This document shows, one piece after another, positions 1 to 64,000 of a stretch of 64,000 nt of DNA. Positions within the stretch are counted from its first letter, which is position 1. Each line of letters begins with the position of its first letter. The DNA is taken from contig NZ_CP028339.1 of assembly GCF_003030465.1 (NCBI RefSeq), positions 3,480,041-3,544,040 on the forward strand. Direction: 5' to 3'. The notes under the pieces are model-generated. The model was not told the origin of the DNA. It saw only the letters and a list, made by a program, of their open reading frames with translations, and did no database searches. Origin of the DNA: Thauera aromatica K172 (GTDB lineage: Bacteria; Pseudomonadota; Gammaproteobacteria; Burkholderiales; Rhodocyclaceae). The position numbers and the translations under genes are program-made.

Positions 1-812
1 CACACCGGGCTCACCGTCGCCTTTGCGCCCCAGAAATCCCCCCAACTTGGCTACCAGGCGGATGACTTCGTTGAGCGGAGGGGGCGTCTTGGGTGGTCGG
101 CGCTTGTTGAGGATGAAGGCCGCTTCCCATTCATCGCGTTCGAAAAGCAGTTCTGCTTCCAGGTCCGGGCAGGTGCGCCCCAGCCGCATCAGCCGGCCGA
201 TGCGCCACGACACCACCATGAACAGCGTCAGTGCCCGTTCCAGCCGTTCGATAGACTGCAGCTGCAGCGCTTCGACCTTACAGCCGTTTTTAAGTACATG
301 AAAAAAAGCTCAATTTCCCAACGCGCACGGTACCAGTCAATCAGCTCCACGGCGGCTTCGAAGTCGGGCGCTTCGCGATTGGTGATCAGGCGCCATTCGA
401 GCCCTTTGACGTCTTCAGGCGGGTCGATTTCGCGCGCGATGACGCAGGTGGCGTCCATCACGTCCTTGCGGCCGATCTTGATCTGCACCCGTTCGACCCA
501 TACGTGCTGACGGAACACGCGTGCCGGCTGCCCCGGACGCGCCGGCAGGGTAAAGCGCACAGCGCCCAGCGGTGCCGTGGCCAGCATGCGTTGCTGTGTG
601 CAGGTGGCGTGCGGCGCGAGCAGATCCTCCCAACCGACATCGTCATGGGAGAACAGTCGATAAGCCCGCTGCGTCTCGGCCCAGCCGCCACAGGCCGCCG
701 GAATGCTTGCCGTGGGCTGCGCAGCCAGCCGCTCGGCGAGCAGGGCTGTGCGCCGGTTCAGGCGTTGGTCGCCCAGGTCGAGGGTGCGGAATTCTTCGGT
801 AGCCCAGCTCAT
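1..812 (-). pseudogene. Tn5/IS4-like transposase remnant
   Basis: Reading leftward, the N-terminus starting MSWATEEFRTLDLGDQRLN matches the DNA-binding domain of Tn5-type (IS4 family) transposases. After about 95 residues the protein jumps directly to the C-terminal part, so roughly the central half, with the first two acidic catalytic residues, is missing. The YREK signature of the family (YRARWEIE followed by FF and LK) is kept near 300-345. At the run of seven T (about 302-308 on the plus strand the complement is A7) the frame shifts by one base: the ORF ends at 228, but the expected tail (KNGCKVEALQLQSIERLE, later FLGRKGDGEPG) continues in another frame to base 1 and off the window. Internal deletion plus frameshift make this a dead element. 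No terminal inverted repeats were recognised. Confidence 0.85.
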
Positions 813-1126
813 CGGAGGTCGGAAGGAAGGGAAAGGGGACGGCAGGTTACGCTATGACGCGGGAGTTGTGTGTAATGGGATGGCATAAAGCATATCACTT
901 CGCCCAGATGACCGCTATCCGGATTGGGTGGTTAGCGACGGCTTGTGGTCGAAACTATGCCTGCCAGCATCGGTCCCGTAAGCGGCCGCGCGTCACGTCG
1001 CGGACTCGCAGGAAACGGCCGTGGCGTCAGACCAAGACGCCGGGGTCTTGCATACCAGCGGGCGCGATGCCATAGGACAACCCCACTCTCCTGAACCTGT
1101 GCCTTCGCATTGTCATTTTTCCAGCC
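813..1126. other. No gene seen
   Basis: This 314-base stretch between the transposase remnant and the Fic remnant has only short open frames with no recognisable protein. It is slightly less GC-rich than the surroundings and may be debris from the insertion events. Confidence 0.5.
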
Positions 1127-1774
1127 TCAATCACGCCCAGCCTCCCGCTCCAGCCACGCCGAAAACTCCAGCGGCCTGAGCCCGAAGCGGATCGCATTGC
1201 CGGGGTGAAGCGTCTTGAATTCGGCCAGCGTCAACGTCACGAAACGTCCCCGGTCCTCCTCGGCCACCTTTGCCGGCAACACGGCGCGGATCGCTGCTTC
1301 GTCGGCGGCCTGCCCGCCGCGCACGATGGCGGCAACGGCTGCGGCGAGTTCGTTGCGGTAGCGCAGGCGGAACGTGTCGGGCGGCACGAGCTGCTGCTGC
1401 ACGGCGACGTATTGCTGGCACGAACGCTCGTAGGCCCAGACGAATACATCGCGCAGCAGGGCGACGTCGTTGAGTTCATACACCCCCAGCATCGCATCGA
1501 CGTAAGCCTGTGCCGGCACGTCGATGAAGGACAGCGGGCAGAGATTGTGGCGGACCAGCGGAAAGTTGGCGGCGAGGCGCGAAACACGTTTATTCACGTC
1601 TTCGAAGGGTTGCAGGTAAGGCAGGTGCACCATCAGGAAGAAGGCCTGCTCGAAGGGGTCGTCGATCTCGCCGGCAATCTCGAGCACGATGCCGAACAGC
1701 TCTGCGAGGCGCTGCGGCAGCGCGACCGGGAGATAAACGCTGCCGCCGATGCCTTCCGGATGTCGGGCGGTCAC
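1127..1774 (-). pseudogene. Fic-domain protein, N-terminally truncated
   Basis: The product resembles the C-terminal two thirds of Fic/DOC proteins. The helix-loop motif reads YLQPFEDVNKRVSRLAAN, the variant motif of a known Fic subgroup in which the catalytic His of HPFxxGNGR is Gln and the glycines are replaced, so AMP-transfer activity is doubtful. The conserved tail (AYVDAMLGVYEL, VFVWAYERSCQQYVAV) is intact. The usual N-terminal helical part is absent. The frame opens only at a GTG (1774). An ATG at 1818-1816 on the minus strand is followed by A7 and would enter this frame only if one more A were present; farther up an in-frame TGA occurs. It is therefore either a decayed gene or one depending on slippage at the A7 tract. 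Its neighbour is a dead transposase. Confidence 0.6.
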
Positions 1775-1820
1775 GTCGACGATGGGCTGAAATGCCTCGG
1801 TGCGGATTTTTTTGGCATGA

Positions 1821-1863
1821 ATCAGCTTTATTTGGCGCGCAAATCAGTTTATCTGGCGCGCAA
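1821..1863. repeat. Tandem 22/21-bp direct repeat upstream of fic
   Basis: Two adjacent copies of a unit beginning ATCAG and ending TGGCGCGCAA occupy 1821-1842 and 1843-1863, differing by one base and one indel. The core TTGCGCGCCA is partly palindromic. The position just upstream of the Fic remnant suggests an operator pair for a lost or unlinked regulator; that role is inferred. Confidence 0.55.
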
Positions 1864-2070
1864 CATCGAATCGCGCCACAAAAATGCGCTGCAATGAGAG
1901 CGGCCATGCCGGAAACCGGTAACGCGCAGAAAGCGCCGTCCCCGGAGTGATTTTGCAGATCGAACGTTTTATCTAAGATCCGCACCACAGACACCGATCG
2001 AGCGGCACGCACCATCAGCACCACGAACCATCAACCCACCCCAGGCCTCACCCCCCACCCGCCGAAGCCC

Positions 2071-2622
2071 ATGGAACTCCACCTGATCCGCCACCCGCGT
2101 CCCGCGGTCGAGCCCGGCATCTGCTACGGCCAGCACGATGTCGGCCTCGCCGAATCCGCCGCCGCGGTCGCCGCCCGCCTGCGGCCGCTGCTGCCGCCGG
2201 ATTACGCGCTGTACGCCAGCCCGCTCGCCCGCGCCCGCCTGCTCGCCGAGGAACTCGGCACCCCGCTGCTCGACGCCCGCCTGAAGGAGATGCATTTCGG
2301 CGACTGGGAAGGGCGCAGCTTCGCTGCCATCGGCCCCGCGATCGACGCCTGGGCGGCCGACCCGCTCGGCTTTCGCGCCCCGGGCGGCGAGTCGGCGCGC
2401 GAGATGGCGGCGCGCGTGCTGGACTGGCTCGCGGCGCTGCAGCAGGCCGCGCCGGCGCAGCCGGTCGTCGTCGTCGCCCACGGCGGCCCGCTGCGCGTGC
2501 TCGCCGGCCATCTCCTCGGCCTGCCCGCCGAGCGCTGGCTGGGGCTGGACTTCCAGTGCGGCCAGGCCACCCGGCTCGACCTCGAAAGCTGGGGCACGAC
2601 CCTGCGCTGGTTCAATCGCTGA
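2071..2622 (+). CDS. cobC: Histidine phosphatase, probable alpha-ribazole phosphatase
   Basis: This 183-residue protein belongs to the histidine phosphatase superfamily. The phospho-acceptor motif is LIRHPRP (RHP in place of RHG) at residues 5-11, followed by PGICYGQHDVGL, a string typical of CobC, which removes phosphate from alpha-ribazole-5'-phosphate (or adenosylcobalamin-5'-phosphate) late in cobalamin assembly. SPLARAR and a C-terminal VVVVAHGG supply the remaining active-site residues. No other cobalamin synthesis gene is adjacent; the gene stands alone just ahead of the heptose locus. A general sugar-phosphate phosphatase is an alternative. The start is the ATG directly before the conserved N-terminus. 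Confidence 0.7.
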   Translation: MELHLIRHPRPAVEPGICYGQHDVGLAESAAAVAARLRPLLPPDYALYASPLARARLLAEELGTPLLDARLKEMHFGDWEGRSFAAIGPAIDAWAADPLGFRAPGGESAREMAARVLDWLAALQQAAPAQPVVVVAHGGPLRVLAGHLLGLPAERWLGLDFQCGQATRLDLESWGTTLRWFNR

Positions 2623-2776
2623 ACGTCTGGCGCCACCCGATGAGCCAATACAGGATCTGCCCCCGCCTGCGCCCCTCCGACGCTCCACGACGATAGGCAA
2701 ACGCAAGACTCGACCCCGCCGGCGCGCACGGCTTCATGGGATAATCCGCGGCTGAACGTCCGTCCCCACCCACACC

Positions 2777-3736
2777 ATGTCGCTTCCCCTGCCCGAATTC
2801 TCCCGCGGCCGCCTCGTCATCGTCGGCGACGTGATGCTCGACCGCTACTGGCACGGCTCGACCACCCGCATCTCGCCCGAGGCGCCGGTGCCGGTGGTGA
2901 AGGTGGAGGCCGACGAGGTCCGCGCCGGCGGCGCCGGCAACGTCGCCCTCAATGCCGCCGGACTGGGCGCGCGCACCGAGCTGGTGGCACTGGTCGGCCG
3001 CGACGAGGCCGCCGTGCGCCTGCGTCAGCGCCTCGAAGAGGGGCGGGTGGTGTGCCGCCTGCTCGAAGCGCCGCAGCACCCGACGATCACCAAGCTGCGC
3101 ATCATCAGCCGCCACCAGCAGCTGATCCGGCTCGACTTCGAGGACAACTTCGCCGTGCTCGAATCGGCCGGCATCGAACGCGCCTTCGAAGAGGCCCTCC
3201 CCGGTGCCGGCGCGGCCGTGCTGTCCGACTACGGCAAAGGCACCCTGGCCCAGGTCGGCAGCATGATCCGCGTCGCCCGCGAGGCCGGCGTCCCGGTGGT
3301 GGTCGACCCCAAGGGCACGGACTTCGGCCGCTACTGCGGCGCCACCGTGATCACCCCCAACCAGAGCGAGTTCGAGGCCGTGGTCGGCCACTGCGCAGAC
3401 GAGCCGACCCTGCGCAGCCGCGGCGAGGCCCTGCGCGAGGCGCTCGAACTCGAGGCGGTGCTGATCACCCGCTCCGAACGCGGCATGACCCTGCTGCAAA
3501 AGGGCCGGGCGCCGCTCGACCTGCCCACCCGCGCGCGCGACGTGTTCGACGTCACCGGCGCGGGCGACACCGTGGTCGCCGTACTCGGCGCCGGGCTGGC
3601 CTGCGGCCTGACCCTGGCCGAGGCCACCGCGGTGGCCAACGTCGCCGCCGGCATCGTCGTCGGCAAGCTCGGCACCGCCACCGTCGCCCCCGCCGAACTC
3701 GCCGCCGCGCTGAACGCGGCCGGCCCCGCGGCCTGA
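2777..3736 (+). CDS. hldE1/rfaE1: D-glycero-beta-D-manno-heptose-7-phosphate kinase
   Basis: A PfkB/ribokinase-family enzyme of 319 residues that phosphorylates D-glycero-D-manno-heptose 7-phosphate at C1 in the ADP-heptose pathway. The N-terminus has [11 protein letters not shown] (about residues 15-25) and [11 protein letters not shown], both characteristic of HldE domain I; the PfkB signature DVTGAGDTV lies at residues 258-266 with the catalytic base D264. The C-terminal nucleotidyltransferase domain found in bifunctional HldE is absent; that activity is encoded in the fusion gene at 34475-35527. It is the first gene of a tight LPS core run, 26 bp before hldD. Confidence 0.93.
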
Positions 3737-3762
3737 CACCGACCACCCACGAGGACCACAAC

Positions 3763-4725
3763 ATGATCATCGTCACCGGCGGCGCCGGCTTCATCGGCAG
3801 CAACATCGTCCACGGCCTCAACGCCCGCGGCATCCGCGACATCCTCGTCGTCGACGATCTCAGCGACGGGCGCAAGTGCCTGAACCTGGCCGACGCCGAT
3901 ATCCTCGACTATGTGGACAAGGATGACTTCCTCGCCCGCATCCAGGCCGGCGAGCGCTTCGGCCAGGTGGACGCGGTGTTCCACGAAGGCGCCTGCTCAT
4001 CGACCACCGAGTGGGACGGCCGCTTCGTCATGAAGGTGAACTACGAGTACACCAAGGCCCTGCTCGCCTGGTGCGTGGCGGACAAGGTGCCGCTGATCTA
4101 CGCCTCGTCGGCCTCGGTGTACGGCATGGGGCCGGTGTTCCGCGAGGGGCGCGAGTTCGAGCAGCCGCTGAACATGTACGCCTACTCCAAGTTCCTGTTC
4201 GACTGCCACCTGCGCCCGCAGCTCGCCGGCCTCGGCAGCCAGGTCGTGGGCCTGCGCTACTTCAACGTCTACGGCCCGCGCGAGCAGCACAAGGGCGGGA
4301 TGGCGAGCGTCGCCTTCCATTTCCACAACCAGCTCCGGGAATCCGGCCGGGTGCGCCTGTTCGAGGGCTCGGACGGCTACGGCCCGGGCGAGCAGCGGCG
4401 CGACTTCATCCATGTCGACGACATCGTCGCGGTGAACCTGTGGCTGCTCGACAACCCCCAGGTGTCGGGCATCTTCAACCTCGGCACCGGGCGCGCGCAG
4501 AGCTTCAACGACGTCGCCCACGCCGCGCTGCGCTGGATGCGCGCCCGCGGCCAGGAAGGCGGCGGCATCGACTACATCCCCTTCCCCGAGCACCTGAAGG
4601 GGCGCTACCAGAGCTTCACCGAGGCCGACATCGGCGCCCTGCGCGCCGCCGGCTACGCGCGCCCGTTCATGGACGTGGAAAGCGGCGTGCCCGCCTACCT
4701 CGACTGGCTCGCCACTCGTGGCTGA
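3763..4725 (+). CDS. hldD: ADP-L-glycero-D-manno-heptose 6-epimerase
   Basis: This 320-residue short-chain dehydrogenase-type epimerase converts ADP-D-glycero- to ADP-L-glycero-D-manno-heptose, the donor for the LPS inner core. The NADP-binding GGAGFIGSN is at residues 6-14, the family-specific [12 protein letters not shown] is present, and the catalytic Tyr-Lys pair is Y139/K143 in YAYSK. Also typical are [13 protein letters not shown] and the [16 protein letters not shown] block. The ATG at 3763 places the Rossmann motif at the very N-terminus, as in the family; longer open frame upstream overlaps hldE1 and is not used. Confidence 0.96.
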
Positions 4726-4757
4726 GCGCCCCGCCGGTAGCCGATGAGCCGGACGCG

Positions 4758-5858
4758 ATGAACACCCCCGCCGTACCGCCCGCAGCCGGCGCCCGCCGCA
4801 TCCTCGTCGTCGGCCCGTCCTGGGTCGGCGACATGGTGATGGCGCAGAGCCTGTTCAAGGTCCTCAAGCAGCGCGGCGAATGCGCCATCGACGTACTCGC
4901 GCCGGGCTGGTCGCTCCCCATCCTCGAGCGCATGCCCGAAGTGCGCCGCGGCGTCGCGATGCCGCTCGGCCACGGCGAATTCGGCCTCGGCACGCGCCGT
5001 GCGCTGGGCCGCTCGCTCGCCGGCGAAGGCTACGACCAGGCGATCGTGCTCCCCGGCTCGCTGAAGTCCGCGCTCGTGCCCTTCTTCGCCGGCATCCGCC
5101 AGCGCACCGGCTTTCGCGGCGAGATGCGTTACCTGCTGCTCAACGACCTGCGCCGTCTCGACCAGGCCGCGCTACCGATGACCGTGCAGCGCTTCGTCGC
5201 CCTCGCCGCCCCCGCCGGCGCGCCGCTGCCCGAGCCGCTGCCGCTGCCGCGCCTGGTCGCCCAGGCGGCCAACCAGCAGATCCTGCGCACCCAGTACGCG
5301 CTGCCCGCCGCGCGCCCTGCGGTGGCCTTCATGCCCGGCGCCGAATACGGCCCCGCCAAGCAGTGGCCGATCCCGCACTTCGCCGCCCTGGCGCGCGCAC
5401 TGGGCGAGCGCGGCTACCAGGTCTGGGTGCTGGGCTCGAACAAGGATCGCGCCGCCGGCGAAGCGATCGCCGACGGCAACCCGGCGGTGACCAACCTCGC
5501 CGGCCTCACCGCCCTGGGCGACGCCGTCGACCTGCTGGCGATGTGCGCCGCCGCAGTGAGCAACGACTCCGGCCTGATGCACGTCGCCGCCGCGCTCGAC
5601 GTGCCGCTGGTGGCGATCTACGGCTCGTCCAGCCCGGAACACACGCCACCGCTGGCGGAGCGCGTCGCCGTCCAGACCCTGCGCTTGGAGTGCTCGCCCT
5701 GCTTCCAGCGCACCTGCCCGCTCGGCCACACCCGCTGCCTCACCGACATCGCCCCCGAGCGCATCCTCGCCGCGCTCGGCGGCCTCGGCCTCACCGGGCT
5801 CGAGCACGCCGGCGGCCGGAGCGCGGCGGAAACCGTCCATTTCACCGGGCGGGCCTGA
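4758..5858 (+). CDS. waaF: Lipopolysaccharide heptosyltransferase II
   Basis: A 366-residue GT9 family enzyme that adds the second heptose to the LPS inner core on the cytoplasmic face of the inner membrane. The N-terminus ILVVGPSWVGDMVMAQSLF, the middle block PGAEYGPAKQWP (donor binding) and the C-terminal NDSGLMHVAAALDVP and YGSSSPEHTPP are WaaF hallmarks, as is the Cys cluster CSPCFQRTCPLGHTRCL. It starts 32 bp after hldD and ends 7 bp before waaC, consistent with one transcript. Confidence 0.95.
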   Translation: MNTPAVPPAAGARRILVVGPSWVGDMVMAQSLFKVLKQRGECAIDVLAPGWSLPILERMPEVRRGVAMPLGHGEFGLGTRRALGRSLAGEGYDQAIVLPGSLKSALVPFFAGIRQRTGFRGEMRYLLLNDLRRLDQAALPMTVQRFVALAAPAGAPLPEPLPLPRLVAQAANQQILRTQYALPAARPAVAFMPGAEYGPAKQWPIPHFAALARALGERGYQVWVLGSNKDRAAGEAIADGNPAVTNLAGLTALGDAVDLLAMCAAAVSNDSGLMHVAAALDVPLVAIYGSSSPEHTPPLAERVAVQTLRLECSPCFQRTCPLGHTRCLTDIAPERILAALGGLGLTGLEHAGGRSAAETVHFTGRA

Positions 5859-5865
5859 CGCGGCG

Positions 5866-6954
5866 ATGCATGTGCTGATCGTCAAGACGTCCTCGCTCGG
5901 CGACGTCATCCACACCCTGCCGGCGCTCACCGACGCCGCGCGCGCGCTGCCCGGAATCCGCTTCGACTGGGTGGTGGAGGAAGCCTTCGCCGAGATCCCG
6001 CGCTGGCACCCGGCGGTCGACCGGGTCATCCCGGTGGCAGTGCGGCGCTGGCGCAAGCATCCGCTGCGGGCCTGGCGCAGCGGCGAGTGGCGCGCGTTCA
6101 CCGCGGCGATCGGCGCCCGGCGCTACGACGCCGTGATCGACGCCCAGGGTCTGCTTAAGAGCGCCTGGCTCGCCCGCCATGCGCGCGGCCCGGTGCACGG
6201 CCTCGACCGCCACTCGGCGCGCGAGCCGCTCGCCAGCCTGTTCTACCGCCACCGCCACGCCGTCGCCTGGGGCCGGCACGCGGTGCTGCGCGTGCGCGAG
6301 CTGCTCGCCGCCGCGCTCGGCTATGCGCTCGCCGACCGGCCCGACACTGCGGCCGACCCGTACGGCCTCGACCGCGCCCGTGTGCTCGCCGGCGCCGCGC
6401 AGGCAGCCGGCCCCGGCACGCCCTATCTCGTCTTCCTCCACGGCACCACCTGGCCGACCAAGCACTGGCCCGAGCTGTACTGGCGCCGCCTGGCCGAGCG
6501 CGCCTGCGCCGCGGGCTGGCAGGTGCGCCTGCCCTGGGGCAACGACACCGAGCACGCCCGCGCCGAGCGTCTGGCCGAAGGGCTTGCCGGCGCCCGCGTG
6601 CTGCCGCGGCTGACGCTCGCCGGTGTCGCCGCCGAGATCGCCGGCGCCCACGCCTGCATCGCCGTGGACACCGGCCTCGGCCACCTCGCCGCCGCCCTGG
6701 CAGTGCCCACGGTGTCGGTCTACGGCCCGACCAACCCCGGTTTCACCGGCGCCTGGGGCGCCGGCCAGCGCCACCTCGCCTCCGATTTCGCCTGCGCGCC
6801 CTGCCTGCACAAGCGCTGCCGCTACACGCCGAGCGCGGCCGAGCGCGCCCGCCCCGACTTCGCCCGCGAGCAGCCGCTGTGCTTCACCCGCCTCGCCCCC
6901 GAGCGGGTGTGGGCCGAACTGACCGCCGTGCTCGAGCGCAACGAGGCCGCCTGA
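5866..6954 (+). CDS. waaC: Lipopolysaccharide heptosyltransferase I
   Basis: GT9 family, 362 residues; it attaches the first L,D-heptose to Kdo. The N-terminus MHVLIVKTSSLGDVIHTLPA is nearly invariant in WaaC. FLHGTTWPTKHWP is the donor-binding block and VDTGLGHLAAALAVP the conserved C-terminal segment. The stop shares its last base with the start of waaG (TGATG), indicating translational coupling. Confidence 0.95.
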   Translation: MHVLIVKTSSLGDVIHTLPALTDAARALPGIRFDWVVEEAFAEIPRWHPAVDRVIPVAVRRWRKHPLRAWRSGEWRAFTAAIGARRYDAVIDAQGLLKSAWLARHARGPVHGLDRHSAREPLASLFYRHRHAVAWGRHAVLRVRELLAAALGYALADRPDTAADPYGLDRARVLAGAAQAAGPGTPYLVFLHGTTWPTKHWPELYWRRLAERACAAGWQVRLPWGNDTEHARAERLAEGLAGARVLPRLTLAGVAAEIAGAHACIAVDTGLGHLAAALAVPTVSVYGPTNPGFTGAWGAGQRHLASDFACAPCLHKRCRYTPSAAERARPDFAREQPLCFTRLAPERVWAELTAVLERNEAA

Positions 6955-8093
6955 TGCAGCTCGCCTTCTGCCTGTACAAGTACTTCCCCTTCGGCGGCAT
7001 GCAGCGCGACTTCCTGCGCATCGCCCAGGCCTGCCAGGCGCGCGGCCACGCGATCCGGGTCTATGTGCTCGAATGGCAGGGCGAAGTGCCACCCGCCTTC
7101 GAGGTGGTGCACGTGCCGGTGCGCGCGCTCTTCAACCACCGCCGCTACCGCAAATACACCGAGTGGGTGCAGGCCGACCTCGCCCGCTGCCCCGCCGGGC
7201 GCGTGATCGGCTTCAACAAGATGCCGGGGCTGGACGTCTATTACGCCGCCGACCCCTGCTTCGAGGACAAGGCGCGCACGCTGCGCAACCCGCTCTACCG
7301 CCTCGGCGGGCGCTACCGCCACTTCGCCGCCTACGAGCGCGCGGTGTTCGGCTCCGATAGCCGAACGGAGATCCTGCTGATCACGAAAGCGCAGCTGCCG
7401 GTGTTTTCCCGCCACTACGGGACGCCGCCGGAGCGCTTCCACGTCCTGCCGCCGGGCATCGCCGCCGATCGGCGCCGCCCCGCCGACGCGGACGAGGTGC
7501 GCGCCGGGCTGCGGGCGGAGTTCGGCGTCACCGGCAATGCCTTCCTGCTGGTCCAGATCGGCTCCGGCTTCAAGACCAAGGGCGTGGACCGCAGCCTGAA
7601 GGCGCTTGCCGCGCTGCCCGACACCTTGCGCCAGCGCACCCGGCTGCTGGTGATCGGCCAGGACGACCCCAAGCCGTTCAAACTGCAGGCCGCCACCCTG
7701 GGCGTGAGCGAGCGCGTGCAGTTCCTGAAGGGGCGCGGCGACGTGCCGCGCTTCCTCCTCGGCGCCGACCTGATGATCCACCCCGCCTATCACGAAGCGG
7801 GCGGCATCGTCCTCCTCGAAGCAATGGTGGCGGGCCTGCCGGTGATCGCCACCAAGACCTGCGGCTTCTCCCATTTCATCGCCGAAGCCGAGGCCGGCGC
7901 GATCCTGCCCGAGCCCTTCGACCAGGCGCGTTTCAACGCAGAAGTCGCATCCACGCTGAACGATGCCGGGCAGCGCCGCCGCTGGCAGGCCAACGGCCTC
8001 GCCTTCGCCGCCCGCGCCGATCTCTACAGCCTGGCCGAGCGCGCCGCCGACGTGATCCTGCAACGGCCCGCGCGCGAACCCGGCAGCCGATGA
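6954..8093 (+). CDS. waaG: LPS core glucosyltransferase WaaG-like (GT4)
   Basis: A 379-residue GT4 (GT-B fold) glycosyltransferase. The N-terminus LAFCLYKYFPFGGMQRDFLR and the blocks FNKMPGLDVYYAADPCF and LLITKAQLPVF are typical of WaaG, which adds the first hexose to heptose II. The nucleotide-sugar site carries the EX7E-type segment HEAGGIVLLEAMVAGLPV. It overlaps waaC by one base and waaP by four (ATGA). The exact sugar donor (UDP-glucose in enterics) is inferred from the family. Confidence 0.9.
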   Translation: MQLAFCLYKYFPFGGMQRDFLRIAQACQARGHAIRVYVLEWQGEVPPAFEVVHVPVRALFNHRRYRKYTEWVQADLARCPAGRVIGFNKMPGLDVYYAADPCFEDKARTLRNPLYRLGGRYRHFAAYERAVFGSDSRTEILLITKAQLPVFSRHYGTPPERFHVLPPGIAADRRRPADADEVRAGLRAEFGVTGNAFLLVQIGSGFKTKGVDRSLKALAALPDTLRQRTRLLVIGQDDPKPFKLQAATLGVSERVQFLKGRGDVPRFLLGADLMIHPAYHEAGGIVLLEAMVAGLPVIATKTCGFSHFIAEAEAGAILPEPFDQARFNAEVASTLNDAGQRRRWQANGLAFAARADLYSLAERAADVILQRPAREPGSR

Positions 8094-8932
8094 GCACCCC
8101 GATGGAACGGTCAGACCGCAGCGTCTTCCTCGACGAGCCCTTCCGCAGCCTGTGGCAGGGGCGCGACCCGTTCGCCGCGGTGGAAGCGCTGCAGGGCGAA
8201 GTGTTCCGCGAACTCGAAGGCCGGCGCACGCTGCGCACCGAAGTCGGCGGCCGCGCCTACTTCGTCAAGATCCACCGCGGCGTGGGCTGGGGCGAGATCT
8301 TCAAGAACCTGTTCTCGCTGCGCCTGCCGGTGCTCGGCGCGCGCAACGAATGGCGTGCGATCGCCCGCCTGGGCGACGTCGGCGTCGCCACGATGCGCGC
8401 CGTGGCCTTCGGCGAGCGCGGCCGCAACCCCGCCCGCCAGCATTCGTTCATCATCACCGAGGCGCTCGCGCCGACGGTGAGCCTGGAAGACTACTGCCGC
8501 GACTGGCCCGCCCATCCACCGCCGCCCGCGCTCAAGCGCGCCCTGATCGAGCGCATCGCCGAGATGGCCCGGCGCATGCACGAAGGCGGCATGAACCACC
8601 GCGACTTCTACCTCTGCCATTTCCTCCTCCACACCGCGCCGCCGCCCGCTCCCGGCGCCTTGCGCCTGTCGCTGATCGACCTCCACCGCAGCCAGGTGCG
8701 CCGCCGCACGCCGCGGCGCTGGCGCGACAAGGATCTGGCCGGGCTGTACTTCTCCGCGCTCGAAATCGGCCTCACCCGGCGCGACCTGCTGCGCTTTCTG
8801 CGCGCCTACTTCCCGGGGCCGCTGCGCGCCACCCTGCGCCGCGAGGCGGCGCTGCTGCGCAGCCTGGCACGGCGCGCGGACAAGCTGCACGCACGCTACC
8901 TGCGCAAGTACGCCCCGGAGGCACGCGAATGA
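8090..8932 (+). CDS. waaP: LPS core heptose(I) kinase
   Basis: A 280-residue kinase-fold protein that phosphorylates heptose I of the inner core. The catalytic loop reads MNHRDFYLCHFLL with the base D172, and the metal-binding aspartate is D197 in SLIDLHRSQ. The N-terminus (FLDEPFRSLW, YFVKIHRGVGWGEIFKNL) matches WaaP/RfaP; K in YFVKIH is the ATP lysine. The start ATG overlaps the waaG stop (ATGA). Confidence 0.93.
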   Translation: MSTPMERSDRSVFLDEPFRSLWQGRDPFAAVEALQGEVFRELEGRRTLRTEVGGRAYFVKIHRGVGWGEIFKNLFSLRLPVLGARNEWRAIARLGDVGVATMRAVAFGERGRNPARQHSFIITEALAPTVSLEDYCRDWPAHPPPPALKRALIERIAEMARRMHEGGMNHRDFYLCHFLLHTAPPPAPGALRLSLIDLHRSQVRRRTPRRWRDKDLAGLYFSALEIGLTRRDLLRFLRAYFPGPLRATLRREAALLRSLARRADKLHARYLRKYAPEARE

Positions 8933-10377
8933 GCACGCCGGCCCCGCTGCAGACGGCCGCGGCGTTGCGTGCGGCAGGCCGCCACCCGGTCCTGCCGCTG
9001 CGCGTCGAGCTGGCCGACGGCCGCAGCCTGACGCTGCACCGCCTGCTGCGCGTGCTGCCGGGCAAGCGCCTGGTCGGCGAGGCCGAGTTCGAGGGCCGCC
9101 GCGTACTCGCCAAGCTCTTCATCGCCCCTGCCAGCGCCCGCCACTGGCAGCGCGAACGCAGCGGCATCGAGGCCCTCACCGCCGCCGCCATCCCCACTCC
9201 GGCGCTGCTCGCCGCGGCTCCCCTGCACAACGGCGGCCACGCCCTGCTCACCGCCTTTCTCGACGGCGCCGACAGCCTCGCCGCACGCTGGGAGGCGGAG
9301 GCCGCCGAAGCGGCCGGCAGCGCGCGCGCCCTCGCCGTGCTCGCCCCCGCGTTCGCCCTGCTCGGCCGCCTCCACGCCCGCGGCCTGGTGCAGGACGACC
9401 TTCATCTGGGCAACTTCCTGGTCCACGGCGGCCGCCTGCTGGTGATCGACGGCGACGCGGTGCGCGCCCTCCGCCCCGGGCGGCCGCTCGATGCCGCCCA
9501 GGCCGCGGCCAACTTCGCCATCCTCGCCGCGCAGCTGCCGGCAGCGTGGGATGACCGGCTCTCGCGCCTGATCGAGGCCTGGCGCAGCGCCGACGATGCC
9601 CTGCCCGCACTCGACCTCCCCGCCCTGCGCGCCCGCATCGCCGCCACCCGCAGCGCCCGCCTGCAGGCTTTTCTCGGCAAGGTCCTGCGCGACTGCACCC
9701 TGTTCCGGGTGGAACAGCGCCTCGACCGCTTCAGCGCCGTAGTGCGCGACCAGGCGGAAGCGCTCGCCCCCCTGCTCGCCGACCCCGACCGCGCCCTCGC
9801 CGCCGGCCAGCTGCTCAAGGACGGCGGCACATGCACGGTGGCGCGTACCGAAATCGCCGGCCAGACGCTGGTGATCAAGCGCTACAACATCAAGAACGCC
9901 GGCCACGCGCTGTCGCGCGCCTGGCGCCCGAGCCGCGCCGCCCATTCCTGGGTCGCCGGCCACCGCCTCGCCTTTCTCGGCATCGCCACGCCGGCGCCGC
10001 TGGCCCTGGTCGAAGAGCGCTTCGGCCCGCTGCGCCGGCGCGCCTGGCTGGTCAACGCCTGGTGCCCGGGGCGGAACCTGCTCGAGCACCTCGCCCCGCA
10101 TGTCGACAGCGGCCCGCCCGTGGCCGAAGGCGAAGCCCTGCGTCAGCTGTTCGCCACCTTGCACCGCGAGCGCATCTCGCACGGCGACCTCAAGGCCACC
10201 AACCTGCTGTGGCACGAAGGCCGCATCGTCGTCATCGACCTCGACGCCCTGCGCCAGCACCGCAGCGCCGCGGCCCACGCCCGCGCCTGGCGGCGCGATC
10301 GTGCCCGCCTGCTGCGCAACTGGCCGGCGGGCAGCGCCCTGCACCGCTGGCTGGACACCGAATTGCCCGCCGCCTGA
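8929..10377 (+). CDS. Tandem double-domain LPS-kinase-like protein
   Basis: A 482-residue cytoplasmic protein made of two kinase-fold modules in series. Module 1 has LVQDDLHLGNFLV (catalytic D157) and LLVIDGDAV; module 2 has ISHGDLKATNLLW (catalytic D420) and VVIDLDAL, and a likely ATP lysine in LVIKRYN. Both are of the WaaP/Kdo-kinase/InaA group. The start overlaps the waaP stop (ATGA), so it is coupled to core synthesis. It probably phosphorylates one or two further core sugars; which ones cannot be told from sequence. Module 1 lacks an obvious HRD-type His (QDD), module 2 has HGD. Confidence 0.82.
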   Translation: MSTPAPLQTAAALRAAGRHPVLPLRVELADGRSLTLHRLLRVLPGKRLVGEAEFEGRRVLAKLFIAPASARHWQRERSGIEALTAAAIPTPALLAAAPLHNGGHALLTAFLDGADSLAARWEAEAAEAAGSARALAVLAPAFALLGRLHARGLVQDDLHLGNFLVHGGRLLVIDGDAVRALRPGRPLDAAQAAANFAILAAQLPAAWDDRLSRLIEAWRSADDALPALDLPALRARIAATRSARLQAFLGKVLRDCTLFRVEQRLDRFSAVVRDQAEALAPLLADPDRALAAGQLLKDGGTCTVARTEIAGQTLVIKRYNIKNAGHALSRAWRPSRAAHSWVAGHRLAFLGIATPAPLALVEERFGPLRRRAWLVNAWCPGRNLLEHLAPHVDSGPPVAEGEALRQLFATLHRERISHGDLKATNLLWHEGRIVVIDLDALRQHRSAAAHARAWRRDRARLLRNWPAGSALHRWLDTELPAA

Positions 10378-10407
10378 GCCGGGGCCGCGGCGCCCGTCAC
10401 CGCGCGT

Positions 10408-11751
10408 TCAGCGCATTTCGAACGCTTCCTGATGGAAGCGGACGCCGGCCGCGCCCATGTCACGGAACCCTTGGCGCAGCCGCTCGGCGAGGCCTTGCGG
10501 GCCGCAGAACCAGACTTCGAGTACCTCCTTTTTCCCCGCGCGATCGCCCAGGACTTCCGCGCCCAGAACTTCCGCACTCAAGCTTTCGTTGTGCATGCTG
10601 CTGATAACGTGCAGCCGCAGCGCCGGCAGCGCCGCGCACAAGACCTCGAGACGGGCGACGAATGGATCCGAGGCCCGGTCGCGCACGCAGTAATAAAAGT
10701 CCACGTCGGGCGCCTGCTCCGGCCTCGTCTGCAACGCTTCCAGCCAGGCGAGGAACGGGGTCACGCCGATCCCACCGGCAACCCACGCCTGGCCTCGCCG
10801 GCCTCGTCCGCGCGGCAGCTCGAAGCAGCCATAAGGCCCCTCGACCTCCACCGCCTGGCCCGCCTCGAGCCGCCGGGCCAGGCCCCGGGTGTAGTCGCCC
10901 AGCGCCTTGATCTCGAAAGTGACGCGGCGGTCGCCCCGATCGGCGCCGGCGATCGTGAACGGATGAGCGCCCTCCAGGCGGTCGAAGGTGGCAAAGGCGA
11001 ATTGCCCGGGGCGATGCCCGCGCCAGCCCTCGTCCAGGAAACAGGTGACCTGGGTGAGGCCGGGGCCGGATTCGCGCACCGACTCCACCACCCCGCCGAC
11101 GCGACGGCGGTGGCCGATCCAGCCCGCCAGGGCCAGCACGCTGGCAACCGATCCGGCGGCGATCAGCAGCGCAAGCAGGACGCCGACCGGCTGCCCCCAG
11201 TAATCGAGCGGCGCCAGGAAGGCGGCATGAAAGGCCAGCGCCAGGTACAGCGCCGGCATCGCTTTATGCAGGTAACGCCAGGCCCGGAACGGGAAGCGCT
11301 TCCATAGCGTCAGCACCAGCATCGCCAGCAGCGCATAGACCGCAAACTCGCCGAGTTCCTCGGCAACATCGCGCATCGCTTCCAGGAAGTCGCCGCCGCG
11401 ATCCTTGGCCAGGCGGCCTTCATGGCCGAAGACCGCCTTGATCGTGCCGGCCGACAGCTCGACCAGCCAGTGCAGCGCGGCAAAGCCGATCGCCAGGATG
11501 CCCGCCCATTTGTGGACACGGTAGATACGGTCCATGCCGCCGAAAGGGCGCTCCAGCCAGACCGGCCGGGTGGCGAGCACCATCGCCAGGGACATCAGGG
11601 CAAAGGACCACAGCCCGGTGAGCGTCAGCGCATGTTCGCGCACCGCCCACGGATTACCCGGACCCGCGTCGGCGGACCCCGCCGCCGACAGCAGTGTCCA
11701 GCCCCATGCCAGCGTCACCAGGGCGAGGAAGGCAGACAACAAGCGTTTCAC
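10408..11751 (-). CDS. Membrane flavo-cytochrome b (ferric-reductase-like)
   Basis: About 447 residues. The N-terminal half has six or so membrane helices with two spaced histidine pairs (HKWAGILAIGFAALH and HKAMPALYLALAFH) expected to ligate two b hemes. The C-terminal half is a ferredoxin-NADP reductase-type module: HPFTIA for FAD and WVAGGIGVTPFLAWLE plus VWFCGPQGLAE for NAD(P)H. The start is set at GTG 11751 (VKRLLSAFLAL), 11 bp after the diheme cytochrome stop; the open frame upstream overlaps that gene. With the two c-type cytochromes it forms a divergent operon that would pass electrons from cytoplasmic NAD(P)H across the membrane to periplasmic cytochromes, or work as a metal reductase. 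Confidence 0.8.
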   Translation of the reverse strand: MKRLLSAFLALVTLAWGWTLLSAAGSADAGPGNPWAVREHALTLTGLWSFALMSLAMVLATRPVWLERPFGGMDRIYRVHKWAGILAIGFAALHWLVELSAGTIKAVFGHEGRLAKDRGGDFLEAMRDVAEELGEFAVYALLAMLVLTLWKRFPFRAWRYLHKAMPALYLALAFHAAFLAPLDYWGQPVGVLLALLIAAGSVASVLALAGWIGHRRRVGGVVESVRESGPGLTQVTCFLDEGWRGHRPGQFAFATFDRLEGAHPFTIAGADRGDRRVTFEIKALGDYTRGLARRLEAGQAVEVEGPYGCFELPRGRGRRGQAWVAGGIGVTPFLAWLEALQTRPEQAPDVDFYYCVRDRASDPFVARLEVLCAALPALRLHVISSMHNESLSAEVLGAEVLGDRAGKKEVLEVWFCGPQGLAERLRQGFRDMGAAGVRFHQEAFEMR

Positions 11752-11762
11752 GGCCCCGCCCC

Positions 11763-12254
11763 TCAATCGTCCTCGAAATAGCCTTGCTGGGCGTCGAGGT
11801 GGCACGCGCCGCAGTTGGCCTTGCTCCCCACATCCTTGCGCGTCCAGTCGGCTTTCGGCACCTCGTCGTGCTCGTGCACCCACTTCGGCAACTCGGTGAT
11901 GCGAAGCGGCGCGTCGCCCGCGCGCAGGCCGCGCAGCAGCTTGCCGGGCCGGCCCGAGGCATCGCCCGCATGCCCGGTCAGGTAGCGGGTGATCGCGGCG
12001 GCGGTGTCGGCATCGACGCTGGCGTCGTCGCCGAAATGGTTCGCCAGCTCACCCATCATCCGTTTCCACGATGCCGCCGGCAGCATCGATGGGGGAAAGG
12101 CGATATGACAACTGCCGCACTCCTGCAGCGTGAGCTTGTCGGTCACCGGCGGGTAGTAATCCTGGTCTCCGGCGCGGGCGCGGCCGAACAGCAGTACGGT
12201 CACGGCGAGCACGGCGACACCGAGGGCGAGCGGACGGAAGGGAACGGTTTTCAT
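11763..12254 (-). CDS. Diheme cytochrome c (DHC type)
   Basis: A 163-residue secreted protein with a signal peptide (MKTVPFRPLALGVAVLAVTVLLFG, cut near ARA-GD). Two heme c sites are visible: CGSCH in LTLQECGSCHIAFPPSMLPA, a segment typical of the DHC family, and CGACH near the C-terminus. DHC is the known redox partner of SHP. It lies 23 bp after shp and 11 bp before the cytochrome b gene. The ATG at 12254 follows GGGGAATC-type purines and begins the signal peptide. Confidence 0.85.
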   Translation of the reverse strand: MKTVPFRPLALGVAVLAVTVLLFGRARAGDQDYYPPVTDKLTLQECGSCHIAFPPSMLPAASWKRMMGELANHFGDDASVDADTAAAITRYLTGHAGDASGRPGKLLRGLRAGDAPLRITELPKWVHEHDEVPKADWTRKDVGSKANCGACHLDAQQGYFEDD

Positions 12255-12277
12255 GGGGGAATCTCCGTGGTCGGTGC

Positions 12278-12694
12278 TTACAGCGTCATCATCCAGGCGA
12301 GCCAGTCGCCCTTCTCGCGAGCGCTGCACTCGCGGCCCAGGACCTCGGTGCAGTTGCGCTTGAACCATTTCTCGACCTTTGCCGGATCGGTGTAGCGCGT
12401 TGCCGCCACCGACGCCGCCATCGGCTCGATGGCCTTGCCCGTGCGGGTCCGGCCGGGTGCGCGTGCATCATCGCCGTGACATGACGTGCACGCCGGGGTA
12501 TCGGGCTTGCCACCGGCGTGAGGGGTGCGATGCAGGGTTTCGCCACGATCGGCCGAGAAGCCCGCAAAAGCGGGGTCGGCGACACGCGCCTCGGCCGCGT
12601 AGCGGGCGATCAGATCGGCGGGCGGGGCCGCCAGCACCCCGGCACTCGCGCCGATGCAGCACGACAATGCGATCGTGCGGAATTTGCAGTTCAT
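12278..12694 (-). CDS. shp: SHP-like monoheme cytochrome c (DUF1924)
   Basis: A 138-residue secreted cytochrome with a signal peptide ending near VLAAPPA and a single CTSCH heme site. The C-terminal block KWFKRNCTEVLGRECSAREKGDW matches sphaeroides heme protein (SHP), in which the Asn next to the first Cys is the sixth heme ligand that swings away on oxygen binding and the two Cys form a disulfide. SHP binds O2 and other small ligands and is reduced by DHC. The start ATG (12694) has AAGGAGCG upstream. The two partner genes follow on the same strand. Confidence 0.82.
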   Translation of the reverse strand: MNCKFRTIALSCCIGASAGVLAAPPADLIARYAAEARVADPAFAGFSADRGETLHRTPHAGGKPDTPACTSCHGDDARAPGRTRTGKAIEPMAASVAATRYTDPAKVEKWFKRNCTEVLGRECSAREKGDWLAWMMTL

Positions 12695-12746
12695 GGTTCG
12701 CTCCTTGATCCGGGTCGGAAACTCGACCGGACGGGCAGGCTGGATG

Positions 12747-12768
12747 CCATTCGTCCGCCATTCGTCCG
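12747..12768. repeat. Tandem 11-bp repeat in divergent promoter region
   Basis: CCATTCGTCCG occurs twice without a gap (12747-12757 and 12758-12768), one helical turn per unit, 53 bp upstream of shp. Spacing of one turn is what OmpR-family regulators bind, and such a regulator is encoded at 14310. Confidence 0.5.
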
Positions 12769-12853
12769 GAATCGGGTGCCCAGTGTGCAAGTGCGCGAAT
12801 GAATCGAACCTGAACGCAGGACGGGCGTGCGGCGGCGCGGGGCGGAAGTCGCG

Positions 12854-12870
12854 GTTCAGCTCCAGTTCAG
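12854..12870 (+). promoter_or_regulatory. Direct repeat GTTCAG-N5-GTTCAG
   Basis: GTTCAG at 12854 and 12865, 11 bp apart, sits 48 bp before the start of the periplasmic protein gene; a reverse copy (CTGAAC) is at 12810-12815. Two half-sites one helical turn apart resemble PmrA/QseB-type binding sites. The link to the two-component system downstream is inferred. Confidence 0.45.
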
Positions 12871-12917
12871 GATGAATGGGCCACGCTCCCGCCTTTCCTG
12901 ACCACGGAGCCTTTCCC

Positions 12918-13370
12918 ATGAAGACCGCCTTTTTACGCTCCTCGCTGCTGTCCGTGCTGATTGCAGGCAGCGTCCTTCAAGCGCACGCCGCACCGGACGA
13001 ACCGTCATTCCTGCCGCAGGAAACCTGCACATCGGTTCGCCACGAGATCGATGCCGTGAGCGCTCATCTGCGGGCGGCGCAGGCCGATCCGGCCGGACAA
13101 GCGGTAGCATCCGATGGCGAAGCGAAGCTGGCCCTCGAACTCGGCGCGCACCTCGACGCCTTGCGGGCGAATCTGCCCGCGCAGCGGACGCAACGGGCGC
13201 AAGCCAGCCTGCTGCTGAGCGACATGCGCGATGCTTTATCGCTGATGCGTAACGCCACCCACGTCGATGCCCGCCGACTCGCCGTCCAGCGGTTGGAAGA
13301 GGATCATCGTCTTTACAATGTGCTGCTGAAGACCCTGGGATGCGCCGACCCCCGACCGACAGCCCTCTGA
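12918..13370 (+). CDS. Small periplasmic protein of unknown function
   Basis: A 150-residue protein with a clear signal peptide (MKTAFLRSSLLSVLIAGSVLQAHA, cleaved before APDEPS). The mature part is mostly helical, with Cys residues at QETCTS and LGCADP that could form a disulfide. No known domain is recognised. It is the first gene of a run with the CDF exporter (4 bp later) and the two-component system, so a role in metal or redox stress sensing in the periplasm is possible. The ATG at 12918 is preferred over an upstream in-frame ATG because it begins the signal peptide. Confidence 0.72.
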   Translation: MKTAFLRSSLLSVLIAGSVLQAHAAPDEPSFLPQETCTSVRHEIDAVSAHLRAAQADPAGQAVASDGEAKLALELGAHLDALRANLPAQRTQRAQASLLLSDMRDALSLMRNATHVDARRLAVQRLEEDHRLYNVLLKTLGCADPRPTAL

Positions 13371-13374
13371 GCCG

Positions 13375-14271
13375 ATGAAAGCCTTCACCCCGCGCCAGGC
13401 GCTGCTGCTCTCGCTCGCTGCAGCGCTGATCACGATTACGATGAAAACCGGCGCCTGGTGGCTCACCGGCTCGATCGGCTACCTGTCCGACGCGCTCGAA
13501 TCGGTGGTCAACCTGGCCGGGGCCGGCTTTGCCCTGTGGATGGTGTCGTTCGCGCGGCAGCCCGCCGACGACGACCACCAGTACGGCCACGGCAAGGCCG
13601 AATATTTCTCCGCCGCCTTCGAAGGCGGCCTGATCTTCATCGCGGCGCTGCTCATCCTGCTCACCGCCGGCGAGCGCCTGCTCAATCCGCAACCGATCGG
13701 CGATCTCGGCGTCGGAACCTTGTTGTCCGTCGGCGCAAGCCTGGTCAATTTCCTCGTCGCGCGCGTGCTGCTCCAGGTCGGTCGCGTGCACCGCTCGCTG
13801 GCGCTCGAGGCCGATGCGCGCCACCTGATGGCGGACGTATGGACGACCGCCGGCGTGGTCTGCGGCGTCGGCCTGGCCGGCGCGACCGGCTGGAGCTGGC
13901 TCGACCCCGTCGTCGCCGGCGCCGTCGCACTCAACATCCTGCGCGAGGGCTGGGAATTGATGCGGCGGTCGATCGACGGCCTGATGGACCGTACGCTATC
14001 CGACGCGGACGTCGCCGCGATCGAGCGCGCCCTCGGCGAAGCGTCGCCGCCGGGATGCTTCCATGCCAAGCTCACGACCCGTGCCGCGGGCGCGGTACAC
14101 TTCGCCCACGTAGAGCTGTGCGTTCCCGGAGACTGGACCGTGGCCGATGCCCACGCAGTTGCCGACACGCTCGAGCGCGCCGTGCAGGAGCGGACCGGAA
14201 CCCGTCTCTCGACCCACCTCGAACCGATACCCTCCACCGCTGCCCGAAGCACCGCAGCGGGCCCGGCCTGA
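13375..14271 (+). CDS. Cation diffusion facilitator metal exporter
   Basis: A 298-residue CDF family transporter with about six membrane helices. The metal site of helix II is SDALESVVN, that of helix V is HLMADVWTT (HxxxD), and the loop HQYGHGKAEYFSA is a family hallmark. The cytoplasmic C-terminal domain (about residues 210-285) keeps conserved histidines (HFAHVEL). It moves Zn, Fe, Cd or a similar divalent ion out by proton antiport; the substrate is not determined. It sits between a periplasmic protein and a two-component system. Confidence 0.9.
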   Translation: MKAFTPRQALLLSLAAALITITMKTGAWWLTGSIGYLSDALESVVNLAGAGFALWMVSFARQPADDDHQYGHGKAEYFSAAFEGGLIFIAALLILLTAGERLLNPQPIGDLGVGTLLSVGASLVNFLVARVLLQVGRVHRSLALEADARHLMADVWTTAGVVCGVGLAGATGWSWLDPVVAGAVALNILREGWELMRRSIDGLMDRTLSDADVAAIERALGEASPPGCFHAKLTTRAAGAVHFAHVELCVPGDWTVADAHAVADTLERAVQERTGTRLSTHLEPIPSTAARSTAAGPA

Positions 14272-14309
14272 GCATCGCGCGCACCATCAACCCGAACCCG
14301 TCCAGACCG

Positions 14310-14978
14310 ATGCACCTGCTCATCATCGAAGACGACCGCACGATCGCCGAGAACATCTACGAGTACCTGGAGTCACGCGGTCACCAGTGCGACTACGCCG
14401 ACTCGATCGTGGCGGCATCGGCCTTGCTCGCACGCTCCCCGTTCGATGCGCTGGTCCTGGACCGCAACCTCCCCGACGGCGACGGCCTCGTGCTCGCCCG
14501 CCGGCTGCGGGCCGAGGGCCACGCAACACCGATCCTGGTGCTGACCGCGCGCGACGCGCTGGAAGACAAGCTCCTCGGCTTCGAGGCCGGCAGCGACGAT
14601 TACCTGGTGAAGCCCTTCGCCCTGCAGGAACTCGAGGTGCGCCTGCTGGCGCTGGCGCGGCGCAGCACCGCCCGCCCGGCCGATCCGGTGCTGCGCCACG
14701 GCGAGCTGGAGTTCAAGGCCGCAACACAGGAGGTGCGGCTGCAGGGCCGTCTCCTCGCACTGCCCCCGAAAGCCCTGCGTCTGGTCGCCGAACTGCTCTC
14801 GCAGCCCGAGCGTGTGTTCTCCCGGCGTGAGCTGGAGATCGCGGTCTGGGGCCACGAGCAGGACAGCAGCGACAATCTGCGCAGCGTGCTGCACACCCTG
14901 CGTCGAGCCTTCGGCGACGACGCCCCCACCCAGGTGGTGAATGTCCATGGCCTCGGCTACAAGCTCGTCAACCGCTGA
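14310..14978 (+). CDS. OmpR-family response regulator (PmrA/QseB-like)
   Basis: A 222-residue regulator with an N-terminal receiver domain (acidic pair E7-D8-D9, phospho-acceptor D51 in LVLDRNLP, Lys in YLVKPF) and a C-terminal winged helix (SRRELEIAVWG, LRSVLHTLRRAF, VHGLGYKL). The partner kinase overlaps by 38 bp. Likely targets are the direct repeats near 12.75-12.87 kb, 16.3 kb and 18.63 kb; that is inferred from their spacing only. Confidence 0.92.
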   Translation: MHLLIIEDDRTIAENIYEYLESRGHQCDYADSIVAASALLARSPFDALVLDRNLPDGDGLVLARRLRAEGHATPILVLTARDALEDKLLGFEAGSDDYLVKPFALQELEVRLLALARRSTARPADPVLRHGELEFKAATQEVRLQGRLLALPPKALRLVAELLSQPERVFSRRELEIAVWGHEQDSSDNLRSVLHTLRRAFGDDAPTQVVNVHGLGYKLVNR

Positions 14979-16266
14979 GAGCGCCGCACACCGCGGCGGA
15001 CGGCGCTGGCTGTCGGGCGGGATGCGCATCCGGATCGCGGTGTCGGTCACGGCCATGCTGGTCGTCCTCATCATCGCGCAGTCGCTCGCCCTGGTGGGGC
15101 TCTACGAGGAGATGGAAGAAGAGTTCATCGACGGCACGCTCGACGAGCAACTGCAGTACAGCATCGAGCACAGCCGCCAGCTCGGCATCCTGATCGGGCC
15201 GCAGACGCCGGATATGACCCTCTACCGTTTCACGCCGGGGGCGGAACTGCCGCAAGGGCTGAGCCCGGAACTGGCCGGACTTCCGCTCGGCAATCACGAG
15301 GACTGGTCCTCCGGGCGCGAACTGCACGTCGCCGTCCGCGGGGCCGACGGCCAGCGCTACGTCCTCGTCTATGACGAGTCCGAGCATCGCGCGCGCGAGT
15401 CTGCGGTGATCACCGCAGTCGTGATCGGCGACCTGATGCTGGTCGCCCTGTCCTTCGTGCTCGTCTACGCAATCGCCGGCCGGATGACGCGCGGCCTGGA
15501 GACGCTCGCCGAACGCGTCGAGGGCGAGCGCGACGGCACCCCCTTCGCCGAAGAAAGTCTCGACGCCGAACTCCTTGCCGTGGCCCGCGCCCTGGACCGG
15601 GCCGAGGCCCGGCAGGCGGCCGTGCTCACGCGCGAGCGCGATTTCAGCGCCAATCTGTCGCACGAGCTGCGCACCCCCCTGGCCGGTATCCGCAGCGACG
15701 CCGAAATGCTGCTCACCGACAGCTCTCTGTCCGACAAGGCCCGTCGCCGTGCCGAGCGCATCATCGCCACCACCGACCGCACGACCACGCTCGCCCACAG
15801 CCTGCTGCTGCTCGCCCGTGAAGCCCGGCCGCAAGTCGTCGAGCCGGTCAACCTGGGGGCGGCGGTACGCAGCGCATGGAGCCGCCTGCACCCCGCCGGG
15901 GCCGAGGCACTGACGATCCGCATCGACCCCCAGGCCGAAGTCGCAACCGACCCCAACCTGCTGGCGCTGGTGCTGCACAACCTGCTGGAGAACGCACTCC
16001 GCCACGGCGAAGGGCACGCGATCGAGGTGGTGCAGGAAGGGCGCCGGCTCGAGGTGCTCGACCGCGGCGCGGGCTTCGGGACGGAAGATCCGATGCGCTG
16101 CTTCGAGCGCTTCCGGCGCGGCGGGAGCAAACCGGGGCACGGCCTCGGCCTGGCGCTGGTCCGGCACATCTGCACGGCCTGCGGCTGGACCGTCCACGCC
16201 GCGAACCGGCCCGACGGCGGCGCCTGTCTGACGATCGACTTCGGCCCAGGGCCGACGGCGGCGTAA
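14941..16266 (+). CDS. Sensor histidine kinase
   Basis: A 441-residue inner membrane kinase. Membrane helices near residues 30-53 and 157-180 enclose a periplasmic sensor of about 100 residues rich in acidic groups (EEMEEEF, DGTLDEQ), which could bind a metal. HAMP-like linker, then the phospho-acceptor H241 in FSANLSHELRTPLAG, N box NLLENALRHGEG and G boxes (DRGAGFG, GHGLGLALV). The start ATG at 14941 overlaps the regulator gene; a second ATG at 14947 is possible. Confidence 0.9.
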   Translation: MSMASATSSSTAESAAHRGGRRWLSGGMRIRIAVSVTAMLVVLIIAQSLALVGLYEEMEEEFIDGTLDEQLQYSIEHSRQLGILIGPQTPDMTLYRFTPGAELPQGLSPELAGLPLGNHEDWSSGRELHVAVRGADGQRYVLVYDESEHRARESAVITAVVIGDLMLVALSFVLVYAIAGRMTRGLETLAERVEGERDGTPFAEESLDAELLAVARALDRAEARQAAVLTRERDFSANLSHELRTPLAGIRSDAEMLLTDSSLSDKARRRAERIIATTDRTTTLAHSLLLLAREARPQVVEPVNLGAAVRSAWSRLHPAGAEALTIRIDPQAEVATDPNLLALVLHNLLENALRHGEGHAIEVVQEGRRLEVLDRGAGFGTEDPMRCFERFRRGGSKPGHGLGLALVRHICTACGWTVHAANRPDGGACLTIDFGPGPTAA

Positions 16267-16284
16267 GCGTAGGCGACACTCACA

Positions 16285-16316
16285 CTTTCCTCACACCCGC
16301 ATCACGCTTTCCTCAC
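16285..16316 (+). promoter_or_regulatory. Direct repeat CTTTCCTCAC, 22-bp period
   Basis: CTTTCCTCAC occurs at 16285-16294 and 16307-16316, exactly two helical turns apart, between the kinase stop and the sulfatase-fold gene. It is a plausible binding site for the response regulator encoded just upstream. Confidence 0.45.
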
Positions 16317-16362
16317 GGGCGCTTTCGTAGATTGCGCGGACCCTCTCCGGCTCCGCGCGACC

Positions 16363-18564
16363 ATGCCCGAACAGCGTCTGCCCCTCGCCCCCTCCCTCAT
16401 CGCACCCGCCAGCACTCCGGCCGGCACGAAGATTCGCGCGCGCGGCGGCGAAGCCCCCGACCACGGCCCGTCCATGAACCGCCCCATCCCGCACGCGGCC
16501 GCGCCGATCAGCCTGCGCGCCCACTTCGGCTTTCTCCTCGGCAGCGTCGCCCTGCTGCTGTCGATGTTCTTCCTGCTGCGCCTGGCGCTGCTGGTACACA
16601 ACCGGGAACTGATCGACGGCATCGCGCCTGCCATCCTGGCCGAAGCCTTTTTCAATGGCCTGCGCTTCGATCTGCGGCTGGTGTCGTTCATCTGCCTGCC
16701 CCTGGTGCTGTCGCTCGCGAGCACGCGCGCGATGGCCGCGCGCGGCGCCCAGCGGATGTGGCTGACCGCCTGCGCCAGCCTCGCCCTGCTGCTCGGCGTC
16801 ATCGAACTGGACTTCTACCGCGAATTCCACCAGCGCCTGAACAAGCTGTTCTTCCAGTATTTCAAGGAAGACCCGGATACCGTCCTGAGCATGGTCTGGC
16901 ATGGCTTCCCGGTCGCCCGTTACGTCCTCGTCTGGCTGGCGGCAAGCGCCCTGCTGGCCTGGCTGTTCCACCGCCTCGACCGCGCCACGCACCCCGCTCC
17001 CGCGCACGCGATGAAGGCCGCGGGACACCCGGGCTGGCGCTGGCTGGCACTGCTGCTGTGCGTAGTGGTATCGGCGGCGGCCGCACGCGGCACGCTGCGC
17101 CAGGGACCGCCGCTGCGCTGGGGCGATGCGTTCACGACCGACTCGATGTTCGCCAACCATCTCGGCCTCAATGCGGCGCTGACGCTGTACGACGCCACCC
17201 GGCACGAGCTGTCGGACCAGCGCAAGCGCGCCTGGCTGGACGCGATCGCCGACACCGAGGCGACACGCGTCATCCGCGAGCTGCTGCTGACGCCGGACGA
17301 CACCCTGGTCGACGCCGGCCAGGCCGCCGTGCGCCGCCACTACGTGCCGCCCGCGGCCACCGCGCTGCCGGTGCGTAACGTCGTCGTGATCCTGCTCGAG
17401 AGCTTCGCGGGACGTTACGTCGGCGCCCTCGGCGACGACAGCGGCATCACGCCGCACTTCGACCGGCTGGCGCGCGAAGGCCTGCTGTTTACCCGGGTGT
17501 TCTCGAACGGCACGCACACCCACCAGGGCATGTTCGCCACCATGGCCTGCTTTCCCAACCTGCCCGGCTTCGAGTACCTGATGCAGACGCCCGAGGGCGC
17601 GCAGAAATTCTCCGGCTTGCCGCAGCTGCTCGGTGCCCGTGGCTTCGACGACCTCTACGTCTACAACGGCGATTTCGCCTGGGACAACCAGGCCGGCTTC
17701 TTCAGCAACCAGGGCATGACGACCTTCATCGGCCGCAGGGACTTCGTGAACCCGGTGTTCTCGGACCCGACCTGGGGCGTTTCCGACCAGGACATGTTCG
17801 ACCGCGCCATCACCGAACTGCGCGCGCGCGGCGACAAGCCCTTCTACGCCTTGCTGCAGTCGCTCTCCAACCACAGCCCCTATGCGCTGCCCGATCCGCT
17901 GCCGGTCGAACCGGTGACGGGCCACGGTGCCTACGACCAGCACCTGACCGCGATGCGCTATTCGGACTGGGCGCTGGGCCGCTTTTTCGAGCAGGCGCGG
18001 CAACTGCCCTCGTTCAAGGACACGCTGTTCGTGATCGTCGGCGATCATGGCTTCGGCGGCGTGGAACAGCTCACCGACATCGACCTGCTGCGCTTCCACG
18101 TGCCGCTGCTGCTGATCGCCCCCGGCATCCAGGAGAAGTTCGGCGCCACGCGCGACGTCGTCGGCACCCAGGTCGACGTCGTGCCGACGATCATGGGCAG
18201 GCTCGGCGGCGCAACCACCCACCAATGCTGGGGCCGCGACCTGCTCGCACTGCCTGCGGGCGACGCCGGCTTCGGCGTCATCAAGCCCTCCGGCAGCAGC
18301 CAGAACGTCGCCATCCTCGAAGGCGACACCGCTCTGGTGCTGTCCGAAGACCGCCAGGGCAAGCTCTACCGCTACCGCGTGGGCGCAACCTCCGCAGCGG
18401 GCACGTTCGAGGATGCCGCACGGCAGCAGGCCATGGCACGCCGGCTGGAAGCCTTCCTGCACGCGGCAACCCGCAGCCTGCTCGAAAACACTGCCGGAGT
18501 CACCACGGCGCACGCGACGGCCGCGGCCAACCCACCTCACCGGCCAGTTGCCAGCGACCGATGA
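16363..18564 (+). CDS. LtaS/OpgB-like membrane sulfatase-fold enzyme
   Basis: About 733 residues (or 696 if the ATG at 16474, MNRPIPHAAA, is used, which lies closer to the first membrane helix). Five N-terminal membrane helices precede a periplasmic alkaline-phosphatase/sulfatase-fold domain: VVILLESFAG (metal Glu), the nucleophile Thr in SNGTHTHQGMFATMACFP, and the late metal site IVGDHGFGG. The arrangement is that of LTA synthase, OpgB and related phosphoglycerol or phosphoethanolamine transferases. The gene follows a two-component system, suggesting regulated decoration of glycans or lipids in the periplasm; the donor and acceptor cannot be told. Confidence 0.85.
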   Translation: MPEQRLPLAPSLIAPASTPAGTKIRARGGEAPDHGPSMNRPIPHAAAPISLRAHFGFLLGSVALLLSMFFLLRLALLVHNRELIDGIAPAILAEAFFNGLRFDLRLVSFICLPLVLSLASTRAMAARGAQRMWLTACASLALLLGVIELDFYREFHQRLNKLFFQYFKEDPDTVLSMVWHGFPVARYVLVWLAASALLAWLFHRLDRATHPAPAHAMKAAGHPGWRWLALLLCVVVSAAAARGTLRQGPPLRWGDAFTTDSMFANHLGLNAALTLYDATRHELSDQRKRAWLDAIADTEATRVIRELLLTPDDTLVDAGQAAVRRHYVPPAATALPVRNVVVILLESFAGRYVGALGDDSGITPHFDRLAREGLLFTRVFSNGTHTHQGMFATMACFPNLPGFEYLMQTPEGAQKFSGLPQLLGARGFDDLYVYNGDFAWDNQAGFFSNQGMTTFIGRRDFVNPVFSDPTWGVSDQDMFDRAITELRARGDKPFYALLQSLSNHSPYALPDPLPVEPVTGHGAYDQHLTAMRYSDWALGRFFEQARQLPSFKDTLFVIVGDHGFGGVEQLTDIDLLRFHVPLLLIAPGIQEKFGATRDVVGTQVDVVPTIMGRLGGATTHQCWGRDLLALPAGDAGFGVIKPSGSSQNVAILEGDTALVLSEDRQGKLYRYRVGATSAAGTFEDAARQQAMARRLEAFLHAATRSLLENTAGVTTAHATAAANPPHRPVASDR

Positions 18565-18631
18565 CCGATGACGACACCGTGCACACTCTCGAGCCCGGCC
18601 AAAGAGCCCATGGCGCCCGTAGGTCCCGTTT

Positions 18632-18648
18632 GTTAAGCTTTTCTTAAA
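18632..18648 (+). promoter_or_regulatory. PmrA-box-like element
   Basis: GTTAAG-CTTTT-CTTAAA lies 67 bp before the methyltransferase gene. It fits the YTTAAK-N5-YTTAAK consensus of PmrA/BasR boxes at ten of twelve positions. It is also a small AT-rich palindrome in otherwise GC-rich DNA, so a terminator after the upstream gene or a promoter element are alternatives. Confidence 0.35.
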
Positions 18649-18715
18649 CTCGGATGGGCATGCTGGTTCGGGCCGAATCCGATCACGCCCACCCCGACAT
18701 GGAAAGGAACAACGA

Positions 18716-19420
18716 ATGCCGATGAAGCAAGCACCGGTCGACCTGGCGTTCTCGCATAAATACGACCGCGCCCACGCAGCCCAGTATCTTGCCAAGCACC
18801 AGGACGGCCTCGCCCGGCGTCTGTCCCATCTGCGCGACATCCAGCTCGCGCGCCGTGCGCTCGCCCAGGCCGGCGATCCGCAGCGGGTGCTCGATCTGCC
18901 CTGCGGCGCCGGCCGCTTCTGGCCGCTGCTGGCCGAGCGTCCGGATCGCGAAATCCTCGCAGCCGACAATTCCGAATCGATGCTGGAAACGGCGCTCGCC
19001 CACCAGCCGGCCGACATCGTCCGCCGCGTCCAGACCTTTCGCACCTCGGCCTTCGCCATCGACCTTCCCGACGACGCCGTCGACTGCATCTTCTGCATGC
19101 GCCTGCTGCATCACATCAGCGACAGCGCACACCGCCTGACCATGCTGCAGGAGTTCCACCGGGTCAGCCGCGACACCGTGATCCTCTCGCTCTGGGTCGA
19201 TGGCAACTACAAGGCCTGGAAGCGTGCCCGCCTCGAACGGCGCCGCGCCGCGGCGGGCAAGACCGGCAGCAATGCCAACCGCTTCGTCGTCTCCCGCAGC
19301 GTGATCGAGAATGAATTCGTCCGTGCCGGCTTCGGCATCATCGGCCGCCACGATTTCCTCCCCGGCTATGCGATGTGGCGGGTCTATGTCTTGCGCAAGG
19401 CGGCACCGTCATGCCGGTAA
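18716..19420 (+). CDS. Class I SAM-dependent methyltransferase
   Basis: A 234-residue Rossmann methyltransferase. Motif I is RVLDLPCGAGRFWPLL (about residues 59-74), the acidic SAM ribose contact follows in EILAADNS, and motif IV/V is VDCIFCMRLLHHI. The substrate is unknown. It overlaps the next gene (InaA-like kinase) by ten bases, and the pair sits before msbA, so modification of an LPS or envelope component is likely. Confidence 0.82.
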   Translation: MPMKQAPVDLAFSHKYDRAHAAQYLAKHQDGLARRLSHLRDIQLARRALAQAGDPQRVLDLPCGAGRFWPLLAERPDREILAADNSESMLETALAHQPADIVRRVQTFRTSAFAIDLPDDAVDCIFCMRLLHHISDSAHRLTMLQEFHRVSRDTVILSLWVDGNYKAWKRARLERRRAAAGKTGSNANRFVVSRSVIENEFVRAGFGIIGRHDFLPGYAMWRVYVLRKAAPSCR

Positions 19421-20091
19421 GCGCCTGCAGCGGGCCTGCCCGGCCTTTCATCCACTGGTGGAACACCCGGGGCGAGTGGGTCGAGGCACCGAATGTCCGC
19501 CGCGGCGGCAACAGCGGAGTGCAGCTGCTGCGCGGCGAAACGGGATCGTTGCTGTACGTGAAGCGGCAAACGGGCCATGTCCACCGTTCCCTGCGCCATC
19601 CTTTCGGCCGCCCCACGGTGCTGCGCGAGGCCGAAGCCCTGCGCGCCCTCGCCACTCTCGAAGTGCCTGTGCCGACGCTGACCTACTGCGGCGCCCGCAA
19701 CCAGGACGGCCAGTGGCAGGCAATCCTCGTCACCGAGGCGCTCGAGGGCTACATCAACCTCGACGCCTGGTACCGCCAGCCGCACGACCCCGCCACCCGG
19801 GCGGCGATGTTGCGCGAACTTGCGCGAACGCTCGCCCGGATGCATCGCGGCCACTGGCAGCACGGCTGCCTCTATCCCAAGCACATTTTCGTGCGCAGCA
19901 CGGAAAACAGCGCCGCGGTGGATGTCGCCCTGCTCGATCTGGAAAAGGCCCGCCGCCGGCTCCTGCCGCGGCTGGCGTCACGCCACGACCTCGCTCAGCT
20001 CGACCGCCACCGCAGCCCAATGCCCGACGCCGACTGGCGGGATCTCCTCGGCCATTACCAGCGCGCCATGGCTTCGCGGTCCCCGCCCTGA
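19411..20091 (+). CDS. LPS kinase InaA-family protein
   Basis: A 226-residue kinase-fold protein of the InaA/WaaP group. GSLLYVKRQTGHVHR holds the ATP lysine, HGCLYPKHIFV is the catalytic loop in a variant form (HGxLYPKH rather than HxDxxxxN), and VALLDLEKARR the metal site. The variant loop is shared by InaA-type proteins. Translation is probably coupled to the upstream methyltransferase (ten-base overlap). An in-frame ATG at 19375 would add 12 residues and deeper overlap. Confidence 0.78.
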   Translation: MPVSACSGPARPFIHWWNTRGEWVEAPNVRRGGNSGVQLLRGETGSLLYVKRQTGHVHRSLRHPFGRPTVLREAEALRALATLEVPVPTLTYCGARNQDGQWQAILVTEALEGYINLDAWYRQPHDPATRAAMLRELARTLARMHRGHWQHGCLYPKHIFVRSTENSAAVDVALLDLEKARRRLLPRLASRHDLAQLDRHRSPMPDADWRDLLGHYQRAMASRSPP

Positions 20092-20118
20092 CCACCATGG
20101 CGGCGGTCTGAAACGCGC

Positions 20119-21906
20119 TCAGCCTTCGTCGCGGAACTGCATCGCGTGCAGGCGGGCATACGCTCCGCCTGCCGCCAGCAGTCCGGCGTGGGTGCCACGT
20201 TCGACGATCCTGCCCTGATCCATCACCAGGATCAGGTCGGCCTTCTCGATCGTTGACAGGCGGTGGGCGATCACCAGCGTGGTGCGTCCCGCGGTGGCAT
20301 GGTCGAGCGCACCCTGGATATGACGCTCGGATTCGGTGTCGAGTGCCGAGGTGGCCTCGTCGAGGATCAGGATCGGTGCGTCCTTGAGCAACGCGCGGGC
20401 GATCGCCAGGCGCTGGCGCTGGCCGCCGGAGAGGGTCACGCCGTTCTCGCCGATTTCGGTGTCGAAGCCCTGCGGCAGGCGATCGATGAACTCCTTCGCA
20501 TAGGCCGCTTCGGCCGCGGCCTCGATCGCCGCGCGCGGCGCCCCGGCCAGATCGCCATAGGCGATGTTGTTCGCCACGGTGTCGTTGAACAGGGTGACCT
20601 GCTGGGTCACGAGCGCGATGTGGCGGCGCAGGTTGCGCAGGCGGTAGGCCCGCGCCTCGACCCCGTCGATCAGGATCTGGCCGTCCTCGTAATGGTAGAA
20701 ACGCGGGATCAGGTTCGCCAGCGTGGTTTTTCCGCTGCCCGAGCGCCCCACCAGCGCCACCATCTGCCCCGGCGCGACGTCGAAGGCGATGTCGTGCAGC
20801 ACGGGACGCTCCGCACCCGGGTAGCGGAAGGCCAGCCCGCGGACCTCGATCCGCCCCTCGACCCGCTCGCGCTCGACGGTGCCGTCGTCGACTTCCGGCG
20901 TCTCATCGAGCTGTTCGAAAATGCTCTCCGCTCCCGCCACGCCGCGCTGGATCGTCGAGCTCACTTCGGAGAGCTGGCGGATCGGCTTGGGCAGCAGGCC
21001 GGCCGCGGTAATGTAGGCAACGAGATCGCCGGCGCTCGAGTCGCCGCGCAGCAGCAGCACCAGGAACAGCACCACCGCCATCGCCGCGTAGGTCACCAGC
21101 TGCAGGCTCGGGGTGAAGATCGCGTTGGTCCTCACCATCCGCAACTGCTTGCGGGTGTTGTTCGCGCTCGCCGCGGCGAAGCGTCCCGACTCGTAGGCTT
21201 CACCGCCGAAGCTGCGCACCACCCGATAGCCCTGGATGGTTTCCGAGGCCACATGGGTGACGTCGCCCATCGCGACCTGGATCTTCTTCGCCTGCTTGCG
21301 GAACTTGCGGCTGGCGATATTCACCAGCACGCCGATCACCGGCAGCACCGCCACCATCACCAGCGTAAGCTTCGCGTTCATCCACAGCAGGTAGATGACG
21401 AGGAAGATCGCCGTCAGCCCCTCGCGGAACACGATCTTGATCGCGTCGGTCGCCGCCCCCGTCACCATGGTCACGTTGAAGGTGATGCGCGAGATCAGGT
21501 GGCCGGTGTTGTGCGCGTCGTAGTAGCGGTTGGGCAGCCGGAGCAGGCTGTCGAACAGGCGCACGCGCAGATCGTGCACCAGGCCCAGCGACACCCTGGC
21601 CAGGAAGTAGTTGCCGAGATAGGACCCCAGCCCCTGCCACAGCGCGATCAGCACGATCATCAGCGGCACTGCTTTCATCAACGCCACCCCATCGACCAGC
21701 GCCACGCCCACGTCCAGCGCCGCCGCCGGGTCGGTGAGGCCGTCGACGAAATACTTCATCACCGCAGCCAGCATCGGCTGCGACGAGGCGAAAACGATGA
21801 AGCCCAGAATGCTGACGGCGAAGGTGCCGATGTAGGGCCGCACATAGCCCAGCAGGCGGAAGTAGATCCGGAGGCTGGACGATGCCGGATCGGCGGGAGA
21901 AGTCAT
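20119..21906 (-). CDS. msbA: Lipid A export ABC transporter MsbA
   Basis: A 595-residue half transporter. Six membrane helices (residues about 20-320) carry the family segment RLPNRYYDAHNTGHLISRITFN; the ATPase domain has Walker A GRSGSGKTT near residue 385, signature LSGGQRQR near 490 and Walker B ILILDEATSALD. It flips lipid A-core across the inner membrane and so completes the core synthesis genes of this region. It faces the InaA-like gene and shares a 107-bp divergent spacer with the kinase-like gene at 22014. Confidence 0.95.
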   Translation of the reverse strand: MTSPADPASSSLRIYFRLLGYVRPYIGTFAVSILGFIVFASSQPMLAAVMKYFVDGLTDPAAALDVGVALVDGVALMKAVPLMIVLIALWQGLGSYLGNYFLARVSLGLVHDLRVRLFDSLLRLPNRYYDAHNTGHLISRITFNVTMVTGAATDAIKIVFREGLTAIFLVIYLLWMNAKLTLVMVAVLPVIGVLVNIASRKFRKQAKKIQVAMGDVTHVASETIQGYRVVRSFGGEAYESGRFAAASANNTRKQLRMVRTNAIFTPSLQLVTYAAMAVVLFLVLLLRGDSSAGDLVAYITAAGLLPKPIRQLSEVSSTIQRGVAGAESIFEQLDETPEVDDGTVERERVEGRIEVRGLAFRYPGAERPVLHDIAFDVAPGQMVALVGRSGSGKTTLANLIPRFYHYEDGQILIDGVEARAYRLRNLRRHIALVTQQVTLFNDTVANNIAYGDLAGAPRAAIEAAAEAAYAKEFIDRLPQGFDTEIGENGVTLSGGQRQRLAIARALLKDAPILILDEATSALDTESERHIQGALDHATAGRTTLVIAHRLSTIEKADLILVMDQGRIVERGTHAGLLAAGGAYARLHAMQFRDEG

Positions 21907-22013
21907 GTCGTTTCAGCGTGTTCTAGGGTGGCGCGATGGTAGCACGGCCGCCAGAGGCGAAAATCCGCCCCCCGTTGTGATTACAATCGCGCTTTGACGG
22001 AGAAAAGCGAAGC

Positions 22014-22643
22014 GTGAAGACCTGCAGCCACGAGGCATTCGTCGACCTCACCCGGGAGGCCACCGTCATCGAGCGAGACAGCCATGGGCCGAAGGTCATG
22101 GTGCTGGCCGACGGCAGCTACCTGAAGCTGTTCCGGCGCAAGCGCCTGCTCAGTTCGGCAAGCTGGTACCCGTATGCACAACGCTTCGTCGACAACGTGC
22201 AGGCCCTGCGCGCGCGCGGCATTCCCTGCCCCGAAGTCATCGACTGCTTCCGCGTGCCGGCGGCCGGCCGCGACGTCGTCCATTACCGCCCGCTGCCGGG
22301 CACAACGCTTCGTCAGCTGATCGCCGGGGAACAGGCGGATCCCGGCCTGCGCCAGGTGCTCGGCCGTTTCATCGCCACCCTGCACGAGCGGGGCATCTAT
22401 TTCCGCTCGATCCACCTCGGCAATGTCGTCCTCACCGCGGAACGCCGGCTCGGCCTGATCGATGTCGCGGACATGAAAACCGGGCGCCGCCCGCTATCGT
22501 CCTGGCGCCGCCGGCGCAATGCGAAACACCTGCTGCGGATCAAGGTGGATCGAGCCTGGATTCTCGGCGGGGATGAGGGGGCGGCGTTGAGCGCGGGATA
22601 TCGCGAGGTGGCGCAGCGACCGTTTCCGCTCGGCTCCGCTTGA
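22014..22643 (+). CDS. Small kinase-fold protein, LPS-kinase-like
   Basis: A 209-residue Bud32/WaaP-like protein starting at GTG (GGAG precedes). VMVLADGSYLKLFRRKRLLSS resembles the ATP site, LHERGIYFRSIHLGNVVL is the catalytic loop with S in place of the usual Asp (RSIHLGN), and LGLIDVADMK the metal site. Such proteins accompany O-antigen and core loci in betaproteobacteria. The missing catalytic Asp means activity is uncertain. Divergent from msbA. Confidence 0.72.
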   Translation: MKTCSHEAFVDLTREATVIERDSHGPKVMVLADGSYLKLFRRKRLLSSASWYPYAQRFVDNVQALRARGIPCPEVIDCFRVPAAGRDVVHYRPLPGTTLRQLIAGEQADPGLRQVLGRFIATLHERGIYFRSIHLGNVVLTAERRLGLIDVADMKTGRRPLSSWRRRRNAKHLLRIKVDRAWILGGDEGAALSAGYREVAQRPFPLGSA

Positions 22644-22667
22644 GCCCGGCCCCGCACCGCCCGGGAG

Positions 22668-24164
22668 TCACCGCCTGCCTGCGGCGCCGGCCTTGCCCTT
22701 GCGCGGGGCAAGAATCAGCACCTCGCTCCCGGGTCCCGGGAAACGGGCGATCAGATCCAGATCGTGTTCTGTCCGCCAGGCATCCAGCGCCGCGGCATTC
22801 CGTTCCGCCGGGGCCTCGATCACGAAAAGGTCGAATTTCGATCTGAGCGGCTCCTGAACCGCATCCGCGGGCGACAAGGGCGACTCTTCCTGCTCCAGCC
22901 CCGCGTGATAGCGCACCCGCCGCCCCTCGACGTACGCCCTCTGCGGGTCGTGCAGGTTCGCTCTCAGCCAGGCGCCGGCCTCAGCGTACTGGTGCTTTTT
23001 CGGCGACAGCGAAACGACATTCGCGAGCATCACCACCACCGCGAGCAGCACGAGCGGAAGCTTCAGCCCCGGCCAGCGACGCATCATCTGCATCAGCCCG
23101 TGCGCGACGACGGGCACCACCAGCAGATTCAGGAAGCTCACATAGCGTGACGTGACGAACAGCATTCCGGTGACGAACACGCCCAGCACGGCCAGATAGG
23201 CGAGGAACAGAGCGGACAGCGGCTGCGCGCGGGACCAGACCCCCGGGGTCCTGAAGGCGAACAGGAAGGGAATCAGGAACAGTCCCAGCGTCTTGAAAAA
23301 CTTGACCGCAACGAGCGCGACGAGGCCGCAGAACAGGATGATTCCGGCATCGTCCCGGGACAGATCGGGCAGGACCGAGTGCGCCAACTCGTCCACCCCG
23401 CTAGCGAACAAGACGCTTTCCTGGATCAGGCTGAGATAGAAGGCGAGCCGCCCTCTCAGATCGAACATCCCGAACCCGTAGGCGGATGCGCCGAGCACCA
23501 GGGCAGCCAGCGGCAAGGCGAGCAGCATCGTGAGCCGCGGGCGGAGTTGCCCTCCGCGCGAGGCATGCTGCTGCCAGGCGATGATCACCGGGAGGAACAC
23601 CAGCGCCTCGACCCGGAATGCGGCAGCGATGCAGAGCGCCACCTGCCCGGATACCGCCGCCGACCACGCCGGCTTTTCGACCCAGCGCATGGCGAGCCAC
23701 GCCGACAGGAGCGTGAAGCACCAGAAGCCGTACTCCCGGATGATGTACTCGCGGTAACCATTGAAGGCGGGAATGGCGAGCACGACCAGGCAGGCCGCCC
23801 AGGCGGTGCCGCCAAAAACCTTCTCCGAATGGAGCACCAGGAGCGCAGAAGCCGCGGCCAGCAGCACTGCGCACAGCGCATAGCCGGCCAGATCCGGATC
23901 GAGGCCAGTAACGGCTGCAAGCCCGGCGATCAGGGCCGGCAGGAAAAGCCAGTCGAAGCGCGTTCTGGCGCTTTCCAGCCCGCCGTCCAGGAAAGCGCGT
24001 GCGGCATCGACGTAGAGCATCCCGTCGCGATTGAGGTCGTCGCTCCCCGCAACCGCGATCACCGACAAGACCAGGCTCAGGACGAACGCGGTCAGCACAG
24101 GAGCGCGGCGATCAGCGCCCATGCGCGCGATCCGCGGAAAGGCCTTCGATAATGTTTCTAGCAT
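22668..24164 (-). CDS. Multi-spanning membrane protein, GT39-like
   Basis: A 498-residue protein with about ten membrane helices and a soluble C-terminal part of roughly 110 residues. The early loop GSDDLNRDGMLYVDAARAFLDGG has the acidic motif seen in GT-C glycosyltransferases (PMT/ArnT/GT39 class), and REYIIREYGFWCF follows a helix as in that class. It probably transfers a sugar from a lipid carrier in the periplasm. No specific family name is justified. The gene lies downstream of the pyruvyltransferase-like and carbamoyltransferase genes on the same strand. Confidence 0.65.
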   Translation of the reverse strand: MLETLSKAFPRIARMGADRRAPVLTAFVLSLVLSVIAVAGSDDLNRDGMLYVDAARAFLDGGLESARTRFDWLFLPALIAGLAAVTGLDPDLAGYALCAVLLAAASALLVLHSEKVFGGTAWAACLVVLAIPAFNGYREYIIREYGFWCFTLLSAWLAMRWVEKPAWSAAVSGQVALCIAAAFRVEALVFLPVIIAWQQHASRGGQLRPRLTMLLALPLAALVLGASAYGFGMFDLRGRLAFYLSLIQESVLFASGVDELAHSVLPDLSRDDAGIILFCGLVALVAVKFFKTLGLFLIPFLFAFRTPGVWSRAQPLSALFLAYLAVLGVFVTGMLFVTSRYVSFLNLLVVPVVAHGLMQMMRRWPGLKLPLVLLAVVVMLANVVSLSPKKHQYAEAGAWLRANLHDPQRAYVEGRRVRYHAGLEQEESPLSPADAVQEPLRSKFDLFVIEAPAERNAAALDAWRTEHDLDLIARFPGPGSEVLILAPRKGKAGAAGRR

Positions 24165-24195
24165 TTTCTGGAAGCGTCACCGGGCATGCGGCCGG

Positions 24196-24969
24196 TCAAA
24201 GGTCGCGCGGAAAGCTGTCGAGCAAGGCGGCCTTGATCTGCTCCAGGCCGGGGCGGGCATACGTTTCGCGCACCTGCTCGAGGCTGCGGGAAAGCTCGGC
24301 CCCCGGCACCAGCGGTGCGGGGGCGATGCCGAACACGCTGTAGTAATCACGGAACTTGAAGTCGCCCCCGCGCACATTGTCGGAGAGTTTCAGCCAGGCA
24401 TTCGGCACCCCCAGGCTGTCGGCGGCGATCAGGCCATGCATCGCCGAAGACAGGACGACATCGGCCGCCCGGATCTTGCGCAACAGATCGAGCGCAGGCT
24501 CGAACACATCGGCGACTTCCACATCGGGCCGTTGCCGAAGCAGCTCTCCGAGCGCCGGATGCGCCCGGTCCTTGTAGTGCGGGATCACCAGGCAACGATA
24601 GCGCTTCGTCGCCTCCCGGCCCGCCTCGTCGTCCACCAGCATGGAGGCGAGCAAGCCCGGATCGCCGAGCGCGACCCCGTCGCCGGCGCGCACGATCGAT
24701 GCGGTCAGCTTTCCGCGCACGGCGCAATAGCGATGCCGGCTCCGATGCGGCGGCACGGGCTCGATGAATCCGGTTCCCCACACCGTGATGCGGCGCGTCC
24801 AGAAATGCTCCTTGACGCGCTGCAGCAGGCTGCCGAGGGCGACGAGATCGCATCGGCCGACTTCCGCATGGACGATCTGGCGGCCGGACACGCGCGCGCA
24901 GATCAGCGGTGAGAGCGCGTCGCCGAAATTCGGCTTGGAGCTCGACCAGTACAGCCGCAGCGGCTTCAC
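24196..24969 (-). CDS. Polysaccharide pyruvyltransferase-like protein
   Basis: A 257-residue protein. NFGDALSPLI near the N-terminus, VWGTGFIEP, RDY-type and the block ADVVLSSAMHGLIAADSLGVPNAWLKLSD match the polysaccharide pyruvyltransferase (CsaB/WcaK) superfamily, which adds ketal-linked pyruvate to sugars from PEP. The protein is shorter than typical members (300-400), as in a subgroup found in glycan loci. Two bases separate it from the carbamoyltransferase stop, so they are co-transcribed. Confidence 0.75.
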   Translation of the reverse strand: MKPLRLYWSSSKPNFGDALSPLICARVSGRQIVHAEVGRCDLVALGSLLQRVKEHFWTRRITVWGTGFIEPVPPHRSRHRYCAVRGKLTASIVRAGDGVALGDPGLLASMLVDDEAGREATKRYRCLVIPHYKDRAHPALGELLRQRPDVEVADVFEPALDLLRKIRAADVVLSSAMHGLIAADSLGVPNAWLKLSDNVRGGDFKFRDYYSVFGIAPAPLVPGAELSRSLEQVRETYARPGLEQIKAALLDSFPRDL

Positions 24970-24971
24970 CC

Positions 24972-26717
24972 TCAGCCCTCCTTCACCACCAGCACATCTT
25001 CCATCACCAGATACTGCAGGTCCGAGCCGAAGAACATGTTAAGCGCGTCGGTCGGCGAGCAGATCATCGGCTCGCCGCGGCGGTTGAGCGAAGTGTTGAG
25101 CACCACGCCATTGCCGGTGAGCGTTTCCAGCTCCTTCATCAGGTCGTAATAGCGCGGGTTGAATTCGCGCCGCAGTACCTGGGCGCGCGAAGTGCCGTCC
25201 TCGTGCACTACTTCGGGCACGCGCGTCTTCCACTCTTCCGCGACCTCGAAAGTGAAGGTCATGAACGGCGCCGGATGGTCGGTCTGCAGCATCTGCGGGC
25301 CGACGGTGTCGAGCATGCTGGGGCAGAACGGGCGCCAGCGCTCGCGGAACTTGATCTGCTCGTTGATCCGGTCGGCCACCCCGGGCGCGCTCGGGCAGCC
25401 GAGGATGGAGCGGCCGCCGAGCGCGCGCGGGCCGAACTCCATGCGGCCCTGGAACCAGGCCACCGGGTGGCCGTCGGCGAGGATCCGGGCGATGCGCTGC
25501 GGCACCGCGACGTCGCCGTCCTCGAGCACCTGCCACTGCGGCCGCGCCGGGTGCCTGGCGCAGGCGGCGATGACGTCCTCATTGGTGTAGCGCGGCCCGA
25601 GATAGACGTGTTCCATCTTCTCCACCGCCACGCCGCGCTGCACCGAGACGTAGGACGCCGCCCCCACCGCGGTGCCGGAATCGCCCGAGGCCGGCTGCAC
25701 GAACAGCTCCTTCACTTCCGGGCGGGCGATGATCTTCTGGTTGAGCTTGACGTTGAGCGCGCCGCCGCCGGCGAAGGCGAGCCGTCCGGTCTCGCGCAGG
25801 ATGTCGCCGAGGTAGTGGTCCATCATCTGCAGGGCGAGATCCTCGAACAGCTTCTGCATGCTCGCCGCGTAGTGGATGTAGGGGTCGTCGGCGATGTCGC
25901 CGTGGCGCATCGGCCCCAGCCAGTCGATCAGCTTGGGCGAGAAGTAGTAGCCCTTGCCCTGTTCCTTGTAGCGCCGCAAGCCGATCACGTTGGCGTAGTC
26001 GGTGTTGATGACGAGCTCGCCGTGCTCGAATTTCGCCAGGCGCGAGAAGTCGTAGCGGCTGGGGTCGCCATAGGGCGCCATGCCCATCACCTTGTATTCG
26101 CCGTCGAGCATCTCGAAGCCGAGGTACTCGGTGATCGCGCCGTACAGCCCACCGAGCGAATCGGGGTCGTAGAACTCCTTGATCTTGTGGATGCGGCCGT
26201 TCTCGCCCCAGCCGAAGAAGGTGGTGGCGTACTCACCCTTGCCGTCGATGCCCATGATCGCCGTCTTCTCGGTGAAGCCCGAGCAGTGGTAGGCGCTGGA
26301 AGCATGGGCGAGGTGGTGTTCAACCGGCTCGATGCGCACCTTCCTGAGGTCGAAGCCGAGCTGCGCCAGGCACCATTCGATGCGCTTCTTGTAGCGGTGG
26401 AAGCGGCGGTTGCCCAGCAGGATCGCATCCAGCCCGCGGTCGGGGGCGTACCAGTAGCGCTTCGCGTAGTGCCAGCGCGCCTTTTCGGTGATGCCGATCG
26501 GGGCGAAGGGGATGGCGACGATGTCGACGTCCCCGGGCCGGATGCCGGCGAACTCGAGGCAGAACTTCGCCGCCTCGTAAGGCATGCGGTTCTTGGCGTG
26601 CTTGTCGCGGACGAAGCGCTCCTCTTCCGCCGCGGCGACGAGCCGGCCGTCGAGGTAGAGGGCGGCGGAAGGATCGTGGGTGAGCGCGCCGGAAAGGCCG
26701 AGGATGGTGAGGGACAA
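24972..26717 (-). CDS. NodU/CmcH-type carbamoyltransferase
   Basis: A 581-residue enzyme that transfers a carbamoyl group from carbamoyl phosphate to a sugar hydroxyl. The N-terminal Kae1-like ASKHA domain has ILGLSGALTHDPSAALYLDGRLVAA, the metal-site HHLAHASSAY and GIDGKGEY; the C-terminal domain has GPRALGGRSILGCPS and NTSLNRRGEPMICSP. The start is taken as TTG 26717 because GGAGG lies seven bases upstream and the next residues are the conserved N-terminus; there is no suitable ATG. The substrate is presumably a surface polysaccharide sugar. Confidence 0.9.
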   Translation of the reverse strand: MSLTILGLSGALTHDPSAALYLDGRLVAAAEEERFVRDKHAKNRMPYEAAKFCLEFAGIRPGDVDIVAIPFAPIGITEKARWHYAKRYWYAPDRGLDAILLGNRRFHRYKKRIEWCLAQLGFDLRKVRIEPVEHHLAHASSAYHCSGFTEKTAIMGIDGKGEYATTFFGWGENGRIHKIKEFYDPDSLGGLYGAITEYLGFEMLDGEYKVMGMAPYGDPSRYDFSRLAKFEHGELVINTDYANVIGLRRYKEQGKGYYFSPKLIDWLGPMRHGDIADDPYIHYAASMQKLFEDLALQMMDHYLGDILRETGRLAFAGGGALNVKLNQKIIARPEVKELFVQPASGDSGTAVGAASYVSVQRGVAVEKMEHVYLGPRYTNEDVIAACARHPARPQWQVLEDGDVAVPQRIARILADGHPVAWFQGRMEFGPRALGGRSILGCPSAPGVADRINEQIKFRERWRPFCPSMLDTVGPQMLQTDHPAPFMTFTFEVAEEWKTRVPEVVHEDGTSRAQVLRREFNPRYYDLMKELETLTGNGVVLNTSLNRRGEPMICSPTDALNMFFGSDLQYLVMEDVLVVKEG

Positions 26718-26943
26718 GGGCGAGCCTCCGGGTGAACAGGGGAGCGGACGGCAGGGCGGATGCCGGCTTCGAGGGGGCGAATTATACGCTGCCCGGGAAC
26801 GACGCCCGGCATGCCGGGGAGCACAAGTTGCAGCGCCTCGCAGGCGGTTTCGCGCATTCGCCACAGCCTTGCACCGAGTCCCTGTGCACTGCATGATTGC
26901 CGCCCTCGCGCACGTTTGCAGCGAACAGCCTTGAGCGCCCCCC

Positions 26944-28884
26944 TTGAGCCTTCATCCCACCTACCGACCTGATATCGACGGCCTGCGGGCGGTCGCGATC
27001 GTTCCCGTCATCCTGTTCCATTACGGGCTTTCCGGATTCGAGGGCGGTTACGTCGGCGTCGATGTGTTCTTCGTCATTTCCGGGTATCTGATCACGTCGA
27101 TCCTCCACCGCGAGATGAGGATGGGCGTATTTTCCTTCGCCGCCTTCTACGAGCGCCGGATCCGGCGCCTGCTGCCGGCATTCGCGGTGGTCACCGGGGC
27201 GAGCTTCCTCGCCGGCTGCATCTGGTTCCTGCCGGCCGATCTGGAAGCGCTCTCATCCAGCCTGGTCGCAGCATGGTTCTTCGCTGCCAACCTGTATTTC
27301 TGGAAGAAAACCGACTATTTCGATGCCGAAGCGATCGACAAACCCCTTCTTCATACCTGGTCGCTGGCCGTAGAAGAACAGTTCTACATCGTCTTTCCCT
27401 GCCTGCTGCTGGCGGCGCTGCGCTGGTTTCCCGCCCATCTCCGAACAATCATCGCCGGCTGCGCACTGCTCTCCCTGCTGGCGGCGGCAGCGGTCGTCCG
27501 ACATGCGCCGGAGGCCGCCTTCTATCTGCCGCATCTGCGCGCATGGGAGCTGCTCGCCGGTGCCCTGCTGGCGCTTCGGGTGATCCCCCCGCCGCAGACC
27601 GCCGCCCTGCGCGATGCGCTGGCGACCGCCGGCCTGGCACTGATCGGCCTTGCCGTGTTCACCTTCGACGCGGCCACCCTGTTCCCCGGACTCAGCGCGG
27701 TGATTCCGGTCCTCGGCACGGCGATGGTCATCACCGCCGGCAGCGCTGGTGGAGCGCGGTGCAACCACATCCTCGGCGCAAGGCCGCTCGTTCTCACCGG
27801 CCTGCTGTCGTATTCGCTCTATCTCTGGCACTGGCCGCTCTTCGTTTTCGCCCACTATCGTCTCGGACGCGCCCCGGCGGGGCTCGAACTGCTGTGGCTG
27901 GCCGCCCTCACCCTGGTGCTGGCGGTGCTTTCGTGGCGTTACGTCGAGCGCCCGCTGAGAGGGAAAAGCCGCCGACTGACGCGCCGCACCCTGTTCCGCG
28001 CCACCGCACTGACCGTCGGCCTCGCCAGCCTGGCGGGAATCGGTGTGCGCCTGAGCGGCGGCCTGCCCATGCGCCTTCCCGCAGCCGTAGTGGCGACCGC
28101 AGCCATCGCCGAAGAGCCGATCCCTTTTCGCGAAGCCTGTTCAGGCCTCGGACTCGACGCCATCCGCGACGGCGGTCTATGCACGTTGGGCAAAAACGGC
28201 GCGCCCGGATTCCTCCTCTGGGGAGATTCCCATGCGCTATCGCTGGCCCCCGCCGTCGACCATGCGGCCTCGCAGGAAGGGCTCGGCGGGCGCTTTGCGG
28301 GAAAATCCGCCTGCCCGCCGCTGCTCGGCACGCTCGAGTTCAAGCGTTCAAAAACGAGCTGCACCGGATTCAATCACGCGGTGCTCGAGTACATCGACCG
28401 CGAGCCGTCGCTGCGCACGGTGTTCCTCGTCGCCCGCTGGTCGTACTACCTCTCCATTGCGCAATCCGACGAGGACCGGCGGCGCTTTGCCGATGCCCTC
28501 GAAGCGCTGGTGGAGCGGCTTCACGCACGCGGCATCCGCGTGGTGGTGGTCGAGCAGGTCCCCGAAATGCCGGGCAGCATTCCCTCCCTGGCCGCGCGCG
28601 CGGCGTGGTTCGGCTGGCCTCCGGCGGACGACCTTCCCGCCGCCGAGTACCGCCGCCAGCAAGGGGCGCTGCGGGCGATGCTCGGCATCGCCGACGTTTC
28701 CGTGACCCCCTCCGGTTTCGAACTGCTCGACCCGGGCCACGCATTTTGCGACGATGACCGCTGCCGCGCCCTCCGCGCCGGCAAGCCGCTGTATCGCGAT
28801 GCGCACCATCTCTCGCAAGAAGGTGCTGCCCTGCTGATCCCGCTGTTTCAACACTCCCTCGCCTCGGACAAAGGCGGCACATGA
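26944..28884 (+). CDS. OafA/YrhL-type acyltransferase with SGNH domain
   Basis: A 646-residue O-acyltransferase. The N-terminal acyltransferase-3 domain (residues 1 to about 350, about ten helices) begins YRPDIDGLRAVAIVPVILFH and has GVDVFFVISGYLIT and RRIRRLLPA. The C-terminal periplasmic SGNH domain has the catalytic Ser in WGDSHALSL and DAHHLSQEG for the Asp-His pair. The pair usually O-acetylates a cell-surface glycan. The start is TTG at 26944; no ATG precedes the conserved motif. Confidence 0.9.
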   Translation: MSLHPTYRPDIDGLRAVAIVPVILFHYGLSGFEGGYVGVDVFFVISGYLITSILHREMRMGVFSFAAFYERRIRRLLPAFAVVTGASFLAGCIWFLPADLEALSSSLVAAWFFAANLYFWKKTDYFDAEAIDKPLLHTWSLAVEEQFYIVFPCLLLAALRWFPAHLRTIIAGCALLSLLAAAAVVRHAPEAAFYLPHLRAWELLAGALLALRVIPPPQTAALRDALATAGLALIGLAVFTFDAATLFPGLSAVIPVLGTAMVITAGSAGGARCNHILGARPLVLTGLLSYSLYLWHWPLFVFAHYRLGRAPAGLELLWLAALTLVLAVLSWRYVERPLRGKSRRLTRRTLFRATALTVGLASLAGIGVRLSGGLPMRLPAAVVATAAIAEEPIPFREACSGLGLDAIRDGGLCTLGKNGAPGFLLWGDSHALSLAPAVDHAASQEGLGGRFAGKSACPPLLGTLEFKRSKTSCTGFNHAVLEYIDREPSLRTVFLVARWSYYLSIAQSDEDRRRFADALEALVERLHARGIRVVVVEQVPEMPGSIPSLAARAAWFGWPPADDLPAAEYRRQQGALRAMLGIADVSVTPSGFELLDPGHAFCDDDRCRALRAGKPLYRDAHHLSQEGAALLIPLFQHSLASDKGGT

Positions 28885-28897
28885 AGCCTGCAGATCG

Positions 28898-29845
28898 ATG
28901 AGCACCTCACTTCTGGTCACCGGCGCGAGCGGCTTCATCGGGCGCCCCCTCCTGCGCCGGCTGCAGGCGGAGGGCCGGCAGGCGGTGGGCACCGCCCGCC
29001 GGCCGCCGCCGGGCAGCGGGCTGCAGCCCGGCCCCGCCCTCGGCCCCGACGCCGACTGGCGCGGGCTGCTTGGCGGGCGCGAGGTGGTCGTCCATGCCGC
29101 GGCGCGCGTCCACGTCATGAACGACGGCGCCGCCGATCCGCTCGCCGAGTTCCGCCGCGTCAACGTCGACGGCACCCTGCAACTGGCCCGGCAGGCGGCC
29201 CGCGCGGGCGTGCGGCGCTTCATCTTCATCAGCTCGGTCAAGGTCAATGGCGAATGCTCGCCACCGGGCCGCCCCTTTTGCGCGCACGACCGCCCCGCGC
29301 CCGGCGACCCCTACGCCCTCTCCAAGCACGAGGCCGAACAGGGCCTGCTCACCCTGTCCGCCAGCACCGGCATGGACGTCACCGTCATCCGTCCGCCGCT
29401 GGTCCACGGCCCCGGCGTCAAGGCCAACCTGCAGACCCTGATGCGCTGGCTCGCGCGCGGCCTGCCCCTGCCGCTCGGCGCCATCCGGCACAACCGGCGC
29501 TCGCTGGTGGGGGTGGACAACCTGGTGGACCTGATCACGACCTGCATCGACCACCCCGCCGCCGCGAACCGGACCTTCATGGTTTCCGACGGCGAGGACC
29601 TGTCCACGACCGCGCTGTTGCTGCGTCTGGCCGCGGCGATGGCCGTGCCGGCCCGGCTGCTGCCGGTACCGCCGTGGCTGCTGGCGCTGGGCGGGACGCT
29701 GAGCGGACGGCAGGCGATGGTCCGGCGTCTGTGCAGCAACCTGCAGGTAGACATCGCGCCGACCTGCGCAGCGCTCGGCTGGACCCCGCCCATCGGCGTC
29801 GATGAAGGCCTGCGGCGTATGGCCGCCGGCGCCGGAGGAGAATGA
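28898..29845 (+). CDS. NAD-dependent sugar epimerase/dehydratase (WbpV-like)
   Basis: A 315-residue extended short-chain dehydrogenase. LVTGASGFIGRPLL at residues 5-18 binds NAD, FIFISSVKVNGE gives the catalytic Ser, and DPYALSKHEAEQ the Tyr-Lys pair. The overall pattern is that of the UDP-N-acetylglucosamine/UDP-glucose 4-epimerase-like enzymes (WbpV/WbpK) that partner WecA/WbpL-type transferases in O-antigen initiation. It ends where the next gene starts (TGAATG). Confidence 0.82.
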   Translation: MSTSLLVTGASGFIGRPLLRRLQAEGRQAVGTARRPPPGSGLQPGPALGPDADWRGLLGGREVVVHAAARVHVMNDGAADPLAEFRRVNVDGTLQLARQAARAGVRRFIFISSVKVNGECSPPGRPFCAHDRPAPGDPYALSKHEAEQGLLTLSASTGMDVTVIRPPLVHGPGVKANLQTLMRWLARGLPLPLGAIRHNRRSLVGVDNLVDLITTCIDHPAAANRTFMVSDGEDLSTTALLLRLAAAMAVPARLLPVPPWLLALGGTLSGRQAMVRRLCSNLQVDIAPTCAALGWTPPIGVDEGLRRMAAGAGGE

Positions 29846-30871
29846 ATGGGGGTGCTTGCCCAACTCGGCCTGATCCTCGCCGTCGGCGCCCTCTCGGCCG
29901 CCCTGACCGGCCTGCTGCGCCGCTATGCACTGGCGCGCGGCATCATCGACGTGCCCAACGCGCGCAGCTCGCACGCCCTGCCGACGCCACGCGGCGGCGG
30001 CGTCGCGATCGTGCTCGGTACCGCACTCGCGCTGCCCGCGCTGTGGGCGGCGGAAGTGATCGCGCCGGCGCAGCTGTGGGCCCTGCTCGGGGCGGGCGGG
30101 GCGGTGGCGGTGGTCGGGTTCGCCGACGACCACGGACACATCGCGGCACGCTGGCGGCTGCTGGCCCATTTCAGCGCCGCCGCCTGGGCGCTGGCCTGGC
30201 TCGGCGGCCTGCCCCCCGTGCCGTTCCTCACCGCCCTGCAGATGCCGGGCTGGGTCGGTGCCGTTTTCGGCGCGCTGTACCTGGTCTGGATGCTCAACCT
30301 GTACAACTTCATGGACGGCATCGACGGCATCGCCGGCGTCGAAGCGGTTTGCACCGGTCTTGGCGGCGGCGCGCTCTACCTGCTGTCCGGGCATCCGGCG
30401 CTGTCGCTCCTGCCGCTGGTGCTGGCCGCCGCAGCCGCGGGCTTCCTGTGCTGGAACTTCCCGCCGGCGAAGATTTTCATGGGCGATGCGGGCAGCGGCT
30501 TCCTCGGCATCACCCTGGGAGTGCTGTCGCTGCAGGCCGGCTGGGTGTCGCCGCAGCTGTTCTGGGCCTGGGTGATCCTGCTCGGCGTGTTCGTGACCGA
30601 CGCCACCATGACCCTGCTGCGCCGCCTGCTGCGGGGCGAAAAGCTCTACCAGGCCCACCGTAGCCATGCCTATCAGCACGCGGCCCGGCACTTCGGCCGC
30701 CACCGGCCGGTGACGCTGGCGGTGGCGGCGATCAACCTGCTGTGGCTGCTGCCGCTCGCGCTGGGGGTGGGCAGCGGAATCCTGGATGTTCTCGCCGGCG
30801 TCGTGCTCGCCTACGCTCCGCTGGTGCTGCTGGCCTTCCGCTTCCGCGCCGGGGCCGCCGAAAAGCAGTGA
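29846..30871 (+). CDS. WecA/WbpL-like undecaprenyl-phosphate sugar-phosphotransferase
   Basis: A 341-residue polytopic protein of the MraY/WecA family (about ten helices). It begins GIIDVPNARSSHALPTPRGGG, has the metal-binding VGFADDH, the catalytic MLNLYNFMDGIDGIAG and GDAGSGFLGITLG, and the cytoplasmic RSHAYQHA loop. It loads the first sugar of O-antigen or another glycan onto undecaprenyl phosphate. It is directly downstream of the epimerase that would make its donor and upstream of the WbpM-like gene. Confidence 0.9.
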   Translation: MGVLAQLGLILAVGALSAALTGLLRRYALARGIIDVPNARSSHALPTPRGGGVAIVLGTALALPALWAAEVIAPAQLWALLGAGGAVAVVGFADDHGHIAARWRLLAHFSAAAWALAWLGGLPPVPFLTALQMPGWVGAVFGALYLVWMLNLYNFMDGIDGIAGVEAVCTGLGGGALYLLSGHPALSLLPLVLAAAAAGFLCWNFPPAKIFMGDAGSGFLGITLGVLSLQAGWVSPQLFWAWVILLGVFVTDATMTLLRRLLRGEKLYQAHRSHAYQHAARHFGRHRPVTLAVAAINLLWLLPLALGVGSGILDVLAGVVLAYAPLVLLAFRFRAGAAEKQ

Positions 30872-31059
30872 TGTCGAGTGCCGCCGGGAAACGGCTTTGC
30901 CCTTTCCGCCCCCCGGGGGCGCGGGCAAGGCTGGGGCGGCGCGGCGTTTTCTTGTGAGCAAGTGAGACAAATCGATTCGCCACGCCATCCCTGCCCGGGC
31001 AAGCGGTTAGAATCGCGACCGCGCTCACCGGACAGGACTGGCCGGCGCGGCGCCACCCC

Positions 31060-32991
<1,932 letters not shown>

Positions 32992-33031
32992 GCTTTTGAC
33001 GAGGCAACAAGCGCACTGCAATCACTAGAAT

Positions 33032-33145
33032 TTTCCTGATCGGGAAAGTTTTTGATGTGGCCGCACGCTTATCCGAAAAATTCCCGAACGGGAAAGATCG
33101 CTTGCACCCTTCTTGACCCTGTCCGATAATTTCCCGAACGGGAAA
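33032..33145 (+). promoter_or_regulatory. Three HipB-type operator palindromes
   Basis: Three copies of a 16-bp palindrome precede hipB: TTTCCTGATCGGGAAA (33032-33047), ATTCCCGAACGGGAAA (33080-33095) and TTTCCCGAACGGGAAA (33130-33145). Centres are 48 and 50 bp apart, close to five helical turns, so dimers would sit on one face and could loop or bend the DNA. The last copy ends nine bases before the hipB start. Confidence 0.8.
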
Positions 33146-33153
33146 GAAAATCG

Positions 33154-33399
33154 GTGATGGGCTCCATACGGACTACGGAACAACTCGGTAACGCACTCCG
33201 TGCTGCACGCAAGCAGCTGGGCCTGACGCAGCCCCAGTTGGCGTTGTCGGCAGGGGTTGGGGTTCGCTTCATCGTCGACCTTGAAGCGGGCAAGCCGACG
33301 CTGCGTCTGGAAAATGTGCTGCGCGTGATCGACGCCTTGGGCGGAGAGATCCAACTCACCGGCTTGCCATCGACCCCGGCGGTAAATCCGGAGGGGTAG
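33154..33399 (+). CDS. hipB: HipB-like XRE-family antitoxin/repressor
   Basis: An 81-residue helix-turn-helix protein: LGNALRAARKQLGLTQPQLALSAGVGVRFIVDLEAGKPTLRL is split over the five helices of the XRE fold, and the C-terminal GGEIQLTGLPS is typical of HipB. It would bind the three palindromes upstream and repress its own operon and, in an intact system, neutralise HipA. The hipA gene starts five bases after its stop. The second codon is also ATG. Confidence 0.85.
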   Translation: MMGSIRTTEQLGNALRAARKQLGLTQPQLALSAGVGVRFIVDLEAGKPTLRLENVLRVIDALGGEIQLTGLPSTPAVNPEG

Positions 33400-33404
33400 C
33401 GACC

Positions 33405-34372
33405 ATGGCACGTGAACTGGATGTATGGCTGTTCGCTGACCGAATCGGCACCCTGAGCCTGGTGGAGGGCCGGCTGGGTTTCCGTTACAGCACGGATTGG
33501 CTCTCACGTTCAGACGCGGTGGCCTTGTCCAGTTCCCTGCCGCTGCGAGCAGAGCCATTCGACGATCACCACACTCGCCCCTTCTTTGGGGGGCTGTTGC
33601 CAGAGGGGCAACTCCGGCGCCTCATTGCACAGCAGTTTCAGGTATCGAGCCAGAATGACTTTGCGCTGCTCGATCGCATCGGCGGGGAGTGTGCCGGCGC
33701 CGTGACCTTGCTGGAGCCAGGGCAGGCGATCCCCACTCTTGAGCAAGGCGCCGACGTTCAGTGGCTGGGCGACGAAGAGATCGTCGCCATTCTCGATGAA
33801 CTGCCGCATCGGCCGATGTTGGCCGGCAAGGATGGCCTGCGGCTTTCACTGGCGGGCGCTCAAGACAAATTGCCGGTGGTTTTCGATGGCGCCCGGATCG
33901 GGCTGCCGCGAAACGGAACGCCCAGCTCACATATCTTGAAGCCAGCCATCCGTACCCTGGCGGACACCGTCACCAACGAAGGCTTCTGCCTGGCGTTGGC
34001 CGGGGCGATGCAGCTCAAGCCGGCCAGGTCACAGGTGCGTTCCGTGTTGGACCGACCGTTCCTGCTGGTCGAGCGCTACGACCGGGTGGCCAATGCACAA
34101 GGCCAGCGGCAGCGCCTGCACCAGGAGGATTTTTGCCAGGCGCTGGGCGTGGTGCCGGAAATGAAATACCAGAACGAAGGTGGCCCGGACCTAGGACCAG
34201 TTCGCTGCAGCAGCTGGCCTGGGCAAAGTCGATGCCGCCGGCTGCGGGGAAACTCCAGTCCGACCCCGAGTGTGGCTTCACCGGCCATGTTGTGGTTGAG
34301 CAAATCGTGACCTTGATCGAGCAACGCTGTGCCCTGACGACAAGAAGGCTCAGCGCACCTGCGCCGGAGTGA
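33405..34372 (+). pseudogene. hipA: HipA-like toxin kinase, internally deleted
   Basis: The N-terminal half is a good HipA: the N1 subdomain (LDVWLFADRIGTLSL, SLPLRAEPF, PFFGGLLPEG), then LAGAQDKLPVV, SHILKPAIR and LLVERYDRV. After ALGVVPEMKYQNEGGPDL (near 34190) the homology stops in frame and the protein ends in about 45 unrelated residues at 34310. In another frame 34200-34372 encodes a tail (VVVEQIVTLIEQRCALTTRRL) like the HipA C-terminus. The simplest reading is a deletion of about 130-150 codons, out of frame, that removed the HxD and DFG kinase motifs. The truncated product cannot phosphorylate targets but could still bind HipB. GC content is lower than in the flanks, indicating transfer. 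Confidence 0.8.
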
Positions 34373-34460
34373 CGTAGCGGATGTCGCAGTGGCGGTGCTC
34401 GAAATTGCACCCGCGCACCAGGTCGCGTCCCCAGAGGCGTGCATCTTCCAGGGTCACCAC
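34350..34460 (-). CDS. Possible short ORF or gene remnant, unrecognised
   Basis: From GTG 34460 to TGA 34350 the minus strand reads about 36 residues with a balanced composition (VVTLEDARLWGRDLV, then a CNFEHRHCDIRY segment with paired Cys and His). It follows the GmhA-HldE2 fusion by 14 bases and overlaps the end of the hipA remnant. It may be a small gene or the tail of a gene lost when hipBA arrived. No family is recognised and it may be chance. Confidence 0.25.
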   Translation of the reverse strand: MVTLEDARLWGRDLVRGCNFEHRHCDIRYVTPAQVR

Positions 34461-34474
34461 CCAGCCGCCGCCAA

Positions 34475-35527
34475 TCAGCGGCGGATCTTCTCGATCAGCC
34501 CGCTGGTCGAGTGCCCTTCGACGAAGCCGAGCACCTTGACTTCGCCGCCGGCCCGGCGCACGCAGTCGCCGCCGGCGATCTGCTCGGGAGTGTAGTCGCC
34601 GCCCTTCACCAGCACGTCGGGTAGCACCGCGCAGATCAGGCGCTCGGGAGTGTCTTCGGCAAAGGGGACGACCCAGTCCACGCAGCCGAGCGCGGCGAGC
34701 ATGCGCAGGCGGTGGTCGAGCGGGTTCACCGGCCGGCGCTCGCCTTTCAACCGCCGCACCGAATCGTCGTCGTTGACGGCGACGATGAGGCGATCGCCCA
34801 GCGCGCGCGCCTGTTCGAGGTACTCGATGTGGCCGGGGTGAAGGATGTCGAAGCAGCCGTTGGTCATCACCACGCGGGCGCCGGCCTCACGCGCGGCACG
34901 CACGGCGGCGACCGCCTCGGCTTCGCCCAGCACGCCGCCGCAGCGGTCGCCGCCGACCGGGCCGGCGGCGGCCAGATGCGCATCGACGTGGGCACACCAG
35001 ATGTGGCCGACCATGATGTGGCATTCCTGGATGTGCGCGGTCTCGGCCACCCCGATGGTGACGGCGACGTCGACCAGATCGCGCAGCCTGCCGCCGTCGC
35101 GCCCGAGCAGGCCGATCAGCTCGCAGCCGCGCGCGCGCGCTGCGTGCATGGCGGCGATGACGTTGGGGCTGTTGCCGCTGGTGGAGATCCCCACAACCAC
35201 ATCGCCGGGCCGGGCGAGCGCCTCGACCTGGCGGGCGAAGACGCTGTCGTAGCCATAGTCGTTGCCCACCGCGGTGAGGATCGACGTGTCGGTGGTCAGC
35301 GCGATCGCCGGCAAACCGCGGCGCTCGGCGACGAAGCGCCCGACCAGTTCGGCGGCGATGTGCTGCGCGTCCGCCGCGCTGCCGCCGTTGCCGCACAGCA
35401 GCAGCGTGTTGCCGCGGTTGATCGCCGCGCCGATGCGCTGCGCGGCGGCGGCCACCGCCGGCGCGACGGCGCGCAGCGCGGCCACGGCGGCAAGATGCTT
35501 GTCGATGTACTGGGCGATGAAGGTCAT
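34475..35527 (-). CDS. gmhA-hldE2: GmhA-HldE2 fusion: heptose isomerase/adenylyltransferase
   Basis: A single 350-residue frame joins two enzymes. Residues 1 to about 190 are sedoheptulose-7-phosphate isomerase (SIS fold): [32 protein letters not shown], zinc ligands in AQHIAAE and ECHIMVGH. After a short linker, residues about 205-350 are heptose-1-phosphate adenylyltransferase: [20 protein letters not shown] with the HxGH motif, [12 protein letters not shown], and [12 protein letters not shown]. In most bacteria GmhA is separate and the adenylyltransferase is fused to the HldE kinase; here the kinase is alone at 2777. The protein supplies the first and fourth steps to ADP-heptose. The start ATG at 35527 begins the usual GmhA N-terminus. 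Confidence 0.9.
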
Positions 35528-35651
35528 GGCGGAACTCGTGATGCGGGTCGCGGACAGGCGCGCGGGAAAGACTTGATGCGGGAAAAGGCATCGGCCGGAG
35601 GTGCGATGTTAACATGAGCCGCATTCCGGGCACGCCGCCCGCAAATCCGCC

Positions 35652-36026
35652 ATGAACGCACCGCCCCAGAGCCCCCTCCTGATCGTCCTCACCACCCTCC
35701 CCGACCCGGCTGCCGCCCAGGCGCTGGCGGCGACGCTGATCGAGGACGGGCTGGCGGCGTGCGTCAATGTGCTCGCTCCCTGCACCTCGGTCTATCGCTG
35801 GCAGGGCAAAATCGAAACGGCCACCGAGACCCCGCTCCTGATCAAAACCACCGCCGCCGTCTATCCTGCGCTGGAGGCGGCGATCGGGGCCCGCCACCCC
35901 TACGAACTTCCCGAAATCGTGGCGGTCCCTGTGGAGCGGGGCCTGCCCGCCTACCTCGACTGGGTGCGCACGAACGCCACACCGTCCCTGCCGCCTCCAG
36001 CCCGATCCGACCCTTCAGCCGAATGA
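35652..36026 (+). CDS. cutA: Divalent cation tolerance protein CutA
   Basis: A 124-residue protein with the CutA1 ferredoxin-like fold: LLIVLTTLPDPAAAQALAATL, GLAACVNVL, TSVYRWQGKIE, ETPLLIKTT and HPYELPEIVAVP. CutA forms trimers and is linked to copper tolerance. The dsbD start overlaps its stop (ATGA); cutA-dsbD is a common pair in proteobacteria. Confidence 0.93.
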   Translation: MNAPPQSPLLIVLTTLPDPAAAQALAATLIEDGLAACVNVLAPCTSVYRWQGKIETATETPLLIKTTAAVYPALEAAIGARHPYELPEIVAVPVERGLPAYLDWVRTNATPSLPPPARSDPSAE

Positions 36027-37882
36027 CGTTCATGCCCCACCTCCTCCTGCATCGCACCCTGTGGCTGCTTGCCATGCTCGCGAGCCTGTTCGCCTCCGCC
36101 GCGCACGCCAACCCGATCGCACCCGAAAAGGCGTTCGCGCTGCGCGCGCAGGCGCTCGATGCGCAGACGGTGGAAGTCGTGTTCGAGGTGACCAAGGACT
36201 ACTACCTGTACGGCGACAAGTTCCGCTTCGAGGCCGAACCCGCCACGGTCGTCTTCGGCACGCCTGAGAAACCCGCCGGCGAACGCCACCGGGACGAGTT
36301 CTTCGGCGAAGTCGAAACCCACCGCGGCGAGTTGCGCATCCTGCTGCCGGTGCAGGCGCCGGCGGGCCTCACCCGCTTCGAGCTAATCGCCACCAGCCAG
36401 GGCTGCTGGGACGGCGGCATCTGCTACCCGCCCACCACGCAGAGCGCGGCAATCGACCTCGCCGCCCCCCCGAAACCGGCCGCAAGCGGCGTTCTCGGCA
36501 AACTGCTCGGCAGCGACACCGCCGGGACAGCCCCGGCCGCCACCCTGGCGGCCCTCCCGGACGCCAGCGCGACGCCACCGGACGTGGTCTCCGGCGACGA
36601 AAGCGGCGACGTCGCCCGCCTCCTCGCCGGCGCCAGTGTGCCGCTGATCCTCGCCAGCTTCTTCGGCTTCGGCCTGCTGCTGGCGTTCACGCCGTGCACC
36701 TTCCCGATGATTCCGATCCTGTCCGGAATCATCGTCGGCCAGGGACACAAGGTCTCGCACATGCGCGCCTTCGCGCTGTCGCTGGCCTACGTGCTGGGGA
36801 TGGCGGCCACCTACGCCCTGGCCGGCGTCGCCGCCGGCGTCACCGGCACGATGCTGACCGCGGCGCTGCAGAACGTATGGGTGCTGACGGCCTTCGCCCT
36901 GGTGTTCGTGCTGCTGTCGCTGTCGATGTTCGGCTTCTACGAGCTGCAGCTGCCCTCCGCGCTGCAAAGCCGGCTCGCCGACAGCGCCAGCCACAGCAAG
37001 GGCGGCAGCCTGGGCGGAGTGACCGCGATGGGCGTGCTCTCGGCGCTGATCGTCGGCCCCTGCGTGGCCGCACCGCTGGCCGGCGCGCTGCTCTACATCG
37101 CCCGGACCGGGGACGCCGTGCTCGGCGGCTGGGCACTGTTCGCGATGGGGCTGGGGATGGGCGCGCCGCTGCTCGCGGTGGGGGTGGCGTCGCGCTCGCT
37201 GCTGCCCAAGGTGGGGCCGTGGATGGAAGGCGTGAAGCAGACCTTCGGCGTACTGCTGCTGGCGGTGGCGCTGTGGATGCTGACTCCGGTACTGCCGGCG
37301 CTGGCGGCGATGCTGGGGTGGGCGGCGCTGCTGCTGTTTTCCGGCATCTTCCTGCATGCGCTCGACCCCCTGCCTGCGCATGCACGGGGCTGGATGCGTC
37401 TGGGCAAGGGCGTCGGCGTGGCGCTCGCGATCGCCGGCGCGGCGGTCCTGGTGGGGGCGCTTGCCGGCTCGCGCGACCCGCTGCAGCCGCTCGCCGTGCT
37501 GCGCGCCCAGGCCGGGGGGGCGGTGACGCAGCCGCAGTTCGAAAAAGTGCGCTCGATCGCCGAGCTCGACGCGCGGCTGGCCGCCACCGACCGCCCGGTC
37601 ATGCTCGATTTCTATGCCGACTGGTGCGTGTCGTGCAAGGAAATGGAGCGCTTCACCTTCACCGATCCCCGCGTCGCCGAGCGCATGGGCCAGATGCTGC
37701 TGCTGAAGGCCGACGTCACCGCCAACGACGACGAGCACAAGGCCCTGCTCAAGCGCTTCGGCCTGTTCGGCCCGCCCGGCATCCTCTTCTTCGACGCCCG
37801 CGGCCAGGAGCGCCAGGGGCTGCGCGTGGTCGGCTTCATGAAGGCCGAGCCCTTCGCCAGCGTGCTGGAGCGCGCCCTGTAG
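36023..37882 (+). CDS. dsbD: Thiol:disulfide interchange protein DsbD
   Basis: A 619-residue inner membrane protein that carries electrons from cytoplasmic thioredoxin to periplasmic DsbC and CcmG. After a signal peptide (ending SAAHA) the N-terminal domain has the CWDGGICYPP pair; eight helices follow with the Cys in FTPCTFPMIPILSG and GPCVAAPLAG; the C-terminal thioredoxin-like domain has DWCVSCKEME. All six redox cysteines are present. It starts inside the cutA stop codon; an in-frame ATG at 36032 is an alternative start. Confidence 0.95.
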   Translation: MTFMPHLLLHRTLWLLAMLASLFASAAHANPIAPEKAFALRAQALDAQTVEVVFEVTKDYYLYGDKFRFEAEPATVVFGTPEKPAGERHRDEFFGEVETHRGELRILLPVQAPAGLTRFELIATSQGCWDGGICYPPTTQSAAIDLAAPPKPAASGVLGKLLGSDTAGTAPAATLAALPDASATPPDVVSGDESGDVARLLAGASVPLILASFFGFGLLLAFTPCTFPMIPILSGIIVGQGHKVSHMRAFALSLAYVLGMAATYALAGVAAGVTGTMLTAALQNVWVLTAFALVFVLLSLSMFGFYELQLPSALQSRLADSASHSKGGSLGGVTAMGVLSALIVGPCVAAPLAGALLYIARTGDAVLGGWALFAMGLGMGAPLLAVGVASRSLLPKVGPWMEGVKQTFGVLLLAVALWMLTPVLPALAAMLGWAALLLFSGIFLHALDPLPAHARGWMRLGKGVGVALAIAGAAVLVGALAGSRDPLQPLAVLRAQAGGAVTQPQFEKVRSIAELDARLAATDRPVMLDFYADWCVSCKEMERFTFTDPRVAERMGQMLLLKADVTANDDEHKALLKRFGLFGPPGILFFDARGQERQGLRVVGFMKAEPFASVLERAL

Positions 37883-37937
37883 CGCGCCGTTTTCCCCTAC
37901 AATCCCGGCTTTCTCCCTTTCGGCTCAGTCCCTTTCC

Positions 37938-38552
37938 ATGTTTTCCGGCATCATCGCGGCGGTCGGCCGCATCGAACACATCGAGCCGCTCGCCGGAGGC
38001 GTGCGCCTGACCGTCGACACCTGCGGCCTCGATCTCGGGGACGTCATCGTCGGCGACAGCATCGCCAACAGCGGCGTGTGCCTCACCGTGATCGCGCGCG
38101 ACGGCGCCAAAGTGAAGTTCGACGTCTCGCGCGAGACGCTCGACTGCACCGTCGGCCTCGACCTCGCCGGCGCCGAAGTCAACCTGGAAAAGGCGCTGAG
38201 CCTGGCCGACCGCCTCGGCGGGCACCTCGTCACCGGCCACGTCGACGGGGTCGGCGAAGTGCTCAAGTTCGAACCGGTGGGCGAGAGCCACGAACTCGTG
38301 ATCCGCGCCCCGGCGGCGATCGCCGGCTACATCGCGAAGAAAGGCTCGATCACCGTGAACGGCGTCAGCCTCACCGTCAATCGCGTCGAAGGGCGCGACT
38401 TCTCGATCAACCTGATCCCGCACACGGTCGCGGTCACCAACCTCAAGCACCTGAGCGCCGGCAGCCGGGTCAATCTCGAAATCGACCTCATCGCGCGCTA
38501 CGTCGAGCGCATGCTCGCCTGGCGCAGCGAGGAAGCCGGCTCCGCGGCCTGA
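37938..38552 (+). CDS. ribE: Riboflavin synthase alpha subunit
   Basis: A 204-residue protein with two lumazine-binding barrels. [12 protein letters not shown] starts repeat 1, with NSGVCLTV; repeat 2 has [12 protein letters not shown] and [13 protein letters not shown]. It dismutates two 6,7-dimethyl-8-ribityllumazine into riboflavin. It opens the ribE-ribB-ribH-nusB run. No FMN riboswitch is visible in the 55 bp upstream. Confidence 0.95.
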
Positions 38553-38597
38553 ATGCCGTCCGCCAAGCGCCGCCGCAACGCCCACAAAGGAAACAGC

Positions 38598-39689
38598 ATG
38601 AGCGCACTCGCGCCGATCACCGACATCATCGCCGACATCAAGGCCGGCAAAATGGTCATCCTGGTCGACGAGGAAGACCGCGAGAACGAGGGCGACCTCG
38701 TCATGGCGGCCGAATTCGTCACTCCGGAAGCGATCAACTTCATGGCCCGATACGGCCGCGGCCTGATCTGCCTGACGCTCACCGACGAGCGCTGCCGCCA
38801 GCTCGGCCTGCAGCAGATGGTGCGCGACAACCGCACCCCGCACGGCACCGCGTTCACGGTCTCGATCGAAGCCGCCACCGGCGTCACCACCGGCATTTCG
38901 GCGCACGATCGCGCGCGCACCGTGCAGGTCGCCGTCGCCCGCCACGCCAAGCCGGACGACATCGTCACTCCCGGCCACATCTTCCCGCTCACCGCGCAGA
39001 AGGGCGGCGTGCTGATCCGCGCCGGCCACACCGAGGCCGGCTGCGACCTCGCCCAGCTCGCCGGACTGGAGCCGGCCGCGGTGATCTGCGAGATCCTCAA
39101 GGACGACGGCACCATGGCCCGCCTGCCCGATCTCATCGACTTCGGCAAGGAGCACGGCCTCAAGATCGGCGCCATCCGCGACCTGATCGAATACCGCGCC
39201 GCCACCGAGCACCTGGTGGAGAAGGTCAGCGAGAAGGACGTCGACACGCCGCATGGCCGCTTCCGCCTCACTGCCTTCGAGGAAAAGACTTCGGGCGACA
39301 TCCATTTCGCCCTCTCGCGCGGCGACATCACGCCCGAGCGCGAAACCCTGGTGCGGGTGCACGAGCCGATCTCGGTGCTCGACTTCCTCGACTCCGGCAG
39401 CGGCAAGCACAGCTTCCCCGTCAACCAGGCGCTCGCCGCCCTGGCCGCGGCCGAAGCCGGCGTGATCGTGCTGCTGTACCGCCCCCAATCGGGGCGTGAA
39501 CTACTGGCCTGCCTCGACGGCAACCTGGACCGCCCGCCCGTGAAATGGGACGCGCGCCTGTTCGGCGTCGGTGCCCAGATCCTGCGCGCGCTCAACGTCG
39601 GCAAGATGCGCCTGCTCGCCAGCCCGCGCAAGATCCCGAGCATGACCGGCTTCGGCCTCGAAATCACCGGTTTCGTCGACAAGAACTGA
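38598..39689 (+). CDS. ribB: DHBP synthase with degenerate RibA-like tail (RibBX)
   Basis: A 363-residue protein. Residues 1 to about 205 are 3,4-dihydroxy-2-butanone-4-phosphate synthase with the acidic metal loop [23 protein letters not shown] and [15 protein letters not shown]. The remainder has the length of GTP cyclohydrolase II but lacks the zinc-binding CDCG cysteines and the catalytic HRQEGR region (here YRPQSGREL), so it should not hydrolyse GTP. This matches the RibBX form described in proteobacteria, where a separate RibA is needed. Start ATG follows AAAGGAAACAGC. Confidence 0.92.
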
Positions 39690-39710
39690 ACTCCTCGCGA
39701 AGATAAAACC

Positions 39711-40214
39711 ATGCAACGCACCCAACCCGAAACCGCCCGCAAACAGTCGCGCTACGACGGCATCGCCGAGATCGACCCCGACTTCAACGGCGCCGGCCTG
39801 CGCGTCGGCGTGGTCATGGCCCGCTTCAACCTCGACATCTGCGAAGGCCTGCTGTCGGCCTGCACCGACGAGCTGTTGCGCCTGGGCGTGGCCCGCGCCG
39901 ACATCCGCATCGCCACCGTGCCCGGCGCGCTGGAAATTCCCCTGGTGCTGCAGACGATGGCCAACAGCGGCCGCTTCGACGCCCTGGTCGCGCTCGGCGC
40001 GGTGGTCCGCGGCGAGACCTACCACTTCGAACTGGTGTCGAATGAGATGGGCGCCGGCATCACCCGCGTCGGCCTCGACACCGGCCTGCCGATCGCCAAC
40101 GGCGTGCTCACCACCGAAGACGAGGACCAGGCCCTGGCCCGCATGAGCGAGAAAGGTGCCGACTGCGCCCGTGCCGCGGTCGAAATGGCCCGCCTGCTGA
40201 AGGTGCTGCGATGA
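39711..40214 (+). CDS. ribH: 6,7-dimethyl-8-ribityllumazine synthase
   Basis: A 167-residue lumazine synthase: [45 protein letters not shown] (catalytic His) and [18 protein letters not shown]. It joins the ribB and pyrimidine branches and feeds RibE. Its stop overlaps the start of nusB by four bases. Confidence 0.95.
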
Positions 40215-40714
40215 CCGATTCCACCCCGTCGAACCCACTCCCGGAAGACGCCGCCAGCCCCAACCCGACGAGCAAGATGGCCCGCCGCCGGGCCCGCGAA
40301 CTGGCCCTGCAGGGCGTCTACCAGTGGCTGCTGTCGGGCAATCCGATGGCCACCGTGCAGCGCCACCTGGAATCGGAAACCGAGCGTCTCGACCGCGTCG
40401 ACCGCGAACTGTTCGTCAGCCTGCTGCGCGGCGCGATCGCCAGCGCGGACGAGTTGCGCGCGGTGTTCACGCCGCTGCTGAGCCGCCCGGTGAGCGAGCT
40501 GTCGCCGATCGAGCACGCGATCCTGCTGCTCGGCACCCACGAGCTGCGCCACAACCTCGACACGCCTTACCGGGTGGTGATCAACGAGGCCATCGAGCTC
40601 GCCAAGGGCTACGGCGGCACCGACGGCCACAAGTTCGTCAACGGCGTCCTCGACAAGCTCGCCGCCCGCCTGCGCCCGCAAGAAGTCGAAGCCGCGCGCG
40701 CGGCAAAGGGCTGA
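40211..40714 (+). CDS. nusB: Transcription antitermination factor NusB
   Basis: A 167-residue all-helical protein: [67 protein letters not shown]. It binds boxA RNA with NusE in rRNA antitermination. The ribH-nusB pairing is widely conserved. The hyp genes begin 18 bp after its stop and may be read through from this transcript. Confidence 0.95.
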
Positions 40715-40732
40715 CGCCCGCCACCACCGCGC

Positions 40733-41074
40733 ATGCACGAACTGTCCCTCGCCGAAGGGGTCCGGGAAATCATCGACGAGGCCGCCGCGGCCCAGCGCTT
40801 CCGCCGCGTGCACGCGATCATCCTCGAAATCGGCGAACTGGCCGCGGTCGAGACCGAGTCCCTGCAGTTCTGTCTCCAGTTCGTGCTGCGCGGCACGATC
40901 GCCGATGGCGCGGCGATCCAGATGGAAACGGTTGCCGGCAGCGGGCACTGCCCCGGCTGCGGGCGGACGGTGGCGATCCGCGAACGCTACGCCCCCTGCC
41001 CGGAATGCGGCGGCTTCGGCGTGGAACCCTGCGCCGGTACCGGAATGCGGGTGCGGGCGCTCGAAGTCGCGTGA
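40733..41074 (+). CDS. hypA: Hydrogenase nickel incorporation protein HypA
   Basis: A 113-residue metallochaperone. The N-terminal MHELSLAEG carries the nickel ligands His2 and Glu3; the zinc site uses two CxxC pairs (CPGCG and CPECG). It works with HypB to insert Ni into the hydrogenase large subunit. First gene of hypABFCDE. Confidence 0.94.
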   Translation: MHELSLAEGVREIIDEAAAAQRFRRVHAIILEIGELAAVETESLQFCLQFVLRGTIADGAAIQMETVAGSGHCPGCGRTVAIRERYAPCPECGGFGVEPCAGTGMRVRALEVA

Positions 41075-41098
41075 GCAGGACGAGCGCGGGAGGACAGG

Positions 41099-42040
41099 AT
41101 GTGCACGACATGCGGATGCGGTGGCGGGGAAGCGCGGATCGGTGCCGTCTTCGGCGGCCGCAAAAAGGCACGCAAGGCAGCGGCGCGCGAGGCGGATGAA
41201 CGGCCGCCGGCCGAGCCCTCTCACCGCTGGCGCGCGTTGACCGCCGACACGCCTGCACAGCGCGCGCCCGGGAACGTCCGCGACCTCCCCGCTGCCGACC
41301 TCCCCGGCCACCGGCCACCGCCCGCGGCCCCCGCCGTACCTGCCGACGCCCCCTCCACCGCGACGCGGATGCTGGCGATCGAGCGCGACCTTCTCGCCCG
41401 CAACAACACCCTCGCCGCCGCCAACCGCGCCGCCTTCGCCGCGCGCAGCATCTTCGCCCTGAACCTGGTGTCGAGCCCCGGCTCGGGCAAGACCTCGCTC
41501 CTCGTGCGCATGCTCCAGGAGCTCGCCGGGCGCATCCCGGCAGCGGTCATCGAAGGCGACCAGCAGACCGAATTCGACGCCGAGCGCATCCGCGCCGCCG
41601 GCGTGCCGGCGCTGCAGATCAACACCGGCAAGGGCTGCCATCTCGATGCCGGCATGATCGCGCGCGCGCTGGCGCGGATGGACCTCGCCGCGGGCAGCCT
41701 GCTGCTGATCGAGAACGTCGGCAATCTCGTCTGCCCGGCCGCGTTCGACCTCGGCGAAGCGCACAAGGTGGCGATCCTGTCGGTCACCGAGGGCGAGGAC
41801 AAGCCGCTCAAGTATCCCGACCTGTTCGCCGCCGCCGACCTGCTGCTGCTCAACAAGGTGGACCTGCTGCCCCACCTCGCCTTCGATACGCAGCGTGCGA
41901 TCGACTACGCCCTGCGGCTCAATCCGCGCCTGCGCGTGATCCGGACTTCGGCGACCACCGGCGCGGGCGTGGGCGAATGGATCGACTGGATCGAAGCCGG
42001 GCTGGCGGCGGCACGCGCCGGGCGCGGCGCGAGCACATGA
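41099..42040 (+). CDS. hypB: Hydrogenase/urease nickel GTPase HypB
   Basis: A 313-residue SIMIBI-class GTPase. The N-terminal high-affinity nickel motif is [11 protein letters not shown]; no poly-His stretch is present, only an Ala/Pro-rich linker. The G domain has [18 protein letters not shown] (P loop, about residues 122-139), [10 protein letters not shown], and [11 protein letters not shown] (NKxD). The metal site at the dimer interface is GKGCHLD. Its stop overlaps the hypF start. Confidence 0.94.
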
Positions 42041-43341
42041 ACGCCGCCACCGACCATGCGCCGCCGGCCGCCGGGACGGGCGCGAACGACTCATCCACGC
42101 CCGCGGGCGCGCTGCACGGCGAGGCGCTGGCGCTGCCCTCGATCGGCGCACCGGCGCGCGCCGACACACGGCCGATCCTCGCCCTCGGCGCCTGGTTCAA
42201 GCACGCCGCCTGTCTGCTCGAGCACGGCCACGCGCGCTTCGGCCCCAACCGGGGCGACCTCGACAACGCCGATGCCTGCCGCGGCGTCGAGCCCGCGGTC
42301 GCCGCCCTGCTCGCCGCCTCCGGGCGCCCACCGCGCGCGGTCGCCCACGACCTCCATCCCGATTTCCACTCCACCCGCATCGCCCTCGCCACCGCTGCGC
42401 GGCTGGGAGTACCGGCGTTCGGTGTCCAGCACCACCACGCCCACGCCGGCGCCGTGCTCGCCGAGCACGGCCGCTTCGACGCCCGCCCAGTGCTCGCCCT
42501 CGCCCTCGACGGTGTCGGCCTGGGCAGCGACGGCGGCGCCTGGGGCGGCGAGTTGCTGTGGGTCGCGGGAGCGGAGTTCGTCCGCCTCGGCCACCTGCGC
42601 CCGCTACCCCTGCCCGGCGGCGACCGCGCCGCGCGCGAACCGTGGCGCATCGCCGCCGCACTCCTCCACGCCGGCGGTCGCGGCGCCGAGATCGCCCGCC
42701 GTTTCGCCCGCCAGCCGGCGGCGGCACAGCTCGGCCAGGTGCTCGCCCGCCCGGCGCTGTGCCCCCCCACCAGCAGCCTCGGCCGCCACTTCGACGCCGC
42801 CGCCGGTCTGCTCGGAATCTGCGAGGTCATGGGAACGGAAGCGGAAGCCGCGCTCGCCCTCGAAGCGCTCGCCGCGCGCAGCCCCGTGCCGGCGGTGGCG
42901 CGCGGCAACTGGCGCATCCTCGCCCCCCCGGCGGCCCCGGCGCCGGCCGCGGGCGGCGCCGACCGGTCCGCGGGCCGCTTCGACACGGCCGCTTCTTCGC
43001 CCCCCGGTACGCTTCCTCTGCTCGAACTCGACCTCCATCCCCTGCTCCTCGGCCTCGCCGACGAGACCGACGCCGCGCGCGGCGCGGCGCGCTTCCAGGC
43101 CACCGTGGCGGCGGCGCTGGTGGACTGGGTGGAGCACGCACGCATCGCGAGCGGCTGCGACACCGTCGTCCTCTGCGGCGGCTGTCTGCACAACCACCTG
43201 CTCTCGGCCGCGCTCCAATCTGCCCTCGGCGCGCGCGGCCTGACCGTGCTCGGCGCGCAGCGGCTGTCGCCCGGCGATGCCAGCCTCGCCCTCGGCCAGG
43301 CCTGGGTCGCCCACCACCGTCTCGCCACACCGGAGTCCTGA
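42037..43341 (+). CDS. hypF: Short HypF (carbamoyltransferase domain only)
   Basis: A 434-residue protein equivalent to the C-terminal Kae1-like part of Hyp[29 protein letters not shown], the metal-binding [35 protein letters not shown] and [11 protein letters not shown]. The acylphosphatase, zinc-finger and YrdC domains of full HypF (about 750 residues) are missing. Cupriavidus carries a comparable short HypF1 that is functional, so this may be natural, but it would need carbamoyl-adenylate made by another protein or domain. The start ATG overlaps the hypB stop (ATGA). Confidence 0.88.
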
Positions 43342-43343
43342 GC

Positions 43344-43610
43344 ATGTGCCTCGCCCTTCCCGCCCGCATCGTCGAACTGCTCGACGGCGAGCTGTGCCGC
43401 GTCGAACTGGGCGGCGTGCGCAAGGAAATCTCGCTCGCCCTCGTCGACGACGCCGCGGTCGGCGATTACGTCATCGTGCACGTCGGCTACGCCCTGACCC
43501 GGCTCGATCCGGCAGAAGCCGAGCGCACCCTGGCGCTGTTCGCTGCCGCCGGCCTCGATCCTGGCACCGCCCGCGATCACCCTGATGCGGAGCGGGGGAG
43601 CGACGCATGA
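43344..43610 (+). CDS. hypC: Hydrogenase maturation chaperone HypC
   Basis: An 88-residue protein with the invariant N-terminus [12 protein letters not shown] (Cys2 binds the Fe(CN)2CO unit) and the OB-like segment [17 protein letters not shown]. It shuttles the iron unit from HypD to the large subunit. The hypD start overlaps its stop (ATGA). Confidence 0.94.
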
Positions 43611-44749
43611 AGTACATCGACGAATTCCGCGACGGCCGCCTTGCCGCCGGGCTGGCGCGGGCGATCGCGCACGAGGTCGCCCCCGGCCGCGACTACGCCT
43701 TCATGGAATTCTGCGGCGGCCACACCCATGCGATCGCACGCTACGCCGTCACCGACTTGCTGCCGCCCACGGTGCGCATGATCCACGGCCCCGGCTGTCC
43801 GGTGTGCGTGCTGCCGATCGGGCGCATCGACCTGGCGATCGGGCTGGCGCTGGCGCGTCCCGAAGTCATCCTCTGCACCTACGGCGACTGCCTGCGCGTA
43901 CCCGCCTCCGGCGGCCTGTCGCTGATGAAGGCGAGGGCGCGCGGCGCCGACGTGCGCATGGTGTATTCGCCGGCCGACGCGCTCGCCCTCGCGGTGCGCG
44001 AACCGGCGCGCGAAGTGGTGTTCTTCGCCATCGGCTTCGAGACCACCACTCCGCCCACCGCACTCGTGCTGCGCGCGGCCGCGGCGCAGCGGCTGGACAA
44101 CTTCAGCGTGATCTGCAACCACGTGCTGACTCCGGCGGCGATCGCCGCGATCCTCGAATCGCCCGAAGTGCGCGAGCTCGGCACGGTGGCGCTGGACGGC
44201 TTCATCGGCCCCGCCCACGTGTCCACGGTGATCGGCAGCCGGCCCTACGAGCGCTTCGCCGCCGCGCACCGCAAGCCAGTCGTGATCGCCGGGTTCGAGC
44301 CGCTCGACGTGATCCAGGCGATCCGCATGCTGATCCGCCAGGTCAACGACGGCCGCGCCGAAGTCGAGAACGAATTCACCCGCGCCGTCACCCGCGACGG
44401 CAACCGCAAGGCCCAGGCGCTCGTCGCCGCCACCTTCGAGCCGCGCCCCAGCTTCGAATGGCGCGGCCTCGGCGCCGTGGCCGATTCGGCCCTGCGCATC
44501 CGCCCCGCCTTCGCGCGCTGGGACGCCGAGCGGAAATTCGCCCTCGCCGACCGCCCGGTGCCCGACCACAAGGCCTGCGCCTGCGGCGCGATCCTGCGCG
44601 GAGTACGCACTCCCGCCGACTGCAAGCTGTTCGCCACCGCATGCACGCCGGAAACGCCGATGGGCGCGTGCATGGTGTCCTCGGAAGGCGCCTGCGCCGC
44701 GCACTACACCTACGGCCGCTTCCGCGATGCGGCGCGGCGCACGCAATAG
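43607..44749 (+). CDS. hypD: Hydrogenase maturation iron-sulfur protein HypD
   Basis: A 380-residue scaffold for Fe(CN)2CO assembly. Conserved motifs are [24 protein letters not shown] (redox CxxC), [14 protein letters not shown], and the C-terminal [4Fe-4S] ligands in [36 protein letters not shown] with CAAHY. Length is normal for the family. Confidence 0.95.
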
Positions 44750-44777
44750 CGCCCGGCCTTCGGGCCTGTCGCACCGA

Positions 44778-45896
44778 ATGAATGAGGAACGGTTTGCGTC
44801 CCCTCCCGAATTTGAACCCGGAGCCCGCTTTACGATGAATGCCCACCACTCCGCTTCCACCCGAGCGCTGGACCTGCGCCACGGCCGCGTCGATCTGAGC
44901 TTCGGCGCCGGCGGGCGGGCGATGGCCCAGCTCGTCGCCGAACTGTTCGTGCGTGCCTTCGCCAACGACTACCTCGCCCGCGGCGACGACGGCGCGGTGC
45001 TGCCCGCCCCCGCCCCCGGCGAACGCCTGGTGGTGAGCACCGACGCCCACGTCGTCAGCCCGCTGTTCTTCCCCGGCGGTGACATCGGCAGCCTCTCGGT
45101 GCACGGCACGGTCAACGACCTCGCGGTGATGGGCGCCCGCCCGCTGTACCTGACGGCGGGCTTCATCCTCGAGGAAGGCTTCCCTCTCGCCGAGCTGGCG
45201 CGCATCGTCGACTCGATGGCCGCCGCCGCCCGTGCCGCCGGCGTGCACGTGGTGGCCGGCGACACCAAGGTCGTCGAGCAGGGCAAAGGCGACGGCGTAT
45301 TCATCACCACCGCCGGCATCGGCGCCCTGCCCGCCGGGCGCGACCCGGGCGGCGCCCGCGCCCGCCCCGGCGATGCGGTGCTAGTGTCGGGCGCCATCGG
45401 CGAGCACGGCATGGCGATCCTGGCGCAGCGCGAGGCGCTCGCCTTCGAGTCGACGATCGTCTCCGACAGCGCACCGCTGAACGGGCTGGTCGAAGCGCTC
45501 TATGACGCGGTGCCGGCGGCGGCGATCCGCGTCCTGCGCGACCCCACCCGCGGCGGGCTGGCGACCACCCTCAACGAGATCGCCGCCCAGTCGGGCGTAG
45601 GCATCGAGCTGGAGAAAAAGACAATCCCGGTGGCGCCCCAGGTCCGTGCGGCGTGCGAACTGCTCGGCCTCGATCCGCTCTACGTCGCCAACGAAGGCAA
45701 GCTGGTCGCGGTATGCGCCGCGGAGGCCGCCGACGCCCTGCTCGCGGCGATGCGCGCCCACCCGCTAGGCGCACAGGCGGCCTGCATCGGCACCGTCACC
45801 GCCGACCCGCAGCGCTTCGTCCAGATTCGTACCGGCTTCGGCGGGCGGCGCATGGTGGACTGGCTGGCTGGCGAACAGCTGCCGCGGATCTGCTGA
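44778..45896 (+). CDS. hypE: Hydrogenase maturation protein HypE
   Basis: A PurM-like protein of 372 residues (353 if the ATG at 44835, MNAHHSAS, is used; that start is closer to other HypE proteins). LRHGRVDLSFGAGGRAMAQLV, GTVNDLAVMGARP, VVAGDTKVVEQGKGDG and DPTRGGLATTLNEIA are conserved. The last four residues PRIC hold the Cys that receives the carbamoyl group from HypF and is dehydrated to thiocyanate. It is the last gene of the hyp run. Confidence 0.94.
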   Translation: MNEERFASPPEFEPGARFTMNAHHSASTRALDLRHGRVDLSFGAGGRAMAQLVAELFVRAFANDYLARGDDGAVLPAPAPGERLVVSTDAHVVSPLFFPGGDIGSLSVHGTVNDLAVMGARPLYLTAGFILEEGFPLAELARIVDSMAAAARAAGVHVVAGDTKVVEQGKGDGVFITTAGIGALPAGRDPGGARARPGDAVLVSGAIGEHGMAILAQREALAFESTIVSDSAPLNGLVEALYDAVPAAAIRVLRDPTRGGLATTLNEIAAQSGVGIELEKKTIPVAPQVRAACELLGLDPLYVANEGKLVAVCAAEAADALLAAMRAHPLGAQAACIGTVTADPQRFVQIRTGFGGRRMVDWLAGEQLPRIC

Positions 45897-45909
45897 ACGC
45901 CTGCGACAG

Positions 45910-45938
45910 CGGTAATCTGCCATTACAATTGATTACCG
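45910..45938. promoter_or_regulatory. Inverted repeat CGGTAATC-N13-GATTACCG
   Basis: A perfect 8-bp inverted repeat with a 13-base AT-rich centre lies 14 bp after hypE. There is no T run, so it is more likely an operator for the next gene than a terminator. Confidence 0.4.
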
Positions 45939-46047
45939 GCGGATACCCCTCGCAGCGCCGGATTCTCCTATCGTGTTTCCACCGTGGAGACGGCAAGCGC
46001 AGTGCGCGACGGCTCCACTCCGGACACCCTCACCAGGAGCTCGACAA

Positions 46048-46344
46048 ATGAACAAGCGCATTTCCATCCTCGCCACCGCCCTTCTCCTCGCCGCCGGCAG
46101 CGGCTCGGTTCTCGCCAAACAGGAGGGCGCCGGCAAGGCGGTGAAAGGCGGCAGCGCCGCGACCCACATGAGCGAGAAAGGCCTGGGCAACACCAACGGC
46201 CCGAACGCGGCCACCCGCAGCAGCAGCCTGGAGCGCGCCGAAGAGCGCATGAGCGAAAGCGGCCTCGAGCACTCGAAGTCGGGCGAGGCACAGCTTGAAC
46301 GCAAGCCGGAAGACAAGCAGGGCAAGGCCAAGAGCCGGCAATAA
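46048..46344 (+). CDS. Small secreted hydrophilic protein, unknown
   Basis: A 98-residue protein with a signal peptide (MNKRISILATALLLAAGSGSVLA, cut before KQEG). The mature 75 residues are highly charged and low in hydrophobics, with two related segments (THMSEKGLGNTNGPNAA and ERMSESGLEHSKSGEA), suggesting a disordered repeat protein. AGGAGC precedes the ATG by seven bases. No family is recognised. Similar short Lys/Ser/Glu-rich periplasmic proteins occur in related genera. Confidence 0.65.
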   Translation: MNKRISILATALLLAAGSGSVLAKQEGAGKAVKGGSAATHMSEKGLGNTNGPNAATRSSSLERAEERMSESGLEHSKSGEAQLERKPEDKQGKAKSRQ

Positions 46345-46392
46345 CGACCGGGCCCGGAAACCGGCGCCAGCCGCCAGACTCCAGAGCACGAA

Positions 46393-47910
46393 TCAGCGCG
46401 GAGCGGCGGTGTCCACATCGAAGCTCACTCCCTGCGCCAGAGGCAGCGCCGCGGAATAGTTGATCGTCGCCGTCGAGCGCCGCATGTAGGCGCGCCAGGC
46501 GTCCGAGCCGGCCTCGCGCCCGCCGCCGGTCTCCTTCTCGCCGCCGAAGGCACCGCCGATCTCGGCGCCACTGGTGCCGGCGTTGACGTTGGCGATACCG
46601 CAATCGCTCCCCGCCGCCGACAGGAAACGCTCGGCCTCGCGCAGGTCGTTGGTGAAGATCGCCGACGACAGGCCCTGGGGCACGGCGTTGTGGCGCGCGA
46701 TCGCCTCGTCGAGATCTTCGTAGTCGAAGCAGTGGAGCACGGGCGCGAACACTTCCTCACTGCTGTTGCGCACGGCCGGACCATGCTCGACCAGCGCCGG
46801 GCGCGCATACCAGGCGTGCGGGAAGCGCTCGGCCAGGACCCGCCCCCCACCGTGCACCGATGCCCCCTGCGCGCGCGCTGCGGCGAGTGCCGCCTGCATC
46901 CGCTCGAAAGCGCCGCGATCGATCAGCGGGCCGACCAGGGTGGCGGCTTCGCGCGGATCGCCGACCACAATCCTGGCGTAGACCGCGCGCAGACGCGACA
47001 GCAGCGCCGCGCGCACCTGTGCATGGACGAACAGCCGCCGCGTGCTGGTACAGCGCTGGCCGGCGGTGCCGGCGGCACCGAACACGATCGCACGCAGGGC
47101 CAGCTCGAGGTCCGCGCTGGGAGTGACGATCACCGCATTGTTGCCGCCCAGTTCGAGGATGCTGCGCCCGAAACGCTGCGCGATGCGCGGTGCCAGCACG
47201 CGCCCCATCGCGCAGCTGCCGGTCGCGCTGACCAGCGCCAGGCGGCGGTCGTCGGCCAGCAGCAGGCCGAGCTCGGGGCCGCCCGGCAGCACCGCCGACA
47301 GGCCCGCCGGCACGTCCTCCAGACCAGCGGCGGCCTGCTCCAGCAAACTCTGGCAGGCGAGCGCGCACAACGGCGTCCGCTCCGACGGCTTCCACACGAT
47401 CGCATCGCCGCACACCAGCGCCAGCGCCGCGTTCCAGGCCCACACCGCGACCGGAAAGTTGAACGCGGTAACGATGCCGACCACCCCCAGCGGGTGCCAG
47501 CTCTCGCGCAGCGCATGACCCGGGCGTTCGGAAGCGATGGTGAGGCCGTGGAGCTGGCGCGACAGGCCGACGGCGAAGTCGCAGATGTCGATCATCTCCT
47601 GCACCTCGCCCTCGCCTTCGCTGCGGATTTTGCCGCACTCGAGAGTGACGAGGGCGCCGAGGCTTACCTTGTGCTCGCGCAACAGCGCGCCGAAGCGGCG
47701 CACCAGCTCACCGCGGCGCGGCGCCGGCACCTGCCGCCAGGCGGCAAAGGCCGCGGCGGCACGGGCGATGCGGTCCTCGGCCCGGGCCGGGGAAGCCCAT
47801 GCGATCTGTGCCAGCACGCTGCCGTCGATCGGCGACAGCACCGCCTGCTCGCCGCCCGCGAGCACGCCAGGGTCGAGGCCCAGGCGGGCACAAAGAGTCC
47901 TTGCATCCAT
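46393..47910 (-). CDS. amaB: ALDH7-type aldehyde dehydrogenase
   Basis: A 505-residue NAD(P)-dependent enzyme of the alpha-aminoadipic semialdehyde (piperideine-6-carboxylate) dehydrogenase group. LECGKIRSEGEGEVQEMIDICDF is split over the subgroup signature, followed by VTAFNFPVAVWAWN, the catalytic Glu in LELGGNNAVIV and the catalytic Cys in GTAGQRCTSTRRL. It would act in lysine catabolism; no partner gene is adjacent. GGAGGACACGAC precedes the ATG at 47910. The upstream open frame runs into the riboswitch region and is not coding. Confidence 0.85.
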   Translation of the reverse strand: MDARTLCARLGLDPGVLAGGEQAVLSPIDGSVLAQIAWASPARAEDRIARAAAAFAAWRQVPAPRRGELVRRFGALLREHKVSLGALVTLECGKIRSEGEGEVQEMIDICDFAVGLSRQLHGLTIASERPGHALRESWHPLGVVGIVTAFNFPVAVWAWNAALALVCGDAIVWKPSERTPLCALACQSLLEQAAAGLEDVPAGLSAVLPGGPELGLLLADDRRLALVSATGSCAMGRVLAPRIAQRFGRSILELGGNNAVIVTPSADLELALRAIVFGAAGTAGQRCTSTRRLFVHAQVRAALLSRLRAVYARIVVGDPREAATLVGPLIDRGAFERMQAALAAARAQGASVHGGGRVLAERFPHAWYARPALVEHGPAVRNSSEEVFAPVLHCFDYEDLDEAIARHNAVPQGLSSAIFTNDLREAERFLSAAGSDCGIANVNAGTSGAEIGGAFGGEKETGGGREAGSDAWRAYMRRSTATINYSAALPLAQGVSFDVDTAAPR

Positions 47911-48015
47911 GTCGTGTCCTCCGCTACATGTGCAGACAGCGTGCGCCGCGGCCCTGCAGCGCCAGCACGCTCCTGCAGCGTCGGACCGGCCCGCACGGCG
48001 ATGGTGCCGGACCGC

Positions 48016-48048
48016 GGTGGATGGGGGGTGGATGGGGGGTGGATGGGG
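48016..48048. repeat. Three tandem 11-bp repeats GGTGGATGGGG
   Basis: Three perfect copies (48016-48026, 48027-48037, 48038-48048), one helical turn each, lie in the divergent spacer between the ALDH7 gene and the riboswitch leader. The plus strand is G-run rich and could form a quadruplex; alternatively this is a direct-repeat operator. Confidence 0.6.
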
Positions 48049-48099
48049 AATGGATCGAGCTTGACCCCGGGCGCGCCCCTCCTGGACAATCGGGCCTCC

Positions 48100-48265
48100 T
48101 TTCGGTTCGACGAAACGGAACACGGTGCGAATCCGTGGCGGGCCCGCCGCTGTATCCGGGGACGGGCGCTGCAAGGTCGACAGACCGGCCACTGGCGGGG
48201 ACCACCCCGCCGGGAAGGCGCAGCGCTACGGCTGATCCGGGAGCCAGAAGACGTGTCGAACCGGC
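48100..48265 (+). promoter_or_regulatory. Cobalamin riboswitch
   Basis: The conserved elements of the AdoCbl-class aptamer occur in order: GGAACACGGTGCGAATCC (48117-48134), GCCGCTGTATCC (about 48146-48157), GGCCACTGG (48187-48195), CCGGGAAGGCGCAG (about 48210-48223) and the B12 box GAGCCAGAAGACG (48241-48253). It is followed by an intrinsic terminator and the peptide gene. Such switches normally lower expression when cobalamin is plentiful. It points rightward, away from the ALDH7 gene, so the regulated genes are the peptide/radical SAM pair. Confidence 0.93.
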
Positions 48266-48280
48266 GAGGAGTCCAGGCAA

Positions 48281-48336
48281 GGGCTCCGGTCGAGCGCATG
48301 CGAAAGCGTGCCCTCGACCGGGGCCCTTTTCGTTTT
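48281..48336 (+). terminator. Intrinsic terminator of the riboswitch platform
   Basis: A 14-bp stem (48281-48294 with 48313-48326, one G-U pair) continues into a six-pair inner helix capped by a GAAA tetraloop, then TTTTCGTTTTT. It ends 20 bases before the peptide start codon, so it can block transcription of both genes. Confidence 0.85.
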
Positions 48337-48356
48337 TCCGATTCGAGGATCCGATC

Positions 48357-48521
48357 ATGAAACCGACCCACACTCTTCCTGCCGCACAGTCCTGCCCGCC
48401 CGCCCCGGTCGCCGCCGAGGTGACCACCCCCGCGCCCACCCTCGCCGTGCGCAAGAGCTGCAACCCCGACGGCATCGGCCTGTCGCATTACGTGCTGATG
48501 GACCGAAAGGCGGCGAAATGA
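48357..48521 (+). CDS. cbpA: Short peptide precursor for radical SAM modification
   Basis: A 54-residue peptide encoded between the riboswitch terminator and a radical SAM gene. The N-terminal 30 residues are Pro/Thr/Ala-rich (VTTPAPTLAV); the C-terminal part KSCNPDGIGLSHYVLMDRK looks like the conserved core, with Cys35, Asp38, His43, Tyr45 as possible modification sites. There is another Cys at position 13. It has no signal peptide. Its stop overlaps the enzyme start (ATGA), which ensures matched synthesis. From recall, NCBI protein models name a peptide/enzyme pair under cobalamin riboswitch control CbpA/CbpB; this pair fits that description, but the assignment was not checked. Confidence 0.8.
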   Translation: MKPTHTLPAAQSCPPAPVAAEVTTPAPTLAVRKSCNPDGIGLSHYVLMDRKAAK

Positions 48522-49888
48522 GGGCCGCCCCGCTCCCGCCGCCGGGCCCGCGGCTGATTCCGGTCGACATCGGCCACCCGGTCTACGCCGCCCTCACCGA
48601 TCCGGCGACCGCGTTCTGGGCGCTGGTGGACAAGACCCGGGTCGATGCCGAGCTCGCCGGCGGCGCGCTTCTCGACGGCTACCGCGCCCGTTTCGACGAG
48701 TTCGCCCGCGAACTGCATGCGCTGCGTTTCGGCCTCAAGCCTTCCGGCGTGTATCTGAACCCGACCGAGCGCTGCAACCTCGACTGCCGCTACTGCTACC
48801 TGCCCGGCGAACAGCGCAGCGGCGGCCGCCACATGCCGGCGCAGACCCTGCTCGACTCGCTGCAGGCACTGAAGGACTACTTCGCGTCGACGTTGGGCGG
48901 CAGCGGGCGCAAGCCGCGCGCGATCTTCCACGGTGCCGAGCCCTTGATGAACAAGGACGCGGTGTTCACCGCGATCGACGCTTTCGCCGACGACTTCGCC
49001 TTCGGCGTGCAGACCAACGGCACCCTCCTCGACGACGCGGCGATCGCCTTCCTCACCGCGCGCAACGTCAGCATCGGGCTGTCGCTCGACGGCCCCGCCG
49101 CCGCGATCACCGATGCCACCCGGCGCACCTGGGGAGGGCAGAGCGTGCACGGCAAGGTGCTCGCGGCGATGGAAAAGCTGCGCGGCTACGGCTCGTGGAG
49201 CGTGATCACCACCTGCACCGGGGAAAACCTGCCGTGGCTGAGCGAGATGGTCGAGCTCTTCCACGCCCACGAAGTGCCGACCTGCATGCTCAACACCGTG
49301 CGCTGCACACTGCCCGGCGCGCGCGGGGTGAAGCCGGCCGATGCCGACATGGGGCGCGCCTTTTTCGCCGCCCTCGACCGCAGCCACGCGCTCTACCGGG
49401 AGAGCGGGCGCAAGCTGGTGGTGGCGAACTTCGCCAACATCGTGCTCGCGATCCTGGCGCCGAGCGCGCGCCGCCTGATGTGCGACATCTCGCCCTGCGG
49501 CGGCGGGCGCGCCTTCTTCGCCCTTGCCGCCGACGGCAGCCTTTATCCGTGCAGCGAGTTCATCGGCCTGCCGCGCTTCAACGGCGGCAAGCTGGTCGAC
49601 GGCGGCGTCGACGCGGCCCTCGCCTCGCCGGCGTTCCGCCCGGTGATCGAACGCGACGTGGACCGCTTCAGCCCCTGCGCCGAGTGCGCGATCCGCCATT
49701 TCTGTGGCTCGCCCTGCCCGGCCGAGGCGCACGAGATGAACGGCGGCATGGGCCGCACCGGTGCCTTCTGCGAGTTCTACAAGGAGCAGGTCAGTTACGC
49801 CCTGCGCCTGATCGCCGACGGCAAGGCCGACGACTTCCTGTGGGACGGCTGGGACGAGGGCACGGAGACCACTTTCCAGCTGCAATAG
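48518..49888 (+). CDS. cbpB: Peptide-modifying radical SAM/SPASM enzyme
   Basis: A 456-residue radical SAM protein. The SAM-cluster motif is CNLDCRYC (C86, C90, C93), followed by AIFHGAEPLMNKDAV (the SAM-binding GxEP) and VQTNGTLLDD. The C-terminal SPASM-like region has many cysteines (MCDISPCGG, LYPCSEF, CAECAIRHFCGSPCPAE, GAFCEFY), enough for two auxiliary [4Fe-4S] clusters. An N-terminal extension of about 75 residues (VDIGHPVYAALTDPATAFWALV) may be the peptide-recognition domain. With the overlapping 54-residue gene it makes up a ribosomal-peptide modification unit. No protease or exporter is next to it. Confidence 0.88.
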   Translation: MRAAPLPPPGPRLIPVDIGHPVYAALTDPATAFWALVDKTRVDAELAGGALLDGYRARFDEFARELHALRFGLKPSGVYLNPTERCNLDCRYCYLPGEQRSGGRHMPAQTLLDSLQALKDYFASTLGGSGRKPRAIFHGAEPLMNKDAVFTAIDAFADDFAFGVQTNGTLLDDAAIAFLTARNVSIGLSLDGPAAAITDATRRTWGGQSVHGKVLAAMEKLRGYGSWSVITTCTGENLPWLSEMVELFHAHEVPTCMLNTVRCTLPGARGVKPADADMGRAFFAALDRSHALYRESGRKLVVANFANIVLAILAPSARRLMCDISPCGGGRAFFALAADGSLYPCSEFIGLPRFNGGKLVDGGVDAALASPAFRPVIERDVDRFSPCAECAIRHFCGSPCPAEAHEMNGGMGRTGAFCEFYKEQVSYALRLIADGKADDFLWDGWDEGTETTFQLQ

Positions 49889-49911
49889 GGCGGCGGCTGG
49901 CGGAAGACGAA

Positions 49912-49937
49912 AAAAATCCCGCATCAGCGGGATTTTT
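49912..49937. terminator. Bidirectional intrinsic terminator
   Basis: A perfect 11-bp stem AAAAATCCCGC/GCGGGATTTTT with loop ATCA lies between the convergent radical SAM and helicase genes. The A and T runs let it stop transcription from both sides. Confidence 0.9.
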
Positions 49938-49957
49938 CTGCACGCACAGCGCGGGCG

Positions 49958-51292
49958 TCAGCCGCGCGAACCGCGCTCGCGGCGGTCGCCGAAGCCGCGA
50001 TCGCCACGGCCAGAGGGCTGGGCGTCGCGGCCGAAGCCTGCGCCGCTGCGCCGGCTGTCACCGCCCGGGCGGCCGTAGCCGCTCCCCGGCTTGGCGCCGC
50101 TGCCGAAGCGCCGACCGCCGTTGCCGGCCGGGCGCGGCGCGGACGGCTTGCGCGGCGAGGGTTCCATGCCGGGAATCGTATGCACCGCGAGGCGGTCGCC
50201 GGTGAAGCGCTCGATGGCGCGGATCAGCCCGGTCTCGCGCGGGCCGGACAGGGTGATCGCGATCCCGTCGCGGCCGGCGCGGCCGGTGCGGCCGATGCGG
50301 TGCACGTAGTCCTCGGCCTGACGCGGCGGATCGAAGTTGATGACGTGGCTGATGCCGGCGACGTCGATCCCGCGCGCGGCGACGTCGGTCGCCACGAGCA
50401 CGCCGATGCGGCCCTGGCGCAGGCGGTCGAGGGTGCGGTTGCGCTGGGTCTGGTGCATGTCGCCGTGGAGCGCAGCAGCGGCGATGCCCTTTTCCTGGAG
50501 CGACAGCGACAGTTCGTCGGCACTGCGCTTGGTGGCGGTGAACACCACCGCCTGGTTCATGCCGTTTTCGCCCAGCAGGGCCTCGAGCAGGCGGTTCTTG
50601 TGGCCGAGGTCGTCGGCGAACATCAGGCGCTGCTCGATCTGGCCGCGATCCTGCTGGGCGACCTCGATCTCGATGCGCTCGGCATCGCGGGTGATGCGCG
50701 TCGCCATGCTGCCGACCACGCCGTCGAGGGTGGCGGAGAACAGCAGGGTCTGGCGCTTGCCCGGGGTCGCGGCGACGATGGCGTCGATGTCTTCGGCAAA
50801 CCCCATGTCGAGCATGCGGTCGGCTTCATCGAGGATCAGCACTTCGACGTCGGACAGCCTGAGCTTGCGCCGGTTGAGGTGATCGAGGAGGCGCCCGGGG
50901 GTGGCGACGACGACGTCGCACTGGCGCTGCAGCTGCTTGACCTGGGCGAACATCGGCGCGCCGCCGACGAGGCAGGCGGTGTTGAGCCAGCGCAGGCCCT
51001 TGCCGTAGGTCTGGACCGCCTTTTCGACCTGCTGGGCGAGTTCGCGGGTGGGCGTCAGCACCAGCACGCGCGGCCCGCTGCCCGGCGCAGGCCGGCGATC
51101 GATGATCTTGTGCAGGGCGGGCAGGGTGAACGCGGCGGTCTTGCCGCTGCCGGTATGGCTGGAAACGAGCAGGTCGCGTCCGGCGATGGCGGCGGGGATG
51201 GCCTGCTGCTGCACCGGAGTGGGCGTGGTATAGCCGGTCTGCTCGATGGCCTTGAGGAGTTCTGCGGCAAGGCCGAGAGTCTGGAACGTCAT
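49958..51292 (-). CDS. DEAD-box RNA helicase (RhlE-like)
   Basis: A 444-residue helicase. Q motif FQTLGLAAELLKAIEQTGYTTPTPVQ is broken over the start, motif I SHTGSGKTAAF, Ia PTRELAQQ, II LDEADRMLD, III FSATLDG, V ATDVAARGID and VI HRIGRTGRAG are all present. The tail from about residue 375 is Gly/Arg-rich (RGG-type), typical of RhlE/RhlB-like RNA helicases acting in ribosome assembly or RNA decay. It has a long upstream region before the HU gene, which may be a regulated 5' leader. Confidence 0.92.
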   Translation of the reverse strand: MTFQTLGLAAELLKAIEQTGYTTPTPVQQQAIPAAIAGRDLLVSSHTGSGKTAAFTLPALHKIIDRRPAPGSGPRVLVLTPTRELAQQVEKAVQTYGKGLRWLNTACLVGGAPMFAQVKQLQRQCDVVVATPGRLLDHLNRRKLRLSDVEVLILDEADRMLDMGFAEDIDAIVAATPGKRQTLLFSATLDGVVGSMATRITRDAERIEIEVAQQDRGQIEQRLMFADDLGHKNRLLEALLGENGMNQAVVFTATKRSADELSLSLQEKGIAAAALHGDMHQTQRNRTLDRLRQGRIGVLVATDVAARGIDVAGISHVINFDPPRQAEDYVHRIGRTGRAGRDGIAITLSGPRETGLIRAIERFTGDRLAVHTIPGMEPSPRKPSAPRPAGNGGRRFGSGAKPGSGYGRPGGDSRRSGAGFGRDAQPSGRGDRGFGDRRERGSRG

Positions 51293-51736
51293 GGTTCTTC
51301 CTGTCTTTCTGGCCGCCACTGCAGCGGCGGCCGGGTTCGGCGCGCATCCGGGATGGGCGCCGCAATGGCATCGCGCCGCGGCGAACCGGCCAAAGGCAGG
51401 TGCGCTGCGTGGAATCGCAAAGGCGACGAACGCGCGATGGGCGTGGCCGGTCTGGCCAGCATCGGTCGCAAAGACCGGGCCGGGAAGACCGCGCATCGGC
51501 ACCAACCGGTTGTCACGAGCCAGACGATCGGAAGAACGAATGGGAATTCGGCGGGAGGTCGGGGGCGATGGGGCTGTGGTTACAGTCCCTCGGGCCGAAT
51601 GTTGCGGAGATGGCGGACGCTCCGGTCCGCGGCAAAAACCGCGATGGCCCTTCTGCTGCATTGCACAACGACGCGCAGTATAACCGTTCCCGGCGAAACT
51701 GTCGCCAGGAAAATGCAGCGACGGACTGGCCGCAGG
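51293..51736. other. Long leader region, no gene seen
   Basis: This 444-base stretch upstream of the helicase has open frames on both strands but none with recognisable protein character. Long 5' leaders are common for cold-shock helicase genes; no stem with a clear regulatory role was identified. Confidence 0.4.
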
Positions 51737-51768
51737 AAAACGGGCCGGCGCACGATGCGCCGGCCCGT
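51737..51768 (-). terminator. Intrinsic terminator of HU gene
   Basis: On the minus strand a 13-bp perfect stem (ACGGGCCGGCGCA with TGCGCCGGCCCGT) with a three-base loop is followed by TTTTCC, 22 bases after the HU stop codon. Confidence 0.88.
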
Positions 51769-51790
51769 CTGGAAGCGGCTGCTCCGGGTA

Positions 51791-52066
51791 TTACTTGTTG
51801 ACGGCGGACTTGAGCGTGGCGCCGGCGGTGAACTTGGGAACGCTGGAAGCGGCGATTTCGATCGCGGCCCCGGTCTGGGGATTACGGCCGGTGCGGGCGG
51901 CGCGCTCGGAGACCTCGAAGGAGCCGAAGCCGGTGAAGGCGACCTTTTCGCCCTTGGCGAGTTGCTCGGCGATGATGTCGAGCACGGCCGACAGCGCGCG
52001 GTCGGCCTGAGCGCGGGAAAAATCCAGGCGGTCGGCCAGGGCTTCGACGAATTCACCTTTATTCAT
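51791..52066 (-). CDS. hupB: DNA-binding protein HU
   Basis: A 91-residue histone-like protein: MNKGEFVEALADRLDFSRAQ, KVAFTGFGSFEVSERAARTGRNPQTG (the beta arm with RNPQTG) and PKFTAGATLKSAVN. Length and motifs are those of HU; IHF subunits differ in the arm. AGGAAAAGC precedes the ATG. Confidence 0.95.
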   Translation of the reverse strand: MNKGEFVEALADRLDFSRAQADRALSAVLDIIAEQLAKGEKVAFTGFGSFEVSERAARTGRNPQTGAAIEIAASSVPKFTAGATLKSAVNK

Positions 52067-52264
52067 GCTTTTCCTCGATTGGTGTGAATGGATTCGGATT
52101 GTCCGGGATGATCCGGTCTGCGCGGATTCTAGCACCGCCGCCGAATCCGGGGCGCTTCCCGATGTTCGGGCTGCGGCAGGGGGCTACCCTAACGCAAGTC
52201 GGGTACGAATGCACGATCGCGCCGCGTTTTCACGCTCCACGCCACCAACGCGGCGCGGGCGCGC

Positions 52265-52306
52265 GGGAGCGGGAGCGGGAGCGGGAGCGGGAGCGGGAGC
52301 GGGAGC
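52265..52306 (+). repeat. Hexamer microsatellite (GGGAGC)7
   Basis: Seven perfect GGGAGC units lie in the 361-base spacer (52067-52427) between the divergent HU and HoxV/HupK-like genes; nothing else was identified in that spacer. Because the unit is six bases, changes in copy number would alter promoter or operator spacing by about half a helical turn per unit rather than a reading frame. Confidence 0.85.
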
Positions 52307-52427
52307 GGAGACAAGCATTCCCCGGATCGCCGTGAAAGCGCCCGCCCTGCCGCGTATCGCCGCGTCACGAGGCGGCGATGCGCGCTATCCTTGCGCCACG
52401 CCCTGGATACTCCGGCCGGATTCGAGC

Positions 52428-53630
52428 ATGCCCGACACCCCGACGACGGATCGCCCGCCGATCCACATCACCGCCTACCGCCGCGGCGGACACATCGGCC
52501 GCATCGAGATGTCCCTGCCCGCACGCGGCTGGATGGGCGGCTCGGTGATCGGCCTCGAACCGGCCACCGCATTGCGCCAGCTCGGCGAACAGGCCAGCCA
52601 CAGTCCGCGGGCCCATACCCGTGCGCTCGCGCTCGCCTGCCAGGCGGCGGCAGGCGAGCACGCACCGTCCCGCGACGCCTGGTTCGCGATCGAGCGCGAG
52701 CTGGCGGCCGAAGCCGTCGACACCCACCTCCGCCGCCTGCTGATCGACTGGCCGCAGCAATTCGGCTTCGACGCCCGCCACAACCGCTTCGCCGAATTCC
52801 ACCGCCGTCTGATCACCCCCCACGGCGCGGAAGCCGCGTTCGCGCTCGGCGGCGAAGTCCTCGACCTCGTCGCCCGCGAGTTGCTCGCCGGTTTCTTCAA
52901 CCAGATCCGCATGCCCCACGGCATCGGTGAGTTCATCGAGCGGGTGAACGCCGGCGGCAGCCTCGGTTCGATCATGGCGGAGCTGATCGCGCTCGGCGCC
53001 AGCGGGCCGCCCTGCGGCGCCGCCGTGCCCTTGCTCGGCACCCTGAGCGCCGCGGCCTGGGCCACGGCCGTCGGCGGCTGGCCGAGCGCGGAGTTCGTCG
53101 CCCGCCCGACCTACGCCGGCGAGCCCGCCGAAACCGGGCCGCTGGCGCGCCACGCCGCGTCCCCGCTGGTACGCCTGCTGCTCGACCGCGGCCACCGCGT
53201 CTCCGCCCGCCTGCTGGCGAAAGCGATCGAAGTCGCCGACTGCGCCAGCCGGATGCGCTACCCCTTCACCGACGATGTGCCGGCGCTGCTCGACGCGACC
53301 GCCGCCGGCGCCGGTGCAGGCCTGGCCCGGGTGGAAACCGCGCGCGGCGTGCTGTTGTGCTGGGTACGCCTGGCGGAGGGCGTGATCGCCGACTGCGCGA
53401 TCATTCCCGCGGGGGCCTGGAACCTGCATCCGGACGGCGTGTTCTACCGCGAGGCGATGAGCCCCGGCAACGGGTCGGAAGACCACGCCGCCGCCCTGCA
53501 GCGCCTGTCGGTACTCGCGCTCGCGCTCGATCCTTCGCTGCCGCACGTGATCGAGGTGGTCGACGAATCATCCGCCGAACCGGGTAGCGGCACTGCACTC
53601 AGCCCGCCAGACGCCGGTAGGCACCGCTGA
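52428..53630 (+). CDS. hoxV: HoxV/HupK-like hydrogenase accessory protein
   Basis: A 400-residue protein distantly related to the [NiFe]-hydrogenase large subunit. The C-terminal region VETARGVLLCWVRLAEGVI, IPAGAWNLHPDGVF and ALALDPSLPHVIEVV match the HoxV/HupK family, in which the CxxC metal ligands of the catalytic subunit are lost; here the DPCxxC end is DPSLPH. In Cupriavidus HoxV is thought to hold or pass the iron unit. The start ATG at 52428 is preferred over a longer frame running through the hexamer repeat. It lies apart from the hyp genes. The flavin reductase gene overlaps its 3' end by 32 bp on the other strand. Confidence 0.72.
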   Translation: MPDTPTTDRPPIHITAYRRGGHIGRIEMSLPARGWMGGSVIGLEPATALRQLGEQASHSPRAHTRALALACQAAAGEHAPSRDAWFAIERELAAEAVDTHLRRLLIDWPQQFGFDARHNRFAEFHRRLITPHGAEAAFALGGEVLDLVARELLAGFFNQIRMPHGIGEFIERVNAGGSLGSIMAELIALGASGPPCGAAVPLLGTLSAAAWATAVGGWPSAEFVARPTYAGEPAETGPLARHAASPLVRLLLDRGHRVSARLLAKAIEVADCASRMRYPFTDDVPALLDATAAGAGAGLARVETARGVLLCWVRLAEGVIADCAIIPAGAWNLHPDGVFYREAMSPGNGSEDHAAALQRLSVLALALDPSLPHVIEVVDESSAEPGSGTALSPPDAGRHR

Positions 53631-54096
53631 AATACAGCAGCGGCAGGCGCTCTTCGCGATCGAAGCCGACCACCTCGCTGATGAACACGACGTGATCGCC
53701 GCCGGCATGGCGCACGGTATTGCGGCACTCGAAGCGCGCGCAACATCCCTTCAGCAGCGGTACGCCGCCGACGCCGTGCTCGAACTCGAGGCCGCTGAAG
53801 CGGTCGCCGGTGCGGCTGGCGAAGCGCTGCGAAAGCTCGATCTGGTCTTCGGCGAGGACGTTGATCGCGTAGTATTCGCAGGCTTCAAACAGCGGCCGGC
53901 TGGGCAGATCGTTCGACAGGCTCCAGACAATCAGCGGCGGATCGAGCGACACCGAGTTGAAGGAATTCACCGTGAGGCCGATCGGTTCGCCGGCAGGCGT
54001 GCGCGCCGTCACCACCGTGATGCCGGTGGCGAACATGCCGAGTGCGTTACGGAAGCGGCGCGCCGCATCTTCGTCGGAAAAAGTCTGTTGGGTCAT
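53599..54096 (-). CDS. Flavin reductase-like split-barrel protein
   Basis: A 165-residue FMN-binding protein: FRNALGMFATGITVVTARTP, GLTVNSFNSVSLDPPLIVWSL, YYAINVLAEDQIELSQRFA, and the C-terminal LLYFSGAYRRL. It reduces flavin with NAD(P)H, usually for a two-component monooxygenase; none is adjacent. Its gene end overlaps the 3' end of the HoxV-like gene tail to tail. Confidence 0.9.
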   Translation of the reverse strand: MTQQTFSDEDAARRFRNALGMFATGITVVTARTPAGEPIGLTVNSFNSVSLDPPLIVWSLSNDLPSRPLFEACEYYAINVLAEDQIELSQRFASRTGDRFSGLEFEHGVGGVPLLKGCCARFECRNTVRHAGGDHVVFISEVVGFDREERLPLLYFSGAYRRLAG

Positions 54097-54245
54097 ATGA
54101 GGAACGGTCGCGGTCGGTCCGCGCGGCAGGGGAAGGCGATCAAAGCGTCGATTATCACCGGGCGCCCCCCGAGCGTCGAGGTCGCCGGACGCTCCTCGGG
54201 ATCGGGTCGCTCCGGCACAGGAAAACACTGGGAAAAAACCGTGAG

Positions 54246-55334
54246 ATGAGTGAATTCGCCCCCCGCCTCCTTGCCTGGCAGCGCGGACACGGCCGCCACG
54301 ACCTGCCTTGGCAGGGCGGAGGTGATCCTTACCGCATCTGGCTGTCGGAAATCATGCTCCAGCAGACCCGGGTCGACACCGTGATTCCCTATTACCAGCG
54401 CTTCCTGGCTCGGTTTCCCGACCTCGCCGGCCTTGCCGCCGCACCGGTCGAAGAAGTCATGGCGTTGTGGAGCGGCCTCGGCTATTACGCCCGCGCACGC
54501 AACCTGCACCGCGCCGCACAGGTGGTGATGACGGAGCACGGCGGTGTTTTTCCGCACAATGCGGCAACGATCGCCACCCTGCCCGGCGTCGGCCGCTCGA
54601 CCGCGGCGGCGATCGCCGCCTTCGCCTTCGACGAGCGCGCCGCGATCCTCGACGGCAACGTCAAGCGCGTGCTGTGCCGGATCTTCGGCATCGAGGGTTT
54701 TCCCGGCGACAAGGCGGTGGAAGACCGCCTGTGGGCGCTGGCCGAATCGCTGCTGCCGGAACACGAACCCGGGCGCTACATCCAGGCCCAGATGGATCTC
54801 GGCGCGATGCTGTGCACCCGCGCCCGGCCGGCCTGCGCGCGCTGCCCGTTCCACGGCGACTGCATCGCCCGGCGCACCGGCCGCATCGCCGAGCTTCCTG
54901 CAGCACGCCCGAAAAAAGCCGTACCGCGGCGCAGTGCGCGCTTCGCGGTACTGATCCGCGGCCGCGAAGTCCTGCTCGAGCGGCGACCGCCGGCCGGCAT
55001 CTGGGGCGGCCTGCTCGCCCTGCCGGAAATTCCCGCGGATGCGGCAGACCCCGCTGCCTGGGTGCGTGGGCGCACCGGCCTCGCCTGCATCGAGGGCGCC
55101 CCGCTGGCGCCGCTGACTCATACGTTCACCCACTTCACACTCGACATCCAGCCGGTGCTGCTGCGCGCAAGCTCCCCCGCCGCAGCGGCGACGGCCGACG
55201 ATGGCGCCCTCCACTGGCAGGCGTTCGCCGCTCTGCAACAGGCGGCGCTGCCGGCCGCGGTGCGCAAGATTCTCGATGCCGTCGCCGGCATCGAGCTGTT
55301 TTGCGCGAGCGGCGCAGGCTCATCGCCGCGCTGA
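54246..55334 (+). CDS. mutY: Adenine DNA glycosylase MutY
   Basis: A 362-residue base-excision enzyme that removes A mispaired with 8-oxoG. HDLPWQ, EIMLQQTRVDTVIPYY (catalytic Glu), the helix-hairpin-helix LPGVGRSTAAAI with Asp in ILDGNVKRVL, and the [4Fe-4S] cluster CxnCxxCxxxxxC (CTRARPACARCPFHGDC) are present. The C-terminal NUDIX-like domain (from about residue 230) recognises 8-oxoG, with THTFTHFTLDI. Confidence 0.95.
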   Translation: MSEFAPRLLAWQRGHGRHDLPWQGGGDPYRIWLSEIMLQQTRVDTVIPYYQRFLARFPDLAGLAAAPVEEVMALWSGLGYYARARNLHRAAQVVMTEHGGVFPHNAATIATLPGVGRSTAAAIAAFAFDERAAILDGNVKRVLCRIFGIEGFPGDKAVEDRLWALAESLLPEHEPGRYIQAQMDLGAMLCTRARPACARCPFHGDCIARRTGRIAELPAARPKKAVPRRSARFAVLIRGREVLLERRPPAGIWGGLLALPEIPADAADPAAWVRGRTGLACIEGAPLAPLTHTFTHFTLDIQPVLLRASSPAAAATADDGALHWQAFAALQQAALPAAVRKILDAVAGIELFCASGAGSSPR

Positions 55335-55354
55335 CGGCGCAGCGGAACTTCGCT

Positions 55355-55579
55355 TCAGAACGGCAGACGGCGGCGGGGTGCGGCGGGGGCGCTGGCCTTG
55401 CGCACCGGCTCGGGCGCGACTGCGGACGCCTTTACCGGCTTGCGCGGCTGATTCATCTCTTCGCGGGCAAAACGCACCTTGCCTTCGAGTTCGCAACCGC
55501 GCATGCCGGGCGAGCAGATCGCGCCGCGCACGCGCTGGCAGATACCGTTCAGGTCGTGGGGACAGCTCCAGGCACTCAT
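55355..55579 (-). CDS. Small Cys-rich protein of unknown function
   Basis: A 74-residue protein. The first 35 residues hold four cysteines (CPHDLNGICQRVRGAIC, then MRGCELEGKVRF) and could bind metal; the rest is a Lys/Pro/Ala-rich basic tail. The ATG at 55579 is followed at once by the Cys-rich part. No family is recognised. It overlaps no other gene and lies between mutY (convergent) and the alcohol dehydrogenase (same strand). Confidence 0.5.
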   Translation of the reverse strand: MSAWSCPHDLNGICQRVRGAICSPGMRGCELEGKVRFAREEMNQPRKPVKASAVAPEPVRKASAPAAPRRRLPF

Positions 55580-55681
55580 GGGTGGGACAAGCTCCGAAAA
55601 ACGGCGGGAAAAACACTCCCAAGCCCATACTATCGGCCGCCCGCGCATCAGAAGCAAGCGCCCCCCGCCCGTTTGCCTTCG

Positions 55682-56833
55682 TTACAGCGCGCCGCGGAAG
55701 ATCGCTTCGATCTCGACCTGACCCGCCGGGCGCGGGTTGGTCAGCCCGCAGGCGTCCTTGAGCGCGTTGGCGGCGAGCGTCGGGATGTCCTCGGCCTTGA
55801 CTCCGAGCTGGGCGAGCCCGGCCGGGATGCCGACGTCGGCGGCAAGCCGGCGGATCTCGGCCAGGCAGCGCTCGGCAGCGGCGGCCTCGTCGAGTCCGCC
55901 GAGCTCGGCTCCCATCGCACGCGCGACCTCGGCCAGGCGGGCGGCGGCGACGGGGGCGTTGAACGCCTCGACGTGCGGCAGCAGCACCGCGTTGCACACG
56001 CCGTGCGGCAGATCGTAGAAGCCGCCGAGCTGGTGCGCCATTGCATGGACGTAGCCGAGCGAGGCGTTGTTGAACGCCATCCCGGCGAGGAACTGGGCGT
56101 AGGCCATCTGCTCGCGCGCTTCGAGGTCCTGGCCGTCGGCCACGGCGCGGCGCAGGTTAGCCGCGATCAGGGTCACCGCCTTCAGCGCGCAGGCGTCGGT
56201 GATCGGCGTCGCCGCGGTGGACACGTAGGCCTCGACCGCGTGGGTGAGTGCGTCCATGCCGGTGGCGGCGGTCAGCGCCGCCGGCTTGGCGAGCATCAGC
56301 GAGGGGTCGTTGACCGACAGGATCGGAGTGACGTTGCGGTCGACGATCGCCATTTTGATGTGGCGCACCTCGTCGGTGATGATGCAAAAGCGCGTCATCT
56401 CGCTCGCGGTGCCGGCGGTGGTGTTGATCGCGATCAGCGGCAGCTGGGGCTTGGCCGAACGGTCCACCCCCTCGTAGTCGCCGATCCGCCCGCCGTTGGC
56501 CGCGACCAGCGCGATGCCCTTGGCGCAGTCGTGCGGCGAGCCGCCGCCGAGCGAGATCACGCAGTCGCAGCCCTTGGCGCGCAGCAGCGCGAGCCCGGCG
56601 TCGACGTTGGCGACGGTCGGATTCGGCTGCGCACCGTCGAACACCGTCGCCTGGATGTCGTGCGCGGCGAGCAGGCCCGCGACCTTGGCGGCGACGCCGG
56701 CGCGGGCGAGGCCGGCATCGGTGACGATCAGGGCGTGGCGAAAGCCGTAGCCGCGGATCGCGCTCACCGCCTCGGCGAGGCAGCCGGCGCCCATCAGGTT
56801 GACGGGGGGAATGAAGAAAGTGGTCGTGCTCAT
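55682..56833 (-). CDS. Iron-containing alcohol dehydrogenase
   Basis: A 383-residue group III alcohol dehydrogenase: [12 protein letters not shown] at the N-terminus, the NAD site [28 protein letters not shown], and iron ligands in [30 protein letters not shown]. It resembles YiaY/ErcA-type enzymes of ethanol oxidation. It follows the aldehyde dehydrogenase on the same strand by 140 bp, so alcohol to aldehyde to acid is the likely path. Confidence 0.93.
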
Positions 56834-56973
56834 GGTCGTATTTCCTTTGGATCTGGCCCGAACCGAAGTCCGGCGCCGGAAATGAAGCGGGTTCTTGCCC
56901 CCGGGGCCTGCAAACGACGTCTGCGGGAGGCGCCTGCGGGAGGCGGATGACGGCGGCGGAAAGGCGGACAGGT

Positions 56974-58488
<1,515 letters not shown>

Positions 58489-58536
58489 CGTGTTCCTCCT
58501 GTGGTTATTGCATCCGTGCGGATGTAGGCAAGACAG

Positions 58537-58552
58537 TGCATGGAGCGTGCCA
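58537..58552 (-). promoter_or_regulatory. Sigma-54 (-24/-12) promoter for aldehyde dehydrogenase
   Basis: On the minus strand TGGCACGCTCCATGCA matches the TGGCACR-N4-TTGCW consensus except for one base in the -12 element. It lies about 50 bp before the aldehyde dehydrogenase start, pointing toward it, with the activator gene divergent. Confidence 0.7.
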
Positions 58553-58703
58553 GCCGTCCAGCCTCCTGCAGCGCAACATCGCTGCACGCCTTTGCCACCG
58601 GATTTGTTTGGAGAAAATTATTGCGCCGCAGAAAAACGGCCCCATTTCCGCCGCCGCACTCGGCCGGACGGCGGCGCATAATCGCGCCGACGACCTTCTC
58701 CCA

Positions 58704-58736
58704 GGTGTCGCGGACCGCGACACCTGTCGCGCGACA
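58704..58736. promoter_or_regulatory. Two adjacent palindromes, probable activator sites
   Basis: A perfect palindrome with arms GGTGTCGCGG/CCGCGACACC and a single central base (58704-58724) is followed directly by TGTCGCGCGACA (58725-58736). Both share TGTCGCG half-sites. They sit about 155-200 bp upstream of the sigma-54 promoter, the usual range for an enhancer, and 16 bp before the activator start, so the activator may also control itself. Confidence 0.75.
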
Positions 58737-58751
58737 CCCGGAGCAGCACCG

Positions 58752-60641
58752 ATGACGCCCCCACCCCTCCCCCTTGCCGAAGCCCGCCGCCGTTTTCTCG
58801 ACGGTGACGACGTATCGGCACGCAGCGTGCCCGAGCCGATCCTGCATTCGTGGCGCCGCTGCCAGGGCCTGGGACTGGACGTCGGGCGCTGGCGGCCGCC
58901 GTCACGGCTGGCCGAAACCGAGCTCGCCGCCCGCCGCGAGGAGAGCGCCGACTGGCTGCAGCGGGCACGCCCGGCGATCGACGTCCTGTTCGACAGCGTG
59001 CTCGACGACGGCCACGTCGTCATCGTCGCCGACCACGGCGGGCTGATCCTCGAGCGCATGGGCCATCCGGACTTCCTCGAACGCGCCGAACGGGTCGCGC
59101 TGGCGCCGGGCATGGACTGGCGCGAGGACGTGCGCGGCACCAACGCGATCGGCACCGCGCTCGTGCTCGGCGCGGCCACCGTGCGCGGCGCCGAGCACTT
59201 CCTCGAACGCAACCGCCAGCTATCGTGCACCGCGCAGGCGATCCACGATCCGCAGGGGCGGCGCCTCGGCGTGATCGACGTCTCCGGCCAGCCACGGCGG
59301 CTGCACGACGCCCACCGCCTGCAGGTCGAGGCCGCGGTGCGCCGGATCGAGCAGTGCCTGTTCGATCGCCACGCCACCCGCCTCCACGAACTGCGCCTTG
59401 CCGCCGACCCGGCGCTGCTCGCCACCCCGCGCTGCGGCCGGCTCGGCTTCGACGACGACGGCGTGCTGCGCGCGGCCAGCCGCACGGCCCTCGCCGCGCT
59501 CGGGCTCGACTGGACGGCGCTGGGGCGGCTGCGCTTCGCGCAGCTGTGCGGACAGAGCCTGGAGCACTGGCTCAGCCGCAACGGCATCCATGTCGCCTCG
59601 CTGCGCCACGGCGGCGAGCTGTTGTCGGCACAGCTGCTGCCCGTCCGCGCCGACCTCGACCCGCTCCCGCGCGAGGCGCTCCATCCGCCCCCGTCGCCCA
59701 CCGCCGCCGCCACGGCGGCGCGGCCGGAACCGCCGCACAGGCCCGCCGCGGCCGTGCTGGGAGCGCCGGCGGTGGCCGACGTCGGCCTCCCCGCAGGGCT
59801 CCTCGACACCGCGCGCCGCCTGCTCGAAGCCGACATTCCGGTGCTGCTGCTGGGCGAGACCGGGGTCGGCAAGGAGCGCTTCGTCCAGGCGCTGCACGCC
59901 GCCGGCAGCCGCCACCGCCAGCCGCTGGTGGCGGTGAACTGCGCGGCGATCCCGGAAGGGCTGATCGAGTCGGAATTGTTCGGCTACGAGGAAGGCGCGT
60001 TCACCGGCGCGCGCCGCCAGGGCAGCAAGGGCCGCCTGCGCGAGGCCGACGGCGGCGTGCTGTTCCTCGACGAGATCGGCGACATGCCGGCGAGCCTGCA
60101 GGCGCGCCTGCTGCGGGTGCTGCAGGAGCGCGTGGTACAGCCGCTGGGCGGCGGCGCGGGACAGCGGGTGGACGTGCGCATCGTCGCCGCGACCCATCGC
60201 GACCTCGCCCAGGAAGTTGCCGCCGGGCGCTTCCGTGCCGATCTCTATTACCGCCTCGGCCATTACCCGCTGCGCCTGCCGCCGCTACGCGAGCGCGGCG
60301 ACGTGGCGCAGATCGCCGCCGCGCTGCTCGCCGCGCACGGCGCCGCGGCGCGCGCCATCACCCTGTCGCCGGCGCTCGCCGCCTTCATCCGCGGCTACCC
60401 GTGGCCGGGCAACCTGCGCCAGCTCGACAACCTGCTGCGCACCCTGCTCGCGCTGGTCGATGACGGCACCCTGCTGACTCCGGAGCACCTGCCCGCCACC
60501 CTGCGCGACACCGCCCCCTCGGCCGGGCGCGACGACGCGGTGCATGCCGCGCTCGCGCGCCACGGCGGCAACGCCAGCGCCGCCGCGCGCGCGCTCGGCA
60601 TCAGCCGCAGCACGCTGTACCGCCGCCTGGGGCGGAACTGA
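58752..60641 (+). CDS. AcoR-like sigma-54-dependent activator
   Basis: A 629-residue enhancer-binding protein. An N-terminal sensory part (residues about 20-330, with a GAF-like domain: DVRGTNAIGTAL, HDPQGRRLGVIDVSG) is followed by the AAA+ domain with Walker A LLGETGVGKE near residue 366, the sigma-54 contact loop GAFTGA near 416-421, Walker B GGVLFLDEIGDMP and the R-finger region; a Fis-type helix-turn-helix ends the protein (NASAAARALGISRSTLYRRL). It is of the AcoR type that senses acetoin, alcohols or aldehydes. Confidence 0.92.
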   Translation: MTPPPLPLAEARRRFLDGDDVSARSVPEPILHSWRRCQGLGLDVGRWRPPSRLAETELAARREESADWLQRARPAIDVLFDSVLDDGHVVIVADHGGLILERMGHPDFLERAERVALAPGMDWREDVRGTNAIGTALVLGAATVRGAEHFLERNRQLSCTAQAIHDPQGRRLGVIDVSGQPRRLHDAHRLQVEAAVRRIEQCLFDRHATRLHELRLAADPALLATPRCGRLGFDDDGVLRAASRTALAALGLDWTALGRLRFAQLCGQSLEHWLSRNGIHVASLRHGGELLSAQLLPVRADLDPLPREALHPPPSPTAAATAARPEPPHRPAAAVLGAPAVADVGLPAGLLDTARRLLEADIPVLLLGETGVGKERFVQALHAAGSRHRQPLVAVNCAAIPEGLIESELFGYEEGAFTGARRQGSKGRLREADGGVLFLDEIGDMPASLQARLLRVLQERVVQPLGGGAGQRVDVRIVAATHRDLAQEVAAGRFRADLYYRLGHYPLRLPPLRERGDVAQIAAALLAAHGAAARAITLSPALAAFIRGYPWPGNLRQLDNLLRTLLALVDDGTLLTPEHLPATLRDTAPSAGRDDAVHAALARHGGNASAAARALGISRSTLYRRLGRN

Positions 60642-60645
60642 GCGC

Positions 60646-61620
60646 TCAGCGCCCGCGCAACGCCGCGCTGGGCGGCAGGGCGCAGGCCCGCTGGTACTCG
60701 GCGGCGAGCCGCTCCACGAGCACGGCGACCGGCACCACGTCGTCGATACTGGCCACGCCCTGCCCCGCGCTCCACACGTCGCGCCATGCCCGGGCCTCGC
60801 TGCCGAGATCGTGGAGCGTCCCCTTGGCAGCCCCGGCGACCAGCGCCTCGCGCGCGAAGCCGGCCTTCTCCAGGCTCGGCCACAGGTAGTTGGCGTTGGT
60901 CCCGGAAATGGCGCCGGTATAGACGATGGCGGACGCTCCGCACTCGACCAGCATCTGCTTGTAGGCTTCCGGAGCGAGCGCCTCGCAGGTGGCGATGAAG
61001 CGGGTGCCCATGTAGGCGAAATCCGCTCCCAGCACTTCGGCGGCACGGATCGCGGCACCGTCCGCGATGCTGCCGGCGGCGACCAGGGTCCCGTGCCAGA
61101 AGGCACGGATCTCGCGGACCAGGCTCACCAGGCTTTGCGTGCCGGCATGACCGCCGGCACCGGCCGACACCGCGATGATGCCGTCGACGCCGGCCGCAAT
61201 CGCCTTGCGCGCATGCTCGGCATGGATGACGTCGGAAAACACCGCGCCGCCGTAGCCGTGCACGGCGTTCACCACTTCGCCGGGATGGCCGAGGCTGGTG
61301 ATCACCAGCGGCACCCGGTGGCGCACGATGGTCGCCAGGTCTTCTGCCAGGCGCGGATTGGAGCGATGCAGGATCAGGTTGATGCCGTAGGGCGCGCTCG
61401 GCGCCCCGGGATGGTCGCGGTCGTGGGCGGCGAGTTCGGCGCCGATGCGCGCGAGCCAGCCGTCGAGTTCGGCCGCAGGACGGGCGTTGAGGGCAGGAAA
61501 AGTGCCGGCCACTCCGGCCCGGCAGGCACCGATCACGAGCTCCGGGCCGGAAACCAGGAACATCGGCGCGGCGATCGCCGGGACGCGGAAGCGGCCGCGG
61601 AAGGAGGCGGGAATCGGCAT
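60646..61620 (-). CDS. Nitronate monooxygenase-like FMN enzyme
   Basis: A 324-residue TIM-barrel flavoprotein of the 2-nitropropane dioxygenase family: IAAPMFLVSGPELVIGACR, GINLILH, ITSLGHPGEV, the FMN phosphate site SAGAGGHAGTQ and LVAAGSIADGAAIRAAEVLGADFAYMGTRF. Homologues with this motif set detoxify nitronates or act as enoyl reductases. It faces the AcoR-like gene with a gap of only four bases. Confidence 0.88.
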   Translation of the reverse strand: MPIPASFRGRFRVPAIAAPMFLVSGPELVIGACRAGVAGTFPALNARPAAELDGWLARIGAELAAHDRDHPGAPSAPYGINLILHRSNPRLAEDLATIVRHRVPLVITSLGHPGEVVNAVHGYGGAVFSDVIHAEHARKAIAAGVDGIIAVSAGAGGHAGTQSLVSLVREIRAFWHGTLVAAGSIADGAAIRAAEVLGADFAYMGTRFIATCEALAPEAYKQMLVECGASAIVYTGAISGTNANYLWPSLEKAGFAREALVAGAAKGTLHDLGSEARAWRDVWSAGQGVASIDDVVPVAVLVERLAAEYQRACALPPSAALRGR

Positions 61621-61767
61621 GCGTTGTCCTCGATCGGGCGCCCGGGCGAACGCCCGGGAAAAGCGGACTCTAGCATGACCGGCCGCGGTCGCCGGCCGGA
61701 CACCGAGCGCTCCCGATCCGGCCCGGGCGGCCCGCTGCGGGCGCCGCCAGCGGAGAACGGCGGTATC

Positions 61768-62400
61768 ATGCTGCGCACCATGGAAGGCATCGAATCCCTT
61801 GTCTACGGCATCGGCATCGCCGGCGTCGCCGCCCAGGCCGCGGCCGGCGTACTCGACGCCGGGCGCAAGCACTTCGACCTGTTCGGCATCGTCGTCGTCG
61901 CCCTCGCCGCCGCGCTCGGCGGCGGCACGCTGCGCGACGTCTTGCTCGACCGCGCGGTGTTCTGGATCGCCGACCAGCGCTACCTGATCGGCGCGATGGC
62001 CGCCGGCCTGGCGACCTTCGCCCTGGTGCGCCTGGTACGCCTGCCCGCGCGCCTGTTCCTGTTGCCGGACGCGCTCGGGCTGGCGCTGTTTACCGTCTCC
62101 GGCACCCAGGCCGCGCTGGCGCTGGGCGCGTCCTGGCTGGTGGCGAGCCTGATGGGCGTGATCACCGGAGTGTTCGGCGGCATCGTCCGCGACGTGCTGT
62201 GCAACGAGCTGCCGCTGGTGTTCACCGGCGAGCTCTACGCCACCGCCTCGTGGGCCGGCGCCCTCCTCCTGCTCGGCCTGATGGCCCACGGCATCAGCCC
62301 CGGCCAGGCCGCGCTGGCCGGCGGTTCGCTGACCCTGGCGCTGCGGCTGTGCGCGATCCGCTTCGGCTGGCGCCTGCCGATGTTCAAGGCCCGCAGCTGA
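61768..62400 (+). CDS. TRIC/UPF0126 family membrane protein
   Basis: A 210-residue protein with seven membrane helices and the duplicated Gly-rich loops of the family: ALGGGTLRDVLLDR in repeat 1 and VFGGIVRDVLCNELPLVF in repeat 2. Prokaryotic TRIC homologues are trimeric cation (K+) channels; YicG/YadS belong here, and glycine export has been suggested for one. The start may also be the ATG at 61780 (MEGIESLV). Confidence 0.88.
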   Translation: MLRTMEGIESLVYGIGIAGVAAQAAAGVLDAGRKHFDLFGIVVVALAAALGGGTLRDVLLDRAVFWIADQRYLIGAMAAGLATFALVRLVRLPARLFLLPDALGLALFTVSGTQAALALGASWLVASLMGVITGVFGGIVRDVLCNELPLVFTGELYATASWAGALLLLGLMAHGISPGQAALAGGSLTLALRLCAIRFGWRLPMFKARS

Positions 62401-62419
62401 CGGAGCCGCGACCGCCGGA

Positions 62420-64000
62420 TCAGGACACCAGGCGTTCGAACATCCCCTGCTGCCACAGCACGAAGGCGATCACGGCGACGATCAGCAGGAACATCCAGGT
62501 TCCCCACGGACGCTGTTTTTCGGCATAGGGATCGGCGAGCGAACGCGAGGCGCCGGGCGGCAGCGCCGCCACCCCGGTGAGCGCGGCGCCGAACGGGATG
62601 TTGATGCGTGCCCGGGTGTTCACCGCCCAGCCGTTGGCGTCGAGCAGCGGGCCGAGGTTGCGCTGGCGCAGCTTGAACCAGGCGAGCAGCATCGACGGCC
62701 CCGAGATCAGCAGCAGCACGCCGACCACCACCAGCGGCATCTGCCAGGCCGGCAGCGACAGGAAGCCGGTGGCCACCGCCGCCAGCGCAGTGCCGATCGC
62801 CCCCAGCGCCAGCCCGATCGCAGCGAAGATGCCGGCGAACTTGGCGATGTCGAAGGCCTGGGACGGAGCCGCCGGCGCCGGCGCGGCGGCCTTCGTCCCG
62901 GCTTCGGCGACGCCGACCGCAGCGCGCTCGTCGACCGCCTTGTCGCGCGAAGCGGCGAACTTCTGGAGTTGCTCGCCGAGCATGCGACCGACGCGCTTGT
63001 ACGGCGACCAGAACGCCTGGCGCACACTGATCGGCGCTTCCACCACCTTGACCACGCTGGCGTTCCAGTCACGCCCCTGGCGGTCGTAGAACACGCCGTT
63101 GCGCCCGGGCACCATCATCTCGTCGGCATCGCCGCCGGTCATCGCGGCGACGATGGTGATCGGCGCCTCGTCCTGGCGCACACACTGGCAATACACTAGG
63201 TAGGCGCCGGACAGCGGCGCCAGCGCCGCATGCCGCCCCATGTCGGCGACGCGCAGGCACAGTTCGCAGCTGCGCTGGTCCAGGTACAGCGTGCCGACCT
63301 GGAAGATCGCCTTGTCGCCGGCATCGTAGAAGTCGCTGAGGGTGACGAAATTGCGCAGCAGGGTGACGAGGTCGCGGTGGTAGCGCACCAGGCGCTCGAG
63401 GGCGTCGATCTGCGCGGCGGCGGTTTCGGCGGCACGATCCTGCGCAATCAGCGCGCTCAGCCGGGCATGCACGCCCGCCTCGAGCAGCGCGCGCAGTTCG
63501 GCCGCAGCGAGCGCGGCGACCGGCGAAGCCGGCTTCGCCGCGAGCCAGGCGCGGTAGGCGGCGAAGCGCGCGGCGAGATCCTGCCATTCGGCCTGCGACA
63601 ACTCGGCGCGGGCCCCGAGGATGGGCTCGATCACGCGCGCCTGCAGGGCGGCGAGCGGGCCCTCCCAGGCCGGGTTGAGGCCCTCTCCCAGCGGCAGGGC
63701 CCGTCCCGGAGCGGCCCGCGCCAGCGGCAGCGCGGCAACCCCCGCGGCATCGGTCCCCAAGGTCTGCACGGCTAGCTCCGCATACGCCGCGTCGGCCGGA
63801 TTGAGCGCGGTCGCGGCGCGTTCGTCGAACGCGGCGAGGCGGCAGCGGGTGAAGTAGTCCTCGACCTTGGCACACACCGCGTCGAACACCGCCGCGGCTT
63901 CGGCCGTGGCCTCCCCCAGCGGGAGCACGGTCTGCGGCGCGGCTTCGGCCTCGGCATGCCAGTCGGACACCGCCTGCGCCGCGGCGAAGAAGGTATCGGC
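62420..64000 (-). CDS. Large unrecognised membrane-anchored protein (partial)
   Basis: The frame is open to the right edge, so the N-terminus is outside the window; at least 526 residues are present. The visible part is Ala-rich helical, then a region with CELCLRVADMGRH and AYLVYCQCVRQ (possible metal-binding Cys), a beta-like segment (ITIVAAMTGGDADEMMVPGRNGVFYDRQGRDWNASVVKVVE is one continuous conserved-looking region), an Ala/Pro linker, two membrane helices near the end (about 140 and 100 residues before the C-terminus), a small cytoplasmic or periplasmic domain (NTRARINIPFGAALT) and a last helix. No family is recognised. Confidence 0.6.
   Translation of the reverse strand, partial: ADTFFAAAQAVSDWHAEAEAAPQTVLPLGEATAEAAAVFDAVCAKVEDYFTRCRLAAFDERAATALNPADAAYAELAVQTLGTDAAGVAALPLARAAPGRALPLGEGLNPAWEGPLAALQARVIEPILGARAELSQAEWQDLAARFAAYRAWLAAKPASPVAALAAAELRALLEAGVHARLSALIAQDRAAETAAAQIDALERLVRYHRDLVTLLRNFVTLSDFYDAGDKAIFQVGTLYLDQRSCELCLRVADMGRHAALAPLSGAYLVYCQCVRQDEAPITIVAAMTGGDADEMMVPGRNGVFYDRQGRDWNASVVKVVEAPISVRQAFWSPYKRVGRMLGEQLQKFAASRDKAVDERAAVGVAEAGTKAAAPAPAAPSQAFDIAKFAGIFAAIGLALGAIGTALAAVATGFLSLPAWQMPLVVVGVLLLISGPSMLLAWFKLRQRNLGPLLDANGWAVNTRARINIPFGAALTGVAALPPGASRSLADPYAEKQRPWGTWMFLLIVAVIAFVLWQQGMFERLVS

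Follow-up and report, generated by a model that had tools for sequence, protein, structure and literature searches.

The locus raises the question of why a short, ribosomally made peptide and the radical SAM enzyme encoded beside it should stand behind a vitamin B12 riboswitch. It lies within the stretch of DNA analysed here (the window; 64,000 nucleotides, C1:3480041-3544040 of the 3.7-Mb genome of Thauera aromatica K172, G000), where a cobalamin riboswitch, a strong terminator and the genes cbpA and cbpB follow one another on the + strand (Table 1). The original prediction had named a cobalamin leader, a strong intrinsic terminator, a 54-residue peptide whose stop overlaps the start of the enzyme gene, a radical SAM enzyme with SPASM-like cysteines and an identity as CbpA/CbpB, and had tied the pair to cobalamin. 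All of these were borne out, by an Rfam match that agrees with the proposed leader, a fold prediction, the 4-nt overlap between the cbpA stop and the cbpB ATG (ATGA), the cysteine motifs and SPASM match of the enzyme, the NCBIfam scores of both proteins, and riboswitches both here and at related loci. What the present analysis adds is the likely place of CbpA and CbpB in the B12-supply regulon, at a step that corrinoid synthesis and salvage would share, with a peptide core that is near-leaderless and sometimes doubled.

Gene arrangement and predicted riboswitch control in T. aromatica K172

Table 1. Features of the cbpAB locus, in coordinates of the 64-kb window
Feature	Position	Strand	Basis
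Promoter-like site TTGACC-18 nt-GACAAT	48061..48090	+	Consensus scan: 1 found, shuffle mean 0.0
Cobalamin riboswitch aptamer	48086..48274	+	Rfam RF00174, full length, 78.8 bits (gathering score 31.5), E 9.5e-18
Intrinsic terminator (hairpin 48279-48328, 22 pairs, then T-run)	48279..48340	+	Fold prediction
cbpA, 54-aa precursor peptide MKPTHTLPAAQSCPPAPVAAEVTTPAPTLAVRKSCNPDGIGLSHYVLMDRKAAK	48357..48521	+	NCBIfam TIGR04164, 52.9 bits (cut-off 35)
Conserved CbpA core, residues 28-51, invariant R, C, G, G, L, S, H, L	48438..48509	+	80/80 loci (best 80 of 427), several positions fixed by the search pattern
cbpB, 456-aa radical SAM/SPASM peptide-modifying enzyme (predicted)	48518..49888	+	NCBIfam TIGR04163, 692.9 bits over residues 15-441 (cut-off 375)
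Short inverted repeat between A- and T-runs, 3' of cbpB	49911..49938	.	Read from the sequence, absent from the list of the consensus scan

The riboswitch is the sole Rfam match at gathering score in the whole window. A locally built riboswitch model (R1) also matches, at 48084-48273, by construction, since its alignment includes the leader of this locus along with those of L074, L076, L077, L078, L084, L094, L097 and L100. The terminator that follows is predicted to act as an OFF switch once B12 is bound; its fold reaches -46 kcal/mol for 48272-48345 (z -6.1), a value equalled by 0 of 200 shuffles. A promoter-like site overlaps the start of the aptamer and is no proof of function on its own, and a GAGG motif resembling a ribosome-binding site is read directly 5' of cbpA. 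The unit had been predicted to span 48100-49888, of which the end coincides with the end of cbpB, while the start falls within the riboswitch, 48086 being the first position of the aptamer.

The cbpAB pair is flanked upstream by an L-piperidine-6-carboxylate dehydrogenase gene and downstream by a DEAD-box RNA helicase gene, both on the opposite strand, so that it looks like a stand-alone two-gene transcript. By its sequence, the inverted repeat beyond cbpB resembles a bidirectional terminator separating convergent genes. As had been predicted, neither flanking gene encodes a protease, exporter or immunity protein. Searching the 64-kb window with 19 representatives of B12 proteins gave 0 matches at E 1e-5. 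Elsewhere in the K172 genome, which holds four cobalamin riboswitches above the Rfam gathering score including the one heading cbpAB, one riboswitch (L107) heads CbiM-, CbiX-, CbiD-, CbiE/T- and CbiH-like genes on a single strand, one (L117) precedes a BtuB-like gene, and one at 1048113 precedes BluB (1048395). All three other riboswitches of this genome thus precede B12-supply genes.

One paper (PMC3766115) sorts the targets of cobalamin riboswitches into four classes, namely synthesis, B12 transport, cobalt transport and isozymes of B12-dependent enzymes; the cbpAB leader belongs to the same RNA family, whereas a peptide with its predicted modifying enzyme falls outside all four of these classes.

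A known family with a conserved layout

Both proteins far exceed the cut-offs of their NCBIfam models and their genes adjoin, with no difference from NCBIfam CbpA/CbpB at the family level, which by sequence makes it nearly certain that the pair belongs to this family. The names CbpA and CbpB already stand in the RefSeq annotation of Methylovirgula plasmid pHY1, so this is a known family and not a new kind of system, and the short names of the TIGR models (cobo_pep, rSAM_cobopep) suggest that their curators knew of the B12 link. A search of titles and abstract starts in the open-access literature found no paper treating the pair. Spread of cbpAB by plasmids was considered and set aside, with just one plasmid record among 72,556. 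Of 61 close relatives, 4 have a CbpB above its cut-off, as do 11 of 398 genomes of the phylum (T. aromatica K172 counted in each).

Relatives were collected by scanning a single genome for each species; this found 427, of which the best 80 were read. In all of these 80 loci a CbpA gene lies directly upstream of the enzyme gene, so the pairing, for which a lack of conservation had been named as a ground for doubt, recurs throughout. The two genes overlap by 4 or 1 nt in 62 of 79 loci among the best 80 and are separated by at most 13 nt in 76 of 79 (L021, L077 and L099 lie further apart, and L064 has no value). An own riboswitch, ending 175-425 nt 5' of the matched enzyme start, is found by the local model in 70 of the best 80 loci, and Rfam itself supports it in 10 of the 14 loci submitted, plus L049, L051 and L075. 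Two loci without a full riboswitch (L054, L091) are cut by a contig end, L091 retaining a 33-nt 3' piece, and in L037, L088, L089 and L092 neither the local model nor Rfam finds one near cbpA up to E 0.1. Another four (L053, L055, L057, L072) have no own riboswitch, but an Rfam cobalamin riboswitch (90.6-125.8 bits) lies 3.3-6.2 kb 5' of the enzyme. Among the 70 leaders, 67 show a hairpin that reaches -10 kcal/mol or better and is followed by a T-run, by a simple rule applied to the native leaders alone, those of L071 and L099 being poor-looking; the rule missed L029, L084 and L046, the last of which has a run of N in its leader.

The CbpA peptide

The core of CbpA follows the consensus R-[KRQ]-x-C-x-x-x-G-x-G-L-S-H-[YF]-[VI]-L in all of the best 80 loci, a uniformity that is partly built in, as the search pattern fixed the Cys, both Gly and the Ser and accepted only [LIVM] for the Leu, [HQN] for the His and aromatic residues for the Tyr. 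All 80 loci matched this pattern and no row was dropped, and variants outside the pattern could not appear; two-core precursors were counted by one core each. Within these 80 loci the Tyr position holds 79 Tyr and a single Phe (L084), the residue at Cys +2 is Pro (44), Ala (29), Thr (5) or Val (2), and that at Cys +3 is variable (D 56, E 12, other 12). The core is close to identical over about ten phyla, as judged from record titles.

N-terminal to the core, neither sequence nor length is constant. With the best start chosen, the median precursor length is 51 aa and the shortest precursor has 32 aa (n=79), from which CbpA appears to be without a conserved leader. Set against the leader-plus-core criterion for RiPPs, the core is thus conserved and the leader is not, and the shortest precursors are almost entirely core, with no signal peptide evident by eye. 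In L071, L074 and L075 (a Neptunomonas and two Sedimenticola, one clade on the enzyme tree) each chain carries two full cores, suggesting that the motif is likely the functional unit.

The CbpB enzyme and the chemistry it may perform

CbpB carries the radical SAM motif CX3CX2C at C86/C90/C93 and eight C-terminal cysteines (322, 327, 345, 387, 390, 396, 400, 418), all invariant in 47 aligned sequences. Its C-terminus matches the SPASM model TIGR04085 at 46.6 bits (cut-off 27); the Pfam SPASM family (PF13186) gives 18.3 bits, below its cut-off of 21.5. An AlphaFold2 model (mean pLDDT 86.7) has an N-terminal strand-strand-strand-helix-helix part (residues 14-71), a radical SAM barrel and a SPASM domain, and in this model the N-terminal part may be a peptide-binding, RRE-like domain.

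The nearest solved folds to the model are those of CteB, anSME, ChlB, TigE and SuiB, and the nearest solved structures by sequence are CteB, anSME, ChlB and TigE. These enzymes catalyse differing chemistry, so the CbpB reaction is not fixed by its fold. The best fold match is the SCIFF maturase CteB (5WHY, E 8e-19), and the best NCBIfam model after that of CbpB is the PapB/ranthipeptide model NF047865, at 107 bits and far under its cut-off of 340. Unlike the substrates of the PapB and SCIFF thioether maturases, CbpA has a single conserved Cys, and a PapB-style Cys-x-x-Asp thioether was rejected as a general rule on account of the variable +3 residue. Tyr-hydroxyl-dependent chemistry as a general rule is likewise weakened, L084 carrying Phe.

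Likeness to the sulfatase-maturing enzyme anSME is seen in the fold (4K38, rmsd 3.3), although CbpB scores 88 bits against the anSME family (TIGR03942), under the cut-off of 349.45. Sulfatases present the motif [CS]-x-[PA]-x-R to their maturase. Among the best 80 loci, 73, mostly related Proteobacteria, have C-x-[PA] in CbpA, but its +4 residue is Gly and not Arg in all 80, a position that the search pattern fixed as Gly. On the enzyme side, C345-S346-E347-F348 of CbpB aligns where anSME has C276-D277-F278, of which D277 is the catalytic base. The C-x-[PA] motif, together with an acidic E347 adjoining the position of the anSME base, gives a lead towards Cys oxidation by CbpB; formylglycine formation on CbpA is, by sequence, only a lead, and a cross-link of the thioether or aromatic type is just as plausible.

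B12 genes around cbpAB

B12-synthesis genes lie near cbpAB in 26 of the best 80 loci (a raw count), spread over the CbpB tree, and in 14 of the 39 that have more than 17 kb of DNA; the other 54 show no B12 gene within the 3-17 kb covered. Each of the 26 has a match of more than 150 bits to a representative, and they include two loci with BluB only (L031, L035; the L031 protein scores 264.9 bits, cut-off 150). NCBIfam supports the B12 families on their representatives, those of the CbiX-, CbiG-, CbiC-, CbiM- and BtuB-like clusters scoring under the cut-offs; a small membrane protein before CobO had no NCBIfam match. On the CbpB tree, the trait of having B12-gene neighbours needs 17 changes, of which well-supported branches demand at least 15; shuffling gives a mean of 22.2. 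Proximity to B12 genes has therefore been gained or lost many times, near relatives sharing the trait, and the count is inflated by false absences on short contigs, the negative loci being somewhat shorter (median 13.9 versus 17.3 kb).

The four loci with a distant riboswitch (L053, L055, L057, L072) place cbpAB within a cbi operon that a cobalamin riboswitch heads, with a CbiF-like gene on one side and a CbiX-like gene on the other. In L060 cbpB overlaps bluB by 4 nt, in L059 and L064 the two adjoin, and in G179 (L102) cbpAB adjoins CobO, CobB, BluB, CobC/CobD-type and CbiB genes. BluB-like genes are found in 13 and BtuB-like genes in 3 of the best 80 loci. Besides the enzyme, no neighbour cluster occurs in more than 13 of these 80 loci; eight clusters occur in at least 8, and for six of them a family search with a representative identifies B12 genes. 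The remaining two are an ABC-type ATPase and a UbiD-like cluster (8 loci each, named by eye), and apart from that ATPase no recurring exporter or peptidase was seen among the neighbour clusters of the best 80. This frequent location beside genes for making or importing B12 suggests that cbpAB helps to obtain or build B12 under scarcity.

Co-occurrence with B12 synthesis across genomes

In a sample of 199 genomes of the family, 17 of which, from 10 genera, hold CbpB, and with tests that ignore kinship, CbiD is present in 13 of 17 holders versus 45 of 182 others (p 3e-5) and BluB in 15 of 17 versus 83 of 182 (p 7e-4). CobB (17/17 versus 132/182, p 0.008) and CobS (17/17 versus 138/182, p 0.015) follow the same trend, although many CobB and some CobS matches fall under the curated cut-offs, those of T. 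aromatica K172 included, so that paralogues may be counted. The B12-independent marker considered, MetE, is found in 0 of 17 holders and 27 of 182 others, which is not significant alone (p 0.14). CobN proved uninformative as a marker of the aerobic pathway, 7 of 17 holders matching at E 1e-20 and 0 above the cut-off.

Thirteen of the 17 holders make the corrin ring. Neither CbiD nor CbiH was found at E 1e-20 in the holders G075, G104, G179 and G243, the first three of which are 98-100% complete, and BluB at E 1e-30 is absent from G075 and G190. Since holders without ring synthesis exist, the step served by CbpA should also be needed by salvagers. CbpB is absent from 45 of the 58 CbiD genomes of the family, making holders a minority of B12 makers. 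Among 50 genomes selected from those behind the best 80 loci, mostly metagenome bins, CbiD is found in 34 at E 1e-20 and CbiH in 3 of the 16 others; the genomes behind the loci overlap the family sample (L060 lies in G029, L058 in G072, L066 in G216), so the two sets are not independent.

A proposed role in corrinoid supply and its alternatives

With a probability of roughly one half, we consider CbpA to be an intracellular modified peptide acting in corrinoid supply, in a step that synthesis and salvage share, and not in a bypass of B12. Support for this comes from four sides: the genes behind the other K172 riboswitches, the B12-gene neighbours of cbpAB, the enrichment of B12 genes in holders, and the holders that lack ring synthesis. 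When cobamides are scarce, the riboswitch would let transcription pass the terminator, as its layout implies, and CbpA and CbpB would then be made, probably in a coupled manner, from their overlapping genes. CbpB would modify the CbpA core by radical SAM chemistry around the invariant Cys and the G-x-G-L-S-H-[YF]-[VI]-L segment, and the small product, for which there is neither a conserved leader nor a recurring protease or exporter, would stay in the cell. There it may act as a ligand, chaperone or redox aid in handling corrinoid or cobalt. The step served would be one on which salvagers and de novo makers alike depend, which would place it either at adenosylation or on the way from cobyrinate to cobamide. 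A role as metal or corrinoid ligand, the other guess of the original prediction, would fit the invariant Cys and His; the ligand or chaperone detail taken alone is doubtful. The fullest form of the proposal is less likely than not, namely that CbpA is the first radical-SAM-modified peptide for B12 supply, a near-leaderless, sometimes two-core intracellular cofactor or chaperone that binds corrinoid or cobalt and that, across about ten phyla, both makers and salvagers induce when B12 runs short.

Peptide-derived cofactors such as PQQ and mycofactocin exist, and the modified peptide could accordingly be a redox or radical cofactor of an enzyme that replaces a B12-dependent one at low B12. This is close to the 'cobalamin-sparing cofactor' guessed in the original prediction, and it draws on the predicted OFF switch, which suits a product of low-B12 conditions, and on the isozymes listed among the four riboswitch target classes in PMC3766115. 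The guess is now disfavoured and looks rather improbable, as no enzyme partner recurs among the best 80 loci, where the commonest neighbours are B12-synthesis genes, B12 makers are enriched among holders, and none of the 17 holders has MetE, though that last count is not significant. A secreted cobalophore or corrinophore, exported to bind cobalt or corrinoid outside and returning through BtuB-like receptors, would likewise explain the B12 control and the invariant Cys and His, and could call on the few BtuB-like neighbours and on tandem cores like those of multi-core RiPPs. We think it unlikely, given that the shortest precursors are nearly all core with no evident signal peptide and that the ABC-type ATPase of 8 of the best 80 loci is the only hint of an export partner.

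BluB cannot work under low oxygen, and a helper for the cobamide lower ligand, for instance at low oxygen, or for BluB itself, would account for the overlapping or adjoining bluB genes of L060, L059 and L064, the BluB-like genes at 13 loci and the enrichment of BluB in holders; it would leave unexplained the holders that lack BluB (G075, G190) and the best 80 loci, most of which have no adjacent bluB, and is accordingly quite improbable. A role restricted to the cobalt-early pathway, in which CbpA would deliver cobalt to the chelatase CbiX, would make sense of the four operons in which cbpAB directly precedes a CbiX-like gene near CbiM-like cobalt permease genes. The near-complete holders G075, G104 and G179 have neither CbiD nor CbiH, which weakens cobalt insertion as an only role, and with no holder reaching the CobN cut-off either, this proposal is very unlikely. 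Many peptides that radical SAM enzymes produce are antibiotics, according to PMC5682303 and PMC8326336, but that CbpA is an antimicrobial or signalling peptide that has borrowed a B12 switch is highly improbable in view of a core nearly identical in about ten phyla, the recurring B12-gene neighbours, and no recurring immunity or sensor gene seen in the best 80 loci.

Implications

Among the holders are several named isolates, of Aromatoleum, Dechloromonas and Azospira, which makes the B12-supply idea directly testable. If it is true, the assembly or assimilation of B12 includes a peptide component that is missing from the textbook pathways, and the uncharacterised CbpA peptide family gains a testable role. 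CbpA would then be a modified peptide that serves as cell machinery under a vitamin riboswitch, rather than as an antibiotic.

Riboswitches flanking the cbpAB pair

Besides the leader of cbpAB itself, additional cobalamin riboswitches lie beside the pair in several related loci (Table). Three loci (L077, L080 and L082) carry back-to-back riboswitches, one serving cbpAB and the other a divergent gene run. CobU and CobT belong to this run at each of the three loci, joined by CobQ, CbiB and CobO at L077 and L080; among the three, the Rfam check of the arrangement covers L077. In L049, L051 and L075, the riboswitch that follows cbpB leads the next B12 genes. Four cbpAB loci (L037, L088, L089 and L092) have no cobalamin riboswitch detectable with the local model, or with Rfam up to an E-value of 0.1.

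Additional riboswitches at cbpAB loci, and hydrogenase maturation genes in the window
Feature	Record	Coordinates	Basis
Back-to-back cobalamin riboswitch pair	L077	7183-7607	Local model, Rfam
Back-to-back cobalamin riboswitch pair	L080	7285-7714	Local model
Back-to-back cobalamin riboswitch pair	L082	3275-3703	Local model
Second cobalamin riboswitch, close 3' of cbpB	L049	7853-8076	
Second cobalamin riboswitch, close 3' of cbpB	L051	9568-9791	
Second cobalamin riboswitch, close 3' of cbpB	L075	3963-4139	
HypB (hydrogenase maturation)	Window	41099-42040	NCBIfam
HypD (hydrogenase maturation)	Window	43607-44749	NCBIfam
HypE (hydrogenase maturation)	Window	44727-45896	NCBIfam

Genomic settings and copies of cbpAB

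The hyp genes of the window (41099-45896) lie a few kb ahead of cbpAB, with no sign that they form part of its unit. On the Methylovirgula plasmid pHY1 (L111, 11792-16741), the genes after cbpAB encode a Crp/Fnr regulator and include pqqA, pqqD and pqqE. Record titles and contig names place two cbpAB copies in each of three assemblies (L049 and L050; L055 and L063; L068 and L069), and on the enzyme tree the CbpB proteins of L055 and L063 fall into different clades. The nearest CbpB paralogue in the T. aromatica genome is a second radical SAM enzyme (G000:C1:1350665-1351732), which scores 120.7 bits, below the CbpB cut-off; another searched genome (G025) also contains a similar paralogue.

Within cbi operons, the slot between CbiF- and CbiX-like genes holds cbpAB in L072 (7779-9350) and in L053, L055 and L057 (around 8001). 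Immediately ahead of the cbi-operon riboswitch of L055, at 3092-3230, Rfam matches part of a group II intron (RF02003, 94.1 bits). The CbpB of L072 belongs to a well-supported clade separate from the other three on the enzyme tree, as if CbpB had been replaced in place.
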